DNA from: an uncultured Desulfobacteraceae bacterium
GTDB taxonomy: Bacteria > Desulfobacterota > Desulfobacteria > Desulfobacterales > UBA5852
Direction of reading: 5' to 3'
Assembly (NCBI GenBank): GCA_913060875.1
Contig: CAJXSL010000011.1
Span: 1-64,000, forward strand
DNA length: 64,000 nucleotides
Numbering within the stretch: position 1 is the first letter of the stretch; each line of letters begins with the position of its first letter. Positions 1 to 64,000 of the stretch are shown one piece after another. The notes under the pieces are model-generated. The model had not been told where the DNA came from, did not search any database, and worked only from the letters and a program-made list of their open reading frames with translations. Made by a program: the position numbers and the translations under genes.

Positions 1-86
1 GTCGCCACCATGTTCATGGCCTTGGTGATCTGCTTGGTCTTTTTTACCGCTTTGATTTTCAGTTCAACGTCTTTTAATGTTGGCAT
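1..86 (-). CDS. atpG: ATP synthase F1 gamma subunit (partial, N-terminus only)
   Basis: The first 28 codons are present, beginning MPTLKDVELKIKAVKKTKQI at the ATG at 86-84 and continuing KAMNMVA, the classic N-terminal helix of the gamma subunit, which forms part of the central rotor stalk inside the alpha3beta3 hexamer. The rest of the gene lies to the left of the window. It follows atpA by 52 bases on the same strand, the normal alpha-gamma order. Identity is certain from the sequence and context; nothing can be said about the rest of the protein. Confidence 0.9.
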   Translation of the reverse strand, partial: MPTLKDVELKIKAVKKTKQITKAMNMVA

Positions 87-138
87 ACGCTAAGCCCTTA
101 TCCCGTTTAACGTTAGCGGATTTTAATCCCGAGCAGTC

Positions 139-1656
139 CTACTTAATGGTGTCTTTAAACTCATCACCGTAAGCTGTCAGGGCTTCGCCCATCAGTTTAT
201 CCAGATCGTCGGTAATTTCCTGTTTTTCATTCAGGCCTTCAAAAACCTGCGGAAAACGATCTTCAATAAACTTGTAGAGGCCCGCTTCGTATTTGGCCAG
301 GACGTCGAGGGGCAGATCATCAAGATAACCGCGGGTACCAGCGTATAGCACAGTCACTTGTTTAGCCATCGACAGGGGCTGGTACTGGGGTTGTTTCAGG
401 ATTTCCACCAAGCGCTGACCGCGGGTAAGCTGCTTCTGGGTGGCGGCATCCAAGTCGCTACCAAAAGCGGCAAAGGCTTCCAGTTCGCGGAACTGGGCCA
501 TGTCCAGACGCAGGGTCCCCGCCACCTGTTTCATCGCTTTCACCTGGGCGGCACCACCCACGCGGGATACCGAGAGGCCAACGTTAATCGCCGGGCGAAC
601 ACCGGCAAAGAAGAGGCCGGGTTCGAGATAAATCTGGCCGTCCGTGATGGAAATAACGTTGGTAGGAATGTAAGCGGAAACGTCGCCCGCCTGGGTTTCG
701 ATAATCGGCAGGGCTGTAAGAGAGCCGGCGCCGAGTTCGTCGCTCAGTTTGGCGGAACGTTCCAGCAAACGGGAATGGTTGTAGAAAATATCGCCGGGAT
801 ACGCCTCACGTCCCGGAGGACGGCGCAGCAGCAGGGACACCTGACGATAGGCGGCCGCCTGCTTGGACAAATCGTCGTAGATGATCAGGGCATGCTTGCC
901 GTTATCGCGGAAGTATTCGCCCATGGCGGTACCAGCGTAAGGGCCGAGGTACTGAAGCGTGGCCGGGTCACTGGCGCAGGCGGCGATAACCGTGGTGTAT
1001 TCCATAGCCCCGTGTTTTTCGAGGACGTTAACCACCTGGGCCACAGAAGACTTCTTCTGGCCGGAGGCGACATAGATGCAGTAAACATCCGTATCTTTCT
1101 GGGCCAGGATGGCGTCGATGGCCACAGCCGTTTTTCCGATCTGGCGGTCACCGATGATCAACTCGCGCTGACCACGGCCAACCGGCGTCATGGCGTCAAC
1201 CGCCTTCAGGCCGGTGTAGCAAGGCTCATGCACACTCTTACGAGCGATAACACCGGGCGCGACCATTTCAACGCGGGCTGTTTCGGCACCCTCGATGGGA
1301 CCTTTGCCGTCCAGAGGTTCGCCCACACCGGACAACACGCGGCCGAGAACCGCTTCACCGACAGGCACCTGGGCAATTTTACCGGTACGTTTGACAATGT
1401 CGCCTTCCTTGATGTTGACATCTTCGCCCATGATGGCAACACCGACATTGTCTTCTTCGAGGTTGAGCACTAGCCCCAGAATGTTGCCGGGAAACTCCAC
1501 CAGCTCCAGCGCCATGGCTTTTTCCAGGCCGTAGATACGGGCAATACCGTCACCGACCGACAACACGATACCGGTTTCGCTCAGTTCGACCTGCTTGTCA
1601 TAGTCCTTGATCTGCTCTTTGATAATTTGGCTTATTTCTTCAGCTTTTAGTTCCAT
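139..1656 (-). CDS. atpA: ATP synthase F1 alpha subunit
   Basis: This 505-residue protein has the length and features of F1 alpha: an N-terminal beta-barrel region, a Walker A motif GDRQIGKT near residue 170, the [27 protein letters not shown] stretch typical of the nucleotide-binding domain (given here only as landmark), and a helical C-terminus. It forms the non-catalytic nucleotide sites of the soluble F1 head and works with beta, gamma, delta and epsilon in ATP synthesis or hydrolysis. The ATG start overlaps the TGA stop of atpH (ATGA at 1653-1656 region), so translation is coupled. No irregularity is seen. Confidence 0.97.
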
Positions 1657-2207
1657 CAGACACTCTCACCCCTTTTTAAAGATTCTCGCATATTGACTAA
1701 TTGCGTCTTAATGCTTCCGTCCAGTACGAGGTCGCCGATCTGGGTCACAATGCCGCCGATCAGCTCGGGATCCTGCTTCACCTCCAGAATAATATCCTTA
1801 CCTGTCCTCTGGGACAGGGCTACGCGGATCTTATCGACGGTATCATCCCCGAGTTCGGTCGCTGATACCAAGCTGGCCCGGGCGATGCCCTTCAGATCGT
1901 CCGCCAGCTTTTGATAAAAGTCATTGACGCTCTCCAGAAATCCAAACCGCCCCTTTTCGAACAACAGGAACAGAAAGGATTGCATGACCTTAGAGAGGTT
2001 GAGCTTCTGAACCACCGCTTCCAGAACCTGACGTCTGTCAGCGGCATTATAGAGTGGGTTGTTGATGGCACGGCCCAGATCCGGTTCGCTGGTCATGAGC
2101 CGAGCCAGACCATCGAGCTCCTCGCGGTAGGTTTCCGCTTGGCCGTCTTCCTTACCGATCAGCAGAAGTGCCTTGGCATAACGCCTTGCGATTGAAAGAT
2201 TCTTCAC
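1656..2207 (-). CDS. atpH: ATP synthase F1 delta subunit
   Basis: The 183-residue product starts [18 protein letters not shown], the conserved ARRYAKAL start of delta (OSCP), and ends with [21 protein letters not shown], the conserved C-terminal block. Delta joins the top of F1 to the peripheral b/b' stalk. The start is a GTG at 2207-2205 that overlaps the TGA of atpF in a GTGA arrangement; starting later would remove the conserved N-terminal helix. The gene lies in the order b', b, delta, alpha, gamma expected for this lineage. Confidence 0.95.
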
Positions 2208-2866
2208 GATGCCACCACCTTCGCTAGATATTCATCAATGATTTTTTCCTGATCTTCCGCTTTGACCTTCTCCTTGATCAGTGCTTCCGCTTTCGCAAGG
2301 GCTTTGTCGAGAACCTCTTCCTGCAGCTGAGCCTTGGCACGCTGGATCTCGCTTTCGATATTCTTCTGGGCCTGGGCTTTCAGCTTTTCAGAAGCGGCTT
2401 CCGCCTCTTTAAGAATCCTGACCTTGGCCTCTTCACCCTGGCGAACGTATTCAGCCACGATGTTTTCGGACTCTTTTTCCAACTCCGCAAATTTGCGGTT
2501 GTAATCGGCCAGTTTCTTTTCCGCTTCCGCTTTTTGGCTTTCCAGTTCGCTCAACTGATCTTCGATACCCTTAACCCTGGCACCGAGCGCCTGGGAAAGC
2601 GGTTTTCGCAACAAGAAAAAAAGCCCGCCCGCCAGGACGATGAAATGCAACAGCCGATAGGTGTCAGTTGCCACCCATCCTTTGCCATGGGCTTCACCGC
2701 CATGATCGCCTTCCGCACCGTGCGCCACTTCGGCCGCACCTTCGTGCCCCCCGGACGAACTGATTGCCGTGCCGACTGAAAAGACCAGAAGCACCGCCAG
2801 GACAACCACCATGAAAAAGCGGATGGTCGGGATGCGGCGCCTGCTGTTAGAACAAGGAATTTTCAT
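2204..2866 (-). CDS. atpF: ATP synthase Fo subunit b
   Basis: This 220-residue protein is one of two peripheral-stalk b-type subunits. Residues about 16-40 form a hydrophobic segment resembling a signal or first membrane helix, followed by a His/Gly/Glu-rich linker (SSGGHEGAAEVAHGAEG), a second hydrophobic segment (LLHFIVLAGGLFFLLRKPL) and a long charged Ala/Lys/Glu coiled coil to the end. The extra N-terminal segment is typical of Desulfobacterota b subunits. The ATG at 2866 shares one base with the TGA of the upstream b' gene and has GGAGGG about eight bases upstream; an in-frame TTG one codon earlier is less likely. Confidence 0.93.
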   Translation of the reverse strand: MKIPCSNSRRRIPTIRFFMVVVLAVLLVFSVGTAISSSGGHEGAAEVAHGAEGDHGGEAHGKGWVATDTYRLLHFIVLAGGLFFLLRKPLSQALGARVKGIEDQLSELESQKAEAEKKLADYNRKFAELEKESENIVAEYVRQGEEAKVRILKEAEAASEKLKAQAQKNIESEIQRAKAQLQEEVLDKALAKAEALIKEKVKAEDQEKIIDEYLAKVVAS

Positions 2867-3393
2867 CAAACAGCCCTCCCCAATATTTTTGCTCCGATTT
2901 CACTGGCAAACGTATCGACTTCCTTCATCAAGGCATCTCTTGCCGCGTCGGCCTCCTGAGCCACTTTCTCTTTGACCGCATTGAGCTCAGCCAGGGCATC
3001 CGCGTTGATCTTGGCGATGATTTCCTTTTCCTCGTCGGTGGCCGCATTGATCAGCGCATCTTTCTCCTGCATGCCCTTTTTACGGGCATCCCGGATGCCG
3101 CTTGCATAGGTGGTCTCTTTTTCGGCAAGATCACCCGTGGCATTATCGACCGTCTGTTCGAGACCTTCGATTTTCTCTTTTCGCTGAATCAGCATATTGC
3201 GAATGGGACGATAAAGGACGATGTTGAGAATAAACACCAAGATGAGGAAATTAGCGGCTTGGATGATGGTGGTCCAGTTGGGAATGACCGTGATGCCTGC
3301 GGCGAAGGACTCGCCGCATAACGTAAATAAAAGGAAGGATAGGGATAGTGCAGGCACAGCAAAGCGTTTCCGGTTAAAACCAGAAAGAATCAT
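2866..3393 (-). CDS. atpF': ATP synthase Fo subunit b'
   Basis: The 175-residue product has a hydrophobic signal-like N-terminus ending near GESFAAG, a membrane helix (IIQAANFLILVFILNIVLYRP) and a long coiled coil, the layout of a b/b' peripheral-stalk subunit. Together with the next gene it forms a b/b' heterodimer rather than a b homodimer. I place the start at the ATG at 3393 because GGAGGGG sits six bases before it; an ATG five codons upstream (3408) has no ribosome binding site. It is the first atp gene after bactofilin and probably the first gene transcribed from the promoter at 3483-3512. Confidence 0.9.
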   Translation of the reverse strand: MILSGFNRKRFAVPALSLSFLLFTLCGESFAAGITVIPNWTTIIQAANFLILVFILNIVLYRPIRNMLIQRKEKIEGLEQTVDNATGDLAEKETTYASGIRDARKKGMQEKDALINAATDEEKEIIAKINADALAELNAVKEKVAQEADAARDALMKEVDTFASEIGAKILGRAV

Positions 3394-3482
3394 GTCGAGC
3401 CCCTCCATAGCAAAATATTTAAATATTCCTTACGATTACGCTTTGTTTATGTTCCTCCGAGCACAAAATTTTACTCCGGCGA

Positions 3483-3512
3483 CCTATAGCATCAGTTATC
3501 GCGTATTGTCAA
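3483..3512 (-). promoter_or_regulatory. Predicted sigma-70 type promoter of the atp operon
   Basis: On the minus strand a perfect TTGACA (3512-3507) is separated by 18 bases from TATAGG (3488-3483), a 4/6 match to the -10 consensus. It lies between the bactofilin stop and atpF', about 90 bases upstream of the atpF' start, in the only sizable gap within this block. It would let the ATP synthase genes be transcribed separately from the shape genes upstream. Prediction from pattern only. Confidence 0.5.
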
Positions 3513-3527
3513 AAGTTTTTTTCCGCC

Positions 3528-3953
3528 TCAGCTTTCTCCGGAAGGCGCGGCTTTGGCACTCGCGGCCGCTTTCGGGGACGGTTTGCCCTTCGAGGCTTCA
3601 GGAGACTCCATGAGACACTTTCCATTGAGAACGGCGCCGGACTCGATGGTGACCTTAGGGGCTGCGATGTCCCCGTCAATTTTGGCCGGTGGGTAGAGTT
3701 CGATTTTTTCCAGTGCCGTCACCGTTCCGGTGATGCTCCCCATGATAACGGCATTTTTCACATTGATCTCCGCCTTCAGAACTGCTTTTTCGCCCACAAT
3801 AAGGGTACCGTTACGTCCAGACAGGGTTCCTTCCAGTTTTCCGTCCAGCCTTAGCGTCCCGCCGAAATCAAGATGGCCTTCAATTCGGGCATCCTCACCC
3901 AGCAACGTGCTTATCGAATCCGAATGTCTCTCTTTGTCTGTCCGTTTCTTCAT
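3528..3953 (-). CDS. Bactofilin family cytoskeletal protein
   Basis: The 141-residue protein has the bactofilin core: a short charged N-terminus with SISTLLGEDARIEGHLDFGG, then repeated short beta strands of the right-handed beta-helix (GTLRLDGKLEGTLSG, LIVGEKAVLKAEINVKNAVIMG, DGDIAAPKVTIESGAVLNG) and a Pro/Ala/Lys/Ser-rich disordered tail. Bactofilins polymerise without nucleotide and often act in cell-wall or shape control. It follows rodA by 45 bases and precedes the atp genes, so it appears to be the last member of the shape operon. GGAAAC precedes the ATG. The family assignment is firm; the exact role is not known. Confidence 0.9.
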   Translation of the reverse strand: MKKRTDKERHSDSISTLLGEDARIEGHLDFGGTLRLDGKLEGTLSGRNGTLIVGEKAVLKAEINVKNAVIMGSITGTVTALEKIELYPPAKIDGDIAAPKVTIESGAVLNGKCLMESPEASKGKPSPKAAASAKAAPSGES

Positions 3954-3998
3954 GTTTCCTTCTCCAGGTTGGCAACGGGTATAATCGCCTATGCGCCG

Positions 3999-5105
3999 TC
4001 ATTCGATCATAAATCGTCGCATACTGATATTCAACAAAATCCCGACACTGATCATGGTTGTCAGCAAAGAGGAACCACCGTAGCTGATAAACGGCAACGG
4101 CACCCCCACCACCGGCATCAACCCCATGACCATCCCCATATTGATAACGGCCTGCCAGGCAATCATGGCGGTAATGCCGACCGCCAGAATGGTTCCGAAA
4201 GGATCACGGCAGCTGTAGGCGATATTCAGTGCCCAGAATATGAATACCAGAAATGCAAAAATCAGGATGATAGCCCCCAGGAACCCCCACTCCTCGGCCA
4301 GGACCGAAAAGATGAAATCGGTGTGCTGCTCCGGCAGGAAAGAGAGCGCATTCTGGGTGCCTTCCAGAAATCCTTTACCTGTTAAAAACCCGGAACCGAT
4401 CGCAATTTTGGATTGAATAATATGATAGCCGGCTCCCAGGGGATCCCGGTCGGGATTAATAAAAGTAAGAATACGCTGCCGCTGGTACTCTTTGAGAAAG
4501 AAAAACCACATGGGCAACGCCATGGCGACACCGCTGCCCATGATGAACAACAGGGTGCGTTTCTCGATTTTGACAAAGAGGGTCATCGAAGCCGCGATCA
4601 GGCCGATCAGGCCCGCCGTTCCCAAATCCGGTTGCCGCACGATGAGCAGGAAGGGCACGAGGGTCATGATCACCGGCACCTGAAGACCTTTCAGTGTGAA
4701 TCCCCGACCAGAAACATATTTGCCATAGTAGCGGGCCAGAATAATGATGACGGTTATCTTGGCCAGTTCCGAGGGCTGCAACGAAATCGGCCCGAACACG
4801 ATCCAGCGGCTGGAACCGCCGATGGTCTTGCCGAAAAACATGACCCAGAGCAGCAGGCCGATGCCGCCGCCATATATCAGCCAGGCATAACGTTCCATGA
4901 GTTTGTAGTTGAAAAGGATACAGACCAGCATGGCCACGAGGCCGATGCCATACCAGATCAACTGCTTAGTAAACAGGGCTTTCTGGGGCGTCGGCGCCCC
5001 TGCCATCACCGCGCTGTAAAGGGTCATCAGTCCGATGCTGGCCAGCAGGAATGTCAGGGCCAGCAGGCCCCAATCAAAATAGGTCAGATAGCGTCGATCA
5101 ACCAT
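3999..5105 (-). CDS. rodA: Rod shape-determining peptidoglycan glycosyltransferase RodA
   Basis: This is a SEDS family protein of 368 residues with about ten hydrophobic segments. Visible landmarks are GGSSRWIVFGPISLQPSELAK, the conserved SEDS loop, GAGYHIIQSKIAIGSGFLTG, and the C-terminal LPFISYGGSSLLTTM region. RodA polymerises lipid II in the elongasome, in partnership with PBP2 encoded just upstream. I chose the ATG at 5105, which overlaps the mrdA stop by eight bases and has GGTGG upstream; an ATG at 5126 would add seven residues. The order mreBCD-mrdA-rodA is the standard elongasome operon. Confidence 0.95.
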   Translation of the reverse strand: MVDRRYLTYFDWGLLALTFLLASIGLMTLYSAVMAGAPTPQKALFTKQLIWYGIGLVAMLVCILFNYKLMERYAWLIYGGGIGLLLWVMFFGKTIGGSSRWIVFGPISLQPSELAKITVIIILARYYGKYVSGRGFTLKGLQVPVIMTLVPFLLIVRQPDLGTAGLIGLIAASMTLFVKIEKRTLLFIMGSGVAMALPMWFFFLKEYQRQRILTFINPDRDPLGAGYHIIQSKIAIGSGFLTGKGFLEGTQNALSFLPEQHTDFIFSVLAEEWGFLGAIILIFAFLVFIFWALNIAYSCRDPFGTILAVGITAMIAWQAVINMGMVMGLMPVVGVPLPFISYGGSSLLTTMISVGILLNISMRRFMIE

Positions 5106-6966
5106 TGCGCGGACCACCGGCCCCAACCGCCATCACCGGCGGGTCGGCAGGCGCCTCCAGATAGGTTTTGATCAGTTCTCTGGCGACAGGCGCCGCCGCA
5201 CTGGACCCGTGCTCACCATGCTCGACGATGACGGCAATGGCCAGGCGGGGGGCATCCGACGGCGCATAGGCCACAAACCAGGCGTGATCCTTGTACTTAT
5301 GAACCGAAGCCCCGTCTTCGCTTTCTTCGATTTTCTCCCGGCTGACCACCTGGGCCGTACCGGTCTTGCCACTGATTTGGGTATCTTTGAGCCGGGCAAT
5401 CCGGGCCGTACCCCGATCGCCCTGGACAACCTCCCACATCCCCTTCTGAACCAGCGTCAACGTTTCCGGGCTCACCGGCAGACGGCCGGCCACACGCGGC
5501 GTGTTGCTCAGAATCTCATTGCCATCCCAGGAAACCACCCGTTTAACCAGCGTTGGCCGAAACCGGACACCGCCATTGGCCACCGCCGCGGTAAAAACCG
5601 CCATTTGAAGCGGTGTCACCAGATTAAATCCCTGGCCAATCGCCACGGACAACGTTTCGCCAGGCTGCCAGGCAATGCCGGTCCTTTTTTTCTTCCAGGT
5701 GGCGTTGGGAACAATCCCTTTGCCTTCGTGGCCCAGTTCGATACCGGTGGCCGTTCCAAGTCCCGCCGCTTTGGCGTACCAGGCCAACCGGTCGATGCCG
5801 AGCCGCTGACCGACCTGGTAGAAATAGACGTCGCAGGATTCCGCTATCGCCTTTATCAGGTCCACCTTGCCGTGGCCACCCCTTCGCCAGCAGCGGTAGT
5901 TGCGTTTGCCGAAACGGTAGTGGCCGGGACAAAAAATGGTTTCGTCCGGCGTAATAACGCCTTCCTGAAGCCCGGCCATGGCTGTTATGATTTTATAGGT
6001 GGAGGCCGGCGGGTATTCGCCCTGAATGGCCTTGTTTTCCAACGGCCGGTGGGGGTTGTTGACCAGGGCATTCCATTTGTCGCGGCTCAGCCCGGAAATG
6101 AAATCGTTCTGATCGAAAGCCGGCGCACTGGCCAGCGCCAGGATCTCCCCGGACGTGGGGTCCAGAGCAATGGCGGCCCCGGCCTTGTCCTTCATGAGTT
6201 CTTCCGCCCGCTGCTGCAGGCGGCTGTCAATCGTAAGGAATACGTTATGGCCGCTGCGGGCCGGAACTGTTCGCAAAACCCGCACCACCTGGCCGTTGGC
6301 ATTGACCTCCACCTGGCGGCCGCCGCGCTCGCCGCGCAAATAGTCTTCCAGTGTTCTTTCGACACCGAATTTGCCGATAAGATCCCCGGCCCGGCAGTCA
6401 GCATAGGCTTCGCGCTGCAGTTCTTTGGTATTGATCTCGCCAATGTATCCCAGCAGGTGGGCTGCCAATCCACTGTGGATGTAATTTCGCAGTCGTTGGA
6501 TTTGAATATCGATGCCGGGCAGATCATACCGGTGGGCCGCCACGACCGCCAGGGCATTGCGCCCGATATCGCGTTTCAGCAACTGGGGGCGATGATAGGC
6601 CGCCCCCCGCACGCCGTCCACCCGGCCCGTGAGTTCCGTCATGTCCAGGGAAGCATGTGTGGCCAAACGTCCGATGGTGTCTTCCACCGGGCGCGCGTCC
6701 TTCATGCTGATGTAAAGGTCGAAGGAAGGGCGGTTGTCCACCAGCAGATTGCCGTTACGGTCGAAAATAAGGCCCCGCGGCGCATCGATACTCTGCAAGC
6801 GAATGCTGTTGTTCAGTGACATGCGCCGGTATTCCTGCCCCTTGATGATCTGCAGGAAAATCAGGCGCAGGATCAGAATGACGGCGGCCGCGACCACACA
6901 CACCATAACCAGGGTCAGTCGCTGCCGGAACCACTCGCTGTCAACGGTTTTCAGGTACTTTGACAT
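5098..6966 (-). CDS. mrdA: Penicillin-binding protein 2 (peptidoglycan transpeptidase)
   Basis: The 622-residue protein is a class B PBP: one N-terminal membrane helix (about residues 18-40), a pedestal/dimerisation region with the RGLIFDRNG motif, and a C-terminal transpeptidase domain. The catalytic SxxK is STYK in YPPASTYKIITAM, the second motif is SCD (SxD is normal for PBP2), and the third is KTG in ISGKTGTAQVV. It crosslinks lateral-wall peptidoglycan and is the partner of RodA, whose gene overlaps its 3' end. A stop of only 52 bases separates it from mreD. Length and motifs are those of a complete enzyme. Confidence 0.96.
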   Translation of the reverse strand: MSKYLKTVDSEWFRQRLTLVMVCVVAAAVILILRLIFLQIIKGQEYRRMSLNNSIRLQSIDAPRGLIFDRNGNLLVDNRPSFDLYISMKDARPVEDTIGRLATHASLDMTELTGRVDGVRGAAYHRPQLLKRDIGRNALAVVAAHRYDLPGIDIQIQRLRNYIHSGLAAHLLGYIGEINTKELQREAYADCRAGDLIGKFGVERTLEDYLRGERGGRQVEVNANGQVVRVLRTVPARSGHNVFLTIDSRLQQRAEELMKDKAGAAIALDPTSGEILALASAPAFDQNDFISGLSRDKWNALVNNPHRPLENKAIQGEYPPASTYKIITAMAGLQEGVITPDETIFCPGHYRFGKRNYRCWRRGGHGKVDLIKAIAESCDVYFYQVGQRLGIDRLAWYAKAAGLGTATGIELGHEGKGIVPNATWKKKRTGIAWQPGETLSVAIGQGFNLVTPLQMAVFTAAVANGGVRFRPTLVKRVVSWDGNEILSNTPRVAGRLPVSPETLTLVQKGMWEVVQGDRGTARIARLKDTQISGKTGTAQVVSREKIEESEDGASVHKYKDHAWFVAYAPSDAPRLAIAVIVEHGEHGSSAAAPVARELIKTYLEAPADPPVMAVGAGGPRNG

Positions 6967-7020
6967 AGGGCATTCAACAATGCAGTCCGATCACAGTCAC
7001 ATTCATCCACGGAAGCGCTC

Positions 7021-7548
7021 TCACCCACTCTGGGCCGACTCCCGCACAAAATAGGTGTTCAGCATGCGTTCCCACAGGCGGTGCATGCGGCGAAACAGTA
7101 CCAGCAAAAGCCCCCCCGTGCCCAAGGCCCAGAAAATCTGGGTCAGCGCCACACCCAAAGTCGGGGCCGCAAACAATGTGGCTTTACCCAACAGCAGCGT
7201 GGTGCCGATATAAACGCCGTTCTGAATGATGACCCCGACGGCCACGATGAAAACATGCAGCACCAGATTGTCCCGGTGGATGAGACGTGTGGTCCAGCGT
7301 GTCAAAAGATAAAGCCACAAATAGGTGGTCAGGAACAACCCCAGCGGCCCGCCGGAAATCGTGTCCATTATCCCCCCGAAGACCAGAATGATCGGCCAGA
7401 TGTCACGCCCCCGGTGGAACAATCCCAGATAGATGACATAGGCGGTCAGCACGTCGTAAAAACCGGTCAAGAAGTATACCTGGGGTTTGAGGGCGGTTTG
7501 AAAAATGACCAGCGCCAGACATACCGCAATATGGAACAGATAGGTCAT
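7021..7548 (-). CDS. mreD: Rod shape-determining protein MreD
   Basis: This 175-residue, very hydrophobic protein has about five or six membrane segments, including LVIFQTALKPQVYFLTGFYD, LILVFGGIMDTISGGPLGLF and a C-terminal helix before a basic tail. MreD is a poorly conserved inner-membrane component of the elongasome. Identification rests on its size, topology, the conserved DxxSGxPLG-like stretch (DTISGGPLGLF) and its place directly after mreC, whose TGA overlaps its ATG (ATGA). Confidence 0.9.
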   Translation of the reverse strand: MTYLFHIAVCLALVIFQTALKPQVYFLTGFYDVLTAYVIYLGLFHRGRDIWPIILVFGGIMDTISGGPLGLFLTTYLWLYLLTRWTTRLIHRDNLVLHVFIVAVGVIIQNGVYIGTTLLLGKATLFAAPTLGVALTQIFWALGTGGLLLVLFRRMHRLWERMLNTYFVRESAQSG

Positions 7549-8378
7549 TTGTCATCCCCCGGAATGACGTCCTTGGGCGACACCACCACCAGCACCTCTT
7601 CAAGTTTTTCGAAGTCCACGTAGGGGCCGACGGAAATCGTATAGAACATCTCGGTCGCGTCGGAAGTGACATCCTTGATCTCACCAATGCGCAATCCCTT
7701 GGGAAAGACATTGTCGAGGCCCGAGGAGACAACCGTATCGCCCACCTGCACATCTTCTTTGCGCAGCACAAACTCCAGCCGGCACTGGTCCGCGAACTCG
7801 CCTTTGATAACCCCCCGCGCCCGGGTCCGCTGGACCAGGGCATCCACCGCACTGTTCTGATCGACGATCAGCAGCACCTTGGCATAATGGCCGGAAACCG
7901 ACACCACCTGCCCGACGATGCCTTCGGGCACCATCACCGGCATCCCGACCGCCACGGTATCGCGATGCCCTTTGTTGATGACAACCGTCTTGAACCAGGC
8001 GGTCGGATCCCGCCCGATGACCTCCGCGTAGACCAGGGCCTGGGAAAAACCGCCCCCCAGATCCATCAAACGCCGCAGGCGATCGTTGGCCAGCCGGGCT
8101 TCGACCCATTCGTTTTTCATTTCGTCGGCCCGGGCCAGTTGTTTGCGAAGTTGATCGTTTTCCTCGGATACGAGGATCAGATTGAAGTAATGGCGCCAGA
8201 TTCCTTTGAGAAACCGCGATGAACCGGCAATCGCCTCCTGGAAGGGTGCCAGCAAAGAAATGGTAAAACCACCGGGTCCGGAGGTCGGGTAGCGCTGACT
8301 GATAACCGATAGAATCAGGATGTTGGCGATGATCAAAAAGAACGCGCCGATGATCACCACCGTCTTTTTGGAAAACAT
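7545..8378 (-). CDS. mreC: Rod shape-determining protein MreC
   Basis: The 277-residue product has one N-terminal membrane helix, a coiled coil (about residues 70-110, with VSEENDQLRKQLARADEMKNE) and a periplasmic beta-domain containing ALVYAEVIGRDPTAWFKTVVINKGHRD-type MreC core sequence (only landmarks quoted). MreC links the cytoplasmic MreB filaments to PBP2 and RodA. The ATG start follows the mreB stop by five bases and the stop overlaps mreD by four bases. Confidence 0.95.
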   Translation of the reverse strand: MFSKKTVVIIGAFFLIIANILILSVISQRYPTSGPGGFTISLLAPFQEAIAGSSRFLKGIWRHYFNLILVSEENDQLRKQLARADEMKNEWVEARLANDRLRRLMDLGGGFSQALVYAEVIGRDPTAWFKTVVINKGHRDTVAVGMPVMVPEGIVGQVVSVSGHYAKVLLIVDQNSAVDALVQRTRARGVIKGEFADQCRLEFVLRKEDVQVGDTVVSSGLDNVFPKGLRIGEIKDVTSDATEMFYTISVGPYVDFEKLEEVLVVVSPKDVIPGDDK

Positions 8379-8383
8379 TGAGT

Positions 8384-9430
<1,047 letters not shown>

Positions 9431-9564
9431 TCACCTTTTCACCCCCCGCCGTGCGGGAGGGCCTGAAACGACCGCCTGCTGAAGCGGTTTCGGAATTATT
9501 CTTGGGTCGCGCGGGCTCTTTAACCCGTATACTTTTTTATATAAAAACTTAATATAACCCTGAA

Positions 9565-9593
9565 TTGATAGCAAAAATTTCAGTAAGTGACAA
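9565..9593 (-). promoter_or_regulatory. Predicted promoter of the mreBCD-mrdA-rodA operon
   Basis: Minus-strand TTGTCA (9593-9588) is followed after 17 bases by TATCAA (9570-9565), matching the sigma-70 hexamers at 5/6 and 4/6 positions. The surrounding 100 bases are strikingly AT-rich compared with the genes. The predicted leader before mreB is about 130 bases long. Pattern-based only. Confidence 0.35.
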
Positions 9594-9799
9594 GCGTTAT
9601 TATATTGAAACCGTTTGATCGGCAAGGGTTCCATCATCAATGCCTATCGGCTATACGCCGCCGAGCCTTTAGCCTCAGGTGCAGGGAATATCCGGTTTGC
9701 CCCTCACCGGCACCCAATCCTGCTTTCTATTTTCCCTATTTCCTGTTTTCCAATGGCGCTTCCCCTTCAGCTTTGATCGCAGCCGCCGTGAAGCGCCCC

Positions 9800-9827
9800 C
9801 TTTCAGTTTGACGCTTTGAGCTTGGCG
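9800..9827. repeat. Dispersed 28-base intergenic repeat, copy 1
   Basis: A 28-base stretch beginning CTTTCAGTTTGACGCTTTGA recurs at 29591-29618 with two mismatches. Both copies lie just outside coding regions: here beyond the stop of the serine hydrolase gene, there upstream of an ABC ATPase gene. Function unknown. Confidence 0.6.
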
Positions 9828-9830
9828 CTT

Positions 9831-10928
9831 TTATTCCGTTACGATCCCTTCCATGATAGCATCGTGGATTCGCGGCCGGAAGGTGCGGATTTTTTCATTG
9901 CCGCGCGAGGGATGCACCCGGTTGCTCAACAGGACAACTATGATCCCGCGATCGATATCCAGCCAGAAGGACGTCCCGGTAAATCCCAGATGTCCGACAC
10001 TGTTGGCTGAAAAATACCTTCCCGCGCTGGAACCCCGGGCCGACGGCGTATCGAAGCCCAGGGCCCAATCCGAACCGGGCTGTGTTCTCCAGAACGTATG
10101 CAGGATATGCGAAGCGAACGCCACACTTTTTTGTTCTTCCCGGTAAGCCCGCAGCAGAGAGCGCAGCAGATCTAAAACCGCCCGGGCGGTGCCGAACAGC
10201 CCCGCATGGCCGGCGACGCCGCCCTGGGTGTAGGCATTGTCATCGTGCACGGCCCCGCACAGCACCCTGCCCCGCCAAGGGCACGCTTCGGTGGCGGCAT
10301 AGATCCGGTCCGCCGGCGCCTCGTCCAGGGGATTGAAGAACAGGTCGGTTATTCCCAAAGGCGCGTAAACCGCTTGCGCGACATAGCGGTCCAGGCGCAT
10401 GCCAGTGCAGGCTTCGATCATCAGCCCCAGAGCGAGAAAATCGAGATCGCTGTAAAGGGCCACCGTCCCGGGCGTCGCCACCAAATCCTCGTCCGCCAGA
10501 TAGCGGGCCAGTTGCGGGCGGCGTTCGTCCGGGGGGACGTCACGCAGCCGCTCGAAATAGGGCTGCCAGGCCGGCCAGCCCGAGGAATGGCTCAGCAACT
10601 GACGGACGGTCACGCCGGCCTTGTCGGTGTTTTTCATGATCGGCAGCACCGCCCCCATGGGGGTATCCAGTTCCAGCCCGCCGTCCTGAACCAGCCGCAT
10701 CACGGCCAGGGTGGTGGCCAGGGGTTTGGTGAGCGAAGCCAGGTCGTAAACCGTCTCCCGCGTGACCGGCCGTTGCGATGTAAGATCGGTCACGCCCCGT
10801 GCCGCGTGCAAGAGGATATCTTCTCCGCGTGCCACCAGAAGCACCGCGCCTGGAAATACGCTTTCTTCGATCGCCTGCTGCATCAGCGCGTTTATGGCCA
10901 TTTCATTGGGGTGCGTGGGTGTCGTCAT
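9831..10928 (-). CDS. Serine hydrolase, class C beta-lactamase / esterase-like family
   Basis: This 365-residue protein belongs to the beta-lactamase-related serine hydrolases (PF00144 type). The catalytic SxxK motif is SLTK in VYDLASLTKPLATTLAVMRL, the Tyr motif is YSD in ALYSDLDFLALG, and GFTGTSFW near the C-terminus replaces the KTG/HTG motif. No signal peptide is evident, so it may act in the cytoplasm, as an esterase, amidase or peptidoglycan-fragment enzyme. The ATG at 10928 is chosen because the longer frame begins with TTG; no good ribosome binding site is visible for either. It lies next to an LD-carboxypeptidase gene, which suggests but does not prove a muropeptide recycling role. 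Confidence 0.8.
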   Translation of the reverse strand: MTTPTHPNEMAINALMQQAIEESVFPGAVLLVARGEDILLHAARGVTDLTSQRPVTRETVYDLASLTKPLATTLAVMRLVQDGGLELDTPMGAVLPIMKNTDKAGVTVRQLLSHSSGWPAWQPYFERLRDVPPDERRPQLARYLADEDLVATPGTVALYSDLDFLALGLMIEACTGMRLDRYVAQAVYAPLGITDLFFNPLDEAPADRIYAATEACPWRGRVLCGAVHDDNAYTQGGVAGHAGLFGTARAVLDLLRSLLRAYREEQKSVAFASHILHTFWRTQPGSDWALGFDTPSARGSSAGRYFSANSVGHLGFTGTSFWLDIDRGIIVVLLSNRVHPSRGNEKIRTFRPRIHDAIMEGIVTE

Positions 10929-11021
10929 GTATTTGTCGGGGGATAGGATAAAAAATATAGGGTTCCAGGATTCCAGGGGCCGGGGGGCCAAGGGTTAAAA
11001 AAAGAAAAATCCAATTGTCTA

Positions 11022-11055
11022 AGCCGGATATTTCACGCGTTCGAGATGTTCATCG
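11022..11055. repeat. Dispersed intergenic repeat (CGGATATTTCACGCG family), copy 1
   Basis: The stretch starting AGCCGGATATTTCACGCG and continuing into TTCGAGATGTTCATCG matches 32127-32163 almost throughout and shares its left half with 37723-37741, 48829-48860 and 55873-55917. It sits in the short gap between two convergent-looking minus-strand genes. Confidence 0.55.
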
Positions 11056-11089
11056 TTTTGTTTTTCACCTGCCCCCTTGGCCCCTTCTG

Positions 11090-12022
11090 TCAAGCCGTCG
11101 CCGCCTCAAAATACGACAGCCGCGGCGGCCGGGTGGTCAGGCGGGCTTTCAATCCGATGGGCAGGGTGGCGTTATCCGTCCCGTGACCAATGGGAAAATC
11201 AGCCACCACCGGGATCTCCAGCGGTTCAAAAATTCGCATGAACACCTCATGAATTTTCGCCGCTTTCCCGCAGTCTTCAAACTGCCCCAGCACCAGGCCG
11301 GCCACCCCGTCGAAACAGCCGGCCAGCGACATCTGAACCAGCATGCGGTCGATCCGGTAAGGCGCTTCGGTCACGTCTTCGATAAACAGCAGGCAGTCCT
11401 GGTAATTGGGGGCGTAAGGTGTGCCCACCAGATGACACAGCATGGTCAGGTTGCCCCCCATCACCGGCCCCGTCGCCTCGCCATGGTTCAGCACGGTCAC
11501 GCCGGAAGGCGAAAGCGATAGGGGATTGTCGGATGTCAGGGCCTGCCGGAGCATGGCCCGCCACGCCTCCGGAGATTTGCCCAGGGTGGTGCCCATGGGG
11601 CCGTGCAAGGATACCAGGTGGGCGTTGGCCATCAAAACACAGTGCAGCACGGTAATGTCGCTGAAGCCCACAAAGGCTTTCGGATGGCGCCGGATCAACT
11701 CCCAGTCCAGGTGGGGCAGCACCCGGGTAGCGCCGTACCCGCCCCGCGCGCAGAGGATGCCCTGGATGTCCGGATCCGCAAACAGGGTGTTGATTACCCC
11801 GGCACGGGCTTCATCCGGCCCGGCCAGGAATCCGTTTTTCCGGAAGATGGCCTCGGGGATGTGGATCTTGAAACCCATTTCCCGCAATACATCCATGCCC
11901 TGTGTAAAAAGATCGCTCTCGAACGGGCCGGACGGTGCGGCAATACCGATGGTATCCCCGGCCTTAAGACGCGGCGGACGAACAACCTTTCCAAACCCGG
12001 GATGCTGATTTTCAGGTCCCAT
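11090..12022 (-). CDS. ldcA: LD-carboxypeptidase (murein tetrapeptide carboxypeptidase, S66 family)
   Basis: The 310-residue protein has the S66 layout: an N-terminal domain with GDTIGIAAPSGPF and ILCARGGYGATRVLPHLD, the nucleophile Ser in VGFSDITVL, a Glu in the LLFIEDVTEAPYRIDRM region, and the catalytic His in VVADFPIGHGTDN. These enzymes remove the terminal D-Ala from tetrapeptides during cytoplasmic peptidoglycan recycling. No signal peptide is seen, in line with that. AGGA precedes the ATG by eight bases. The neighbouring serine hydrolase gene lies downstream on the same strand. Confidence 0.93.
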   Translation of the reverse strand: MGPENQHPGFGKVVRPPRLKAGDTIGIAAPSGPFESDLFTQGMDVLREMGFKIHIPEAIFRKNGFLAGPDEARAGVINTLFADPDIQGILCARGGYGATRVLPHLDWELIRRHPKAFVGFSDITVLHCVLMANAHLVSLHGPMGTTLGKSPEAWRAMLRQALTSDNPLSLSPSGVTVLNHGEATGPVMGGNLTMLCHLVGTPYAPNYQDCLLFIEDVTEAPYRIDRMLVQMSLAGCFDGVAGLVLGQFEDCGKAAKIHEVFMRIFEPLEIPVVADFPIGHGTDNATLPIGLKARLTTRPPRLSYFEAATA

Positions 12023-12040
12023 TGAAACATCCTATTTATA

Positions 12041-12124
12041 CCCGTCATTCCGGACTTTATCCGGCATCTCGTAGGGCAGGGTATGCAATGCCAGAAGATT
12101 CCGGATCAAGTCCGGAATGACAGG
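12041..12124. repeat. Palindromic intergenic repeat with inverted arms
   Basis: Left arm 12041-12069 (CCCGTCATTCCGGACTTTAT...) and right arm 12096-12124 are imperfect inverted copies of each other around a 26-base centre, giving an 84-base hairpin-forming unit. Arms built on GTCATTCCGGACTTGATCCGG occur as non-coding repeats in many bacterial genomes; that is from general knowledge. It lies between ldcA and tRNA-Pro. Confidence 0.7.
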
Positions 12125-12142
12125 CGCATCGCGATTCTCCGG

Positions 12143-12171
12143 TTGACAGCCCCAGGGCAAGGTGCTAAACA
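12143..12171 (+). promoter_or_regulatory. Predicted promoter of tRNA-Pro
   Basis: TTGACA at 12143-12148 and TAAACA at 12166-12171 are spaced by exactly 17 bases and end 12 bases before the mature tRNA 5' end, the usual layout for a stable RNA gene. Confidence 0.5.
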
Positions 12172-12183
12172 GCCTTTTTGCGT

Positions 12184-12262
<79 letters not shown>

Positions 12263-12276
12263 TCAGTCTAAACAAT

Positions 12277-12310
12277 AAAGCGGCTCACCTCAAGGGGTGG
12301 CCGCTTTTTT
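12277..12310 (+). terminator. Terminator after tRNA-Pro
   Basis: The stem AAAGCGGC...GCCGCTTT, extended by inner pairs CACC/GGTG, is followed by a run of T. A similar hairpin (13564-13602) follows the truncated tRNA copy. Confidence 0.8.
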
Positions 12311-12352
12311 GTTTAAGGGGAGTCTGGTTCCTGGGATCGGTTTGTCGGCAAA

Positions 12353-12372
12353 TCTTGACAGGGTGGCCGACA
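12353..12372 (+). repeat. IS-end-like repeat unit 1
   Basis: The unit TCTTGACAGGGTGGCCGACA recurs in altered form at 13644-13662 and 13676-13695. Multiple short repeats of this type resemble the multiple terminal repeats of IS21-like elements, but no transposase gene is present. Confidence 0.4.
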
Positions 12373-12496
12373 AGCCTTCAATTCAATCAGTCAAAACTAC
12401 AGTGCCCCTGCTGATCATTTCAACCAGGCAAGGGCACCATATTCTTCTACTTGCTTGTGGGCGTTATCAGATTTCCAGTTTCATGCAACCAAACCA

Positions 12497-13165
12497 TCAA
12501 AAACGGTAGCGCAGCCCCAAAAATGCTTCCGTCGCCACCAAATCCGCTTCGTAGTTACCGGCAGGAATTAGTAAGCCTATCGACGTCAGATCGACATCCA
12601 CATCCCCCATGTCGATATAGCGATAGCCGGCTTGCAGAATCCAATTGTCCGACAATTCGATTTCGGCCCCGCCTTCAATCTGCCAGGTGAAATTCATGTT
12701 GCGCTCATCCCCTTCGACCACACCGTCGGTCACATCGATTTTGACTTTGGTGCCGCCGATGCCGCCCCCAGCGTAAAAGGCGACGGCTTCATGTTTGAAA
12801 AACGTATAGAAAACCGACAGCATCAGAGAATCGGCTCGCACCTCCGAATCATAGAAAAAGGTCGGTGTTGGCGGAAGAAAGCTGTCGGTGGTAAACTCGA
12901 AATCCTGTCGATCGACATAACTCAATTCAGCCCGCCACCGGCCGTACTCCAATCCGGCCTTGAGACCGTAGGCCGTTTCGGCATCATTGTCGTCGTTGGT
13001 GTTCTCGAACATCCCCGCCGTATTATATCCCCCCGAATCCAGATCGACTCTGGTTCTTTCCAACTCTACCCCAAGATACGGGCGTAGACTGGTCTCTTCC
13101 GCATAAACAGGTACCGAAATGAGCGCAGCAACAAGCACGATCCATAGACTACGTACAACTTTCAT
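12497..13165 (-). CDS. Outer-membrane beta-barrel protein (riboswitch-controlled)
   Basis: The 222-residue protein has a signal peptide (MKVVRSLWIVLVAALISVPVYA) and then alternating amphipathic strands such as TAYGLKAGLEYGRWRAELSYVDR, SLMLSVFYTFF and a C-terminal strand ending in LGLRYRF, the aromatic C-terminal signature of BAM-inserted barrels. Eight strands are likely, as in OmpA/OmpW/Opa-like small barrels. AGGAGGGG precedes the ATG at 13165. The 5' leader carries a GEMM-I riboswitch and terminator, so expression should follow c-di-GMP level. It is the only gene between the two tRNA-Pro 3' repeats. Ligand or adhesive function cannot be read from the sequence. Confidence 0.85.
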   Translation of the reverse strand: MKVVRSLWIVLVAALISVPVYAEETSLRPYLGVELERTRVDLDSGGYNTAGMFENTNDDNDAETAYGLKAGLEYGRWRAELSYVDRQDFEFTTDSFLPPTPTFFYDSEVRADSLMLSVFYTFFKHEAVAFYAGGGIGGTKVKIDVTDGVVEGDERNMNFTWQIEGGAEIELSDNWILQAGYRYIDMGDVDVDLTSIGLLIPAGNYEADLVATEAFLGLRYRF

Positions 13166-13222
13166 TTCCCCTCCTATCATCTGCAACAACTGTTATTTTG
13201 AATGCCTCTCACCGCCGACAAT

Positions 13223-13251
13223 AAAAAACCGGGCTTTCAATGAAAACCCGG
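13223..13251 (-). terminator. Intrinsic terminator in the riboswitch expression platform
   Basis: On the minus strand a CCGGG...CCCGG stem, extended by TTTTC/GAAAG pairs, is followed by six T residues (13228-13223), about 60 bases before the outer-membrane protein ATG and directly after the aptamer. GCCGGGTT of the aptamer 3' arm resembles the terminator 5' arm, so alternative pairing is plausible. Confidence 0.8.
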
Positions 13252-13261
13252 CTACCATTTC

Positions 13262-13340
13262 GTTTTCGGCAACCCGGCTGTCTCGTTGAGACCCGTGGCG
13301 TTCCACCCCCGGCTCACACCGGGTTTGGCTTTTTCGTTTT
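13262..13340 (-). ncRNA. GEMM-I (cyclic di-GMP class I) riboswitch
   Basis: Read on the minus strand, the leader shows GCCAAACCCGG, a small hairpin, GGGTGGAACGCC, then ACGGGTCTC/GAGACAGCCGGGTTGCCG. This is the GEMM-I aptamer pattern, including the AAACC and GGxxGCC segments that form the P2/P3 docking and the ACGGGTCTC...GAGACAGCCGGG P3 stem seen in deltaproteobacterial examples. The position equal to residue 20 of the Vc2 aptamer, three bases before AAACC, is G. G there is known to favour c-di-GMP, while A marks the cyclic AMP-GMP variants of Geobacter. The terminator directly downstream indicates transcriptional control of the outer-membrane protein gene. Confidence 0.85.
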
Positions 13341-13343
13341 TAG

Positions 13344-13373
13344 TGTATACTTATGTATGAAAAATGTTTAACA
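13344..13373 (-). promoter_or_regulatory. Possible promoter of the riboswitch transcript
   Basis: An AT-rich stretch upstream of the aptamer contains minus-strand TTGTTA followed after about 18-19 bases by GTATACA. Placement relative to the aptamer 5' end fits a start just before it. Weak matches; approximate position. Confidence 0.3.
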
Positions 13374-13506
13374 AAAAGATAACGACAGATCAAGATCTAT
13401 ATTAAAAATTCCGATGCAATATGTCATAATTTCAGTAATTTTGAATAACAAACCAGCTGGAGAAAAACGAACGAGAAGGAAAGATGCGCAACTTTAAGAC
13501 GAGACT

Positions 13507-13551
<45 letters not shown>

Positions 13552-13563
13552 AACAGTTTAAAC

Positions 13564-13602
13564 AAATAAGCGGCTCACCTCATGGGGGTGGGCCGCTTAT
13601 TT
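13564..13602 (+). terminator. Terminator-like hairpin after the truncated tRNA copy
   Basis: Stem AAATAAGCGGC/GCCGCTTATTT with inner complementarity mirrors the terminator at 12277-12310 and lies at the same distance from the tRNA-derived repeat. It shows that the duplicated segment extends beyond the tRNA. Confidence 0.6.
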
Positions 13603-14133
13603 GTTGATGGGTTTCTGTGATCTGGGATGGGTTTGTCGAGGAATTTTGACAGGGGCCAGACAATTTTTCGGTTGATCCTGACAAAATGGCCGACACGTTG
13701 TCGATGCGTCGTCAACATTGATGCCGGTAATAGACCAACAAGCTGCCGGCCACGCTCATTTTTCAAGCTGGTGTTGCTTGCGGCCATAAATGCCGACACC
13801 AAAGCGAAAGCTATCAAAGGTATACATTGGGAACTCAAGCGAGCTGAAAAGAGCTTTAGTTGGTTGTCCGATATCGTGACAATGATGTGGTCAATCTGGA
13901 TTGTGCCATTTCCCGACAGAAGAAACAGATGACGACAAGCAAACCGGAGAACCAAAGAATATTCTTGACAGGAATATTCAACTCCGATAGTCCTCACACT
14001 CAGTTATCCAAATATTCCTGGAATCATAACAATTTTGATTCGTCAGCTCGAAATCCGGGCCGCTACCGGCCGTCAGGCGGCCGGACACCATTGATCCCCA
14101 CGTCCTCCCGGACTCTGAACCGAAAGTGAGGTT
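13603..14133. other. Gene-free region with IS-end-like repeats
   Basis: No supported gene lies here. Two degenerate TGACA...GGCCGACA units (13644-13662, 13676-13695) match the unit at 12353-12372 and look like remnants of an insertion-sequence end. Reading frames on both strands have no ribosome binding site and no recognisable product. The last part should hold the promoter of the downstream ABC transporter operon, but I see no convincing hexamers. Confidence 0.5.
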
Positions 14134-15108
14134 ATGCCGCTTCTCGAAGTCGACCACCTGAAGACCCACTTCCGCACGCCGCATGGCATGGTAAAAGCGG
14201 TGGATAACGTCAGCCTGACTTTAGACAGCGGCGAAGTCCTGGGGGTTGTGGGGGAATCGGGTTGCGGCAAGAGCGTGCTCTCCCTGTCCATCCTGCGGTT
14301 GTTACCCAGCCCGCCGGCGCACTTCGCCGGGGGCCGGATTGTGTTTGAAGGCATGGACCTGCTGGCCCAACCGGACGAAGCGATCCGCAATATCCGGGGG
14401 AATCGAATCAGCATGATTTTCCAGGAACCCATGACCGCCCTCAACCCCGTGTTTACCATCGGCAACCAACTCTCCGAGGTCTATCGGGTGCACCGGTCCA
14501 TCAATCAAAGCGAGGCCCTGGAAAAATCCGCCGCCATGCTGGAGAAAGTCGGCGTGCCGGCGCCCCGCCGCCGACTCCGGGAATATCCCTACCAGCTCTC
14601 CGGCGGCATGCGGCAGCGTGTCATGATCGCCATGGCCCTGGCCTGCCGACCTGCCCTGCTCATCGCCGATGAGCCCACCACGGCGCTGGACGTGACCATC
14701 CAGGCCCAGATCCTGGACCTGATGAACCAGCTCCGTGAGGAACTCCAGACCGCCATCGTCATCATCTCCCACGATCTCGGGGTTATTGCCGAGACGGCCG
14801 ACCGGGTGGTGGTGATGTACACCGGCCGAATCGTGGAGACCGCGACGACGCTGTCCCTGTTCGAAACCCCCCGGCACCCTTATACAAGGGGCTTGATGCG
14901 GGCGATCCCATCGCTGGCCCCGGGAGGCGTCCAGGGGGATCTCTATGAAATCGACGGGACAGTGCCGAGTCTGCTCAGCCTGCCGACCGGATGCGCCTTT
15001 CACCCGCGCTGCCCCCGGGCGGAGGCTGTCTGCCGCGAGAAACGCCCCGAACTGCGTGAACTGGCCCCCGGACACCGGGTGGCCTGCTGGATGGCCGACC
15101 ATGACTGA
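14134..15108 (+). CDS. dppD: Peptide/opine-type ABC transporter ATP-binding protein (DppD/OppD family)
   Basis: The 324-residue ATPase has Walker A GESGCGKS near residue 40, the Q-loop ([12 protein letters not shown]), the signature LSGGMRQR, Walker [13 protein letters not shown] and the switch His in IISHDLG. The C-terminus carries the oligopeptide-family domain with [14 protein letters not shown], whose Cys residues can bind an iron-sulfur cluster in this family. It energises import through the DppB/DppC pore. It is the first gene of a plus-strand run to 24688 and overlaps the next gene by eight bases. The substrate is inferred from neighbours to be lysine-related, saccharopine-like or peptide. 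Confidence 0.93.
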
Positions 15109-16156
15109 TTTTTTACAGGTCTATAACCTGGTCAAACACTTTCCGGTGCGACGCGGCCTGTTGCGCAGCCGCCGGGAAGTGGTGCATGCCGTGGACGGGA
15201 TCTCCTTCAGCCTGGCAGCGGAAGAGACCCTGGGGCTGGTGGGGGAATCCGGCTGCGGCAAGTCCACCGCCGGCCGTTCCATCCTGCGCTTGATCGAACC
15301 CACCGACGGACAGGTATGGTTCCAGGGCCGAAACGTGCTGTCGATGGGGCATCGGGAAGAACGGGAAATGCGTCGGGAGATGCAGATGATTTTCCAGGAC
15401 CCTTTCGGGTCCCTCAATCCCCGGCTGACGGTGGAACGCATCGTGGAGGAACCCCTTCTGACCCATCGCGTCGGTGACAGCCGGGAACGCCGGCAGCGGG
15501 TGGAGGAAGCCTTGCAGACAGTGGGACTGCTGCCCGAGCATATGAAGCGCTTCCCCCACGAATTCTCCGGCGGGCAGCGCCAGCGCATCATGATCGCCCG
15601 GGCGCTCATCCTGCAGCCCAGCCTGATCATTGCCGACGAGCCGGTGTCGGCCCTGGATGTTTCCGTGCAGGCCCAGATTCTCAATCTAATGGTGCGGCTG
15701 CAACGCCAGTTCCGCTTCTCCTATGTCATCATTTCCCATGATCTGGGGGTAATCCGCCATGTCAGTCACCGGGTGGCGGTCATGTATCTCGGACAGATCG
15801 TGGAAACCGCTCCGGCCGACGCCCTTTTCGAGGCCCCGAAACATCCCTACACCAGGGCACTGCTTTCGGCCGTGCCCCAGCCGGACCCCCGCCGCAAACA
15901 GCGGCGGATCCTGCTCACGGGGGATGTGCCGTCCCCCCTGCACCCCCCGTCGGGGTGCCGCTTTCACCCGCGCTGCCCGGAGCGCATGGCCATATGCAGC
16001 CGCGAGGCACCGGTCACACGGGAAGCCGGCCCCGGACATCGCGTGGCCTGCCATCTGCATACGGAAGGCCCGGTTTGGGAACCGGTGCCGCCCGAGGGAA
16101 AACCCCGTCCGAGGCACGCCTTGGACGGCAACACCAATCGCAAGGTGCAACCGTAA
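15101..16156 (+). CDS. dppF: Peptide/opine-type ABC transporter ATP-binding protein (DppF/OppF family)
   Basis: The 351-residue second ATPase has Walker [10 protein letters not shown], signature FSGGQRQR, Walker [13 protein letters not shown] and the C-terminal [14 protein letters not shown] Cys motif. It pairs with DppD to form the heterodimeric motor. An upstream in-frame extension exists, but the ATG at 15101 is chosen because it is followed at once by the typical start [19 protein letters not shown] and overlaps the dppD stop by eight bases. The last 30 residues are a Pro-rich, probably disordered tail. Confidence 0.93.
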
Positions 16157-16172
16157 ACTGAAGGAGGGTTGA

Positions 16173-17675
16173 ATGATGAAAAGATGGATGCTGATCAGTC
16201 TGTTGGCCGTGATCGGCCTGGCGCTGGGGGCCTTTCCGGCCGCCGCCGCAGGTGCCGACACTCTGGTGGTGGTGCAGGAAGCCGAGCCCGTGGGCCTGGA
16301 CCTGATGCAAAACTCGATCCAGACGACCATGAGCGTCTGCTACAACATTCACGACACGCTTTTCCACCCCCAGGAGGACGCCTCCGTCCTACCGGCCCTG
16401 GCCGAAAAATGGGAAAAAACGGACGATCTGACCTGGAAGATCACCCTTCGCAAGGACGCCGTGTTCCACAACGGTGAGCCGGTCAATGCCGCCGCCGTCA
16501 AGTTCTCCTTCGACCGCGTCAGCAAGGAAGGGATGCAATCCCCCCACAAGGGCAAACTGCTCTCGGCTTTCACCGAACTGGCCGTCGTGGACGAATACAC
16601 CTTTACGATCAAAACCGGCAAACCTTACGCCCCCGGCCTCTACATACTGGGCTACTACCTGCCCATCGTGCCCCCCAAATACGTCCAGGAAGTAGGCGAC
16701 GAGAAGTACAACACCGATCCGGTGGGATGCGGCCCCTACAAGCTGAGCAAATGGATGCGGGGCGAAGAAATTGTGCTGGAGCGTTTCGACAAGTACTACG
16801 GCCCCCAACCGGCCTATAAAACGGTGGTCTTCAAGGCCAATCCCGAAGAAGCCTCCCGCGTGGCGTCCCTGCTGACCGGCGAAGCCCAGGTTGCCAGCGC
16901 CATTCCGGTACACCAGCGCAAGAAGATCGCCGGGTCGGGCAAGGCCTATCTCACCAATCAGATGGGCGTCATGCCCTACCTGGGCATCAACACCTACGAG
17001 GCGCCCTTCGACGACGTGCGGGTCCGCCAGGCCCTCAACCACGCCATCGACAAAGCGCTCATCGGCAAGGCGCTGTTCGGCGGCAAGGCCATTATCTGCA
17101 ACGGCCCCATCAGCCCGCGCACCTTCGGTGCCAGCCCCAACCTGAAACCCTACGCCTACGATCCTGCCAAGGCCAAGGCGCTTCTGAAAGCGGCCGGCCA
17201 TGCCGACGGACTCGACGTGCGGCTGGCCTACCCGACCTACATGTCCCAGATCCAGGAGCAGGCCGAAGCCATTGCCGCCAATATGGGCAAAGCCGGTTTC
17301 CGCGTAACCCTGGAACCCTACGAACGCGCCGTCATGTGGGAACGCTACAAGGGTAAAAAGCACCAGCTCTACATCTACTGGTGGGATGATGCGCCCGAGC
17401 CCGACCGCTACATTTACTCCCTGTTCCACTCCAAGAGCCGGGACTATTACTACAAAAACGAGGCCGTGGACGCGCTGCTCGACAAGGGCCGTACGATCAT
17501 GGACCGCGCCGAGCGGGCCAAGGTCTACGCCCAGATCGACGAAATGCTCTACGAGGACGCCCCCTGGGCTTATCTATACATCGTGCCCGAGGTGTTCGCC
17601 GTAGCCAATGACGTGGACTACCAGGGACGCCGCGACGGCTTCCTGAACATGCGCTACGCCAAACCGAAAAAGTAG
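16173..17675 (+). CDS. dppA: ABC transporter substrate-binding protein, family 5
   Basis: This 500-residue protein has a clear signal peptide (MMKRWMLISLLAVIGLALGA to about AAAAGA) and the family 5 solute-binding fold, with LPALAEKWEKTDDLTWKITL, GCGPYKLSKW and VRQALNHAIDKALI as landmarks. No lipobox Cys is present, so the protein should be free in the periplasm. It delivers the ligand to DppBC. AAGGAGGG precedes the ATG by six bases, the strongest ribosome binding site in the operon, fitting high expression. The ligand class (peptides, opines, nickel chelates) cannot be told from sequence alone. Confidence 0.93.
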   Translation: MMKRWMLISLLAVIGLALGAFPAAAAGADTLVVVQEAEPVGLDLMQNSIQTTMSVCYNIHDTLFHPQEDASVLPALAEKWEKTDDLTWKITLRKDAVFHNGEPVNAAAVKFSFDRVSKEGMQSPHKGKLLSAFTELAVVDEYTFTIKTGKPYAPGLYILGYYLPIVPPKYVQEVGDEKYNTDPVGCGPYKLSKWMRGEEIVLERFDKYYGPQPAYKTVVFKANPEEASRVASLLTGEAQVASAIPVHQRKKIAGSGKAYLTNQMGVMPYLGINTYEAPFDDVRVRQALNHAIDKALIGKALFGGKAIICNGPISPRTFGASPNLKPYAYDPAKAKALLKAAGHADGLDVRLAYPTYMSQIQEQAEAIAANMGKAGFRVTLEPYERAVMWERYKGKKHQLYIYWWDDAPEPDRYIYSLFHSKSRDYYYKNEAVDALLDKGRTIMDRAERAKVYAQIDEMLYEDAPWAYLYIVPEVFAVANDVDYQGRRDGFLNMRYAKPKK

Positions 17676-17737
17676 TTGTATTTACCCCGTAGCGGGTCCG
17701 TCGCCGGACTTCCCGGCGGCGGACCCGCGGAGGGCCT

Positions 17738-18664
17738 ATGCTGCCTTATCTACTGAAAAGACTCTGGCATACCGTGTTTGTCATCATCGGCATTTCGGTG
17801 ATCAGCTTTTTCTTCATCCACCTGTCCGGTGACCCGGTCATGCTCATGCTGCCGGCCGACGCCTCCCATCAGGAGATCGAGGCCCTGCGGGAACAGCTGG
17901 GCTTCAACGCCCCGCTCTACGAGCAGTATTTCCGTTTCGCCTTCAGGGCCATCCAGGGGGATTTCGGAAACTCGCTCTACTACAAGATTCCGGCCATGCA
18001 GCTGATCATCGAACGGCTGCCGGCCAGCCTCGAGCTTGCCACTGCGGCCATGATAATCGCGCTGGTGGTGGCGGTGCCCATCGGCATCATCTCCGCGGTC
18101 CGGCGGGGATCCCTGCTCGACATGGGCAGCATGCTGGGGGCGCTTTTCGGGTTGTCCATGCCCCACTTCTGGCTGGGCATCATGCTGATCCTGCTCTTTT
18201 CCGTCCAGCTCGGCTGGCTGCCCACCTCGGGCCGGGGTACGCTGGCCCACCTCATCATGCCGTCGCTGGCCCTGGGGCTGAGCCTCACGGCCATGTTCGC
18301 ACGGCTGACCCGTTCGGTCATGCTGGAGGTGCTCAATCTCGACTATATTCGCACCGCCCGCTCCAAAGGCCTCAGGGAGCGCATGGTCATCAGCAAACAT
18401 GCCCTCAAAAACGCCCTGATTCCCATCGTGACCGTGGCCGGCATGCAGTTTGGTTTTCTGCTGGGCGGCACTGTAATCATCGAAACGGTCTTTGCCTGGC
18501 CGGGCGTGGGACGGCTGGTGGTCCAGGCGATTTTCAACCGCGACTACCCGCTGGTTCAATCCATCGTGCTGGTGCTGGCCCTGATCTTCGTGGCCGTCAA
18601 TTTTCTGGTGGATATGCTCTACATGTACCTGGATCCCCAAATCAACTACTTCGAGGACAAATGA
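17738..18664 (+). CDS. dppB: ABC transporter permease (DppB family)
   Basis: The 308-residue membrane protein has six hydrophobic segments and the BPD_transp_1 permease domain. The coupling-helix EAA-like loop is RTARSKGLRERMVISKHALKNALIP, which docks on the ATPases (landmark only). The N-terminus MLPYLLKRLWHTVFVIIGIS is standard for DppB. It overlaps the next permease gene by four bases. Confidence 0.94.
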   Translation: MLPYLLKRLWHTVFVIIGISVISFFFIHLSGDPVMLMLPADASHQEIEALREQLGFNAPLYEQYFRFAFRAIQGDFGNSLYYKIPAMQLIIERLPASLELATAAMIIALVVAVPIGIISAVRRGSLLDMGSMLGALFGLSMPHFWLGIMLILLFSVQLGWLPTSGRGTLAHLIMPSLALGLSLTAMFARLTRSVMLEVLNLDYIRTARSKGLRERMVISKHALKNALIPIVTVAGMQFGFLLGGTVIIETVFAWPGVGRLVVQAIFNRDYPLVQSIVLVLALIFVAVNFLVDMLYMYLDPQINYFEDK

Positions 18665-19575
18665 ACGTGCAGGCCCTCCGTAACGCGCAACTGTTCGACA
18701 AGATCGAACCCCGGCTGCGGTATGCCGGCGAAACCATGCGGGAGGTGGCCCGCCGCCCCAGCGCCCTGGTGGGCGGCGTCATGCTCGTCCTGGTGCTCCT
18801 GATCAGTCTGGGCTTTCCCCTCTTCTACCCCATCGACCCCCTGGAGCAGGACCTCCTGGCCCGCTTCACACCGCCGGCCTGGCAGGACGGCGGCGTCTGG
18901 GTGCACCCCCTGGGTACCGACAACCTGGGACGGGATGTCCTGGCGCGCCTGCTGCACGGCAGCCGGGTATCGCTGCTGGTGGGGTTCTCCGCCGTGCTGG
19001 TAGCCGCGCTGGCCGGCATCGTCCTGGGGCTGGTGTCGGGGTACTATGGCGGCCGACTGGACAGCATCGTCATGCGCATTGCCGATGTTTTCATGGCCTA
19101 CCCCTTCATGCTGCTCACGATTTCCGTCATCGCCGTACTGGGCACGTCGATCTTCAACCTCATCCTCGTGCTGGGCCTTTCCGATTGGGTGACTTACGCC
19201 CGGACCATTCGCGGCAGCGTGCTTTCCCTGAAGGAGAAAGAGTTCGTGGAAGCCTCCCGGGCCATCGGCACGCCGCACCGGGTGATCATCTTCCGTCACA
19301 TCCTGCCCAACGTGTTCTCGCCCCTGCTGGTGCTGGGCACCCTGCGGGTGGCGAACATCATCATCTGGGAAAGCGGTCTCTCTTTTCTCGGCATGGGGGT
19401 CCCCCCTCCGATGCCGACCTGGGGACGCATGCTGGCCGAAGGCCGCATCTACATTACGGACGCCTGGTGGCTGGTGACCCTGCCGGGCGTCGCCATCATG
19501 ATCACGATTCTGGCCATCAACTTGCTGGGTGATGGGCTGCGGGACGCACTGGACCCGCGCCTGCGCAATATTTGA
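18661..19575 (+). CDS. dppC: ABC transporter permease (DppC family)
   Basis: The 304-residue protein is the second permease, with an extended N-terminus, a first hydrophobic helix (GGVMLVLVLLISLGFPLFYP), the LGTDNLGRDVLARLLHGSRVSLLVG signature of DppC proteins and an EAA loop EFVEASRAIGTPHRVIIFRHILPN (landmarks). The ATG overlaps dppB (ATGA). With dppB it forms the import channel. Confidence 0.94.
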   Translation: MNVQALRNAQLFDKIEPRLRYAGETMREVARRPSALVGGVMLVLVLLISLGFPLFYPIDPLEQDLLARFTPPAWQDGGVWVHPLGTDNLGRDVLARLLHGSRVSLLVGFSAVLVAALAGIVLGLVSGYYGGRLDSIVMRIADVFMAYPFMLLTISVIAVLGTSIFNLILVLGLSDWVTYARTIRGSVLSLKEKEFVEASRAIGTPHRVIIFRHILPNVFSPLLVLGTLRVANIIIWESGLSFLGMGVPPPMPTWGRMLAEGRIYITDAWWLVTLPGVAIMITILAINLLGDGLRDALDPRLRNI

Positions 19576-19632
19576 TTCGATCAGCGGCCGCCGATGGAAG
19601 CACCCAACGCGACCAAAAGGAGAAATGCTTTG

Positions 19633-20817
19633 ATGAAAGTACTGGTACTGGGTCTGGGACTGCAAGGTAAGGCGGTTGTGCAGGATCTGGTGAAAAACGA
19701 CCAAGTAAGCGAAATCGTGGTGGCGGATATGGATGACGCCGTCGTCAAGGCCCACCTAGCGGGCAAAGGCTACAGCAAGTGCCGCGCCGCCCGCCTGGAC
19801 GCTTCGCAGGCGGCGGAATGCCTCGACCTGATGCGCGCCGTAGCCCCTCAGGTAACCATCTGCATGCTGCCGCCCGATTTCAACCATCCCATTGCCCAAG
19901 CCGCCCTGGCCGCCGGCTGCCATTTCGTGAGCAGCAGTTATACCGGCCGTGTGTCCGAACTGGATGCCGAAGCAAGAGAGAAAGAAATTATCGTCCTGCC
20001 CGAAATGGGCATGGACCCGGGTATCGACCTGGTGCTGGCCCGCCTGGCAGTGGACGAACTCGACGAAGTGCACGGCCTCTATTCCTACGGGGCAGGGCTG
20101 CCCGAACCCGCCTGCGCGGACGACAACCCGCTGCACTACAAAATCACCTGGACATTCGACGGTGTGCTCAAGGCCTACAAACGCCCGGCCCGCATGCTCA
20201 AGGACGGCCGTGAAATCGCCATCCCCGGCGAAGCCATCTTCCAGGAGAAACACGGCCATACGGTAACCTTTCCCGGCTTGGGACCGCTGGAGGCTTATCC
20301 CAACGGTGACGCCATCCACTATATCGAGGCCTTCGACCTGGGGGCCCACATCCGGGACATGGGCCGTTTTGCCCTGCGTTATCCCGGCCACCGGAAATTC
20401 TGGTCGGTGATGGCCCAGATGGGCTTCTTCGACGACCGGCCCGTGGATGTCGACGGCCACCCGGTCTCTCCCCGCCGGTTTTTGGTGAACCACCTGGCGC
20501 CCCAACTGCAATTTGCCGATGACGAACGGGACATGGTGGTGTTGCGGGTTACCGCCTGGGGCCGCAAGGACGGCAGGACGCAAAGGGTTACTTACGACCT
20601 CATTGACTACCGGGACCTGGCGACGGGCCTCTTCGCCATGAACCGGACCGTAGGCTACACGGCCAGTATCGGGGCTCAGATGATCCTGGACGGCCGGATC
20701 ACCCGTCCGGGCGTCCTCTCCCCGACCCGCGACGTGCCACCCGGAGACCTTGTTGAAGCCCTCACGTCGCGCGGCATGAAACTCGATCACCGGACAGAGG
20801 AAATCGAATCGGCCTGA
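19633..20817 (+). CDS. Saccharopine dehydrogenase (SDH half of the lysine-degradation enzyme)
   Basis: The 394-residue protein starts with a Rossmann loop (VLVLGLGLQGKAVVQDLV) and matches the C-terminal half of eukaryotic aminoadipate semialdehyde synthase at several landmarks: MLPPDFNHPIAQAAL, EMGMDPGIDLVLARLAVDE, SYGAGLPEPACADDNPLHYK and VGYTASIGAQMILDG. This half oxidises saccharopine to aminoadipate semialdehyde and glutamate. The start at 19633 has AAGGAG upstream; an earlier in-frame ATG at 19594 would add 13 residues. The matching lysine-ketoglutarate reductase half is encoded at 23381. Homology is read by eye. Confidence 0.8.
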   Translation: MKVLVLGLGLQGKAVVQDLVKNDQVSEIVVADMDDAVVKAHLAGKGYSKCRAARLDASQAAECLDLMRAVAPQVTICMLPPDFNHPIAQAALAAGCHFVSSSYTGRVSELDAEAREKEIIVLPEMGMDPGIDLVLARLAVDELDEVHGLYSYGAGLPEPACADDNPLHYKITWTFDGVLKAYKRPARMLKDGREIAIPGEAIFQEKHGHTVTFPGLGPLEAYPNGDAIHYIEAFDLGAHIRDMGRFALRYPGHRKFWSVMAQMGFFDDRPVDVDGHPVSPRRFLVNHLAPQLQFADDERDMVVLRVTAWGRKDGRTQRVTYDLIDYRDLATGLFAMNRTVGYTASIGAQMILDGRITRPGVLSPTRDVPPGDLVEALTSRGMKLDHRTEEIESA

Positions 20818-20821
20818 AACC

Positions 20822-22018
20822 ATGACACCGCAGCAAACCGAACGCGATGATCTGGAACGCGAAATCCAGATACGGGTGGGCCAGCGGGTGCGCGAACTTC
20901 GCCTGGCCGCCGGCATGACCGCCGTGGAGGTCTCCGGTCGTTCCGGAATCTCCCAGGGCCAGCTCTCCAAGATCGAAAACGGCAAGGCGGTGCTTTCCAG
21001 CAAGGTCCTGGCCGCTCTGTGCCGGGTTTTCGATCGGCCGATGGGCTATCTTTTCCAGAGCCGCGACGAAATGCCACGGGTACTGGGTACCCTGACCACC
21101 GTAAAAGGCCCCGAGGACAAAGGGATCAAGGCCTTTGCCGACAATGTCCACCGCCGCACCGGGAAACGCATTTCGCTCATTCCCCTGAGCCTGGCCCAGT
21201 TGGGAACGGCCTGCACCCAGGTCGAGGCCCTGCGGGAAGGGCTCATCGATCTGTTCATCGAGGAGCCTTTTTACTATGACGCCTTTGTGCCCGGTTTCAG
21301 GCTCTTCGCGCTCCCCTATACCTTTCGGGACGAGGATCACCGCCAGGCCTTTCTGTCCGGCGACCACTTCCGTCATGCGCTCTGCGAGCCCCTTCGTCGG
21401 GCCGGCATTCGTTTTTTGAACTCCCGCTGGAACTGGTTCCGGGGCCGGGAATGGGTGCTCGTGGCCGAAAAACCCATCACGGAACCCCAGGACATCCGCG
21501 GTTTGCGGGTCCGCACGCCGCTGTCGGACATCCACCAACACTTCTGGCGGCTGATGGGCGCCCATCCGGTGGCCGTACCCTGGAACGGGGTCGCTGCCGC
21601 CCTGCGGTCCCGCAAAGTAGACGTCGTGCCCACCCATAAGACCCATCTCTATCCCCTGAGGTTTTGCCGCTATGCCCGTTTCGTGACGCGGTTGGCGGAC
21701 CTGCCGCCGGTTTTGTCGCTGGGGATCAACGACAGCCGCTACCAGGTGCTGCCTCCAGGGATCCAGGAGGGCCTGAAAGATGCCTGCGACACCGCCGGGG
21801 AATTTTTCAGTCGCTGTGTGCTGGATGCCGAAAAAGAAAACGAACGCCTCAACATCAGCCGCTTCAAGGCGGTCTATTTGACGGTCGATGTGGCCCTGTG
21901 GCGGAATGCGGTGGACGTCGCCCGCCAGCGCCTTATCGAAGAAGGTCACCTGGATACGGCTGTCTGGGAAGCTGCCATGGCAGCCGCCCCGGGGAATGCG
22001 GAAAGGACGACGCAATGA
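20822..22018 (+). CDS. XRE-type regulator fused to a TRAP/DctP-like ligand-binding domain
   Basis: The 398-residue protein begins with a helix-turn-helix of the Cro/CI type at about residues 17-72 (GQRVRELRLAAGMTAVEVSG, SQGQLSKIENGK). From about residue 95 to 370 it resembles a DctP-type TRAP solute-binding protein: LREGLIDLFIEEPFYYDAF, FRLFALPYTFRDEDHRQAF, the ITEPQDIRGLRVRTP motif with its ligand-binding Arg, and VAAALRSRKVDVVPTHKTH. No signal peptide or membrane segment separates the two, so the binding domain must work in the cytoplasm as a sensor. It probably controls the surrounding cluster. It starts four bases after the SDH stop and overlaps the next ATG. Confidence 0.85.
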   Translation: MTPQQTERDDLEREIQIRVGQRVRELRLAAGMTAVEVSGRSGISQGQLSKIENGKAVLSSKVLAALCRVFDRPMGYLFQSRDEMPRVLGTLTTVKGPEDKGIKAFADNVHRRTGKRISLIPLSLAQLGTACTQVEALREGLIDLFIEEPFYYDAFVPGFRLFALPYTFRDEDHRQAFLSGDHFRHALCEPLRRAGIRFLNSRWNWFRGREWVLVAEKPITEPQDIRGLRVRTPLSDIHQHFWRLMGAHPVAVPWNGVAAALRSRKVDVVPTHKTHLYPLRFCRYARFVTRLADLPPVLSLGINDSRYQVLPPGIQEGLKDACDTAGEFFSRCVLDAEKENERLNISRFKAVYLTVDVALWRNAVDVARQRLIEEGHLDTAVWEAAMAAAPGNAERTTQ

Positions 22019-23373
22019 GCTATACCACCCGGCTTCTGGCCGAGTATGTGCTGGACCTGGACGTTCACCAGCTACCTTCTGCCGTGGGCGAGGCGGTCAA
22101 GGATTGCCTGATCGACCTCCTGGCGGCTGCGGCCGCAGGCGCAACAACCCCGCCCGCACGTCATACCCGCCGCATGGCGGCAAGCTTCTTTGCCGATGGA
22201 CCTTCGAATGTGTGGTTCACGACCAAACGCCTGCGACCCGAGGCGGCGGCTCTGGTGAACAGCGCCGCCGCCAGTGCCCTCGACCTGGACGACGGCCAAA
22301 GGGCGGCCGGCGGACACCCGGGAGCCGCGATTCTGCCCAGTGTGTTGGCCGTCGGCCAGGCTGTGGACGCCGGTGGGCGCGACATCATTGCGGCGGCCAC
22401 AGCCGGATACGAAGTCGCGGTGCGCATTGGCGCCGCGCGGGATTTCAGCCGACTGGACACCCTTTCCACAGGCCGCTGGAGCGCCTACGGTGCCGCCGCG
22501 GCCGCCGGCCGGCTGCGTTGTGTCACGCCCGAAGTGCTGGCCCAGGCGCTGGCCATCGCCGGGGTGCTTTCGCCGGGGCTATCGGCGGCAGGGTACAGCG
22601 CGGTCATGGGCAACCAGGTGAAGGAAGGCATCCCCTGGTCCGTCTTCACAGGGCTTGCCGCTCTGGAACTGGCCGAGCAGGGCATGACCGGCCCCCTGGA
22701 CATTCTGGATCATCCGGACTACTTCGATGGCCGCCGCATTCTGCGCGGGCTGGGTCACACGTACGCGGTGACCGATGTCTATTTCAAACCCTACGCCTGC
22801 TGCCGCTGGATCCACGCCGCCATCGACGGGCTGATCGATCTGATGGCGCAGGCGGCAATAGCTTCGGAGCAGATCACCGGGATCACGGTCCACACCTTCG
22901 AGCGCGCCCTGCGCCTCAACAATTACCCTGACCCACCCACCATCGAGGCCGCCCAATACAGCGTGCCCTTCTGTTTGGCTCTGGCGGCACGAAGCGGTGC
23001 CGCCGCCCTGCTGCCGATATCACCCACCCGACTGACGGAACCGAAGACCGTAGCTCTGGCGCGGCGGGTGTGTCTTGCGGTGGATACGGACATGGATCGA
23101 CGTTTCCCCACCGAGGCCGGCGCCCGGGTGGTCGTGGAAACCGACCGGGGCCGCTATGAGCAAACAGTCCGCTTCCCTCTGGGAGACCCGCGCAATCCCC
23201 TGGGAAGGCCGCGACTGGTGGAAAAATTTGAGCGACTCGCCGACGGTGTGATGACGGCCGTGGACCGCCGGCGGCTGCTGGAAGCGCTGACGGCCATCGA
23301 AACCGGGACCATGGCGGATTTCGCCCCACTTTTGCAGGGGCGGCCGGAAGGGTCTGCGAACCATAAAAGGTGA
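22015..23373 (+). CDS. MmgE/PrpD family protein
   Basis: The 452-residue protein shows the MmgE/PrpD family pattern: an all-helical first domain with VGEAVKDCLIDLLAAAAAGA, SALDLDDGQRAAGGHPGAAILPSVLAVG, and FKPYACCRWIHAAIDGLIDL in the middle, then the smaller alpha/beta domain. Family members include 2-methylcitrate dehydratase, cis-aconitate decarboxylase and iminodisuccinate epimerase. Which reaction is run here is unknown. The ATG at 22015 overlaps the regulator stop (ATGA). Its location between the two saccharopine enzymes suggests action on an amino-dicarboxylate or on a product of that route. Confidence 0.85.
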   Translation: MSYTTRLLAEYVLDLDVHQLPSAVGEAVKDCLIDLLAAAAAGATTPPARHTRRMAASFFADGPSNVWFTTKRLRPEAAALVNSAAASALDLDDGQRAAGGHPGAAILPSVLAVGQAVDAGGRDIIAAATAGYEVAVRIGAARDFSRLDTLSTGRWSAYGAAAAAGRLRCVTPEVLAQALAIAGVLSPGLSAAGYSAVMGNQVKEGIPWSVFTGLAALELAEQGMTGPLDILDHPDYFDGRRILRGLGHTYAVTDVYFKPYACCRWIHAAIDGLIDLMAQAAIASEQITGITVHTFERALRLNNYPDPPTIEAAQYSVPFCLALAARSGAAALLPISPTRLTEPKTVALARRVCLAVDTDMDRRFPTEAGARVVVETDRGRYEQTVRFPLGDPRNPLGRPRLVEKFERLADGVMTAVDRRRLLEALTAIETGTMADFAPLLQGRPEGSANHKR

Positions 23374-23380
23374 TAACCAT

Positions 23381-24688
23381 ATGAAAATCGGCATTCGTGC
23401 AGAAGACAAAAGCCCGTGGGAGCGGCGCGTTCCCCTGGTGCCGGAGGATATCCGGAAACTGGCCCGGGAAGGCCTCCAGGTGGCGGTGGAATCCAGCCCC
23501 CAGCGGGCCATCGGCGATACGGAGTTCAAGGAGGCCGGGGTAGCGGTGACAGAATCCCTGGTGGACTGCCCCATCATCGTGGGCATCAAGGAAATCCCCT
23601 CGCAACGGCTCGAAGAGAAAAAAACCTATCTTTTCTTCTCCCACGTCATCAAGGGCCAGGCTTACAATATGCCCATGCTGCGCCGTTTGATGGAGCTGAA
23701 GGCTACCCTGATCGATTATGAGCGGATCGTGGACGAACAAAACCGCCGTTTGATCTTCTTCGGACGCCATGCCGGCCTGGCCGGTATGGTCAACAGCCTG
23801 TGGGCCCTGGGCCAGCGACTGGACTGGGAGAAAATTGAAACGCCCCTGACCCGCCTGCGGCAGGCCCGGACTTATCGCAACCTGGATGCGGCGCGGGAAG
23901 ATCTCTCCGTTGTAGCCGAAGATATCAAGCGCGGAGGGATGCCCGCCGTGACCACCCCCCTGGTCTGCGGTTTCACCGGTTACGGGAATGTCTCCCAGGG
24001 CGCCCAGGAAATCTTCGACCTCCTGCCCCACGAAGAGATTGCGCCGGATCAACTGGGCAAGCTCCCGGCCGGCGTCAACGACCGCCTCTTCAAAGTCGTC
24101 TTCCGGGAAGAGGACTGCATGGTCCCCCTGGAGACCGGCGCCGCTTTCAATCTGGCGGACTATTTTGACAGAGGCAGCCAGGCCTATCGCAGCGTTTTTG
24201 CCCCCCTGGCCGAGCACCTCACCCTGCTGGTGAACTGTATCTACTGGGACCAGCGTTACCCGCGGCTGCTAACCTCGGCGGACTGCCGGCGCATGTGGGC
24301 CAACGGACGGCAGCCCAAACTGCGGGTTGTCGGGGATATCAGCTGTGATCCGGACGGGTCGGTCCAGTGCACCGTAAAGCCCACCGGACCCGGCAATCCG
24401 CTCTATGTCTACGAGCCGGAAAGCGCCCGCGCCGTCGACGGCGTGGCCGGGCACGGACCGGTGGTCATGGCGGTTGAAATCCTGCCGGCGGAGATTCCCC
24501 GGGAATCGTCGCAACATTTCAGCAGCGTATTGAGAGGCTACATGCAGGCTCTGGCGACGGCGGATTTCAGTCAGCCCTTCGAGGCCCTGCAACTGCCGGA
24601 CGAACTGAAACGGGCGACCATCCTCCACAGGGGTGAGTTGACAACCGCCTACCGCTACCTGCAAGCCCACCTGGATGCATCCGCCTGA
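23381..24688 (+). CDS. Lysine-ketoglutarate reductase-like protein (LKR half)
   Basis: The 435-residue protein corresponds to the N-terminal half of eukaryotic aminoadipate semialdehyde synthase. Landmarks are SPWERRVPLVPEDIRKL, KKTYLFFSHVIKGQAYNM, LIDYERIVD, GRHAGLAGMVNSLWALGQRL, GFTGYGNVSQGAQEIFDLLP and NCIYWDQRYPRLLT. It belongs to the alanine dehydrogenase/transhydrogenase N-terminal superfamily. LKR joins lysine and 2-oxoglutarate to saccharopine with NADPH, or runs the reverse. AAGGTGAT lies eight bases before the ATG. Together with the SDH gene it completes a split saccharopine pathway; the direction and true substrate are inferred. Confidence 0.8.
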   Translation: MKIGIRAEDKSPWERRVPLVPEDIRKLAREGLQVAVESSPQRAIGDTEFKEAGVAVTESLVDCPIIVGIKEIPSQRLEEKKTYLFFSHVIKGQAYNMPMLRRLMELKATLIDYERIVDEQNRRLIFFGRHAGLAGMVNSLWALGQRLDWEKIETPLTRLRQARTYRNLDAAREDLSVVAEDIKRGGMPAVTTPLVCGFTGYGNVSQGAQEIFDLLPHEEIAPDQLGKLPAGVNDRLFKVVFREEDCMVPLETGAAFNLADYFDRGSQAYRSVFAPLAEHLTLLVNCIYWDQRYPRLLTSADCRRMWANGRQPKLRVVGDISCDPDGSVQCTVKPTGPGNPLYVYEPESARAVDGVAGHGPVVMAVEILPAEIPRESSQHFSSVLRGYMQALATADFSQPFEALQLPDELKRATILHRGELTTAYRYLQAHLDASA

Positions 24689-24983
24689 TAGGCCCTATCC
24701 GCAGGTGGACGGCATTGGCAATTCGTTGCCTTGACATATCCAAACAGGGAATGGCCGGGCCGTTATACCGGCATGAAGCCCCCGACAGGGCTTTGGCCAT
24801 TCCCTTCCCTTAACATCTCCTCACAAGGAAATAGGCACGACCTCACCGGCTGTGGATGCCCCATCAAAAAAAACTTGCACTTTTAAAAATATTGCATTAA
24901 ATGCCTCCAGTTTTTTTCATTTTCGGCCGTTCCGACGGCGCTTATGACCAACTGCCAACCATACCGAAGGGGGGGCCCAATGA
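24689..24983. other. Intergenic region with a long-range inverted repeat before speD
   Basis: GGGAATGGCC at 24747-24756 is exactly complementary to GGCCATTCCC at 24795-24804, with smaller GC-rich hairpins between. It could be the terminator of the upstream cluster, though no T-run follows, or a structured leader. The right half is AT-rich and holds the predicted speD promoter. No gene is supported. Confidence 0.5.
24875..24903 (+). promoter_or_regulatory. Predicted promoter of the polyamine operon
   Basis: TTGCAC (24875-24880) and TAAATG (24898-24903) are 17 bases apart in the only AT-rich part of the gap, about 80 bases upstream of the speD start. Pattern-based only. Confidence 0.35.
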
Positions 24984-25469
24984 ATGAAAAGAGTGGGGAT
25001 TGCAGTTTATGATTTAGGTTTGCCCTTGGGGGAGATTCGGCCTGGAAACACCTGGCCGGAGCACCACCACATCTCGATTGACGGCGCGGCAGACGACCAT
25101 TTCGTCGAAAAAGACGGGATCTGCTTTGCCGGCACCCACCTGATCCTCGATTTCTGGGGAGCCAAACACCTGGACAACTTGTCACGGATGGAGACGGCGC
25201 TAAGGGAATGCGTGGACGCGTGCCGCGCAACGCTCCTGCACATCCATCTTCACCATTTCACGCCCAACGGCGGCATATCGGGGGTGGCGGTGCTGGCGGA
25301 GTCCCACATCAGCGTGCACACCTGGCCGGAAAGGGATTTCGCCGCGTTCGACATTTTCATGTGCGGCAACGCTCAACCCGAAGCGGCCCTGCCGATCCTC
25401 GAAAAGGCCTTCGCACCGCAAACCGTGAATTTGACCGAAAAATTAAGAGGAATTCGTGACGATGCCTGA
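24984..25469 (+). CDS. speD: S-adenosylmethionine decarboxylase proenzyme
   Basis: The 161-residue protein contains the prokaryotic class 1B SpeD core: [14 protein letters not shown], a [34 protein letters not shown] region (landmark), and FDIFMCG. The Ser in AESHIS is the residue that cleaves itself to form the pyruvoyl group. The enzyme makes decarboxylated AdoMet for spermidine synthesis. There is an N-terminal extension of about 45 residues compared with the short class 1B enzymes. An A/G-rich tract with seven G residues lies upstream of the ATG. It overlaps speE by 14 bases. Confidence 0.93.
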
Positions 25470-26322
25470 ATTCATCGAAACCCTGTATGATTGCTATGGC
25501 CAGGTTTTTCGCATCGACGAGAAGCTGCACGAAATCAAAACCGACCACCAGCATCTGATCATCTTTCACAACGCCGCCTTCGGCCGCGTGATGGCCCTGG
25601 ACGGGATCATCCAGACAACGGAAAAAGATGAATTCATCTACCACGAGATGCTGGCCCATGTGCCGATTCTGTCCCACGGGAACGCCAAACGGGTGCTGAT
25701 CGTCGGGGGTGGCGATGGGGGCATGCTGCGGGAAGTTATCCGCCATCGATCCGTCGAAGATATCACCCAGGTGGAAATCGACCGCCAGGTCATCGATCTT
25801 TGTCGGGAATACCTGCCCAATCATTCCCGCGGGGCTTTCGACGACCACCGGGTCAACATCGTCATCGACGACGGGTTGAACTTTGTTCGCACGACACCGG
25901 AGCGCTTCGACGTGATCATCTCGGACAGCACCGACCCGATCGGGCCGGGGGAGACCCTGTTCAGCCAGGATTTTTATGCGGCCTGCCGCCGGTGTCTCCG
26001 CCCGGGCGGTATCCTGACGACCCAGAACGGCGTCTTCTTCATGCAAAAGGAAGAAGTCGCCACCACAGCACGGCGCATGGCCCGGGTATTTGATGACTGG
26101 CATTTTTTTGCCGCGGCCATTCCGACCTACATCGGCGGCATCATGGCCTTCGGCTGGGGAACGGACAACCCGGCTCTCAGAAGAACCGGGCTCGACATTC
26201 TGGCCGCGCGCTACCGCCAAAGCGGCATCGCGACCCGCTACTACAACCCGGAAGTCCACAGGGCCGCCTTTGCCCTGCCCCAGTATATGCTCGAAGCGAT
26301 CGGGAAGGCCACCAATGAATAA
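25456..26322 (+). CDS. speE: Spermidine synthase (polyamine aminopropyltransferase)
   Basis: The product of about 288 residues has the SpeE fold: an N-terminal beta domain with [32 protein letters not shown], the AdoMet-type loop [18 protein letters not shown], and the active-site [14 protein letters not shown] (landmarks). It transfers aminopropyl from decarboxylated AdoMet to putrescine. The likely start is GTG at 25456, five bases after AAGAGG; an ATG two codons later (25462) is the alternative. It overlaps speD upstream and the decarboxylase gene downstream. Confidence 0.95.
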
Positions 26323-27538
26323 CCTGCTTTATGCTTCCTATGCGCATGGCGCCCGATACCGGCGATACGTCCAGGCCCACGGTGCGCCCCTGCTGATACT
26401 GGATGCCCGCAAGGTCGAAGCGCAGTACCGGGCGCTTAAAAAGGCCCTGCCCGCCACCGACCTTTACTACGCCATCAAGTCTTTGCCGCACCCGGCCATT
26501 CTTGAAATGCTCGCCGGTCTGGGCGCAGGATTTGACCTGGCCTCCTCAGGCGAAATTGCCCTGGTCCGGGAACGGCAGGTTTCGCCCCGGCGGACCCTGC
26601 ACTCTCATCCCATCAAACGGGACCGGGACATCCGGGATGCCCTGCGGTTCGGCTGCACCACCTTTGTGGTGGACAACACGGATGAACTCCTGAAATTCCT
26701 GCCTTACAAGCACCGCGTCGGGCTCTTGCTGCGCATCAGCTTCCGCAGCCGGGCGGCCGTGGTGGACCTGTCCAAGAAGTTCGGCTGCGCCGTGTCGGAA
26801 GTCCCTGGAATGCTGACCCTGGCGGCCCGCCTGGGCATCCATATCAAGGGCCTGTGTTTTCATGTCGGCTCCCAGTGCCTGGACACCAAGCAGCAGGTGG
26901 ATGCCATCCACACCTGCAACACCCTGATTCGGCAGCACCGCGACACGGGGGCGGCCCCCATCAGTATGCTCGACATCGGCGGCGGTTTTCCGATTGCGTA
27001 CGATGGCAAGCCCCTGGACATCGACCGCTACTGCGCCCCCATCCGCCGGGCCCTGGTCGAACTTCCGCCCCATGTCAGCGTTGTTGCCGAACCCGGCCGC
27101 TTCATCTCCGGACCCGCCATGACCTGTGTCGCCACCGTCATCGGCAAGGCCTGGCGCGACGGTCATTATTGGTATTACCTCGACGACGGGGTCTACGGAT
27201 CGTTCAGCGGCCAGCTTTTCGACCACATGCGCTATCCCCTGGAACTATTTTCCGATGATGAGCGCCGTTTCCCCAGCGTTCTGGCCGGCCCGACCTGCGA
27301 CAGCATCGACGTGATTGCCGAAGATATTCCCCTGCCGGAATTGCATCTGGGCGATGTGGTGGTCGGGCACATGATGGGCGCCTATACGGCCGCCTCGGCC
27401 ACCCGATTCAATTCGTTGGAGAACGCACGTGTGATCGTGGTGAATGCGCACCCTGGAGAAGCGGACGCATCGGGCGAAGTCCCGATGAAAGCAGGGAGTT
27501 CGGATGCTGCGGGTGGCGCTTCCCGATTTGTCCATTGA
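26315..27538 (+). CDS. Ornithine/lysine decarboxylase, PLP type III (alanine-racemase fold)
   Basis: The 407-residue protein is a group IV decarboxylase: PLP Lys in [14 protein letters not shown] near residue 50, FHVGSQC, the GGGFP glycine loop, EPGRF for phosphate binding, and the catalytic Cys in GPTCDSIDV. It should make putrescine from ornithine, or cadaverine from lysine; substrate choice depends on residues I cannot judge. The ATG at 26315 lies within the speE 3' end (eight-base overlap). With speD and speE it forms a complete three-step route from ornithine to spermidine. The C-terminal 25 residues are low-complexity. Confidence 0.9.
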
Positions 27539-27639
27539 CGTCACCAAACCGAAGCCACTGTCGCGTGTAGAAATAAGCTATTCGAAGCCTTCCAGTAAGT
27601 GGCGGTATTATTGGCTTTTTTGGCAGTCCTGCGCGTCTT

Positions 27640-28689
27640 CTATTGATCCCAGGAGAAAAGATAGGCCCCCACCGACAGGAAAATTCCGGTCATCAGAAGC
27701 AGCACCGCGATCTGCGGCCAGACGTCCACCAGGCCCGCACCATCGTTCATGATCCTGCGAATGCCCTGCAGCAGGTGGGTCAGCGGAAACGCCTGGGCGA
27801 CCTGTTTGACCCAACCCGGCGCCCCCTCGAGGGAGAACCACACTTCGGATAGAAACATCATGGGCCAGGAAATGAAATTGAGGGTCCCGGTGGTGAATTC
27901 TTCGCTGGTACCCCTGGCGGCCAGGACCAGTCCCATGGCCGTCAGGCTCAAGCTCCCCAGGAAGAACAGCAGGAAGATGTGGCCCAGCGATCCTTCCACG
28001 TGGAAGTGAAACACCAGGTCGCACCCGAACCAGACCACGACCAGGGTAAACATCAGCAGGAAAATGCGCGACAGCATCTGGGCGCTCAAATATTCGAACG
28101 CGGTCAGGGGGGTGGCCTTCAACCGCCGGAGAGCGCCGTTTTTCCGGTAGCGGACCACGATGTAGCCAACCCCCCACAGGGCGCTGAACATCATGTTCAT
28201 GGCCAGGATCCCAGGAAACAGCCAGTCGATGTAGCGGATTTCAGCAGTGGTGATGCGGCCCTTCCGGAGCAAGGCGGTGTCAGCCCCGCCGGTGAGGCTG
28301 GCCTGGAAGATTTTTTCGGCCAGGTGGCCATTGGGGGCGGCGTCGTTGATCCAGTAGGCGTAAGGCGGCGGCCCGGTTCGGATCACGATGTCGATCTTGT
28401 GGTGGCGCAGTTTTTCCAGGGCGTCGTCCTGGGAGGCAAAGCCCACAAACTGGAGGAAACGGGTTTCCTTGAAGGCTTCCGGCAGGTCCAGGGACGCCAC
28501 CGCCACGGCCCCGGTGGGTGCCGGGAAAACACCTATTTTGTAGGCAGTGGGCTCCCTGCCGCCGAAAAGAATGCCGAAGCCGGCCACCAGCAGAAAGGGG
28601 AACAGAAAATTCCACCCGAAGGAAGCCCGGTCGCGAAAGAATTCCCAGTTGCGGGCTTTGAACATGACCCAGATCCGTCGAAACCGCAT
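27640..28689 (-). CDS. ABC-2 type transporter permease
   Basis: The 349-residue protein has an N-terminal membrane helix, a large extracytoplasmic domain (about residues 50-165) and five C-terminal membrane segments, the layout of an ABC-2 half exporter. Landmarks are GRITTAEIRYIDWLFPGILAMNMMFSALWG and AFPLTHLLQGIRRIMNDGAG. It pairs with the ATPase gene three bases upstream. The cargo is unknown; drugs, lipids and antimicrobial peptides are all exported by this type. Confidence 0.9.
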   Translation of the reverse strand: MRFRRIWVMFKARNWEFFRDRASFGWNFLFPFLLVAGFGILFGGREPTAYKIGVFPAPTGAVAVASLDLPEAFKETRFLQFVGFASQDDALEKLRHHKIDIVIRTGPPPYAYWINDAAPNGHLAEKIFQASLTGGADTALLRKGRITTAEIRYIDWLFPGILAMNMMFSALWGVGYIVVRYRKNGALRRLKATPLTAFEYLSAQMLSRIFLLMFTLVVVWFGCDLVFHFHVEGSLGHIFLLFFLGSLSLTAMGLVLAARGTSEEFTTGTLNFISWPMMFLSEVWFSLEGAPGWVKQVAQAFPLTHLLQGIRRIMNDGAGLVDVWPQIAVLLLMTGIFLSVGAYLFSWDQ

Positions 28690-28692
28690 GGC

Positions 28693-29577
28693 TTATTCCC
28701 GTAAGTGCCGCCCGGTGAGATTGAGAAAAACATGTTCGAGGTTCGGTGAATACACCGACATGTCGGACAAATCGACCTGGCAGGACAAAAGTTGTTTGAG
28801 GCAATCATCGATATTCGATGTCTGGATGTGCACAGCGCCGTTCATTTCCTGCACGCTGAGAGGCAGGGTTTCCAGCGGCTGCCGGAAACTGTGGCGCGGC
28901 AGGACGACGGTGACGCCTTCGCAATGGGCGTGAATCAGGGCCTCGGGTGTTCCCTGGGCGATAATGCGCCCGTGGTCCATGATGGCCACTTCGTCGCAAA
29001 GGTGCTGGGCTTCTTCCATGTAATGGGTGGTCAGGATAATCGTCTTGCCCGACGCTTTGACGGCATGGACGATTTCCCAGAGATTGCGGCGTGCCTGGGG
29101 GTCCAGACCGGTGGAGGGTTCGTCCAGAAACAGCAGTTGCGGCCGGTTCACCAAAGCCAGGGCCAGGAGGAACCGCTGCCGCTGTCCACCGGACAGGTTC
29201 TCATGCCGCTGGTGCTTGAACTCCTGCAACTGGCATTTTTCTGCCAGGGCATCGAGGTCTTCGCCATCCGTGTAGAGCGCCTGGAATACCTGAAGGGTCT
29301 CCCAAACGGTCAGCATGGCCAGCAGCGAGGTGTGCTGGAATTGGATGCCCACTTCGTTCTGGAACGCCCTGCTGCGGGGTTGCCCCTTGTAGAGAATGTC
29401 GCCCGAGGTGGGCGGCAGAATATTCTCGATCACCTCCAGCGTCGTGGTCTTGCCGGCGCCGTTGGGTCCCAGCAAGCCGAAACAACTGCCCGCCGGAATG
29501 GCAAAGCTGATGCCGTCGACCGCCACCAACGGGCCGTAGGCTTTCGTCAGATTGTTTACCGCAAGAATCGGCGTCAT
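28693..29577 (-). CDS. ABC transporter ATP-binding protein (ABC-2 exporter)
   Basis: The 294-residue ATPase has Walker A GPNGAGKTT, signature LSGGQRQR, Walker B LLFLDEPSTGLDP and the switch His in ILTTHYMEEAQ, typical of the DrrA/NodI/CcmA-like group. The ATG at 29577 starts MTPILAVNNLTKAYGPLVAV; a long in-frame upstream extension is rejected because it precedes the conserved start. The C-terminal 80 residues form the accessory domain common in this group. Operon with the permease downstream. Confidence 0.92.
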   Translation of the reverse strand: MTPILAVNNLTKAYGPLVAVDGISFAIPAGSCFGLLGPNGAGKTTTLEVIENILPPTSGDILYKGQPRSRAFQNEVGIQFQHTSLLAMLTVWETLQVFQALYTDGEDLDALAEKCQLQEFKHQRHENLSGGQRQRFLLALALVNRPQLLFLDEPSTGLDPQARRNLWEIVHAVKASGKTIILTTHYMEEAQHLCDEVAIMDHGRIIAQGTPEALIHAHCEGVTVVLPRHSFRQPLETLPLSVQEMNGAVHIQTSNIDDCLKQLLSCQVDLSDMSVYSPNLEHVFLNLTGRHLRE

Positions 29578-29590
29578 TGCTTGGGCTTTC

Positions 29591-29618
29591 CTTTCAGCTT
29601 GACGCTTTGAGCTTGGCC
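29591..29618. repeat. Dispersed 28-base intergenic repeat, copy 2
   Basis: Matches 9800-9827 with two mismatches (begins CTTTCAGCTTGACGCTTTGA). It lies between the divergent ABC ATPase and the small Cys protein gene. Confidence 0.6.
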
Positions 29619-29652
29619 TTTTTTTCATACAAGGGGAAAGTGCCCACGCAAT

Positions 29653-30096
29653 GTGAACCATTCGGGCGCGCTTGGCAACCCTCTTTCTATCAAAAACCTG
29701 ATGGAGGAAGGCCTGGATCGTAACAAGGTCCGCCGGGCCAGCGACCGGGTGTGGGAAACCCTGGGGGCCCAGGCCGCGACCCAGCTCAAACCGCTGATGG
29801 GTGACAAGATCAGCCTCGAAGAACTGCGCCAGGCCGGCCAAATCGCCGAAGAGATCCACGGCATGCAGGTAAAACGGTCAATCGCCGGTCAAGAGCTGAC
29901 CACCGAATTTACCGGCTGCCCCTGGCATGACGCCATGCAGGCCCATGACATGCCGGAAGACTGGCGCATATGCGCCAGCGGCCACAGCGCTTTTGTCCAG
30001 AGCATGTACAGCGGACTGGATCCCAAAGCGACCTATGTTCTCAAAGAAGACATGCCCGGCGGCGCCCGCATCTGCAAAGGGGTCGCCAAGCTTTAG
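29653..30096 (+). CDS. Small Cys protein, possibly L-2-amino-thiazoline-4-carboxylate hydrolase-like
   Basis: The frame encodes up to 147 residues. The C-terminal half has FTGCPWHDAMQAHDMPEDWRICASGHSAF, then GLDPKATYVLKEDMPGGARICKGV; the pattern CPW..., a second Cys, a GLxP segment and a late G..C motif resembles the ATC-hydrolase-like family common in anaerobes. That assignment is by eye and uncertain. The start is unclear: GTG at 29653 has no close ribosome binding site and an ATG at 29701 would shorten it by 16 residues. It is the only plus-strand gene between two minus-strand operons. Confidence 0.5.
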   Translation: MNHSGALGNPLSIKNLMEEGLDRNKVRRASDRVWETLGAQAATQLKPLMGDKISLEELRQAGQIAEEIHGMQVKRSIAGQELTTEFTGCPWHDAMQAHDMPEDWRICASGHSAFVQSMYSGLDPKATYVLKEDMPGGARICKGVAKL

Positions 30097-30137
30097 GGTA
30101 ATGAAAATCTGGCGGGAAACACGATGGCATGCCAGGG

Positions 30138-31259
30138 TTACCGTAACGCCAGGAGACGGTCCACTTTGGACTTCACCTGCATCCTGAAAACCTTGCCGAT
30201 GTCAAGCTTGCCCCTGGCGCGTCCGAGGGCGTAAAGGGATGCCACGGTATCCCTGGGCATTTTTTCCCTCCGCGCTTCGGATTTGCGTTTCAGGGATAGG
30301 GAACCGGTGGGACAGGTTGAAACGCACAAACCGCAACCGATACAGCGATCCGGATCCACGGTGATCTGCCCTTCCACCCGGTGGATGGCCTCCATTGGGC
30401 AGCGCTCCAGGCAGACCCCACACCCCTCGCAGGTCTCCCGGTTGAACGCCGCCACAAATGGAGAGGCCACCCACCCGACCGGCCTGGGCAAATGCTTGAT
30501 GGTGCGCAGGGCCGCACAGCAGCACCCGCAGCAGCAGCACATGTAAAGCACGTCCCTGGAATTGCCGGGCTGCAGCACCAGGCCGCATTCATCCGCCCGT
30601 TGAATGATCTCCAATACTTCCTGCTTGTCGCTGGCACGGCCGCAGCCGTTTCGCACCATGAAATCGGCGACAATGCCAAAGGTAAGACACACGTCCTCCG
30701 GTTTGCCGCACCCCTCCCCCATGAGCCGCCGCTCTCGTCGGCAGATGCAAGGGTTGACGGCAAACCGGTCATGGCGATCGATCAGGTCCAGCGCGCGCTC
30801 ATGGGGCATGACGCTAAGCGCGTGATGAAGACTTTGGCCGATGGGAATGGTCCTGAGCTGGGGCCTTTTCCAGGCCGTATCCTTCAGGGAGGGGATGTAG
30901 GCCTCCATATCCCTGACAAAGGCCGGGGTCAGCCGGTTCACTTGGCATTCCCAGATGCCGATAGCATACTGGGCCGCCATATAGGTCGGGCGGCCCGGCA
31001 CGTCCTCAATCCGAAACAACAGCCCCTTGCGGGCCATGGCCTCCAGCCGCCGGGTGGCCGCTGCAACGCTTATCCCGGCGAGCCGGGCCACGACCCGGGC
31101 TTCCTCGGGGATCAGGGTCAGATGAAGGGCCAAAGCCGCATCCTCCGGGCTGAACAGGTGGCGTAATATCCGCAATTCGACACCGGAGCCGGTGGGGGGA
31201 AACCCCCCGGGCAGATGGTCCAGATGGCGTGCCAGTTGCTGGTAGACATCGATGACCAT
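30138..31259 (-). CDS. HTH-containing 4Fe-4S protein with a poly-Cys motif
   Basis: This 373-residue protein combines three parts. Residues about 25-95 look like a winged helix (DAALALHLTLIPEEARVVAR, SVAAATRRLEAMARKGLLF). The middle has NPCICRRERRLMGEGCGKPEDVC and the run MCCCCGCCCAALR. The C-terminus carries two ferredoxin motifs, CEGCGVCLERCP and CIGCGLCVSTCP. Such proteins are frequent in sulfate reducers and are usually annotated only as 4Fe-4S binding. The ATG at 31259 has AGGAG six bases upstream; the frame runs on further but without a better start. Roles in redox sensing or electron transfer are both possible. Confidence 0.75.
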   Translation of the reverse strand: MVIDVYQQLARHLDHLPGGFPPTGSGVELRILRHLFSPEDAALALHLTLIPEEARVVARLAGISVAAATRRLEAMARKGLLFRIEDVPGRPTYMAAQYAIGIWECQVNRLTPAFVRDMEAYIPSLKDTAWKRPQLRTIPIGQSLHHALSVMPHERALDLIDRHDRFAVNPCICRRERRLMGEGCGKPEDVCLTFGIVADFMVRNGCGRASDKQEVLEIIQRADECGLVLQPGNSRDVLYMCCCCGCCCAALRTIKHLPRPVGWVASPFVAAFNRETCEGCGVCLERCPMEAIHRVEGQITVDPDRCIGCGLCVSTCPTGSLSLKRKSEARREKMPRDTVASLYALGRARGKLDIGKVFRMQVKSKVDRLLALR

Positions 31260-31389
31260 CATGATCTCCTTGCGGTGCAAAAGGTGAACGACGCCTCTAA
31301 GATGAAAAAGCAAGGCAGGAGCAGCAGGATCCGAGCGAATCGATGGGGGCGGATACTTTCAAGATAATACGCCAATATAGGCAGGACAA

Positions 31390-32049
31390 TCAGCCCAGGC
31401 CGCGATGATGGCCAATGCCGGCCAGATGCCCGGCATCGCCCCAGGTCTGGATAACCCAGCGGTTGGTTCCGTAAAAACGGCCGTGCGTAAAAACACTCAG
31501 ACTGGCATTGGTGGTCACATAGCAGCGGGGCTGGGCCAGGGGCAGGCGGGCCACGTAGCGAAAGAGGCTGTCCAGGACCCCACCGTGGGCCACGATGGCC
31601 ACGGTGGAACCGGCCCGGTTGGCGAGCCACTCCTCGATCCAGGACCGGTTGCGTTCGTAGTGCATGCGGTGGCTCTCACCGCCGGGGATCACATAGTCCG
31701 GGTCATCGGCATGGAAACGCTTCAAGACCTTGGCATGGCGGGCATTGATTTCTTGCAGAGTGAGCCCTTCCAGGATGCCGTAATGGCGCTCCCGGAGGCG
31801 TTCCTCGGTGGCCATGTCATGACCTGTGTGCGCGGCTATGATGGCGGCGGATTCCCGGGCCCGGCCGAGATCGCTGCTGATGAGCGTATCAAAAGACATA
31901 CCCCGCAGCCGGCGCCCCAGGGCGTCGACCTGCCGTCGTCCGGTGTCGGTCAGCGGGCTGTCTTCATGCCCCTGGAAGCGCTCCTCGACATTCCAGACGG
32001 TTTCCCCGTGACGAATCGCCAGGACAGTGGTGGGCAGCAAATCAGACAT
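31390..32049 (-). CDS. Histidine phosphatase family protein (GpmB-like)
   Basis: The 219-residue protein has the RHGE motif of the branch-1 phosphoglycerate mutase superfamily (VLAIRHGETVWNVEERFQG), a second active-site region YGILEGLT and the C-terminal catalytic His in VAIVAHGGVLDSLF. It is a phosphatase or cofactor-dependent mutase; the substrate cannot be inferred. It stands alone between the Fe-S protein and a methyltransferase gene. Confidence 0.88.
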   Translation of the reverse strand: MSDLLPTTVLAIRHGETVWNVEERFQGHEDSPLTDTGRRQVDALGRRLRGMSFDTLISSDLGRARESAAIIAAHTGHDMATEERLRERHYGILEGLTLQEINARHAKVLKRFHADDPDYVIPGGESHRMHYERNRSWIEEWLANRAGSTVAIVAHGGVLDSLFRYVARLPLAQPRCYVTTNASLSVFTHGRFYGTNRWVIQTWGDAGHLAGIGHHRGLG

Positions 32050-32126
32050 GGTCTTCCTTCCTGGGAAATGGCCGCGCCAAGCCTTGGACCTATGGTAATG
32101 CGACCCGCGCGGGTCGATCGCCGCCC

Positions 32127-32260
32127 TAACCCGAATAGTTCACGCGTTCGCGATGTTCATCGGCATCAGGGGCGCCGCAGTACTTTTGCTACCGCAAGCG
32201 CCTGACAACGCGGCCAATGAGCATATCGGGCGCGCCCACAGAGTGAGATGTTCAGGCTAA
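32127..32260. repeat. Dispersed intergenic repeat (CCGAATAGTTCACGCG family), copy 2
   Basis: The left end 32127-32163 matches 11022-11055; the right end 32227-32260 (CGCGCCCACAGAGTGAGATG...) matches the right arm of the copy at 55873-55917. Between the ends lie about 60 bases of unrelated sequence with its own small hairpin. This looks like an expanded version of the palindrome. Confidence 0.55.
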
Positions 32261-33423
32261 AACAACTCCATTTGTGCCGGACCCGTTTTAGGGCGTTTCG
32301 CGGGTGCCGCCTGGTCAGGACGTTCCGGGTCTATTGGGGGCAAGATAGCCTCCCAATCTTGGCAAAATGCTTCCTGGGGGACGGCATCATACTCGACATT
32401 GACTTCGGCGCGGGAGGACCGCTTCAGCCGTATGAGCGGATTGAGGATCAATGCTTTTTCCTGGGCGGTAACCACGGGAAACCCATAGACCGTGCTGCGG
32501 TGTTTCGGGGGGGCATCCCCTGCCATCCGTTCGGTCACAAACGCTATGTGTCGGGCCAGCCGGCCTTCGATATAATGATTCAGCCTGTCGCACAGGCTTT
32601 GTGTACAGACGTCCAGATGGCTTTCCATCTCGGCATCGATTTCAAGACCGATGCTGTTGCGCGCGGCGGCCATAGCCGCCACGCTGGTGGTCCCCGTGCC
32701 CCAGAAGGGGTCGAGTACCAGATCCCCGCGCACCGAGTACATATTCACCAGCCGATAGGCCACCTTCAATGGAAACGCCGCACTGCGCTTGCGGAATTCG
32801 CTATTGGCAAGTGCTTGGGACGTGCCTTTGATATCCGTCCATATATCGGAGAAGAAACGATTGCGCTCTTCCCAGAACATCGCACTGGCCCGCCGGTTTT
32901 GTTTTTCGCCTTCGGTTTGGAAAACCCGTTTGGGGCCCTTGCGCGCAATCAGGATGTATTCATGCTCGAGGGTGACATAGGCGCCTGCCGGCAGCATGCC
33001 GGAACCCATGAATTTGTTGGGCGCATTGGTCTGTTTACGCCACAGGATATCGGGCAGAAGGGTAAAACCGGCCTGGGACAGATGCTGCAAAATTCTGGCA
33101 TGGTTGGGATACAGGGCAAAGTCCCCATCGATGCTGCGGGTGGCATCACCAATGTTGATGCAGGCAAATCCGCCCGGCTTCAGGACACGAAACGCCTCAT
33201 CCCACACCGGGTCCAGCAGGCAATGCATGAATTCAAAGGCTTCCCTGGGGCGCCCCTCCGCCAGTGCATCGGTGATGCGGGGGTCCTGCTGACAGAAAAC
33301 ACCATCCCACATCCGGATCATGGGATAGGGCGGCGATGTGACGATGAGATCGACACTGGCCGACGGCAGCATCTGCATACGCCGAGCATCGCAAAAATAG
33401 ACCTTATGTCTGGTTTTCAGCAT
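32257..33423 (-). CDS. Orphan DNA methyltransferase (N4-cytosine/N6-adenine, beta-type motif order)
   Basis: The 388-residue protein has the catalytic motif TSPPYP near residue 30 and the AdoMet-binding DPFWGTGTT near residue 240, so motif IV comes before motif I, the order of beta-class amino-methyltransferases. Between them is a target-recognition region with ILWRKQTNAPNKFMGSG. No restriction endonuclease gene is adjacent, so it is probably a solitary or regulatory methylase. The last 50 residues are Pro/Arg-rich. Target site unknown. Confidence 0.88.
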   Translation of the reverse strand: MLKTRHKVYFCDARRMQMLPSASVDLIVTSPPYPMIRMWDGVFCQQDPRITDALAEGRPREAFEFMHCLLDPVWDEAFRVLKPGGFACINIGDATRSIDGDFALYPNHARILQHLSQAGFTLLPDILWRKQTNAPNKFMGSGMLPAGAYVTLEHEYILIARKGPKRVFQTEGEKQNRRASAMFWEERNRFFSDIWTDIKGTSQALANSEFRKRSAAFPLKVAYRLVNMYSVRGDLVLDPFWGTGTTSVAAMAAARNSIGLEIDAEMESHLDVCTQSLCDRLNHYIEGRLARHIAFVTERMAGDAPPKHRSTVYGFPVVTAQEKALILNPLIRLKRSSRAEVNVEYDAVPQEAFCQDWEAILPPIDPERPDQAAPAKRPKTGPAQMELF

Positions 33424-33607
33424 GGCACCCCACTTCGCGCCCCTGTTCGCCGATACGATGGCCCAGCATTGGGAGCAGATACCTTATAACAGAAAAAGCG
33501 GGTTGGCTAAACGGCCTTCCCGCTATTGCTTGGCGCCACTGTTTTTCGTGTAAAAATCAGAGGGAAGCCATCATACCGTATGAAGGGTTGGGGCGCCTGG
33601 CGGCTCG

Positions 33608-35854
33608 TCAGGTTTTATCCTCCAAGTGGAAGGTTTCGTCGAAGATGGTCAGCAGCAGCAGGGCCTGCTCACTGATCTTCAGGCAGGCATTGTTGATCCC
33701 GTAAAAAAGAATGCTCAAACGGGTTTTGGATTTCCCCGAACGGATGCGCCCGATCTGGTTGTCGTCATATTCTTCCAGAAGCCCCTTGAGCTTCACGTAG
33801 TGGGCGGCCACTTCCCGGTATTTGAAGGCTTCATGGCTGAGCAAAATGCGGGCCGTATCGTCCAACAGAGCTTCCACACATTTGCGAATTTTCTGCAGCT
33901 CCTTTTTCTGGGCCGGCAGCAGGGGGGCATGCTTGTTGGAGGTATGCACGTGACAGCGCATGATCACGTCGCGCAGACTTTCGGCCATCTCCTGCAAAGC
34001 TGAGATGACGTGGCTGTACTTTCCGGCCCGGGCCACATCCTCATGCTGGAGAAGCCGCAAGGTCTTGAAGATATTGGCCACGATGATGTTGGACGTCGCC
34101 TGGACCTTGCTCGTTTCCCGCCGTAGTTTTTTGAGGGGTTTACGGTCTTCGGTCAAAATCCCCTCGAAACAGAGATCGAGTTTGTCCCGTACGGCGGACA
34201 GGAGGCTGCCGCTGTGTTCGAAGCAGGTCTGGATGGCGAAATCCGCATCGGTCACCCGTTTGAGATCTAGGACTTCCAGTTCCTGGGCGGCCTTTTCACG
34301 GCGGCGGTGAATTTTGAAATTCCGGAAGATCAGCAGGCCAACGATCAGCAGCAGCAGGAAGATGGCCCCCCCGCCAAGATAGGAAATGGCAAAGGCAAAG
34401 GTCAGGGCCACGGAGAAGGCCATGAATGCGGTGAAAAACCACCCGCCGATCACGGTGAGGACTCCGGTGACCCGGTAGACCGCGCTCTCCAGCCCCCAGG
34501 CCTGGTCCGCCAGGGAAGTCCCCATGGCCACCATGAACGTCACGTAGGTGGTGGACAGGGGCAGCTTCATACTCGTGGCCCAGGACACCAGGGCACTGGC
34601 CACCATCAGGTTGACGCTGGCCCGCAGCAGGTCGAACTCCGGGATGGTGCCGTCGTACCCGGGGGGCGGCTCATACCCGCTGGTGTCGAGACGGCGGCGG
34701 ATGCGGTTGCGGAAAGATTCCGGAAACACCCGGCGCACGGCCTCGAACATGCCGGATACCATGCGGACGATGACACGGCTGAGCTGGGAAGAGTCAAACC
34801 GCTCCAGCCCTTCCTCCTGGCGCCCCAGATTGACCTCGGTTTTCGTCACGGTGCGGGCCTTGCGGGACAGCCACAGGGTGGCCACCATAATGGCCCCAGC
34901 CCCCAGAAGGAAAAGAGTGTCGGTGTGGACCGATTTCTGTAATGCCGCCATGGACATGGTCAGCGGCTCGGCGCTGGTTTTGGCCAGGATGAAAGCATGG
35001 AAGCTGGCCAGGGGCACTCCGATAAAGTTGACCAGATCGTTGGCAGCAAATGCCATGGCCAGGGCAAAGGTGCCGGTCAGAACGATGGGTTTGAGGATGT
35101 TGATGCGGGTGGTGAGCATGAGCAGTTGGAACACCACCGTAAACCCGGCAAAACCGGCCCCAAAAATGGTCCAGGTATGGGTCTTGATCCAGGCCACCAT
35201 GGGCGGCGACATGAAGGAAGCCCCCTTGGAGCCCTTGATCAGGATAAAATAGGTGATCATGGAAAGGGCCAGCCCCCCCCACAGCCCGCCGTAGCGCCGC
35301 AATTGTTTTTCATAGTTGAAGGTAAATACCAGGCGGGTGGCGAACTGGGCCAGGGCGCCACAGACAAAGGCGATGCCCACGGAGAGCAGGATGCCGGAAA
35401 TGATGGCCAGGGCCTTGCTCGTATTGATGTAATCGGCCAGGGCCAGGACACTCTGGTCGCTGTGAAAAATTTTGACCAGGGATACGGCAATCGCCGCCCC
35501 CAGGAGCTCAAACACAATGGATACCGTGGTCGATGTCGGCAAACCGAAGGTGTTGAAAAGATCGAGCAAGAGGATATCGGTGATCATGACGGCCAGAAAG
35601 ATAGTGATCAATTCCGGCATCAGGAAAAAGCGGGGATGGAAGATGCCCTTGCGGGCCACTTCCATCATACCGCTGGAAAACGTCACGCCGGCCAGGATGC
35701 CCAGGCTGGCCACAATCATGATGATGTGGCGGGGCGCCACCCGGGAGCCCACGGAAGAATTGAGAAAATTGACCGCGTCGTTACTGACCCCCACCATCAA
35801 GTCCGCAATGGCGATGGCGAACAGCAGCGCCACGGCAAAGCCGTATAGTTCCAT
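33608..35854 (-). CDS. PiT-family inorganic phosphate transporter with C-terminal PhoU-like domain
   Basis: This 748-residue protein begins with a PiT membrane domain of about ten segments, with the two inverted signature repeats (VGVSNDAVNFLNSSVGSRVAP near residue 20 and AFAANDLVNFIGVPLAS near residue 275). A basic loop and further membrane segments follow, and then a soluble helical domain from about residue 520 resembling PhoU. It should import phosphate with Na+ or H+. The ATG at 35854 has GAGGT upstream; a start 14 codons earlier lacks one. Long PiT-PhoU fusions occur in Bacteroidetes and Desulfobacterota. Confidence 0.9.
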   Translation of the reverse strand: MELYGFAVALLFAIAIADLMVGVSNDAVNFLNSSVGSRVAPRHIIMIVASLGILAGVTFSSGMMEVARKGIFHPRFFLMPELITIFLAVMITDILLLDLFNTFGLPTSTTVSIVFELLGAAIAVSLVKIFHSDQSVLALADYINTSKALAIISGILLSVGIAFVCGALAQFATRLVFTFNYEKQLRRYGGLWGGLALSMITYFILIKGSKGASFMSPPMVAWIKTHTWTIFGAGFAGFTVVFQLLMLTTRINILKPIVLTGTFALAMAFAANDLVNFIGVPLASFHAFILAKTSAEPLTMSMAALQKSVHTDTLFLLGAGAIMVATLWLSRKARTVTKTEVNLGRQEEGLERFDSSQLSRVIVRMVSGMFEAVRRVFPESFRNRIRRRLDTSGYEPPPGYDGTIPEFDLLRASVNLMVASALVSWATSMKLPLSTTYVTFMVAMGTSLADQAWGLESAVYRVTGVLTVIGGWFFTAFMAFSVALTFAFAISYLGGGAIFLLLLIVGLLIFRNFKIHRRREKAAQELEVLDLKRVTDADFAIQTCFEHSGSLLSAVRDKLDLCFEGILTEDRKPLKKLRRETSKVQATSNIIVANIFKTLRLLQHEDVARAGKYSHVISALQEMAESLRDVIMRCHVHTSNKHAPLLPAQKKELQKIRKCVEALLDDTARILLSHEAFKYREVAAHYVKLKGLLEEYDDNQIGRIRSGKSKTRLSILFYGINNACLKISEQALLLLTIFDETFHLEDKT

Positions 35855-36006
35855 GCCTACCTCAAGCTTAAAGTTGTCTGCCTCCGACCGCCCCATAGCG
35901 ACGGCCTGCCCACAAAGAGCGGGGCCGGCCTTGAGACCCGCCCCGAATGTTAGCCTGCCATAATGTTAGCGAATTGTTAGCACAGTGTTAGGAGCAAAAC
36001 AATTAT

Positions 36007-36051
36007 TTAGTGTCCATCCATAAATGGCATCTCTGGACGAACACTATTTAA
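36007..36051. repeat. Short palindromic element, solo copy (TTAGTGTCC family)
   Basis: The left arm 36007-36027 differs by one base from 49620-49640, and the right end ACACTATTTAA (36041-36051) matches the right end at 49747-49771. The centre is only about 13 bases long, so this is an internally deleted version of the 152-base element near ftsK. It lies directly before the lysS terminator. Confidence 0.6.
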
Positions 36052-36085
36052 CACAAAAGGCCTGCAGCAAACAGCGCTGCAGGCC
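36048..36085 (-). terminator. Terminator of lysS
   Basis: On the minus strand the perfect ten-base stem GGCCTGCAGC/GCTGCAGGCC (36085-36059) is followed by TTTTGTGTTAA. It lies 31 bases beyond the lysS stop. Confidence 0.8.
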
Positions 36086-36116
36086 CTGAAGGATCGTTTG
36101 TATATCAGTCCTGGGG

Positions 36117-37586
36117 TTATTGCTCCGGCTTTAACAGCGGGAACAGCACCACATCCCGCAGGTGCTCGGTGTCGGTCAGGAGAGCCACGAACCGGTCGAT
36201 ACCCATGCCCCAGCCGGACATGGGCGGCATGCCGTATTCCATGCAGGTCACGAAATCCTCGTCCGTTTCCATGGCCTCCAGGTCGCCCTGTTCCCGGGCT
36301 TCCAACTGCCCCTGGAACCGCTGCATCTGGTCGATGGGATCGATCAGCTCCGAATAGGCGTTGACCATTTCCCACCCGTTGATCACCAGTTGGAAACGGT
36401 CGACGATGGCCGGGTTGTCATCATTCTTCCGCGCCAGCGGGGAGATGTCGATGGGGTGTTCGGTCAGGAACGTGGGATTGACCAGCTTGGGCCGTGACAC
36501 CTTCTTGTAAAGCAGGTCCACCAATGTGCCGTAGCCGATGCTGGGGTCCTTGATATCGCGCTCGATGGCGATGCCGTTGGTCTCGATGGCGGCCACGAGC
36601 TTGGCCTTGTCGTTGGTCTCCAGCAGGTCGATGCCGCAATCCTGCCGGATGAGTTCCCGGAAGGATTTCCGCTCCCAGTCGCCGTCCAGATCGATGGCCG
36701 TGCCCCGGTAGGTGAACTGCAAACCGCCGATGGTTTCCGCGACAACCGCCTTGATCAGGTTCTCGGTGAACACCATGTTGTCCTCGTAATTCCAGTAGGC
36801 GGCATAGTATTCCAGCATGGTGAAGTCGGGCAGGTGGGAGGGGTCGATGCCCTCGTTGCGAAAACAGCGGGCGAATTCATAGACCCGGTTGTAGCCCCCC
36901 GCAATGGCGCGCTTCAGGTAGGTTTCCGGCGCGATGCGCATGTAGACGTCGATATCCAGGGCATTGTTGTGGGTCTTGAAGGGTTTGGCCAGGGCGCCGC
37001 TGGCCTTGTTGATCAACACCGGTGTGTCGATTTCAATAAACTTATGGGTGTTGAGATAGTCACGGACCGTGTTGATGAACTTGGTCCGCAACTGAAACCG
37101 CGCAACCGATTCGGGTGACGAGATCAGGTCCAGGTAGCGCTTGCGGTATTTCTGTTCCTTGTCGGTGATGCCGTGAAACTTTTCCGGCAGCGGCCGCAGG
37201 GCCTTGGAGAGCAGACCCCAATTCCGGACGACAATGGTCTTTTCCTCGGTCCGGGTGGTGAAGATTTCACCCTCGATGCCGACGTAATCCCCGATGTCCA
37301 CCGTGTCCTTGAACTTCTGGAAGGTGGCCTCGACAAAATCTTTTTTCATCAAAAACTGAAATTTGCCGTCGATGTCGGACAGGTGCCCGAAAATCATTTT
37401 GCCCATCTTGCGCAGGCTCACGATACGCCCGGCCACCGATACGTTTTCGATACCGTCTTCCAGCTGACGGGCCTCGGCCAGATCATGGGTTACGGTATAG
37501 CGGTCTTTGTAAACGATTTCGCCGGCAGCGGCCATTTTCGCCAGCTTCTGCTTGCGAATGTCAAATTCATTCGTGGATTCGGTCAT
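36117..37586 (-). CDS. lysS: Lysyl-tRNA synthetase, class II
   Basis: The 489-residue enzyme has an N-terminal OB-fold anticodon-binding domain (about residues 50-150, VAGRIVSLRKMGKMIFGHL), class II motif 2 in YEFARCFRNEGIDPSHLPDFTMLEYY and motif 3 in GMPPMSGWGMGIDRFVALLTD (landmarks). It charges tRNA-Lys. It is monocistronic with its own terminator. The length is normal. Confidence 0.97.
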   Translation of the reverse strand: MTESTNEFDIRKQKLAKMAAAGEIVYKDRYTVTHDLAEARQLEDGIENVSVAGRIVSLRKMGKMIFGHLSDIDGKFQFLMKKDFVEATFQKFKDTVDIGDYVGIEGEIFTTRTEEKTIVVRNWGLLSKALRPLPEKFHGITDKEQKYRKRYLDLISSPESVARFQLRTKFINTVRDYLNTHKFIEIDTPVLINKASGALAKPFKTHNNALDIDVYMRIAPETYLKRAIAGGYNRVYEFARCFRNEGIDPSHLPDFTMLEYYAAYWNYEDNMVFTENLIKAVVAETIGGLQFTYRGTAIDLDGDWERKSFRELIRQDCGIDLLETNDKAKLVAAIETNGIAIERDIKDPSIGYGTLVDLLYKKVSRPKLVNPTFLTEHPIDISPLARKNDDNPAIVDRFQLVINGWEMVNAYSELIDPIDQMQRFQGQLEAREQGDLEAMETDEDFVTCMEYGMPPMSGWGMGIDRFVALLTDTEHLRDVVLFPLLKPEQ

Positions 37587-37975
37587 AACAACTCCAGTCC
37601 AAACAGGAATATGCGTTATAAGGTTCCAATAATCTGGCGGATCTCTTTAGCTTGGAATGCCGCCAAGTGCAAGGGCCAGGCGCTGATTTTTCGACTCGAG
37701 GCACTTGGCCTGGCCCGGCGCCGCCCGAATATTTCATGCAATTTTTCCTACACAGAAAATTTTATGCAACGATTCAAGGATATAAGCGCTATTCGAGGTA
37801 TGGTTTTCAGGCGACAGTTTTTACCCCTCGCCGATTTCCAGACGCATAGAAAAAGTCTCACCCTGCGGGCGAGCTGAAATATCCGGGATAGAGGCAAAAA
37901 GGGGGTAAGGAGGAATTCTGTCAACCGGGCGGGCGCCTTGTGATTCCGACCTTTTAAGGATGGGACGGGGCAACC
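37587..37975. other. Intergenic region between lysS and the hybrid kinase gene
   Basis: No gene is supported. The region contains a pair of inverted repeat ends of the CCCGAATATTTCA family: GCCCGAATATTTCATGCAA at 37723-37741 and its complement-like partner at 37863-37891. The stretch between them is AT-rich and without recognisable content. It also carries the likely promoter of lysS near 37600-37650, but no clear hexamers. Confidence 0.5.
37723..37891. repeat. Dispersed intergenic repeat (CCCGAATATTTCA family), copy 3, split ends
   Basis: The left end CCCGAATATTTCATGC (37724-37739) and right end GCTGAAATATCCGGG (37873-37887) are inverted copies 130 bases apart. The ends match those at 48829-48860 and 55873-55917. 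Confidence 0.5.
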
Positions 37976-40246
37976 TCAGGTTTTCCCTTCGTCAAGAATG
38001 TTCCGAATCGTCTGGAGCATTTTCTGGAGCTGATAGGGTTTGCCGATGAAGCCGGCCGCCCCGGATGCCAGCGTATCCTGCATGGATCCATTGGGGGAGT
38101 AGCCGCTGGCCACCAGAACCGGCACCGCCGGGTAGCGCGCCTTGAGGGTTTCAAGGCAGCTCTGCCCCCCCATGCCGGGCATATTGAGGTCCAGAACGAC
38201 CAGGTTTACCTTTTCGGCCTTCTCTGCCATGACCGCCAGAGCCGCTTCACCGTTCTCGGCCCGGATGACACCGTAGCCAAAGCGTTTCAGCATGGTTTCG
38301 GCCAAATCCAGGACCACCTTTTCGTCGTCCACCACCAGTATGGTTTCCGAACCCGAGGGGGCGATGGCTTTTTTGTCGGTGTCTTTGCCCGCTTGCGCTT
38401 GCACTTTTCGAAGCGCCGGGAAGTATAGCGAGAAACAGGTGCCCTGGCCCGGCGCGCTCTCGCAGTGGATGTAGCCGCCGTGATTCTTGACGATCCCGTA
38501 GGCCATGGCCAGGCCCAGTCCGGTGCCCTGGCCAATCTCCCGGGTGGTAAAAAAAGGTTCGAAAACCCGCAGCCGGGTCTCCGCATCCATGCCGTGCCCC
38601 GTATCCGCAATGCTCAACAGGACATGCGGCCCTTCGGAGGCTTCCGGATGGGCAAGACAAAACGTGCGGTCCAGTTCGACATTGCGGGTTTCGTAGACCA
38701 GACGGCCACCGTCGGGCATGGCATGGCTGGCATTGACCGCGATGTTCATCAAGACCTGTTCGATCTGGGAGCGGTCGGCGTTGATAATGCTGATATCAGG
38801 GGCCAAACGGCACTCGATACGGATCATCTTGGGAATCGTCCGCACCAGGATGGCCCGCACGGCTTCGATTTCCGCATTGAGATTGACCGGTTTCAAGGCG
38901 CTGGGGACCTTGCGGCTGAAGGTCAGCAGCTGGCGTGTCAGTTTGCTGGCCCGGCTGGCGGCTTTTTCGATGGCCCGCAGATTGAGATAGTCCGGGTCCT
39001 CCGGTCCGCGATCCCACAGCATGAGCTGGGTGTAGCCACTGATGGCCTGCATGATATTGTTGAAATCATGGGCGATGCCCCCGGCCAGGGTCCCCACGGA
39101 TTCCATTTTCTGGGCCTGGAGCAACTGCGCTTCCAATGCCCGGGTTTCGGTGACGTCCAGGAAAGAGAGGAAAACCCGCCCGTAATCGCTCTCGTGGCCC
39201 GGCGCCACAAACCACTGCATGATCATTTGCCGTTTTTCACCGGCCAGGGTGAGGTTCGCGACCTCGGTGGTGGAACCCTTGCCGCCGGCATCGATCACCA
39301 CCAGTTCCCTGGCCAGGGCCTGCAGGGATTGGGGGGTCACGATTTGCGCCAAACCGGACATGAGGGCCTGCTTGTCAGGCGCCTGGAAAATATCAAGGGC
39401 CTGCCGGTTGACGTCCAACACCTTGATCCGGGCGGCACAATCGGCCAGTGCCCCCGGATGGGCTTTGAAATGGTCGTCCAGGTCGTCGACACCCTTTGCC
39501 CGCAACTGGTTCAGGTATTGTTTGATCCCGGAAAAATCCTCCACCCATAGGGCGGCCGGAGCATTTTCGAAAAGCGAGCGATAGCCCTGTTCGCTTTCCT
39601 TGAGGGCATCCACAGCCCGGCGGTGTTCAATAATGGTGCCGAGCATCCGGGCCACGGTTTCAAAAAAAGTTCGATCTCCCGGACTGCTCGGCCGCGAAGC
39701 ACTGGAATGCAGTTGCACCACCCCGATCAGCTCTCCCCCGGCGTTCACAAGGGGATGGGCAATGACCCCCAGCAGCCCGAGTTCCTGGATGCGCATGGCA
39801 TGCGAGGTGGCAAGGGGGTGATTTTCGAGAACGGGCGCAAATACCGGTTGGTTCTCCCGGGCCACAAAGGCCCCCAGGTAGTGGGGGTCGTCGATGGACT
39901 GAGGGGGGAACTTGTCCGGCATGGTTTGCACCTTGCGTCCGGCAATGGCCGTTGGGTGCAACAGACGGGTCCGAGGGTCGTAAAGCCGCAGGGAGGCGAA
40001 ATCGAACCGCAGCAAATCCAGGAGGTCTTCAAGGACTTTTTTTAGGATATCCGTTAATTCAGAATTCGATAAGGCCGCCTCGGTGATGATATGAAATGCC
40101 TGGCGTTCGCGCTCCAGGCGGGCAAAGGCAGCCACAGGGGCGTCTTCGCGGTGTGGGCGATCGGCGGGGGGCGATGCCGGGTCCAAGCTGGTGCTGACGG
40201 GGGAATCAGCTGCTCCCGCACGTGGATATTTCGGGTCGGATTTCAT
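37976..40246 (-). CDS. Hybrid sensor histidine kinase / response regulator (GAF-PAS-HK-REC)
   Basis: The 756-residue cytoplasmic protein has a GAF domain at about 45-215 ([31 protein letters not shown]), a PAS domain at about 220-375, a HisKA H-box GGIAHDFNN near residue 395, an HATPase domain with N-box [13 protein letters not shown] and G-boxes DTGHGM and [15 protein letters not shown], and a C-terminal receiver with the phospho-Asp in [13 protein letters not shown]. No membrane segment is present. A partner output protein is not adjacent. The signal is unknown; the missing membrane helices point to a cytoplasmic cue. Confidence 0.93.
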
Positions 40247-40430
40247 GAAATGCGGAGCACCTGTAGCGATTCTGATAAACGTAAAATGCGGTTGGAAAGC
40301 TCTGATTAGTCGTCCATTTATTTTCTAATTTATATTTTTGAATCCATTCCATGTCAATAAGGGTTGCCCTATACGGCAGAATAGTATAACAGAAGAATTC
40401 TACATAAGAAGAAGGAGGCGTTCGAAACCC

Positions 40431-41213
40431 ATGCGCAAAATTGCCGTTGCAATGGCCAAAGGCGGTGTCGGGAAAACCACCACCGCCGTAAATCTGGCCC
40501 ATGGTTTGGCCCTGGCGGGCCATCGGGTCCTGATCGTGGATTGTGACACCCAGGGACAGACTGCGAAATTTCTAGGCGTTGATCCCCCCTACGGTCTTTA
40601 TGAATTCATCACGGGAACCGATACCGAGGGCCATACGGTTTCCAAAATGGAGACCCTTTTCCCGGCGCGGGAAAATTTATGGCTGCTGGCCGGCGGCATT
40701 CGCTTGGTGGAGCTCAAAAATTGGCTCGGCGAGCAGCCCCGGGACATTCGCCAGAAGGTCCTGGCCAAATCGCTGATTCCCCGGGATGGCGCCCTGGATT
40801 ACCTGATCTTCGACTGTGCGCCGGGCTGGGACGTCTTGAGTGTCAATATCCTCATGGCATCCACCGAAGTCCTCTGCCCAGTAGCCTTGCAGGGACCGGC
40901 TCTGGAAGGCCTGAAAACCTTTTTCGGTTACCTGATGTCGGCCCAGCGCATGAACGAGGACCTGCAGTTGAAATATGTACTGCCCACCCTTTACGACCGG
41001 CGCACCCGCCACAGCTCCGAAATCTACAACGTGCTGCGCCGGCTTTTCTGCAAACAGATCTGCGAACCCATTCATTACAACGTGCGATTGACCGAGGCCC
41101 CTTCCTGCGGCAAAAGCATTTTCGAACACAGCCGTCATGCCGCCGGTGCCATGGACTACAATCAGTTGGTAAGGAGGATCCGCCATGATGCCCGATCCCA
41201 AGAATCTGCCTGA
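40431..41213 (+). CDS. ParA-family ATPase (orphan)
   Basis: The 260-residue protein has the deviant Walker A KGGVGKTTTAVNLAHGLA near its start, the A' motif VLIVDCDTQGQ and Walker B YLIFDCAPG. It lacks an N-terminal DNA-binding domain, so it resembles chromosomal or cargo-positioning ParA proteins. The start at 40431 lies 13 bases after AAGGAGG, a wide spacing; other starts would cut the P-loop strand. It overlaps a small downstream gene by 29 bases, as partition operons often do. No parB or parS site is seen, so the cargo is unknown. Confidence 0.85.
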   Translation: MRKIAVAMAKGGVGKTTTAVNLAHGLALAGHRVLIVDCDTQGQTAKFLGVDPPYGLYEFITGTDTEGHTVSKMETLFPARENLWLLAGGIRLVELKNWLGEQPRDIRQKVLAKSLIPRDGALDYLIFDCAPGWDVLSVNILMASTEVLCPVALQGPALEGLKTFFGYLMSAQRMNEDLQLKYVLPTLYDRRTRHSSEIYNVLRRLFCKQICEPIHYNVRLTEAPSCGKSIFEHSRHAAGAMDYNQLVRRIRHDARSQESA

Positions 41214-41469
41214 TTTTTTTGATACCGACCCCGTCGACCCGGTCAACGCGGCCACCGGCGGTGCCTCCATGCCTGCGGCGAAACCCAAGAAAAAAGCCGG
41301 TTTCTATCTTTCGTTACAGGTCATCGAACGCTTTGACCGCAAATTCCATGAGCTTAAATTGGCCGGTGCGGCGGTCGACAACAAATCCACCCTCCTGGAA
41401 GCAGCCCTCGCATTTGCCCTGGATGATCTTGATCAGGGTGAAGAAAGCAAAGTTCTCCAGCTTCTCTAA
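41185..41469 (+). CDS. Small ParA-partner protein, possible ribbon-helix-helix or adaptor
   Basis: The 94-residue protein has an acidic N-terminus, a Lys-rich linker (AAKPKKKAGFYLS) and then LQVIERFDRKFHELKLAGAAV, NKSTLLEAALAFALDDLD, a strand-helix-helix arrangement like ParG/CopG-type proteins. It overlaps parA and has GGAGG eight bases before the first of two ATG codons. An N-terminal tail that stimulates the ParA ATPase is common in such partners, but here it is inference. Confidence 0.6.
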   Translation: MMPDPKNLPDFFDTDPVDPVNAATGGASMPAAKPKKKAGFYLSLQVIERFDRKFHELKLAGAAVDNKSTLLEAALAFALDDLDQGEESKVLQLL

Positions 41470-41570
41470 GGCTTTTCACGCCGCGATAAAGGCCGCCGCC
41501 GCCTCGGAAAATGCCCTTTATCGGCGGATACTATTTATGAGCTTTTGGTTTTGGGAGATGCGCGGCGGGG

Positions 41571-43094
41571 TCAGTTGTCCCCGGCGGTAGGAAGCTTGCC
41601 TTCCTGATGGAGACGCAGGAGGGTTTCAACGACCCGGGGATCGAAGTGGGTGCCCGCGCGATCGCGGATGGTTTCGAGCACCACAGACTCTTCGATTTTC
41701 TTGCGGTAGGCACGGCCTGAGGCCATGGCATCAAAAACATCCGCCACGGCCAGCAGCCGGGACAAAAACGGAATTTCTTCGCCCTTCAGTCCCTCCGGGT
41801 AGCCGGTTCCGTCAAAATGCTCGTGATGGTAGCGGATGATGTCTTTTTCTCGATCCCACAGGCCCAGTTGTCCGACGATATTGGCACCGATCTGGGGGTG
41901 CTCCTTTATTTTTTCATATTCTTCGGCCGTCAACCCGCTGCATTTCAGAAGAATGTCATCCCGGATGCCGATCTTCCCGATGTCGTGCAGATGCCCCGAA
42001 AAATGCAGGATGTCGAGTTCTTCGGGAGAGCAGTTCATTTCCTGCCCCAGCAGGATCGCCAGGCGGGCCACCCGCTCCGAATGCTGCTGGGTGTAGGGGT
42101 CTCTGGCCTCGATCGCGTTGACGAAGGCATACAGGGTCGAAAAGAGGTTCTGGTAGATATTTTCGTAAAGGGCCAGGTTTTCGATAGACCGCGCCGCGTT
42201 GCGGGAGATATAGGACAGGTAGTAGAGATCTTTTTCGGAAAAATGCAAATCGCCGCGGCAAACCGCGGCGGTTAGCACGCCGAAGACTTTTTCCCTGATC
42301 TTCATGGGCACCAACAAGGCCGAGCGCACATTGTCGGGAAGGCCCTCGACGCCCTGACGGTCTTTCACCAGAAGCGGCAGTTCGTCACGAACGACACCGG
42401 CCACAAGATCGTCCGGCAGACGGACATCCTCGGCACCAGGCACCGCGCCGTTACCGGCCGAGACCACCTCGAAAGGGGTCTCGACATGTTCGTTCATCAC
42501 CAGGAACTGGGCCCAGTCGGCGTGGGCCACTTCAATGGTCATGTCCACCACGCATTTGAAGACATCGGTCGTTGACCCGATGGCGGCAAAATCCCGCATG
42601 ATCCGGTTGATCAGGTTGAGCTCTTCAACCTTGTAGACGAGTTCGCGATTAAGCTTCTCCAGGCGCTCCTTCTGCTCGACCTCTTTCTGCAGCAGGATGT
42701 TCTCCACAAACAGGTGCCGCTGGCGCAGTACGCGGCGCACAGCCAACTCCATCTGCTCCAGGTTGACCGGTTTGATCAAAAAATCAACAACCCCGTTTTT
42801 CAGGGTGGCGATGGTATTGTCGAGGGAGGGATACCCGGTCATCACAATCACCGGGATGGTGTTGTCCGTGTGGTGGATGTGTTCGGCCAGGGCCAGTCCG
42901 TCCATTTCAGGCATGTTGATATCCGTGAAACAGCAATCCACGCGCTCGGATTCCAGCACTTGTACGGCTTCGCGGCCGTTGCGGGCAGTGAGCACCTCAA
43001 AACCCTTGAAGGTAAAATATTCGCTGGCGATATCCAGAATATTTTCTTCGTCATCGACGAAGAGAAGCGTTTCTTTTTGCTGTTCGGTATCCAT
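41571..43094 (-). CDS. Response regulator with HD-GYP domain (predicted c-di-GMP phosphodiesterase)
   Basis: The 507-residue protein has a receiver domain (residues about 8-125, phospho-Asp in CCFTDINMPEMDG), a coiled coil, a GAF-like domain (about 155-300) and a C-terminal HD-GYP domain. The latter shows HSERVARLA, the HDIGKIGI motif, HHEHFDGTGYPEGL and DVFDAMASGRAYR, so all HD-GYP residues needed for metal binding and c-di-GMP hydrolysis seem present. Phosphorylation by an unlinked kinase probably controls it. It is the only c-di-GMP turnover gene in the window, in which a c-di-GMP riboswitch also occurs. Confidence 0.93.
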   Translation of the reverse strand: MDTEQQKETLLFVDDEENILDIASEYFTFKGFEVLTARNGREAVQVLESERVDCCFTDINMPEMDGLALAEHIHHTDNTIPVIVMTGYPSLDNTIATLKNGVVDFLIKPVNLEQMELAVRRVLRQRHLFVENILLQKEVEQKERLEKLNRELVYKVEELNLINRIMRDFAAIGSTTDVFKCVVDMTIEVAHADWAQFLVMNEHVETPFEVVSAGNGAVPGAEDVRLPDDLVAGVVRDELPLLVKDRQGVEGLPDNVRSALLVPMKIREKVFGVLTAAVCRGDLHFSEKDLYYLSYISRNAARSIENLALYENIYQNLFSTLYAFVNAIEARDPYTQQHSERVARLAILLGQEMNCSPEELDILHFSGHLHDIGKIGIRDDILLKCSGLTAEEYEKIKEHPQIGANIVGQLGLWDREKDIIRYHHEHFDGTGYPEGLKGEEIPFLSRLLAVADVFDAMASGRAYRKKIEESVVLETIRDRAGTHFDPRVVETLLRLHQEGKLPTAGDN

Positions 43095-43282
43095 TCTGAC
43101 GCTACACCCGGTTCCGAAATAAAGCTGCGCGTTGATCGGACGGGCTGTAATCCCGGCACCCCGTAGCCAGTCCCGGGAACCAACCCGTTGGATAAAAATT
43201 ACCTTAACTAATTAAAATTTCATATTATTCATGCGTTGTCAAGAATTCCGCAAGCGATTCGAGCCACGTTGCAGCCGGCGTC

Positions 43283-44098
43283 TCAAACGGCCGATCGCCC
43301 CTGCCAGGTATCGTTGACGTGCCACATGCCCATCAGGGCGTTGATCCGGTCCATGACCGCCACGGGCAGAAGCGCTTTCAACAGCGGCGTCAATACCGCC
43401 ACCGGAAAGGAGGGCACCCCCACCAGGGCCTGGTTGCGGCGAATGGCCTGCACCACCTGGGCCGCAACATTTTCGGGGCTCAGCATACGTGTGCCGCGCA
43501 CGGTGGCAGCGCCTTCGAACATGCCCGTATTGACCGTATTGGGACAGACACATGTCACCCCGACGGGCAGCCGCTCTTTCTTCAATTCCTGGCGCAGGGC
43601 ATCTGAAAAGCCCACCACGCCGAACTTGCTGGCACAATAGGCCGTGAGGGAGGGAATGGCGAGAAGCCCGCCGGCGGAAGCCATGTTGACGATATGCCCG
43701 GAACCGGCCCGGCGCATCCCGGGCAAAAAGGCCTTGCACATCCAGAACTGGGCCGTGAGATTGATGCGAATCATCCGTTCGATATCCTCGTCGGCCAGCT
43801 CCAAAAGCGGTGCCGCCCGGACGATGCCGGCATTGTTCACCAGGATGTTGACGTCCCCCATGGTTTGCGCGACGCTCGACGCCAAGGCCTTCACCTGTTC
43901 GCGATCGGAGATATCGCATGTGAAGGCCCGACACTCACCCTGCCCTGCCAGCACCTGGCTGGTTTTTTCCAGGGCATCGGCGTTGATATCCACCAGGGCG
44001 ACCCGGCAACCCTCCGCCAAAAGCATCTCGGCCATCTTTGCGCCCATGCCCATGGCCGCACCCGTTACCAGGGCAACTTTACCTTGCAGCTGTTTCAT
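43283..44098 (-). CDS. Short-chain dehydrogenase/reductase
   Basis: The 271-residue SDR has the TGAAMGMG cofactor loop, NNAG in ILVNNAGIV, the active-site Ser region and YCASKFG (YxxxK). The C-terminus has a hydrophobic stretch (FPVAVLTPLLKALLPVAVMD) that could attach it to a membrane. NAD(H) or NADP(H) use and substrate are unknown. It lies downstream of the HMG-CoA lyase gene with a gap of 31 bases, so the two may form an operon. Confidence 0.9.
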   Translation of the reverse strand: MKQLQGKVALVTGAAMGMGAKMAEMLLAEGCRVALVDINADALEKTSQVLAGQGECRAFTCDISDREQVKALASSVAQTMGDVNILVNNAGIVRAAPLLELADEDIERMIRINLTAQFWMCKAFLPGMRRAGSGHIVNMASAGGLLAIPSLTAYCASKFGVVGFSDALRQELKKERLPVGVTCVCPNTVNTGMFEGAATVRGTRMLSPENVAAQVVQAIRRNQALVGVPSFPVAVLTPLLKALLPVAVMDRINALMGMWHVNDTWQGRSAV

Positions 44099-44129
44099 AC
44101 GGTGCTCCTCTCGAGGTTCAAGGGGGTTC

Positions 44130-45077
44130 TTAGGGGGTCAAGCAGCATTCGTCAGAAGGAGGGGGATTCCCGGCGCTCCGGGGGATAACCCGCAGCATCT
44201 TCCCGGGCAGCTGTCGGCCGATAACCGTTTCCAGCTTTCGTGCCCAGACCGCCACCTGGTGCAAATCAACGCCGGTGGCAATACCCAGCATGTCCAGAAG
44301 GTTGACCGCATCTTCGGTGGCGATGTTGCCGGCCGCCCCCTCAATGAAGGGACACCCGCCCATGCCGCCCAGGGCCGTGTCAAAGCGGTCGATCCCGCTC
44401 TCCAGGCCCGCCATCATATTGACAAGACCGGTTCCCCGGGTATCGTGCAGGTGCAGCACAACCGGCTGCGGGTCAACAGCGGGCAGAAGGCGATCGAGGA
44501 GACGTTTAAGGGAGACCGGAGACCCCATGCCGGTGGTGTCCGATACCACCACCGCATCGGCACCCTGATCACGAAACCGCCTCAGGATGTCCGTCACCCG
44601 TTCCGGGGGCACGGGTCCTTCGTAAACGCAGCCCAGGGCGCACTGGGCACCGGCCCGGACATACAGACCGGCCGCCTTGGCCCTGCGAATCATACGCATC
44701 CCCTGGTCCAGGGCATCGTCAAATGCCATATTGCTGTTGCGCCTGCTGTGGGTATCGCTGGCGGAGATGGAAATTTCCACCGAAGGCAGCTGGGCGGCCA
44801 GGGCCCGCTCAAGCCCGCGTGGGTTGAGGACCAGGCCATTATAGTGGACATGGTCCAATTGCGGCAGGCGTTGTATCAAGTCTTCAGCATCGGCCATCTG
44901 CGGCACCCGCTTCGGGTGCACGAAGGAGGCGACCTGGATGTGGGTGAGTCCGGCCTCAATCAGGCCCGCCACCACCGCCGCTTTCAGATCGGTCGGGATG
45001 ATTTGCGGTTCGAACTGGAAACCGTCACGCGGCCCAACTTCCATCAGGGTTACGCGTGCAGGCCAATTCTTCTGCAT
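44130..45077 (-). CDS. mvaB: Hydroxymethylglutaryl-CoA lyase
   Basis: The 315-residue protein has the HMGL-like TIM barrel: LMEVGPRDGFQFEP at the N-terminus with the catalytic Arg-Asp, HLHDTRGTGLVNMMAGLESGI with metal-binding His residues, and the Cys loop GGMGGCPF near residue 255. It cleaves HMG-CoA to acetyl-CoA and acetoacetate in leucine or ketone-body catabolism. The ATG at 45077 is used because the upstream start is a TTG touching the GGAGG ribosome binding site; from the ATG the spacing is nine bases. Confidence 0.92.
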   Translation of the reverse strand: MQKNWPARVTLMEVGPRDGFQFEPQIIPTDLKAAVVAGLIEAGLTHIQVASFVHPKRVPQMADAEDLIQRLPQLDHVHYNGLVLNPRGLERALAAQLPSVEISISASDTHSRRNSNMAFDDALDQGMRMIRRAKAAGLYVRAGAQCALGCVYEGPVPPERVTDILRRFRDQGADAVVVSDTTGMGSPVSLKRLLDRLLPAVDPQPVVLHLHDTRGTGLVNMMAGLESGIDRFDTALGGMGGCPFIEGAAGNIATEDAVNLLDMLGIATGVDLHQVAVWARKLETVIGRQLPGKMLRVIPRSAGNPPPSDECCLTP

Positions 45078-45354
45078 CAAAGGCAACCTCCACGGTTGGT
45101 GGCGTCCACTGTCGATGGGGTGAGAGCGGCTTGTGCGGTTTAATCATACCGTCGGAGCGCCCAAGATTCAACCCCTGGCTTGCCTTCGCCCCTGCCCGCC
45201 AGAAAGGACTTGACCCGACCCGGCGCTAGCGCTACTCTGCCCGCTCGTTTTAGGTGCCGACTTAAACCAAGGGATCGGTTCTCCGGTCGGCTCGACACGC
45301 ATAAAACCCATTAACGGGATAGGGCCATCCCGTACCAGGCCTGATACCATTTGC

Positions 45355-46596
45355 ATGAATCGACCGCTACGCATCTGTATGCTTTCCTACCGCAGCAATC
45401 CCCATTGCGGCGGTCAGGGGGTCTATCTCAAACAACTGAGCCGGGCTCTGGTGGATCTCGGCCACCGGGTCGAAGTACTGTCCGGCCCCCCGGACCCGCA
45501 GCTGGTCGCGGATATTCCGGTGCACCGGGTCCCGTCCCTGGATCTCTACAATCCGGCCGATCCTTTCCGTTTGCCGAAACTGCATGAACTGAAGCGGGTG
45601 GCCAATCTGTACGAATGGCTCAATGTGTCCACCATGGGATTTCCCGAACCGTTTCTTTTCGGTTTTCAGGCCTACCATTTTCTGCAACAAAACGGTCACC
45701 GCTACGATGTCATCCACGACAATCAGAGCCTCTCTTATGGCCTGTGGGCCTTGAGCCGCCGCTGGCCGACCCTGGCCACGATTCACCATCCCATTACCGT
45801 GGATCGCAAAATCGCCGTCCGGGCCGAAAGCTATTTCTGGCGCAAACTGAAACAACTGCGCTGGTATTCGTTTATCCACATGCAAAAACGGGTCGCCCGA
45901 ACCCTTTCCCGCATTTTGACGGTTTCCCAATGCGCCCGTGAAGACATCCGCAACGACTTCGGCATTCCCCGGGAACGATTCCGGATCGTACCCAACGGCA
46001 TCAACACGGATTTATTCCACCCCTGCCCCGATGTCCCGCGGGAAAGCAACCGTATCATCGTCACCAACAGTGCGGATACCCCTTTGAAGGGGCTGGCCTA
46101 CCTGCTGGAAGCCGTATCGGCCCTGCGCCAGCGCCGGCCGGTACGACTGGTGGTCATCGGACAGCCCAAGCCCAATGGTCCGATCGAAAAGCTGGTCCGC
46201 AAACTGGATCTGGCCGAACACGTGACCTTTACCGGCCGCATCAGCGATGCCGCCTTTGTCCGCCAGTATGCCCGCGCCAGCATGGCGGTAGTCCCCTCGG
46301 TGTACGAAGGTTTCGGGCTGCCGGCCGGCGAAGCAATGGCCTGCGGCGTACCGGTCATCACCACCACCGGCGGCGCCCTGCCCGAAGTGGTGGGGGACGC
46401 CGGCATATTGGTCCCGCCACGGAATTCCGCCGCTTTGGCCACCGCCATCGAGGATCTTATCGACCATCCGGATAAAGCCGCCGCCATTGGACAGCAGGGC
46501 TACCAGCGGGTCCAGGCCCATTTTACCTGGCAACGGGCGGCGGAAAAAACCATTGCCGTCTACAGGGAGGTCATCGATGATCACCGCCGATCTTAG
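45355..46596 (+). CDS. Glycosyltransferase family 4 protein
   Basis: The 413-residue protein has a GT-B fold of the GT4 family: an N-terminal LSYRSNPHCGGQGVYLKQLSRAL, the linker VPNGINTDLFHP, and the nucleotide-sugar motif VPSVYEGFGLPAGEAMACGVPVI with the EX7E pattern. It transfers a sugar from an activated donor, probably for surface glycan or lipid. Its last bases overlap the start of a SAM methyltransferase gene, so the two form an operon. Confidence 0.93.
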   Translation: MNRPLRICMLSYRSNPHCGGQGVYLKQLSRALVDLGHRVEVLSGPPDPQLVADIPVHRVPSLDLYNPADPFRLPKLHELKRVANLYEWLNVSTMGFPEPFLFGFQAYHFLQQNGHRYDVIHDNQSLSYGLWALSRRWPTLATIHHPITVDRKIAVRAESYFWRKLKQLRWYSFIHMQKRVARTLSRILTVSQCAREDIRNDFGIPRERFRIVPNGINTDLFHPCPDVPRESNRIIVTNSADTPLKGLAYLLEAVSALRQRRPVRLVVIGQPKPNGPIEKLVRKLDLAEHVTFTGRISDAAFVRQYARASMAVVPSVYEGFGLPAGEAMACGVPVITTTGGALPEVVGDAGILVPPRNSAALATAIEDLIDHPDKAAAIGQQGYQRVQAHFTWQRAAEKTIAVYREVIDDHRRS

Positions 46597-47302
46597 CCGC
46601 CTGGGCCTTTGCCCGGGACAACGCCTGCTCGATATCGGCTGCGGCAGCGGCCGCCACACCTGCGAAGCCTATCGCCTGCAAGGCATTATCGCCGTGGGGG
46701 CGGATCTCAACCTCGATGACCTGAAACAGGCCCGGGGAAGACTTGAATTCCATGACCGGCTGGGCGAGCACGGCGGCGGTTGCTGGTGCCTGTCGGCCGC
46801 CGATGTCCGGCATCTGCCGTTTCCGGACGCCCATTTCCATGCCGTGATCTGCAGCGAGGTCATGGAGCACATCCCGGATCATCACCAGGCCGTCCACGAG
46901 TTGGTGCGGGTTTTGAAGCCCGGCGGCCACCTGGTGGTCAGCGTGCCCCGTTATCTGCCGGAAAAAATCTGCTGGATGCTTTCCAGCGAATACCATCAGG
47001 CCAACCAGGGCCATGTGCGCATCTACCGCAAAAAGGAATTGATCGGCATGGTGACGCGTACGGGACTCAGACTGTACCGAAGCCACTACGCCCACAGCCT
47101 GCATTCCCCCTACTGGTGGCTCAAATGCCTGGTGGGTCCCACCCGCGACGATTCCCTTCCGGTCAACCTTTACCATCGCTTTTTGACCTGGGATATCCTG
47201 CAGCATCCGCCTCTGACGCGCCAGCTCGACCGCCTTCTGAACCCGATTCTCGGGAAAAGCCTGGTGCTCTATTTCCGCAAACCCCACGGAAGCATTTCTT
47301 AA
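46577..47302 (+). CDS. Class I SAM-dependent methyltransferase
   Basis: The 241-residue protein has motif I LLDIGCGSGRHT, an acidic motif II (VGADLNLDDL) and VICSEVMEHIPDHHQAVHELVRVLKPGGHLVVSVP (motif IV-VI landmarks). ATG at 46577 has GGGAGG six bases upstream and lies inside the 3' end of the glycosyltransferase gene. It probably modifies the same glycan or lipid intermediate; substrate unknown. Confidence 0.9.
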   Translation: MITADLSRLGLCPGQRLLDIGCGSGRHTCEAYRLQGIIAVGADLNLDDLKQARGRLEFHDRLGEHGGGCWCLSAADVRHLPFPDAHFHAVICSEVMEHIPDHHQAVHELVRVLKPGGHLVVSVPRYLPEKICWMLSSEYHQANQGHVRIYRKKELIGMVTRTGLRLYRSHYAHSLHSPYWWLKCLVGPTRDDSLPVNLYHRFLTWDILQHPPLTRQLDRLLNPILGKSLVLYFRKPHGSIS

Positions 47303-47379
47303 ATTCACCGCCATGGGGCCCTCTCCCCGGGCGGCGCCACAGACCATTCCGTTTTCTTGAACGTCCATGGAAATAAGCC

Positions 47380-47408
47380 TTGATTAATTGCTGAGTAAAT
47401 ACTAAAAA
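47380..47408 (+). promoter_or_regulatory. Predicted promoter of the CoA-transferase gene
   Basis: TTGATT (47380-47385) and TAAAAA (47403-47408), 17 bases apart, lie 31 bases before the ATG in an AT-rich gap. Confidence 0.3.
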
Positions 47409-47438
47409 ATCGCGATCAAATCTGCATAGGAGGTTGTT

Positions 47439-48830
47439 ATGGATTATCGTGAAGAATACCGTCGCCGGTGTGTCGAGGCCGATGAGGCCGTCAAGGTCGT
47501 GGCCTCTGGCGATGTCGTGGATTATGGTTTCTTTAACGGCAAGCCCGTGGTCTGCGACCTGGCCCTGGCCCGCCGGGCCGACGAATTGCGAAATGTCAGT
47601 ATCTATACCGCCGTTTCCGTCCCGCCCATACCGGCCGTCATCAACTACCCCGAAAGTTTTATCTACATGGACTGGCACTGGAGCAAACTGACCCGCATCA
47701 TGCACCAGCAGGTGGCGCCGGCCTATTACTCCCCCATCCAGTACCATCGCGCCCCGGCCTACTATCGTGAACAGGAAACAAGCCGCCACTATCGTTCCTG
47801 GGACTATGACCGCAACGATTTGAAACGGCGGCGCAAATGGATCGCCATCTGCCAGGTCGCTCCCATGGACAGCCACGGCTATTTCAACCTGGGCCCCCAG
47901 ACATCGGCCGCATCCGCCACCATCGAAGCTGCGGACATCGTCATCTTAGAGGTCAATCCCAACCAGCCGGTTTGCCTGGGCGGGGGCGAGGAGTCCATTC
48001 ACATCTCCCGGGTGGATCATATCGTCGAGGCCCCGGAAGACCAGGTCCTTTTCGATGCCCCGGTGGCCACACCGAATGAGACCGACCGCAAGGTCGCCCG
48101 TCAAATCATGGAACACATCCATGACGGATGCTGCATCCAGTTGGGCATCGGCGGCATGCCCAGCGCCGTGGGAGAAATGATCGCGGAAAGCGATCTCAAG
48201 CATCTCGGGGGCCATACCGAAATGTTTGTGGACGCCTATGTCAACATGATCGAATCCGGCCGCATGGACGGATCGCATAAAACCATCGACCGCCACCGCT
48301 GCGCCTACACCTTTGCCATCGGCAGCCAGCGCATGTACGACTTCATGAACAACAACCCTGCCCTGGCTGCCTACAACGTGGATTACACCAACGATCCACG
48401 CATCATCAGCCGCAACGACAACATGATCAGCATCTGCAACGCCGTCCAGGTGGACCTGCTCTCCCAGGTCAATGCAGAAAACATGGCCGGCAGCCAGATA
48501 TCCGGCAACGGCGGGATGTGGGATTTCGTTCTGGGGGCCACCTGGTCCAAGGGCGGCAAAAGCTTCATCTGCCTGAGTTCCACCTTTACCGACGCCGCCG
48601 GAACCGTCCATTCGCGGATCCTGCCCCGCTTTCCCGAAGGCACGGCGGTCACCATTCCCCGCCAGATGGCGGATTATATCGTGACTGAATACGGGGCCGC
48701 CCGCATGACGGCCTGCCCCACCTGGATGCGGGCCGAAAAACTCATCCAGATCGCCCATCCGGATTTTCGCGACGACCTGATCAAAGAGGCCGAAAAAATG
48801 AAGATCTGGCGGCGTTCCAACAAGCGTTAA
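47439..48830 (+). CDS. Acetyl-CoA hydrolase/transferase family protein (CoA-transferase)
   Basis: The 463-residue protein belongs to the Ach1/Cat family. Landmarks are [31 protein letters not shown] with the likely catalytic Glu, and [24 protein letters not shown]. Such enzymes move CoA between acyl groups, e.g. succinyl-CoA:acetate or butyryl-CoA:acetate, or act on 4-hydroxybutyrate; the acyl preference cannot be read from sequence. AGGAGG lies six bases before the ATG. It is monocistronic and followed by a palindromic repeat. Confidence 0.9.
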
Positions 48831-48860
48831 CCCGAATATTTCATAAACTATCCGGGTTAG
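48829..48860. repeat. Dispersed palindromic repeat (CCCGAATATTTCA family), copy 4
   Basis: AACCCGAATATTTCATAAAC followed by TATCCGGGTTAG forms a short imperfect palindrome starting at the CoA-transferase stop codon. It could serve as a transcription end hairpin, though no T-run follows. Confidence 0.55.
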
Positions 48861-48916
48861 GCGATTTCTGAGGATTCAAGGGGGCCAAAAGGCGAGAATT
48901 CGATCGGGCGGCAGCC

Positions 48917-49594
48917 CTATTTCGGCAAATCGGCCGGCAGCATGGTGACGGTGCGGCGCTGCAGCACGGCCAGGGTCTTCACAATCCCAAGATCTTCGAA
49001 CAGCCCCGACCGGCCGGCCAGCTCATAGATATGACGGGGCGCCTGCCCCCCCTCGGCCGGATCAAAAAAGATGTCGTGGATCAAAAGGTAGCCCCCCGGC
49101 ATGATGTGGCCGCACCAGGCATTGTAATCGCCGAAGGCGGCCGGAAAGGTATGGCCGCCGTCGATGAACACCAGGCTCAGGGGGGTCGCCCATTGGCGGG
49201 CCACCGTGCCGGAACGGCTGACAATGGGCACGACCGTGTCTTCGAGATCAGCTTGTTCGAGGGTTTTCCGGAAAAAATCGAACGTGTCGATGCGGCCGCT
49301 GCGGGCATCCACGAGGTCGGGGTCGCAGTAGGCTTCGCCGGGCTGTTGCTCTTCGTTGCCCCGATGGTGATCGAGAGAGAAGAGAACGGCTTTGTTGCTG
49401 CGGCAGCCGGCCCCCAGGTAGAGCGAAGATTTGCCGCAGTAGCTCCCGATCTCCAGACAGGGCCCCAAACGGCTGGCCGTCCTGGCGATTTCAAATAACT
49501 TCTGGCCTTCCTCGGGGTCAAGAAAGCCTTTGGTGCGTGCAATCAGTGATGCATCGATGGGGCAGTCCAACGCTTGTCCATCCCTTCGTCCCAA
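48917..49594 (-). CDS. Class I SAM-dependent methyltransferase (Methyltransf_24 type)
   Basis: The product of up to 225 residues has an AdoMet loop CLEIGSYCGKSSLYLGAG, an acidic loop LFSLDHHRGNEEQQPGE, and LSLVFIDGGHTFPAAFGDYNAW with MPGGYLLIHDIFFDP, like sugar or small-molecule O-methyltransferases of this type. No ATG start exists: the frame starts with TTG at 49594, or TTG at 49570 with AAGGGA upstream. The upstream end lies 26 bases from a mobile-looking repeat (49620-49771), so the original 5' end could have been altered. Confidence 0.75.
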   Translation of the reverse strand: MGRRDGQALDCPIDASLIARTKGFLDPEEGQKLFEIARTASRLGPCLEIGSYCGKSSLYLGAGCRSNKAVLFSLDHHRGNEEQQPGEAYCDPDLVDARSGRIDTFDFFRKTLEQADLEDTVVPIVSRSGTVARQWATPLSLVFIDGGHTFPAAFGDYNAWCGHIMPGGYLLIHDIFFDPAEGGQAPRHIYELAGRSGLFEDLGIVKTLAVLQRRTVTMLPADLPK

Positions 49595-49619
49595 TGGTTT
49601 TACAGGCCATTAACGCTAT

Positions 49620-49771
49620 TTAGTGTCCGTCCATAAATGGTAGATTTTGGTCCTTGGCAAGGCCCGAGCGTGTTTGCAACCGGAGGAATAGCCCGCTATT
49701 TCGAGGATTGAAAACGAGCGAGAACGCCGCCAGGGGCCGAAAGATGCCATTTAGGGATGGGCACTATTTAA
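49620..49771. repeat. MITE-like element with terminal inverted repeats (TTAGTGTCC family)
   Basis: Left arm 49620-49640 (TTAGTGTCCGTCCATAAATGG without its last base) and right arm 49747-49771 are imperfect inverted repeats around about 105 bases with no coding capacity. The left arm recurs at 36007-36027. The right arm overlaps the 3' end of ftsK and supplies its TAG stop. Size, arms and lack of genes fit a miniature inverted-repeat element. Confidence 0.65.
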
Positions 49772-51917
49772 TATCCTCGTAGTTGCGTACCAATACTTCC
49801 CGTGGTTTGGCCCCGTCCGCCGGTCCGATAATGCCTTCCCGCTCCATGGTCTCGATAATCCGGGCCGCCCGATTGTAGCCGATGCGCAAGTGGCGCTGCA
49901 CCATGGAAATGGAGGCCTGGCCGTTCTGGGTGACCAGGGCGACAGCATCGTCGTAGCGCTCGTCGTATTCGGTCTCTTCCGTCTCACCGGCGGCCGCGGG
50001 AGCCGCTTCGGTGACGGCCTCGTCATATTCGGGCGCCCCCTGGGTTTTTAAGAAGTCCGTTATCTGGTTGAGTTCCGATTCACTGATGTAGGCACCATGA
50101 ATGCGCTGCAGTTTACCGGCACCGGGCGGCATGAAGAGCATATCGCCCCGGCCCAGGAGGGTCTCCGCCCCGTTGGTATCCAGGATGGTCCGGGAATCCG
50201 TCTTCGAAGACACCTGGAAACTGAGCCGGGTCGGGAAATTGGCTTTGATGATGCCGGTGAGTACATCCACCGAAGGCCGCTGAGTGGCCAGGATGAGATG
50301 TATTCCGGCCGCGCGGGCCATCTGGGCCAGACGGGTGAGGGCCACTTCGACGTCGCGGGAGGCCACCATCATGAGATCGGCCAACTCATCGATGATAATC
50401 ACGATAAAGGGCAGCTTTTCCGGTGGGTTTTCCTCTTTCTCTTTTCCCTTGGCGGCCTTGTCAATCTTCTGATTGTACTGGGCGATGTTGCGCACCCGTT
50501 TTCCCGACAGCAGTTCATAGCGCCGTTCCATCTCGCGAACCGCCCAGAACAGAGCGTTGGTGGCTTTTTTGACATCGGTCACCACCGGCGTAATCAGGTG
50601 GGGAATTCCGTCGTACATGGTCAGTTCGATGCGTTTGGGATCCACCATGATCAGTTTCACATCATCCGGAGAAGCCTTGTAGAGAAAGCTGCAGATCATC
50701 GTGTTGAGTGCCACGCTTTTCCCGGCGCCCGTGGCCCCGGCAATCAGCAGATGCGGCATTTTCTCCAGTTCGGCCACAACCGGGTTGCCGATGATGTCCT
50801 TGCCCAGGCAGATGGTGAGTTTGGAGCGCGATTTTTCGTACACGGTCGAAACGATGACTTCCCGAAAACGGACCGTTTCGCGATCCTGGTTGGGAATTTC
50901 GATTCCGATAACGGCTTTACCGGGAATGGGGGCCACAATACGCACGCTGGTGGCCCGCAGGGTCAGGGCCAGGTCATCCGCCAGGGTGACGATCTTGTTG
51001 ATCTTGACACCCGCCGCCGGGGCATATTCGAAGGTCGTGATGACCGGACCGGGGGATACGGCCACCACATTGCCGCGGACGTTGAAGTCTTCCAGCTTCT
51101 TTTCCAAAAGCTTCGACAGCATGCGCAAGTTTTCGTCGTCCGCCGAGACCGGCACATGATCGGGCTCTTCCAGAAATGTCACGGGCGGCAGCCGGAAGCC
51201 GCCATCCTTCTTCATGAATTCGAATACTTCCTGTTTGGGCGCCGGGGCCGATTTCATGACTTTGGGCTTGGGCGCTTTGATTTTGATCTCAGGCGTTTTC
51301 CTGGGTGTCTGCGTCTTCAAACGATCCCGACGCTTCTGGGCTTTGGCCCGCCGTTCCTTTCGCTTCAGGTAAGCGGTTTTGACCTGATCGACCCGTTTCA
51401 ACACCCAGGCCCAACATTTGTCACCGAAGCGCATCAGGGAAAAGCCCGTCATCAGAATAAAACCGATCAACCACAACAACGCCAGGATAATACCGCCCCC
51501 GGTGGTGTTGGTGTAGCGCACCAGCATCTGGTTCAAGTGGATGCCCAGCCAGCCTCCGGATGAAAACCGGTTGCCGAAAAGAACATAGGCGTCCTGCTGA
51601 AAGGCCAGCAGGGCCCCGCTGGTCAGGATCAAAAGCAGCCCCCCGGCAAAGGTCAATCCAAAGGCCAGTGGTGGACGGCTTGTAAAAAACTGGATGCTGA
51701 GAAAAAGAAGCATAAGGGGCACCCAGAAAGCCCCCAGGCCGAAGAGGCCGATCAGGGCGTCAGCCAGATAGGAGCCCACCAGGCCGAACCGGTTCTCGAT
51801 ATGATGGCTGGATGTGGCGTTGTTGAGCGAAGGATCCTGAGGGTGGTAGGTTACCAGACTGACCAGGATAAAAACCAGCAGGAAGAAAAGCAGTATTCCG
51901 ATAATCTCTTTGCGCAT
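49764..51917 (-). CDS. ftsK: DNA translocase FtsK
   Basis: The 717-residue protein has four N-terminal membrane helices (about residues 5-160), a short basic linker, and the FtsK motor with Walker A GATGAGKSV, Walker B FIVIIIDELADLMMVA and ATQRPSVDVLTGIIKANFP. The C-terminal winged gamma domain (VALVTQNGQASISMVQRHLRIGYNRAARIIE) recognises polar KOPS sites. It moves chromosome ends during division and activates XerCD. I use the ATG giving MRKEIIGILLFFLL, like relatives; an ATG ten codons earlier (51947) is possible. Neither has a strong ribosome binding site. The stop codon lies in a repeat element. Confidence 0.95.
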   Translation of the reverse strand: MRKEIIGILLFFLLVFILVSLVTYHPQDPSLNNATSSHHIENRFGLVGSYLADALIGLFGLGAFWVPLMLLFLSIQFFTSRPPLAFGLTFAGGLLLILTSGALLAFQQDAYVLFGNRFSSGGWLGIHLNQMLVRYTNTTGGGIILALLWLIGFILMTGFSLMRFGDKCWAWVLKRVDQVKTAYLKRKERRAKAQKRRDRLKTQTPRKTPEIKIKAPKPKVMKSAPAPKQEVFEFMKKDGGFRLPPVTFLEEPDHVPVSADDENLRMLSKLLEKKLEDFNVRGNVVAVSPGPVITTFEYAPAAGVKINKIVTLADDLALTLRATSVRIVAPIPGKAVIGIEIPNQDRETVRFREVIVSTVYEKSRSKLTICLGKDIIGNPVVAELEKMPHLLIAGATGAGKSVALNTMICSFLYKASPDDVKLIMVDPKRIELTMYDGIPHLITPVVTDVKKATNALFWAVREMERRYELLSGKRVRNIAQYNQKIDKAAKGKEKEENPPEKLPFIVIIIDELADLMMVASRDVEVALTRLAQMARAAGIHLILATQRPSVDVLTGIIKANFPTRLSFQVSSKTDSRTILDTNGAETLLGRGDMLFMPPGAGKLQRIHGAYISESELNQITDFLKTQGAPEYDEAVTEAAPAAAGETEETEYDERYDDAVALVTQNGQASISMVQRHLRIGYNRAARIIETMEREGIIGPADGAKPREVLVRNYEDIK

Positions 51918-52018
51918 AATCGATCCACTTAGATCCCTGACGGCCATTCACCCATGGATATTTTTCGGCGGGTTTGCCGGCCATCCTGCCCGACGGGATG
52001 GCCGGTGCTGGATACCGG

Positions 52019-53668
52019 TCAGACTTCGATAATAATGGGCACAATAACCGGTCGCCGCCCGATGGTAAAGAAGAAATACTGTTTCAGGACACTTTGCAGC
52101 CGGGACCGAATTCGGGCCGCCCGGTTGTGGGTTTCCGGCCCGATGTCTTCCACGACCTCCAGCACCACACAAACCGCATCGTCCAGCAAGTGTCCGGTTT
52201 CAAGCTCAAATACAAAACCCCGTGAAAAGATTTCCGGTCCGTAGACCACCGTGCCGGTATCCTCGTCCAATGCCATGGCCACCACCACAAGGCCATGTTC
52301 GGACAGGTTACGGCGTTCCTTGAGAACACTTCGGCCGACATCTCCGACGCCCTTGCCATCGATCAGAACCCGACCGGTTCCCACACGTTCGCGAATCCGC
52401 CCCCCCTTCTCGTCGAATTCGATGATCTGGCCATCCTCGGCCAGCAGAATCCTGTCCTGCGGGATGCCGACCTCCTGCGCCAAACGGGCATGCAGGGTCA
52501 GGTGGCGATATTCCCCGTGAATCGGAATGAAATGCCGGGGCTTGGTCAGGTTGATCATGAGCTTCAATTCTTCCCGGAAAGCATGCCCGGAGACATGGAT
52601 TTCGGAAATCTTCTCATAGATCACGTCCGCCCCGAGACGATAGAGCCGGTTGATAATACCGGCAATGGCCCGCTCGTTGCCAGGGATGAATTTGGACGAA
52701 AGGATGATGGTGTCTTCCTTGCGGATCTTGATATGCTTGTGGGTACCCGCCGCCATGCGGGCCAGAACCGACATGGGCTCCCCCTGGCTGCCCGTCGTGA
52801 CGAGAATGATTTCATCGTCGGGATAATAACCGATATCGTCGACATCGATTTCCATTTCAGAAGGGATCTGGAGATAGCCCAGCTCTTTGGCCAGCTTCAC
52901 GGAATTCTCGATACTTCTCCCATTGAAAACGATCTTCTTGCCGCGGGACTGGGCGATATGGACGATCTGCTGAATACGGGTGATATTGGAGGCAAAAAGG
53001 GCGATAATGATGCGTCCTTTGCGTCCCTCCGTTACCCGGGCCAATGTGTCGCCGATGGTTTCGGCGGAAATGGTATAGCCCTCTTTTTCGACATTGGTGG
53101 AGTCGGACAGCAGCGCCAGCGTGCCCTTCTGCCCGTAGGTGGCAAAACGGTTGACGTCCGTGGCCATGCCGTCCTGATTGCTGTGGCTGATTTTAAAATC
53201 ACCCGTATGAATAATGACCCCCAGCGGGGTTTCGATGGCCAGGCCGACCCCGTCCACCACACTGTGGCGCACCCGGATGAATTCCAGTTGGAACTCGCCC
53301 AGCTTGATCCGGCCTCCGGCACGTATCTCATGCATCTGCGCCGATTGGGCGAGGCCGAATTCTTCCAGCTTATTGCGGACGACGCCAAGCGTGAAGGGGG
53401 TTCCGAACACCGGGGCATTCACGATGCGCAACAGGAAGGGCAGCGCACCGATATGATCTTCGTGCGCGTGGGTCAGGACGATGGCCGCGACTTTGTTGCG
53501 GTTGGCCCGGATATAGTCCATGTCCGGGATGACAAAGTCCACCCCCAGCATGTAATCCTCGGGGAACATGAGGCCACAGTCGACGACAAACAGGGTGTCC
53601 CGATATTCGAACACCATCATATTGAGACCGATTTCGCCCAAACCACCAAGGGGGATAATTTTCAGCAT
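52019..53668 (-). CDS. rnj: Ribonuclease J
   Basis: The 549-residue protein begins LKIIPLGGLGEIGLNMMVFE and has the metallo-beta-lactamase motif LTHAHEDHIGALPFLL, HTGDFKISH, a beta-CASP domain with VTTGSQGEPMSVLARMA, and HVSGHA in the C-terminal part. It is a 5'-3' exo- and endonuclease in RNA processing and decay. It lies in a run with ftsK downstream on the same strand. Confidence 0.95.
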   Translation of the reverse strand: MLKIIPLGGLGEIGLNMMVFEYRDTLFVVDCGLMFPEDYMLGVDFVIPDMDYIRANRNKVAAIVLTHAHEDHIGALPFLLRIVNAPVFGTPFTLGVVRNKLEEFGLAQSAQMHEIRAGGRIKLGEFQLEFIRVRHSVVDGVGLAIETPLGVIIHTGDFKISHSNQDGMATDVNRFATYGQKGTLALLSDSTNVEKEGYTISAETIGDTLARVTEGRKGRIIIALFASNITRIQQIVHIAQSRGKKIVFNGRSIENSVKLAKELGYLQIPSEMEIDVDDIGYYPDDEIILVTTGSQGEPMSVLARMAAGTHKHIKIRKEDTIILSSKFIPGNERAIAGIINRLYRLGADVIYEKISEIHVSGHAFREELKLMINLTKPRHFIPIHGEYRHLTLHARLAQEVGIPQDRILLAEDGQIIEFDEKGGRIRERVGTGRVLIDGKGVGDVGRSVLKERRNLSEHGLVVVAMALDEDTGTVVYGPEIFSRGFVFELETGHLLDDAVCVVLEVVEDIGPETHNRAARIRSRLQSVLKQYFFFTIGRRPVIVPIIIEV

Positions 53669-53679
53669 GGATCCCGCAG

Positions 53680-54012
53680 TCAGGCCTTGATACCCAGTTT
53701 ATCCAGGATGGCGTCTATGGTTTCGACCAGCCATTCCCGCTGTTGGCGGTTCGCGTAGGCGATACAACTGCATCGAACGCGGTTCCCGGTGCGCACCAGT
53801 AATTCGCAGACCAGGCGATCCGGCAGCAATTCAAGCGCAAAGGCAAATGGCTTACAGTCATCATGGGAATGCTGCTCCGGCGAAAGCAAGTCTTCCGCGA
53901 TCGGCAGCCAAAACAATCCGTCAACCCCGGCAGGCTGGGTATGACGTTGCAGGTAATCGCTTACCGCATCATGATCTTGGGGTTCCAGTTCATCAATGAC
54001 ATACTGTTTCAT
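53680..54012 (-). CDS. Conserved small protein of unknown function
   Basis: The 110-residue acidic protein (starting MKQYVIDELEPQDHDAVSDY) has no family I recognise. It reads as a globular alpha/beta protein, with LFWLPIAEDLLSPEQ, FAFALELLPDRLVCELLVRTG and a C-terminal helix EWLVETIDAILDKLG. It stops 11 bases before the rnj start, so the two are likely co-transcribed. An ATG six codons upstream (54030) is also possible; neither start has a clear ribosome binding site. Codon use matches neighbouring genes, which supports a real gene. Confidence 0.65.
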   Translation of the reverse strand: MKQYVIDELEPQDHDAVSDYLQRHTQPAGVDGLFWLPIAEDLLSPEQHSHDDCKPFAFALELLPDRLVCELLVRTGNRVRCSCIAYANRQQREWLVETIDAILDKLGIKA

Positions 54013-54030
54013 GGCGGACGAATTTACCAT

Positions 54031-54631
54031 ATTATACCAAACCGGGCAAGGCAGGATACGGATGGGGCGGGTTCAGGATGAGCCCTCCTGCGGCAATATA
54101 GGATTGATCGCCCTTTGGCCGTCGATTCCAACCAGGCTCTCAAGAACCTTCGCAACGGCAGGCATCGCGATTTGTCCACCTGGCTGACGATTTTGCCGGA
54201 CGCAGCAATGACGGATTTCTCATCAATATTATTCGCAAAAGGCAAAAAAGCTATTGTCTGCCACGCAACCGAAATGGAAAAACACCAACGGAGGCCGGTT
54301 GACATCAATATCACCATCATTATTCTTTGGACTAAATGTTGCTTGATAAGTCATGTTGAGCTGTGCTATGGGTGAAAACGTTCCACAAGTCATAGCGCCT
54401 AGCGCAATCCCCGGTTCAAGCATGAAATCCCAAAACAGACGTCAGTGAAAGGGCCGCTGCCCTCTGTAGCACTTCCGCCAGTTGCCCGAATGCATATTAT
54501 CACAACGATTATTGCTTCAATCAGCTCTCAACCGCCGTATTACGTTCCATCGCTACAAAAGAATGTAAAGAATGCGAGGACGCTCGCCCGGTCTTCCCAA
54601 CTTTAAACCCAGACACAGACGAGGTGAGGTT
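54031..54631. other. 600-base gene-free region
   Basis: Neither strand shows a convincing gene: the frames are short, lack ribosome binding sites and have compositions unlike the neighbours. Base composition is more AT-rich than average (for example 54210-54370). It could contain decayed coding sequence and must contain the promoter of the VWA-OmpA gene. I see no repeat or hairpin that stands out. Confidence 0.5.
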
Positions 54632-55759
54632 ATGAACAAACGGATGATGACAGGTGTTTTTTTTCTCGCCGTGGCTTTGCTGGTGGCCGGTTGTGCCACC
54701 ACCCAGCCCATGGCGCCTTTTTCCGCGCAGGACCTGGACGGCAAGGTCCGCTCCGGTGACTACATCGCCAAACCGGACCAATTTGTCGTGGTTTTCGATG
54801 CCTCCTCTTCAATGGGAGAGACTTATGAAGGTCAGCTCAACAATGGTCATTCCAAATTCGCCGTTGCCAAAGACCTGGTTGACCGCATGAACCAGACCAT
54901 GCCGGCCCTACCGATTCAAGGTGCAGTGACCGCCTTTGGTCTCGACCCCAATGTCACCAAGAACCCCACGGTGACCGTTTACGGCATGACGGACTACACG
55001 GAAAAGGGATTGAATGACGGTATGGCCCGTATTTCCCGTCCCGGCGGCACGACCCCCATGGGGATGGGTCTGGCGGATGCCGGGGATCTGCTCAAAGACG
55101 CCTCTGGCGAGGTTGCGGTCATCGTCTTCAGTGACGGCAAAGAAAACACTTATACCACGGCCGCGCTGGATGCCGCCAATGGTTTGAAGGAACAGTTCGG
55201 TGACCGCCTCTGCCTGTACACGGTCTTTGTGGGCAACACGGAAGCCGGCCGCAAACTGATGTCGGATCTGGCCGCTACCAGTGCCTGCGGGTCAGCCGCC
55301 ACAGCCGACGATCTGGCCTCCGCCGATGCCATGGCCGCCTTTGTCGAAAAGGCCTTCCTGAAAAAAGCACCGGCCAAACCCGTGGCGAAGCCGGCGCCCC
55401 TGCCCGTTCCGCAGCCCAAAATTTCCTGGATCCTGAGCGGCGTCAATTTCGACCTGAACAAGGCTGTCGTACGTCCCGATGCCAAAGAAATCCTCAAGAG
55501 TGACATCAAGATCCTGCGCGAAAACCCGCAAATCCGCGTCGAAGTCCAGGGGCATACCTGTGATCTGGGCGATGCCAACTACAACCGCATGCTCTCCGAT
55601 AAACGCGCCCAGGCCATCAAGGAATACCTTGTCAGCCAGGGCGTTGGCGCCGACCGCTTGACGGCCCGCGGTTATGGCGAGGACCGTCCGCGCTTCCCGA
55701 ATGATTCGGAAGCCAACCGGGCCAAAAATCGCCGCGTCGAGCTGGTGCCCATGAATTAA
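54632..55759 (+). CDS. VWA-domain OmpA-family lipoprotein
   Basis: The 375-residue protein has a lipoprotein signal with lipobox LVAGC (Cys about residue 21). A von Willebrand A domain follows with the MIDAS motif DASSSMG near residue 60, the Thr in PGGTTPMGMGL and SDGKENTYTT. After a Pro/Ala/Lys linker (about 250-275) comes an OmpA-like peptidoglycan-binding domain with GVNFDLNKAVVRPDAKEIL and VQGHTCDLGDANYNRMLSDKRAQAI. It should be anchored in the outer membrane and bound to the wall, with the VWA domain exposed in the periplasm for protein contacts. GAGGTGAGG precedes the ATG. An intrinsic terminator follows. Confidence 0.92.
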   Translation: MNKRMMTGVFFLAVALLVAGCATTQPMAPFSAQDLDGKVRSGDYIAKPDQFVVVFDASSSMGETYEGQLNNGHSKFAVAKDLVDRMNQTMPALPIQGAVTAFGLDPNVTKNPTVTVYGMTDYTEKGLNDGMARISRPGGTTPMGMGLADAGDLLKDASGEVAVIVFSDGKENTYTTAALDAANGLKEQFGDRLCLYTVFVGNTEAGRKLMSDLAATSACGSAATADDLASADAMAAFVEKAFLKKAPAKPVAKPAPLPVPQPKISWILSGVNFDLNKAVVRPDAKEILKSDIKILRENPQIRVEVQGHTCDLGDANYNRMLSDKRAQAIKEYLVSQGVGADRLTARGYGEDRPRFPNDSEANRAKNRRVELVPMN

Positions 55760-55817
55760 ACCACCCCCCAAACGGCAAGGCTTCCGCACGCGGCGGTCTT
55801 GTCGTTGGATAACACCA

Positions 55818-55852
55818 CCCGGGCGTTGGCGACATCGCCCGGGTTTTTATTT
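55818..55852 (+). terminator. Terminator after the VWA-OmpA gene
   Basis: Perfect eight-base stem CCCGGGCG/CGCCCGGG with a ten-base loop followed by TTTTTATTTT. Confidence 0.9.
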
Positions 55853-55872
55853 TGCTTGAAGCCGAACAGATG

Positions 55873-55917
55873 GCCCGGATATTTCACGCGCCCGCAGAGT
55901 GAAATGTTTGGGATAGG
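55873..55917. repeat. Dispersed palindromic repeat (CCCGGATATTTCACGCG family), copy 5
   Basis: CCCGGATATTTCAC and GTGAAATGTTTGGG form an imperfect hairpin around a GC-rich centre. This is the most complete compact copy in the window and its two ends match the separated ends at 32127-32260. Confidence 0.6.
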
Positions 55918-55947
55918 ACATGGCGGCGGGAGAGCCAAATTCCCAAT

Positions 55948-55981
55948 AAAAAACCCCGATCCCGTTTTCGGGATCGGGGTT
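55948..55981 (-). terminator. Terminator of the ferredoxin gene
   Basis: Minus-strand stem AACCCCGATCCCG/CGGGATCGGGGTT followed by six T residues, 21 bases after the ferredoxin stop. Confidence 0.9.
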
Positions 55982-56001
55982 GAAACTTAGGGTCGTGCGA
56001 T

Positions 56002-56190
56002 TTAGGATTCTTCGATGGTGATAGCGTCGGCTTCGCACACTTCTACGCAGCTCTCGCAGCCCAGGCATTCTTCAGCATTAACCGGAACAGATTTGCCATC
56101 CTGCATTTCAAACACTTCCACCGGGCATACATCTACGCATTCTTCGCAGCCTTCGCATTTGTCTTCATCAACGATCGGGGTAAAAGCCAT
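56002..56190 (-). CDS. 2[4Fe-4S] ferredoxin
   Basis: The 62-residue acidic protein contains two cluster motifs, CEGCEECVDVCP and CLGCESCVEVCE; the second lacks the usual Pro after its fourth Cys. It is a low-potential electron carrier of the clostridial type, central in anaerobic metabolism. AAAGGAGG lies eight bases before the ATG and a strong terminator follows, so it is a highly expressed single gene. Confidence 0.95.
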   Translation of the reverse strand: MAFTPIVDEDKCEGCEECVDVCPVEVFEMQDGKSVPVNAEECLGCESCVEVCEADAITIEES

Positions 56191-56359
56191 CTAATAGCCT
56201 CCTTTCAAGGATAGTCGCAAATGGCGCTTGCGCGCCGTTGATATCAATATGGTGGAAGTCCATATACCAATTGCATAGGTGAGTCAAGCCTTGTCAGCAT
56301 TTTTTAAACCCATCCAAGCGCAATTTTCACAAAAATACATTCACATTGATTTCAGTTAG

Positions 56360-57388
56360 TTATTTCGACCACAATCCATCCGGGCACAACGCATTGCCAG
56401 GGCCATCGTCTGGCATTGTCAAACATCCGACCCAGCAGGATGCATCCTCCGCCGATGCGGAGAGCGCCGTATCGGTCCGGTCCAGGCGATCGGCCAGCAA
56501 GAGGGGAAAGGTCTCCGCCGCAACCTGCGGAATTTCTACCAGGTCGAAAACAGCATCGGTGCTTAGCACCACTTCCCTATGGGGCTCCGACCACAGGGAA
56601 TCCATCAGCCAGCCGGGGATTGAATCGGTTTTCCTGGGAGACAAACTGCCCGCCACCAGCCGGTCTCCCCACAGGCGGATTTGCGTCTCGGGGAGAACCT
56701 CCCGGATATGTTCCAGCACGCTGCGGCGGTCGGTCAAAAAAAGAACCTCGGACGCTCCGAATGTCGAAGCCCATTCCGGTACGGTCTGGATGACACGCGC
56801 CCACGCCTTGAGCCTCAGGGACAACGTCGGATCCGAACCGGCCGAGGGGCGCATCCCGCCGCTGGCCGCCCTCTCGGCTTCGCCGCCCGCCTCGCCTTTG
56901 AGCAGCACCATCATTTCCTTTTCTTTATGCGCCAGCGCCGCCATATCGCGTGCCAGTTCCCGCTGCTGCAAATCGAACTCCTGCGCCATGGCCAAAAGGA
57001 GCTGCGCCTGGAATATCCTCTGGTCGGGACGGTCGTCCGGCGTGCGCTCCGGCAGGTCGCCTCCTTTCCGGATTTCCGCCACGATCTGGGCAGAAGACTG
57101 ACTGCTGAAAAATGGAATGCCCTGTCCCTGTTCCATCATAGAGGCCAGATCATCACCGGAATGCTGAGCTGCCCATTGTTTGAAGTCGCCCATGACGTCC
57201 TGCACGGATCCGCCGCAAACCGCGGGAGGCATAAGGGTTTCAAGGAGCCCTTTCTCCAGCAATGCTTTTGTCTCCGGCAGACAGGAATCCGGCGAAGGTT
57301 GCAGCAGGGTCACCGGCCCCCACAGGGCGGCCAACATTTGCGCCTGCCGGGGCGCAATGGTCGTATCGGGGAAATAAACTATTTTCAT
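56360..57388 (-). CDS. Protein of unknown function coupled to the CysK-CysRS-like fusion
   Basis: The 342-residue protein starts MKIVYFPDTTIAPRQAQMLA and has no domain I recognise. It is soluble, rich in Leu, Asp and Glu, has a helical segment near residues 135-165 (QRIFQAQLLLAMAQEFDLQQ) and a disordered stretch EAGGEAERAASGGMRPSAGS. The ATG overlaps the stop of the fusion gene (ATGA), so translation is coupled and a joint role is likely. An in-frame upstream extension lies inside the fusion gene and is rejected. Confidence 0.75.
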   Translation of the reverse strand: MKIVYFPDTTIAPRQAQMLAALWGPVTLLQPSPDSCLPETKALLEKGLLETLMPPAVCGGSVQDVMGDFKQWAAQHSGDDLASMMEQGQGIPFFSSQSSAQIVAEIRKGGDLPERTPDDRPDQRIFQAQLLLAMAQEFDLQQRELARDMAALAHKEKEMMVLLKGEAGGEAERAASGGMRPSAGSDPTLSLRLKAWARVIQTVPEWASTFGASEVLFLTDRRSVLEHIREVLPETQIRLWGDRLVAGSLSPRKTDSIPGWLMDSLWSEPHREVVLSTDAVFDLVEIPQVAAETFPLLLADRLDRTDTALSASAEDASCWVGCLTMPDDGPGNALCPDGLWSK

Positions 57389-59661
57389 ATCTTTTGATCC
57401 TTTACGGCAATGCCGTGGGCCAGCAGCTCCTCGCGGATACGATCGGCCGTGGCCCAATCACGGGCGGTACGCGCCGCATCACGCTTCGCGATCAATGCCG
57501 CCACATCTTCGGGGGGCGGCGCTTTTTCAAAATCAAAAATGTCAAGGACGCTATCCACCTGACGAAAGGCTTCAATCAGTTGCAGCGCATCCTCCCGGTG
57601 GAGTTCGTCCGCCTGCAGAAGCCGGTTGATCCGACGCACGATGGAAAAGACGGCTGCCAGGGCGGCGGAGACATTCAAATCGTCATCCATGGCCTGGGAA
57701 AAACCATTGCGAATGTCGTAAAGCAACTGGTTCAGTTCCGGGTAGGGGCGGCCCTCTTTTGCCTCGTAGAGATTCTGGATGCAGGTGTCCAGGCGTTTGA
57801 GCGACAATTCCGCGTTGGCCATGCGTGCTTTCGAGTACATGAGGGTTTTGCGGTAATGGGTCGCCAGCATCCAAAAGCGAATCGCCCGGCCCGAAGCCCC
57901 TCCCCGGGCCAATTCCTTCAGGGTCACCGGCAATTCATCCCGGGCATCGGCATGCGCATCCATCCGGACACCGTTGCAGTGGAGCCAGTAGTTGGCCAGG
58001 GGTTTTCCGCTGATGGCGGCGGCAATGGCAATCTCGTTTTCATGATGCGGAAAAACCAGTTCACGCCCACCGGTGTGGATGTCGATGGTTTCGCCCAGGT
58101 ACTTGGTGGCCATGGCCACACACTGAATATGCCAGGATGGCCTGACATTGCCCCATTCGGTCTTGGTAAAGAGTCCCCGTTTGAGCTCGGACAGGCGGGC
58201 CCGCTTGAGCAAGGTGAAATCACGGGGGTTGTCTTTTTCATATTCGTCCAGGTCAACGGTGTGCCCCAGTCTGATTTTGTCCAAATCGATCCCCGACAGC
58301 CGGCCATATGCCTGCAGACGGGAAATATCAAAATAAAGGGAGCGCAGTTTTTCGTAGGCGAATCCTTTCTGGGCCAGCTGACGGGCGAGCTGCACCATGT
58401 CGTCGACATGTTCACTGGCCAGCGGGTAGGTGTCGGCCGGCCGAATGCGCAGATAGGCCATATCTTCCTTAAAATCATCGATATGGCGCCGGGTGAAGGC
58501 CTCCAGGCTTTCCCCGGCTTTCTCCGAGCCCTGGATCGTCTTGTCGTCCAGGTCGGTGATGTTGACCACATGGCGCACATCGTAACCTCGGTAAATCAAA
58601 TACCGGCTCAATAGATCGGCGAAGACATAGCGGCGGCACTGCCCCAGATGAAGGCGGGCATAAGCGGTCGGGCCGCAAGAGTAGATGCTGGCTTTCCCGG
58701 GCTGTTGCGTTTCCAGGACCTGCTTGCCGCGTTTCATCGTATCGAAAAGCCGGATCGCGGCTTTTTCCGGTGCGGTGAACAGGGGGGTGCTAAGATACCT
58801 CTCGCCGCCATCCGGGAAGATCACCACCAGGGTTCCGGCCGTAAGCAGGCGGGCCTGGCGCATGGCCACCGCCATGGCCGCCCCGCTGCTCATACCGACA
58901 AAAAGTCCCTCTTCGCGGGCCAGACGGCGGGTGATGTCGAAGGCTTCCTCATCGTCGATGTTGACCTTTTCATCCAGCCGGTTTTTATCGAAAATCTCCG
59001 GGCAGTAGGATTCCTTGAGGTTCTTCAGGCCTTGCAGTTTGTGCCCCATGTAAGGCTCGACCCCGATGATGCGGATGTCGGGATTGAAGGCTTTCAATCC
59101 CATGGACAGCCCCATGACCGTTCCGCAGGTGCCAATGGTCGCCACCATATGGCTCACCTGGCCATCGGTCTGCTGCCAGATCTCGCTGGCGGTCCCCTCC
59201 TTGTGAGCCATGAAGTTGGCGGGGTTGTTAAACTGGTCGGTCATGAAATAGCGGTCGGGATTTTCCCGCGCCAGCCGATAAACTTCTTCGATGGCGCCGT
59301 CGGTGCCCATATGTCCGGGGGTCAGCAGGATCTCCGCCCCCCGGGCCCGCAGGATCTTCTGGCGTTCGACACTGGCCGCCTCGGACATGGCCAGCAGCAG
59401 CCGATAGCCCTTGACGGCGCAAACCAGCGCCAGGCCGATCCCCGTATTCCCGCTGGTGGCCTCGATAACGGTTTTGTCCGGCGTCAGTTCGCCGCTTTTT
59501 TCACCGGCTTCGATCATATACAGCGCGGCCCGGTCTTTGATCGAGCCCCCCGGGTTCATGTATTCCAGCTTGGCCAGAATCCGAACGGCCGGATTGGGAT
59601 TGAGATGCCTGATTTCCACAAGGGGCGTGTGGCCGATTTTATCAATAAGCGTTTCTGTCAT
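57385..59661 (-). CDS. Cysteine synthase fused to a cysteinyl-tRNA synthetase-like domain lacking KMSKS
   Basis: The 758-residue protein has two halves. Residues 1-305 are a cysteine synthase (CysK/CysM): PLP Lys42 in NPGGSIKDR, TSGNTG at 69-74, GTCGT at 177-181. From about 306 it is a class I CysRS fold with zinc ligands Cys329, Cys514, His539 and Glu543 in place. However, HIGH is HLGQ (338-341), and the usual KMSKSLGN segment is replaced near 565-580 by GVRMDAHADARDELP. Aminoacylation through KMSKS should therefore be lost or weak, while cysteine binding may remain. CysK makes cysteine from O-acetylserine and sulfide. The second half may bind cysteine for another reaction. Codon use and length show no frameshift. 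A normal cysS should exist elsewhere. Confidence 0.9.
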   Translation of the reverse strand: MTETLIDKIGHTPLVEIRHLNPNPAVRILAKLEYMNPGGSIKDRAALYMIEAGEKSGELTPDKTVIEATSGNTGIGLALVCAVKGYRLLLAMSEAASVERQKILRARGAEILLTPGHMGTDGAIEEVYRLARENPDRYFMTDQFNNPANFMAHKEGTASEIWQQTDGQVSHMVATIGTCGTVMGLSMGLKAFNPDIRIIGVEPYMGHKLQGLKNLKESYCPEIFDKNRLDEKVNIDDEEAFDITRRLAREEGLFVGMSSGAAMAVAMRQARLLTAGTLVVIFPDGGERYLSTPLFTAPEKAAIRLFDTMKRGKQVLETQQPGKASIYSCGPTAYARLHLGQCRRYVFADLLSRYLIYRGYDVRHVVNITDLDDKTIQGSEKAGESLEAFTRRHIDDFKEDMAYLRIRPADTYPLASEHVDDMVQLARQLAQKGFAYEKLRSLYFDISRLQAYGRLSGIDLDKIRLGHTVDLDEYEKDNPRDFTLLKRARLSELKRGLFTKTEWGNVRPSWHIQCVAMATKYLGETIDIHTGGRELVFPHHENEIAIAAAISGKPLANYWLHCNGVRMDAHADARDELPVTLKELARGGASGRAIRFWMLATHYRKTLMYSKARMANAELSLKRLDTCIQNLYEAKEGRPYPELNQLLYDIRNGFSQAMDDDLNVSAALAAVFSIVRRINRLLQADELHREDALQLIEAFRQVDSVLDIFDFEKAPPPEDVAALIAKRDAARTARDWATADRIREELLAHGIAVKDQKI

Positions 59662-59704
59662 GGTGTCCGGTCTGACCTTTCAGCAGCGGCAGGGGCCGTC
59701 GTCG

Positions 59705-60361
59705 TCAAGAAAATGAATCCGCGAGGGGTTCCGGCAGGCGGGGTAAAACCACATCGACAATTTGTCTTAAAACCTTTTCCGGCACGGCCGCCGCATCGAG
59801 GACCGCAAAACGGTCGGGGGCCTCCCGGGCCAGGGCCAGGTAGTTGGTCCGCACGCTTTCGTGAAATGCCAACGCTTCGGTTTCAAAGCGCGATTCGCGC
59901 CGGTGGCGCTCGCCATCCTCCACGGCCGCCCAGGCGCGGGCCAGCCCGACGCGGGGGTCGAGATCAAAAAGGAGCGTCAGATCCGGCTGCAAGGGCGGCA
60001 ACACCAGCTGGTGCATATCGCGAATCAGCGCCATGCCGAGTCCCCGGGCGCCGCCCTGATAGGCCAGGGTCGCATCCATGTAACGATCGCACACCACGAT
60101 ACGCCCGGCGGCCAGGGCCGGCTGGATCACCTTGCGGACATGCTGGACCCGGTCGGCGCAATACAGCAGCAATTCCGCTGCAGGGTCGATATCGCCGCTG
60201 TCCGGATCGAGCAGAATCGACCGCAGTCGGCGGCCAAAAGTCGTTCCTCCGGGCTCCCGGGTCACGGTGCAGACATGCCCTTCACTTTCCAGGTAAGCCA
60301 CGAGCCCGGCAAGTGCGGTGGTTTTTCCGGAACCTTCGATACCTTCCAGCGTGATAAACAT
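59705..60361 (-). CDS. tmk: Thymidylate kinase
   Basis: The 218-residue enzyme starts MFITLEGIEGSGKTTALAGL with the P-loop GIEGSGKTT, followed by TREPGGTTFG, the DR(Y/S) motif VVCDRYMDATLAYQGGARG and the LID region. It phosphorylates dTMP to dTDP. The start at 60361 is chosen because the frame upstream lacks Met and the protein then matches the family exactly. It lies between the fusion gene and a YhaM-type nuclease gene on the same strand. Confidence 0.94.
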   Translation of the reverse strand: MFITLEGIEGSGKTTALAGLVAYLESEGHVCTVTREPGGTTFGRRLRSILLDPDSGDIDPAAELLLYCADRVQHVRKVIQPALAAGRIVVCDRYMDATLAYQGGARGLGMALIRDMHQLVLPPLQPDLTLLFDLDPRVGLARAWAAVEDGERHRRESRFETEALAFHESVRTNYLALAREAPDRFAVLDAAAVPEKVLRQIVDVVLPRLPEPLADSFS

Positions 60362-60429
60362 AGGCCCATACGTTCCCGGGTGGCGACGCACCCATTCGTT
60401 ACCGGCGGCACGGCGGCGGCCGGGGGAAA

Positions 60430-61398
60430 TCAGTCTTCGTTGCGGGGGGCATGACCGCCCCCCATATAAAAATGACGCCCCAGGATCCGGTGATAGGATG
60501 TCCAACTCTGGGACGGATCTTCCTTGGCCATGAACTCCCGCACAGCATTGATTTTGGAATCCAGGTCATCGATGTAGTGCAAAACCACCGCTTCCACGGT
60601 CTTCGGCGGTTCCAGCGCACCGAAGGCCGGTTCACCATGGTGGCTCACAATCATGTGTTTGAGCAAGTTGGCTTGATCCCGGGGCACATCGGGTATCTGC
60701 TGCAATTTCCGGTCGATCATTTCAAGCCCGATGACGATATGGCTGAGCAACCGTCCTTCGTCGGAATAATCGATGGCCACCGTGTAATCGAACTCCCGCA
60801 GTTTGCCAACATCGTGCAGGATGGCACCGGCAATCAGAAGGTCGCGATCCAGTCCGTTGTAATGGGCGGCCACCTTATCCGCCAAAACGGCCATGGAAAG
60901 ACAGTGTACCAAAAGGCCGCCCAGATAGGCGTGGTGCATACGCTTGGCCGCCGGTGCTATTTTAAAGGCCGCCACGAAGGCCTCGTCCTGCCAGAAAGCC
61001 TCAAACAGGCGCTTCAGCCAGGGGGTCGTGAAGGAGTGGGTCAATTTGACCACGCGCTCGAAAAGCTGCTCCACGTCCAGGTCGGTGGCCGGCAGAAAAT
61101 CTTCGGCATTCACGTCGTCCGCGGAAAAGGCCGTCATGGATTTGACCACCAGTTGCGGGGTACCGCGGTATTCCGATACATTGCCGCTGACCCGCACGAA
61201 ATCGCCCGCCCCGGCCGCAGATGCAATGGCCTGAACATTGTCCCAGACAACCCCCTTGATCTGGCCGCTCCGGTCCGCCAGGACAAGATTGAGATACGGG
61301 TTACCATCCTTTTTCTGCAGCATGGTTTTTTCAGCCAGGGCGAATACGTCGTCGACAATGTCACCGGGCACAAGAGCGGCGATAAAATTTTTTTTCAT
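60430..61398 (-). CDS. 3'-5' exoribonuclease, YhaM family (OB-fold plus HD domain)
   Basis: The 322-residue protein has an N-terminal OB-fold (about residues 10-95, NLVLADRSGQIKGVVWDNV) and an HD phosphohydrolase domain with GGLLVHCLSMAVLADKVA, LLIAGAILHDVGKLREF and HMIVSHHGEPAFGA. That is the YhaM/CBF1 layout, a nuclease acting on single-stranded RNA or DNA 3' ends. The ATG at 61398 has AAGGGA five bases upstream; the frame upstream has no supporting site. Confidence 0.9.
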   Translation of the reverse strand: MKKNFIAALVPGDIVDDVFALAEKTMLQKKDGNPYLNLVLADRSGQIKGVVWDNVQAIASAAGAGDFVRVSGNVSEYRGTPQLVVKSMTAFSADDVNAEDFLPATDLDVEQLFERVVKLTHSFTTPWLKRLFEAFWQDEAFVAAFKIAPAAKRMHHAYLGGLLVHCLSMAVLADKVAAHYNGLDRDLLIAGAILHDVGKLREFDYTVAIDYSDEGRLLSHIVIGLEMIDRKLQQIPDVPRDQANLLKHMIVSHHGEPAFGALEPPKTVEAVVLHYIDDLDSKINAVREFMAKEDPSQSWTSYHRILGRHFYMGGGHAPRNED

Positions 61399-61466
61399 GA
61401 TTCCCTTCAGATCGGTTTGGCAGATGCCCTCTGACCACCGCCACGGTGTCTCGGGGACAGGCGGCA

Positions 61467-62225
61467 CTATGATTCCCAAGGCCAGCGGCGCAGGCGCTCC
61501 AGGACATCATAATCGGTCATATCGCATTTGATGGGCGTGATGGAAATGAAATTGTCCTCCAGGGCCGCCCCATCGACGTCCGGATCATCCGCAAACACCT
61601 GGGGATCACTGCCGGGCCAGAAATAGGCGCGGTTGCGGGGATCCCGGCGTTTTTCAAAATGGTCGGCAAAAACGCCATTGCCCTGTCGGCTGACAACGGT
61701 TCCGGCAATTTCGGCGAAGGGGACGTTGGGGATGTTGACGTTGAGAAAGGTGCCTCGCGGCAGCCCCCGGTGCAAAACCATCTCGGCCAGGGATTCGGTA
61801 AATGCCGCGGCATCCTCAAAATTCACCACATCCCGGCCCTGCACCGAAACGGCAATAGCCGGCAGGCCGTAAAGGGCGGCTTCTTTGGCCCCTGCCACCG
61901 TGCCGGAATAATTGACATTGATCCCTACATTGGCCCCGGGGTTGATCCCCGACAACACCAGATCGGGACGGTTGGCGAGCAGCTCGAACATCCCCAGTTT
62001 GATGCAGTCCGCCGGTGTACCGCTGACGGCATACCCTTTGAAATGGGCATTCAGGGCCACCCGGGACGCCCGCAGGGGATGATGGAGCGTAATGCCGTGT
62101 CCCACCGCACTGCGTTCCTGGTCCGGGGCCACCACGTCCACCGTGTGCCGGTCGGCCAGACGCTGATGCAGCGCCTGCAGGCCGGGTGCGAAGATGCCAT
62201 CGTCGTTGGTGAGAAGAATATTCAT
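61467..62225 (-). CDS. surE: 5'/3'-nucleotidase SurE
   Basis: The 252-residue protein begins MNILLTNDDGIFAPGLQALH with the NDDG metal site, then VVAPDQERSAVGHGITLH and SGINPGANVGINVNYSGTVAGA, all SurE signatures. It removes phosphate from nucleoside monophosphates in stationary phase. The ATG at 62225 has AAGG five bases upstream; in-frame ATGs further up add poorly conserved residues. About 70 bases separate it from the nuclease gene. Confidence 0.95.
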   Translation of the reverse strand: MNILLTNDDGIFAPGLQALHQRLADRHTVDVVAPDQERSAVGHGITLHHPLRASRVALNAHFKGYAVSGTPADCIKLGMFELLANRPDLVLSGINPGANVGINVNYSGTVAGAKEAALYGLPAIAVSVQGRDVVNFEDAAAFTESLAEMVLHRGLPRGTFLNVNIPNVPFAEIAGTVVSRQGNGVFADHFEKRRDPRNRAYFWPGSDPQVFADDPDVDGAALEDNFISITPIKCDMTDYDVLERLRRWPWES

Positions 62226-62345
62226 AGGGGCCTTGTTGTCCATGTCGGGAACGGCAGGCCACACCTATATAAGAAAACCGATTGCGGCGCAAGGTGTAAG
62301 CCCTGACGCTGTCAACCAAAGGCATGGCCACAGCAGGATGGAAAT

Positions 62346-63353
62346 CTAGAGCATCGTCAGGGCATCAGGCGGGCAGAGAACACTTACCAGGTCCCCAATG
62401 CGGGGATTCAGATCCTGGTAGGCCTGGGAAGACAAAATGATCGTCAGGGGCACGCCCACATCCACCATGAGCCGAACCTCGTCACCATCGGCGACCATTT
62501 GGAAAACCCGGCCGGGGCAACTTTCCGGTTTAACCAAATCCGATTGCAGCGCGGCCACCTTGATACGCCGGGGATCGATGGCTACCCTGCCGGCCGCGGG
62601 CGCGTCCGAAGGCATCCGCACCCGCAGCTGATGGCCAAGGCATCCCCATATTTGGTTATCTTCGCGGTAAACCGAGGTCGGAAAGGTATTTTCGTAATCA
62701 GCGCCGTTCAGGCGGCCGTCGGAAAGGTGCAGGCGTGTCTGGGTCAGGCGGGCGGCCTGGGTTAAATCGTGGGTACAAAAGATAATGGCGGACTTACCGG
62801 CATCGCGGATTTCCCGCATAATCGCCTCGATGACCGAACGGTTTTCCATGTCCACATTCGAGGTGGGTTCGTCCATCAGGATCACCTGTGGACGGCAGGC
62901 CACGGCCCTTGCGATGGCCACACGCTGGGTTTCACCACCGGAAAGATGGCTCCCGTCAGCCCCGGCGAAGGCACGCATGCCAACCATTTCCAGGCTTTCA
63001 TCCACCCGGCGGGCGATCTCGCGCCGCGCCAGACCGCGCAGTTTCAAGCCGAAGGCCACGTTTTTGGCCACCGTTGTGCTGAACAGGATCGGATGCTGCT
63101 CCACCAGCACGGCCTGACGTCGCAAACGGTGCAATTGCGTCGAGTTGAAAGCCACCGGCTGATCCTGAAACATCAGCTGACCGGATGAGGGTCGCAGCAG
63201 GAAGGCCAGAATGTGCAGCAGCGTGGTTTTGCCGGCGCCGTTGGGTCCCAGGAGCGCCACCATGCCGCCGGCGTCGATGGTCAGGGCCGGCAGGTCCAGA
63301 ACGGTCCGTCCGTTGTAATTTTTCTTCAATCCGCGGACATCGTAGAGACTCAT
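62346..63353 (-). CDS. tupC: ABC transporter ATP-binding protein (tungstate/molybdate type)
   Basis: The 335-residue ATPase has Walker A GPNGAGKTT, signature LSGGETQRVAIARAV, Walker B VILMDEPTSNVD and a switch His in FCTHDLTQAA. The C-terminal 110 residues form a TOBE-like oxyanion domain (GRVAIDPRRIKVAALQSDLV). It pairs with the TupB-type permease whose 3' end overlaps its ATG by four bases. Tungstate is the more likely substrate because of the permease type; molybdate cannot be excluded. Tungsten enzymes are common in this group. Confidence 0.85.
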   Translation of the reverse strand: MSLYDVRGLKKNYNGRTVLDLPALTIDAGGMVALLGPNGAGKTTLLHILAFLLRPSSGQLMFQDQPVAFNSTQLHRLRRQAVLVEQHPILFSTTVAKNVAFGLKLRGLARREIARRVDESLEMVGMRAFAGADGSHLSGGETQRVAIARAVACRPQVILMDEPTSNVDMENRSVIEAIMREIRDAGKSAIIFCTHDLTQAARLTQTRLHLSDGRLNGADYENTFPTSVYREDNQIWGCLGHQLRVRMPSDAPAAGRVAIDPRRIKVAALQSDLVKPESCPGRVFQMVADGDEVRLMVDVGVPLTIILSSQAYQDLNPRIGDLVSVLCPPDALTML

Positions 63354-64000
63354 TCGGCGTACCGTCCCTGGAAATAGTTCAGCAGGGTGTTCATCCCCAG
63401 GCTGATGGTGAGCAGCACGATGCCCAGTCCCACGGCAAGCACGAATTCCCCCTTGTCGTACTCCAGTGCCATGGCGGTGGTCATGGTGCGCGTAAAACCA
63501 CGGGCGTTGCCCCCCAGCATCATGCTGATGCCGATTTCGGATATGACACGACCGAAAGCGGCCACGGCCGCAGCCACAATACCGAAACGGGCTTCGCGCA
63601 AAACCGCCAGGGCGGTCTGCAGGTGATCGGCCCCCAGGGTCAGGGCCGTGCGGCGGTAGCGGTCGTCAATGCGGCTGAGAGCGGCAATGGTCAAGGCCGT
63701 AATCACCGGGAGAATCAGGATCACCTGGCCGATGATAATGGCGTTGGGCGTGTAGAGAAGGTTGAGCATGCCAAGCACACCCCGGCGCGCAATCACGGTG
63801 TACACCATGAGTCCGATAACCACGGTGGGCAGCGCCAGCAAGGTATTCAAAAGGGTGATCACCACCCGTTTGCCCCGAAACTGGTTGAAGCCGATCAGAA
63901 ACCCCAGGGGAACCCCCAATCCGCCGGCAAGGAGGGTGGAGGCGAGGCTCACCCGCAGGGAAAGCCCTACAATCTCCATGAGTTCCGGATCGGCGCCCAG
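63350..64000 (-). CDS. tupB: ABC transporter permease, tungstate type (partial, 5' end missing)
   Basis: The visible 216 codons give a permease with five hydrophobic segments and the TupB-like loop GGNARGFTRTMTTAMALEYDKGEF. The coupling loop is RRTALTLGADHLQTALAVLREARFG. The frame stays open to the window end (LGADPEL precedes the first Met at 63979), so the true start lies beyond 64000. The substrate-binding protein gene tupA is probably just outside. Confidence 0.85.
   Translation of the reverse strand: MGADPELMEIVGLSLRVSLASTLLAGGLGVPLGFLIGFNQFRGKRVVITLLNTLLALPTVVIGLMVYTVIARRGVLGMLNLLYTPNAIIIGQVILILPVITALTIAALSRIDDRYRRTALTLGADHLQTALAVLREARFGIVAAAVAAFGRVISEIGISMMLGGNARGFTRTMTTAMALEYDKGEFVLAVGLGIVLLTISLGMNTLLNYFQGRYAE

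Follow-up and report, generated by a model that had tools for sequence, protein, structure and literature searches.

A gene of an uncultured Desulfobacteraceae bacterium joins a Cro/CI helix-turn-helix (HTH) domain to the binding domain of a TRAP transporter, which raises the questions of what such a protein does, which genes it would act on and how it arose. The original prediction had read it as a cytoplasmic ligand sensor that controls the ABC importer and saccharopine genes around it. We followed this up in the window, that is, the whole stretch of 64,000 nucleotides that was analysed, and in related loci from other genomes.

A Cro/CI HTH domain on a leaderless TRAP binding domain

The gene, an XRE-DctP fusion (20822..22018, + strand), starts with ATG and encodes 398 amino acids. 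Its HTH domain, placed by Pfam and by comparison with relatives, spans residues 19-80 (20876..21061, +): Pfam assigns residues 23-77 to HTH_3 (E=4.8e-12, 46.2 bits against a cut-off of 23) and residues 19-71 to HTH_31 (E=3.3e-12, above the curated cut-off). The DctP domain, delimited by structure-sequence match, fold and alignment, comprises residues 84-390 (21071..21991, +) and contains R231, R207 and E98; the Pfam model DctP (PF03480) covers residues 93-340 (E=3.6e-34, 118.8 bits against a cut-off of 23.4). The NCBIfam model TRAP_S1 scores 94.8 bits and thereby exceeds its cut-off of 50, while the narrower TIGR00787 (dctP) reaches 88.9 bits, under its cut-off of 175, and PRK08154 (BoxR) matches the HTH part only (E=1e-8, 34.7 bits against a cut-off of 204). 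Pfam gave no match in the fusion to a LacI HTH or a LacI-type binding domain at E<=0.001, to SBP_bac_5 (the C-terminal domain is DctP) or to a shikimate-kinase-like C-terminal domain.

Solved structures agree with this assignment. By sequence, 109 distinct sequences with solved structures match the fusion at E<=1, and the top matches are TRAP DctP/SiaP proteins with E from 1.8e-16. An AlphaFold2 model computed from the window protein and nine relatives (mean pLDDT 86, pTM 0.78) consists of an N-terminal helical bundle followed directly by a mixed alpha/beta domain. In a fold comparison that re-examined Foldseek's own top matches and hardly probed the HTH part, whole TRAP binding proteins among the 50 matches listed align over 296-307 positions, from about model residue 80 to about residue 392, with Z scores of 31.2-33.6 and rmsd of 2.3-4.1 (4ovq: Z 33.6, 300 aligned, rmsd 2.6). 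The TRAP domain, which had been described as nearly full, is thus present and complete, and the mismatch to DctP that had been named as refuting appeared neither in the profiles nor in the fold.

Inspection and hydropathy analysis found no signal peptide in the fusion, whose N-terminus is the HTH and whose maximum 15-residue hydrophobicity is 1.65, against 2.59 and 3.02 in two exported binding proteins; by eye, leader-like sequence precedes the DctP domain in 28 HTH-free proteins. A tblastn search with the DctM and DctQ proteins of another fusion locus (L027) gave no match in the 64-kb window at E<=1e-4. The combination of a Cro/CI HTH and a TRAP binding domain without a signal peptide, and the absence of TRAP membrane subunits, were therefore both correctly called in the original prediction. 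We rejected the possibility that the fusion is an ordinary TRAP subunit, as export signal and membrane partners are absent in the window.

Gene context and distribution of the fusion

The fusion gene is the seventh of nine genes on the + strand. It is preceded by two ABC ATPases with Pfam ABC_tran and oligo_HPY domains (OppD-type, 14134..15108; OppF-type, 15110..16156, start approximate), an exported binding protein of SBP family 5 (16173..17675; SBP_bac_5 E=6.1e-89, hydrophobic N-terminus), two permeases (OppB-type, 17738..18664, BPD_transp_1; OppC-type, 18661..19575, BPD_transp_1 and OppC_N) and a saccharopine dehydrogenase family enzyme (SDH; 19633..20817, in a reading frame that opens at 19594; Sacchrp_dh_C E=3.6e-57). 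It is followed by an MmgE/PrpD family enzyme (22015..23373; Pfam, scanned from 22030) and a lysine-ketoglutarate reductase (LKR)-like enzyme (23381..24688; AlaDh_PNT_N). The gaps between the nine genes are, in order, 1 (given the approximate OppF start), 16, 62, -4, 57, 4, -4 and 7 nt, the fusion gene lying 4 nt behind SDH and overlapping the MmgE/PrpD start with its stop by 4 nt. Because of these short gaps and overlaps, the nine genes look like one transcription unit.

The solved structure nearest to the window SDH is the SDH part of mitochondrial AASS (E=3.1e-40), followed by saccharopine dehydrogenase/reductase and then by carboxyspermidine dehydrogenase at 6.8e-9, and for the LKR-like protein the top structure is the other half of mitochondrial AASS (E=1.8e-73). 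Among solved structures, the MmgE/PrpD protein matches IDS-epimerase best (E=7.3e-26), with weaker matches to IRG1/cis-aconitate decarboxylases (3.5e-14 and below). Saccharopine, iminodisuccinate and opines are secondary amines with two carboxylated arms. Since saccharopine and iminodisuccinate share this opine-type chemistry, our guess from gene context is that the operon substrate is an opine- or saccharopine-like acid. Past the operon, the window contains polyamine genes (24984-27538: S-adenosylmethionine decarboxylase, spermidine synthase and ornithine/arginine decarboxylase). Ahead of the operon's upstream region, the 3' end of tRNA-Pro (window 12184-12260) is repeated exactly about 1.3 kb downstream at 13526-13548, possibly as an old integration site. 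Elsewhere in the same genome (L005, 754-2049), a 431-aa protein apparently combines, on reading of its sequence, a RecA/KaiC-like part, a Cro/CI HTH and a cupin-like tail.

After removal of duplicates (L023 and L030 are one contig, L025 and L026 encode one protein; each pair was taken once), we counted 17 distinct XRE-DctP fusion genes; two loci (L036 and L037) were left out as HTH-only matches. In the genome samples, for which at most 4-6 candidates were scored per genome, 13 of 297 genomes of the phylum match at E<=1e-20 and three carry the full fusion (own, G012, G021), eight of 291 genomes of the order match at E<=1e-40 and five carry it (own, G355, G364, G474, G492), and four of 385 genomes of Tistlia's class match at E<=1e-45, with the full fusion in Tistlia only. 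Among six genomes of the window's family including its own, four of which are less than 95% complete, the fusion was found in the own genome only. A pattern-based scan of GTDB species genomes with a three-row alignment matched at least 11 loci, nine of which are fusions, while the same genomes gave no match with the single window protein as query. One genome (G474) has three XRE-DctP genes, and two Mesorhizobium plasmids (H1 and H2) carry one further fusion, annotated as 'dctP: TRAP transporter substrate-binding protein'. The fusion is matched by 639 plasmid records, nine of them at >=80% coverage; besides H1 and H2, identity is below 30% among the 30 best. Nine phage records match, none at 80% query coverage.

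The gene context is conserved. SDH is the next match directly upstream of the fusion in 14 of the 17 cases; in Tistlia (L032) it lies about 4 kb upstream in the same gene run, and no SDH was found beside the L025 fusion or directly upstream of the L027 fusion. MmgE/PrpD follows downstream on the same strand in 14/17, with gaps of up to about 1.5 kb and, in L034, one SDH-like gene in between; in Mesorhizobium it belongs to the divergent gene group, and none was detected downstream of the L027 and L068 fusions. An Opp importer lies upstream in 11/17, the contigs of L031 and L035 starting too late for an upstream importer to be scored, and Tistlia and Mesorhizobium have an ABC importer of another kind. 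The L027 and L068 fusions, on one contig of G474, flank a TRAP transporter (DctP, DctM, DctQ), hydantoinase A/B and SDH; the third fusion of this genome sits on another contig with an Opp operon. LKR is near the fusion in three cases only (window, L028, and L029 on the opposite strand), and in Tistlia DctM and DctP follow about 5-7 kb beyond MmgE.

Single loci show further variation. SDH is tandemly duplicated inside the operon in L033 (6640-8990) and L064 (8922-11325), a trimethylamine methyltransferase family gene and an FAD-dependent oxidoreductase adjoin the fusion operon in L034 (9938-12763), and a gene with an MmyB-type regulator ligand-binding domain and HTH_31 lies downstream of the Tistlia operon (L032, 13990-15405).

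A candidate operator and its regulatory reading

Inspection by eye of 13 upstream stretches of 250-400 bp picked out a palindrome in 11; the two others were L033, where sites lie further upstream, and L034, where only an intra-operon stretch was covered. In the window, this candidate operator is the 21-bp palindrome AATATTCTTGACAGGAATATT (13958..13978, unstranded). For a leave-one-out analysis, the palindromic 21-bp motif was built from ten loci and scanned over the whole eleventh locus (11-64 kb). The window site, centred at 13968, scores 35.0, the runner-up in the whole 64 kb 12.0, and the promoter site ranks first in nine of 11 loci. In L025 and L027 it comes second to a different intergenic site, immediately ahead of the following gene (C45 peptidase and TRAP binding protein, respectively). 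L033, held out of the motif, has the two best sites of its 18.9 kb 416 and 488 bp upstream of oppD, and L028 and L064 have second sites upstream of oppD. In L030, a second strong match (18637, 21.0 bits) lies at the locus end, away from the operon.

The best scores in 33 loci without an XRE fusion (36 scanned, three dropped for known sites: L073, L032, L074) are 21.2 (L021), 16.6 (L016) and 13.0. The low-scoring promoter sites of L027 (14.1 bits) and Tistlia (20.3 bits) therefore do not stand out by score alone. In L029, L031, L034 and L035, whose sequence ends before the promoter, the best motif score is 10.0-16.5. A shared inverted repeat had been expected upstream of both 14134 and 19633; it is present at the first position, while none was found ahead of SDH, the site at 13968 being the single high-scoring one in the window; 19633 lies inside the operon. 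The predicted target of the fusion includes MmgE/PrpD besides the importer and saccharopine genes.

Site comparison places a candidate -35 box, TTGACA (13965..13970, +), inside the operator. At the centre of nine operon-proximal sites, TTGACA is read on the operon strand in 9/9 and on the opposite strand in 0/9, where the sequence is CTGTCA, TTGTCA or ATGTCA. Since the palindrome would allow either strand, such a strand bias marks a -35 box within it. Three sites depart from the pattern: CTGTCA in Tistlia, TTGTCA in Mesorhizobium (towards the fusion) and TTGGTA in L027. The window's -10 box is weak (TAGTCC, 2/6), and good -10 boxes are found behind some sites (TACAAT in L067, TATAAA in L028). 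Among the 12 rows compared, there is little variation in the recognition helix (GISQGQLSKIENGKA in the window), which diverges most in Mesorhizobium (GMSVSQLSKLETGKA).

With a protein over the -35 box, repression is most simply the outcome, and we consider it probable that the fusion is a one-component, cytoplasmic, ligand-responsive and self-regulating repressor that is inducible by the operon substrate; the computed results thus support the original prediction of a ligand sensor that would control the surrounding genes. A dimer of the fusion would bind the 21-bp palindrome across the -35 box of the importer/SDH/regulator/MmgE operon and block RNA polymerase at its promoter. The imported substrate or an early intermediate, presumably a carboxylated compound of the opine- or saccharopine-like class, would then fill the DctP cleft and close its two lobes; this closure would shift the HTH pair out of register and switch on the operon, the regulator's own gene included.

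The same palindrome could instead serve an activator of transcription, or a repressor that binds DNA in its ligand-loaded form only. Regulators of the same build go both ways, DsvR being described as positive on sugar uptake and SgrR as negative on itself in the excerpted source (PMC13060122), and the weak -10 box in the window would suit an activated promoter. The sites are, however, centred on a perfect TTGACA in 9/9 comparisons, a good element that the protein would cover. Induction is the usual regulatory logic of operons for import and breakdown, which is the context found here. We therefore regard both of these modes as unlikely.

Somewhat less likely still is that the palindrome belongs to another regulator and that the fusion acts elsewhere. 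Among the 291 genomes of the order, the operator pattern with <=1 mismatch occurs in 12, namely all five with an intact fusion, G446 and six others, so that 7/286 genomes without an intact XRE fusion have such a site (G446 among them), and a 21.2-bit match precedes the GntR-DctP gene of L021 by 61 bp; the reversed control pattern matched one genome. In G355, which has an intact fusion, the <=1-mismatch match is located off the operon. Exact matches occur in five genomes (own, G474, G492, G446, G479): in G446 (L089) the site precedes oppD by about 100 bp, and a fusion remnant and MmgE follow, while no operon gene was found beside the G479 match. Against another regulator speaks that the palindrome tracks the fusion through several transporter contexts and two alphaproteobacterial lineages, being present with Opp operons, the Tistlia ABC operon, the Mesorhizobium divergent region and the TRAP gene group of L027. 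Moreover, the 19-bp operator pattern has a single exact match in the own genome, the window site (one further match has three mismatches), and a second Opp operon without a fusion in L066 has no comparable site (runner-up 7.7 versus 30.9). At the level of sequence, the palindrome goes with the fusion whatever the transporter type.

On the short contig of L089, OppD runs into the C-terminal part of the XRE-DctP gene, followed by MmgE, a junction that is either a deletion or an assembly join.

That the fusion is no regulator at all, being decayed, accidental or a cytoplasmic binding protein that does something else, is highly improbable: about 1% of binding-protein-profile matches were predicted to be cytosolic in a census of 49 strains, as excerpted (PMC9602780), but the fusion is intact in 17 genes and its HTH is at least as conserved as its DctP part (40-61% versus 34-54% identity to the window protein among 11 relatives).

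Origins of HTH-DctP proteins and known counterparts

In a tree of 46 DctP domains, all 17 XRE fusions form a single clade (support 100/99). Their sister group consists of four ordinary TRAP binding proteins (beside the L027 fusion and in L043, L061 and L063; joint group 99/96), and the separate DctP of Tistlia (L053) falls outside it. A fusion by chance or by assembly was rejected, given this one clade; the fusion is old and retained. Three of the four sister proteins are encoded near hydantoinase A/B genes, at a distance of up to about 2 kb; this arrangement, seen in L091 and L092 among others, hints that the ligands are cyclic amides or the acids formed by opening their rings.

Sequence alignment to a solved structure pairs R231 of the fusion with SiaP R147, which we take to be the canonical arginine of the carboxylate site. 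R231 is kept in 17/17 XRE fusions and 28/28 plain binding proteins (45/45 compared). E98 is kept in 17/17 fusions, 4/4 sister proteins and 3/24 other binding proteins; for R207 the counts are 17/17, 4/4 and 0/24. Pairwise alignment pairs R207 with SiaP R127, at a position where the multiple alignment has a gap in 23 of the 24 other binding proteins; R231 is the one residue for which we claim a SiaP counterpart. As all three residues are retained in fusions and sisters, the pocket, whose integrity the original prediction had wanted checked, looks intact and akin to that of the sister TRAP transporters.

A second HTH-DctP protein has a separate origin. In G026 (L075, 12334-13509, -), a 391-aa protein combines a GntR HTH (E=1e-21) with a DctP domain (E=4.6e-46), and its gene shares a row with a methyltransferase-like gene and the P, Q and M genes of a TRAP transporter (neighbours named by eye). 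Its sensor domain is 48% identical to the neighbouring TRAP binding protein, with which it pairs in the tree (99/94), and the AU test rejects its grouping with the XRE fusions (p=0.001 under that model, with the group taken as named beforehand). A single event behind XRE and GntR fusions was rejected accordingly. A search of 297 genomes from the phylum at E<=1e-40 brought up no further GntR fusion, the three other matches being DctP domains only. Like the XRE-DctP protein, the GntR-DctP protein of G026 carries a leaderless DctP domain on an HTH, with transport genes adjoining; unlike it, it has a GntR HTH and its TRAP transporter in the same gene row. Given this separate origin, DNA-binding domains have, as read from the tree, captured TRAP binding proteins at least twice. 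The GntR-DctP case suggests a route in which the transporter's binding protein is duplicated, the duplicate loses its leader and gains an HTH; the XRE-DctP fusion would likewise derive from an exported TRAP binding protein, by loss of the signal peptide and acquisition of a Cro/CI HTH.

The palindrome at position 2701 of L021, which resembles the XRE-DctP operator and precedes the GntR-DctP gene, may reflect chance or a shared site.

Several known systems resemble the fusion in part. SgrR and DsvR also have an N-terminal HTH and a transporter-type binding domain as sensor, and SgrR self-regulates, as described in the excerpted source (PMC13060122). Their sensor is, however, SBP_bac_5 instead of DctP, and they act in glucose-phosphate stress instead of on an importer/dehydrogenase/epimerase-like operon. 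Both are cytoplasmic, with an HTH type other than that of the fusion. LacI/GalR regulators, which are said in a partial source to derive from periplasmic sugar-binding proteins (PMC6079105), share the working principle of an HTH on a periplasmic-binding fold, whereas the fusion has a TRAP-type fold and a Cro/CI HTH. The parallel to LacI/PBP fusions drawn in the original prediction thus holds for the principle, SgrR, with HTH and binding protein, being closer than LacI. BzdR/BoxR have the same HTH class and a ready-made domain on it as effector sensor for catabolic genes, but there the sensor is a former shikimate kinase and no binding protein, according to the excerpted text (PMC3602430).

Synthetic repressors have been built by joining periplasmic binding proteins to HTHs, with Xre among 15 DNA-binding domains in the same partial source (PMC6079105); these are man-made chimeras of ABC-associated binding proteins, whereas the fusion is natural and uses a TRAP protein. 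According to the census as excerpted (PMC9602780), whose list includes PF03480, profiles for binding proteins also pick up the sensor domains of regulators, while the excerpted part of a TRAP review mentions only fusions of membrane subunits (PMC5812351). No described HTH-DctP fusion was found among the open-access literature matches listed. As regulators made of an HTH and a binding protein are known, the principle is not new; the DctP fold as a regulator's sensor, its operator and the double origin appear to be.

It is quite conceivable, though we would stop short of calling it probable, that TRAP binding proteins are recurrent raw material for cytoplasmic transcription factors. DctP would have been captured once by a Cro/CI HTH and, in a separate event, by a GntR HTH; in both cases the transporter's pocket would have been retained, making sensor and transporter respond to a common ligand. 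Later, the XRE branch would have left the TRAP system and would control, through its own palindrome, ABC operons for an undescribed opine- or saccharopine-like nutrient handled by SDH-type and iminodisuccinate-epimerase-like enzymes. HTH-DctP regulators are easily overlooked, as the labels of the Mesorhizobium copies illustrate. With a single protein, palindrome and operon, the system lends itself readily to testing, and it points to an uncharacterised pathway of uptake and breakdown. If true, this would be a naturally evolved counterpart of a goal of synthetic biology, the use of a transporter binding protein as a gene switch, and since TRAP binding proteins are structurally well covered, such a natural template for conversion into sensors would be useful.
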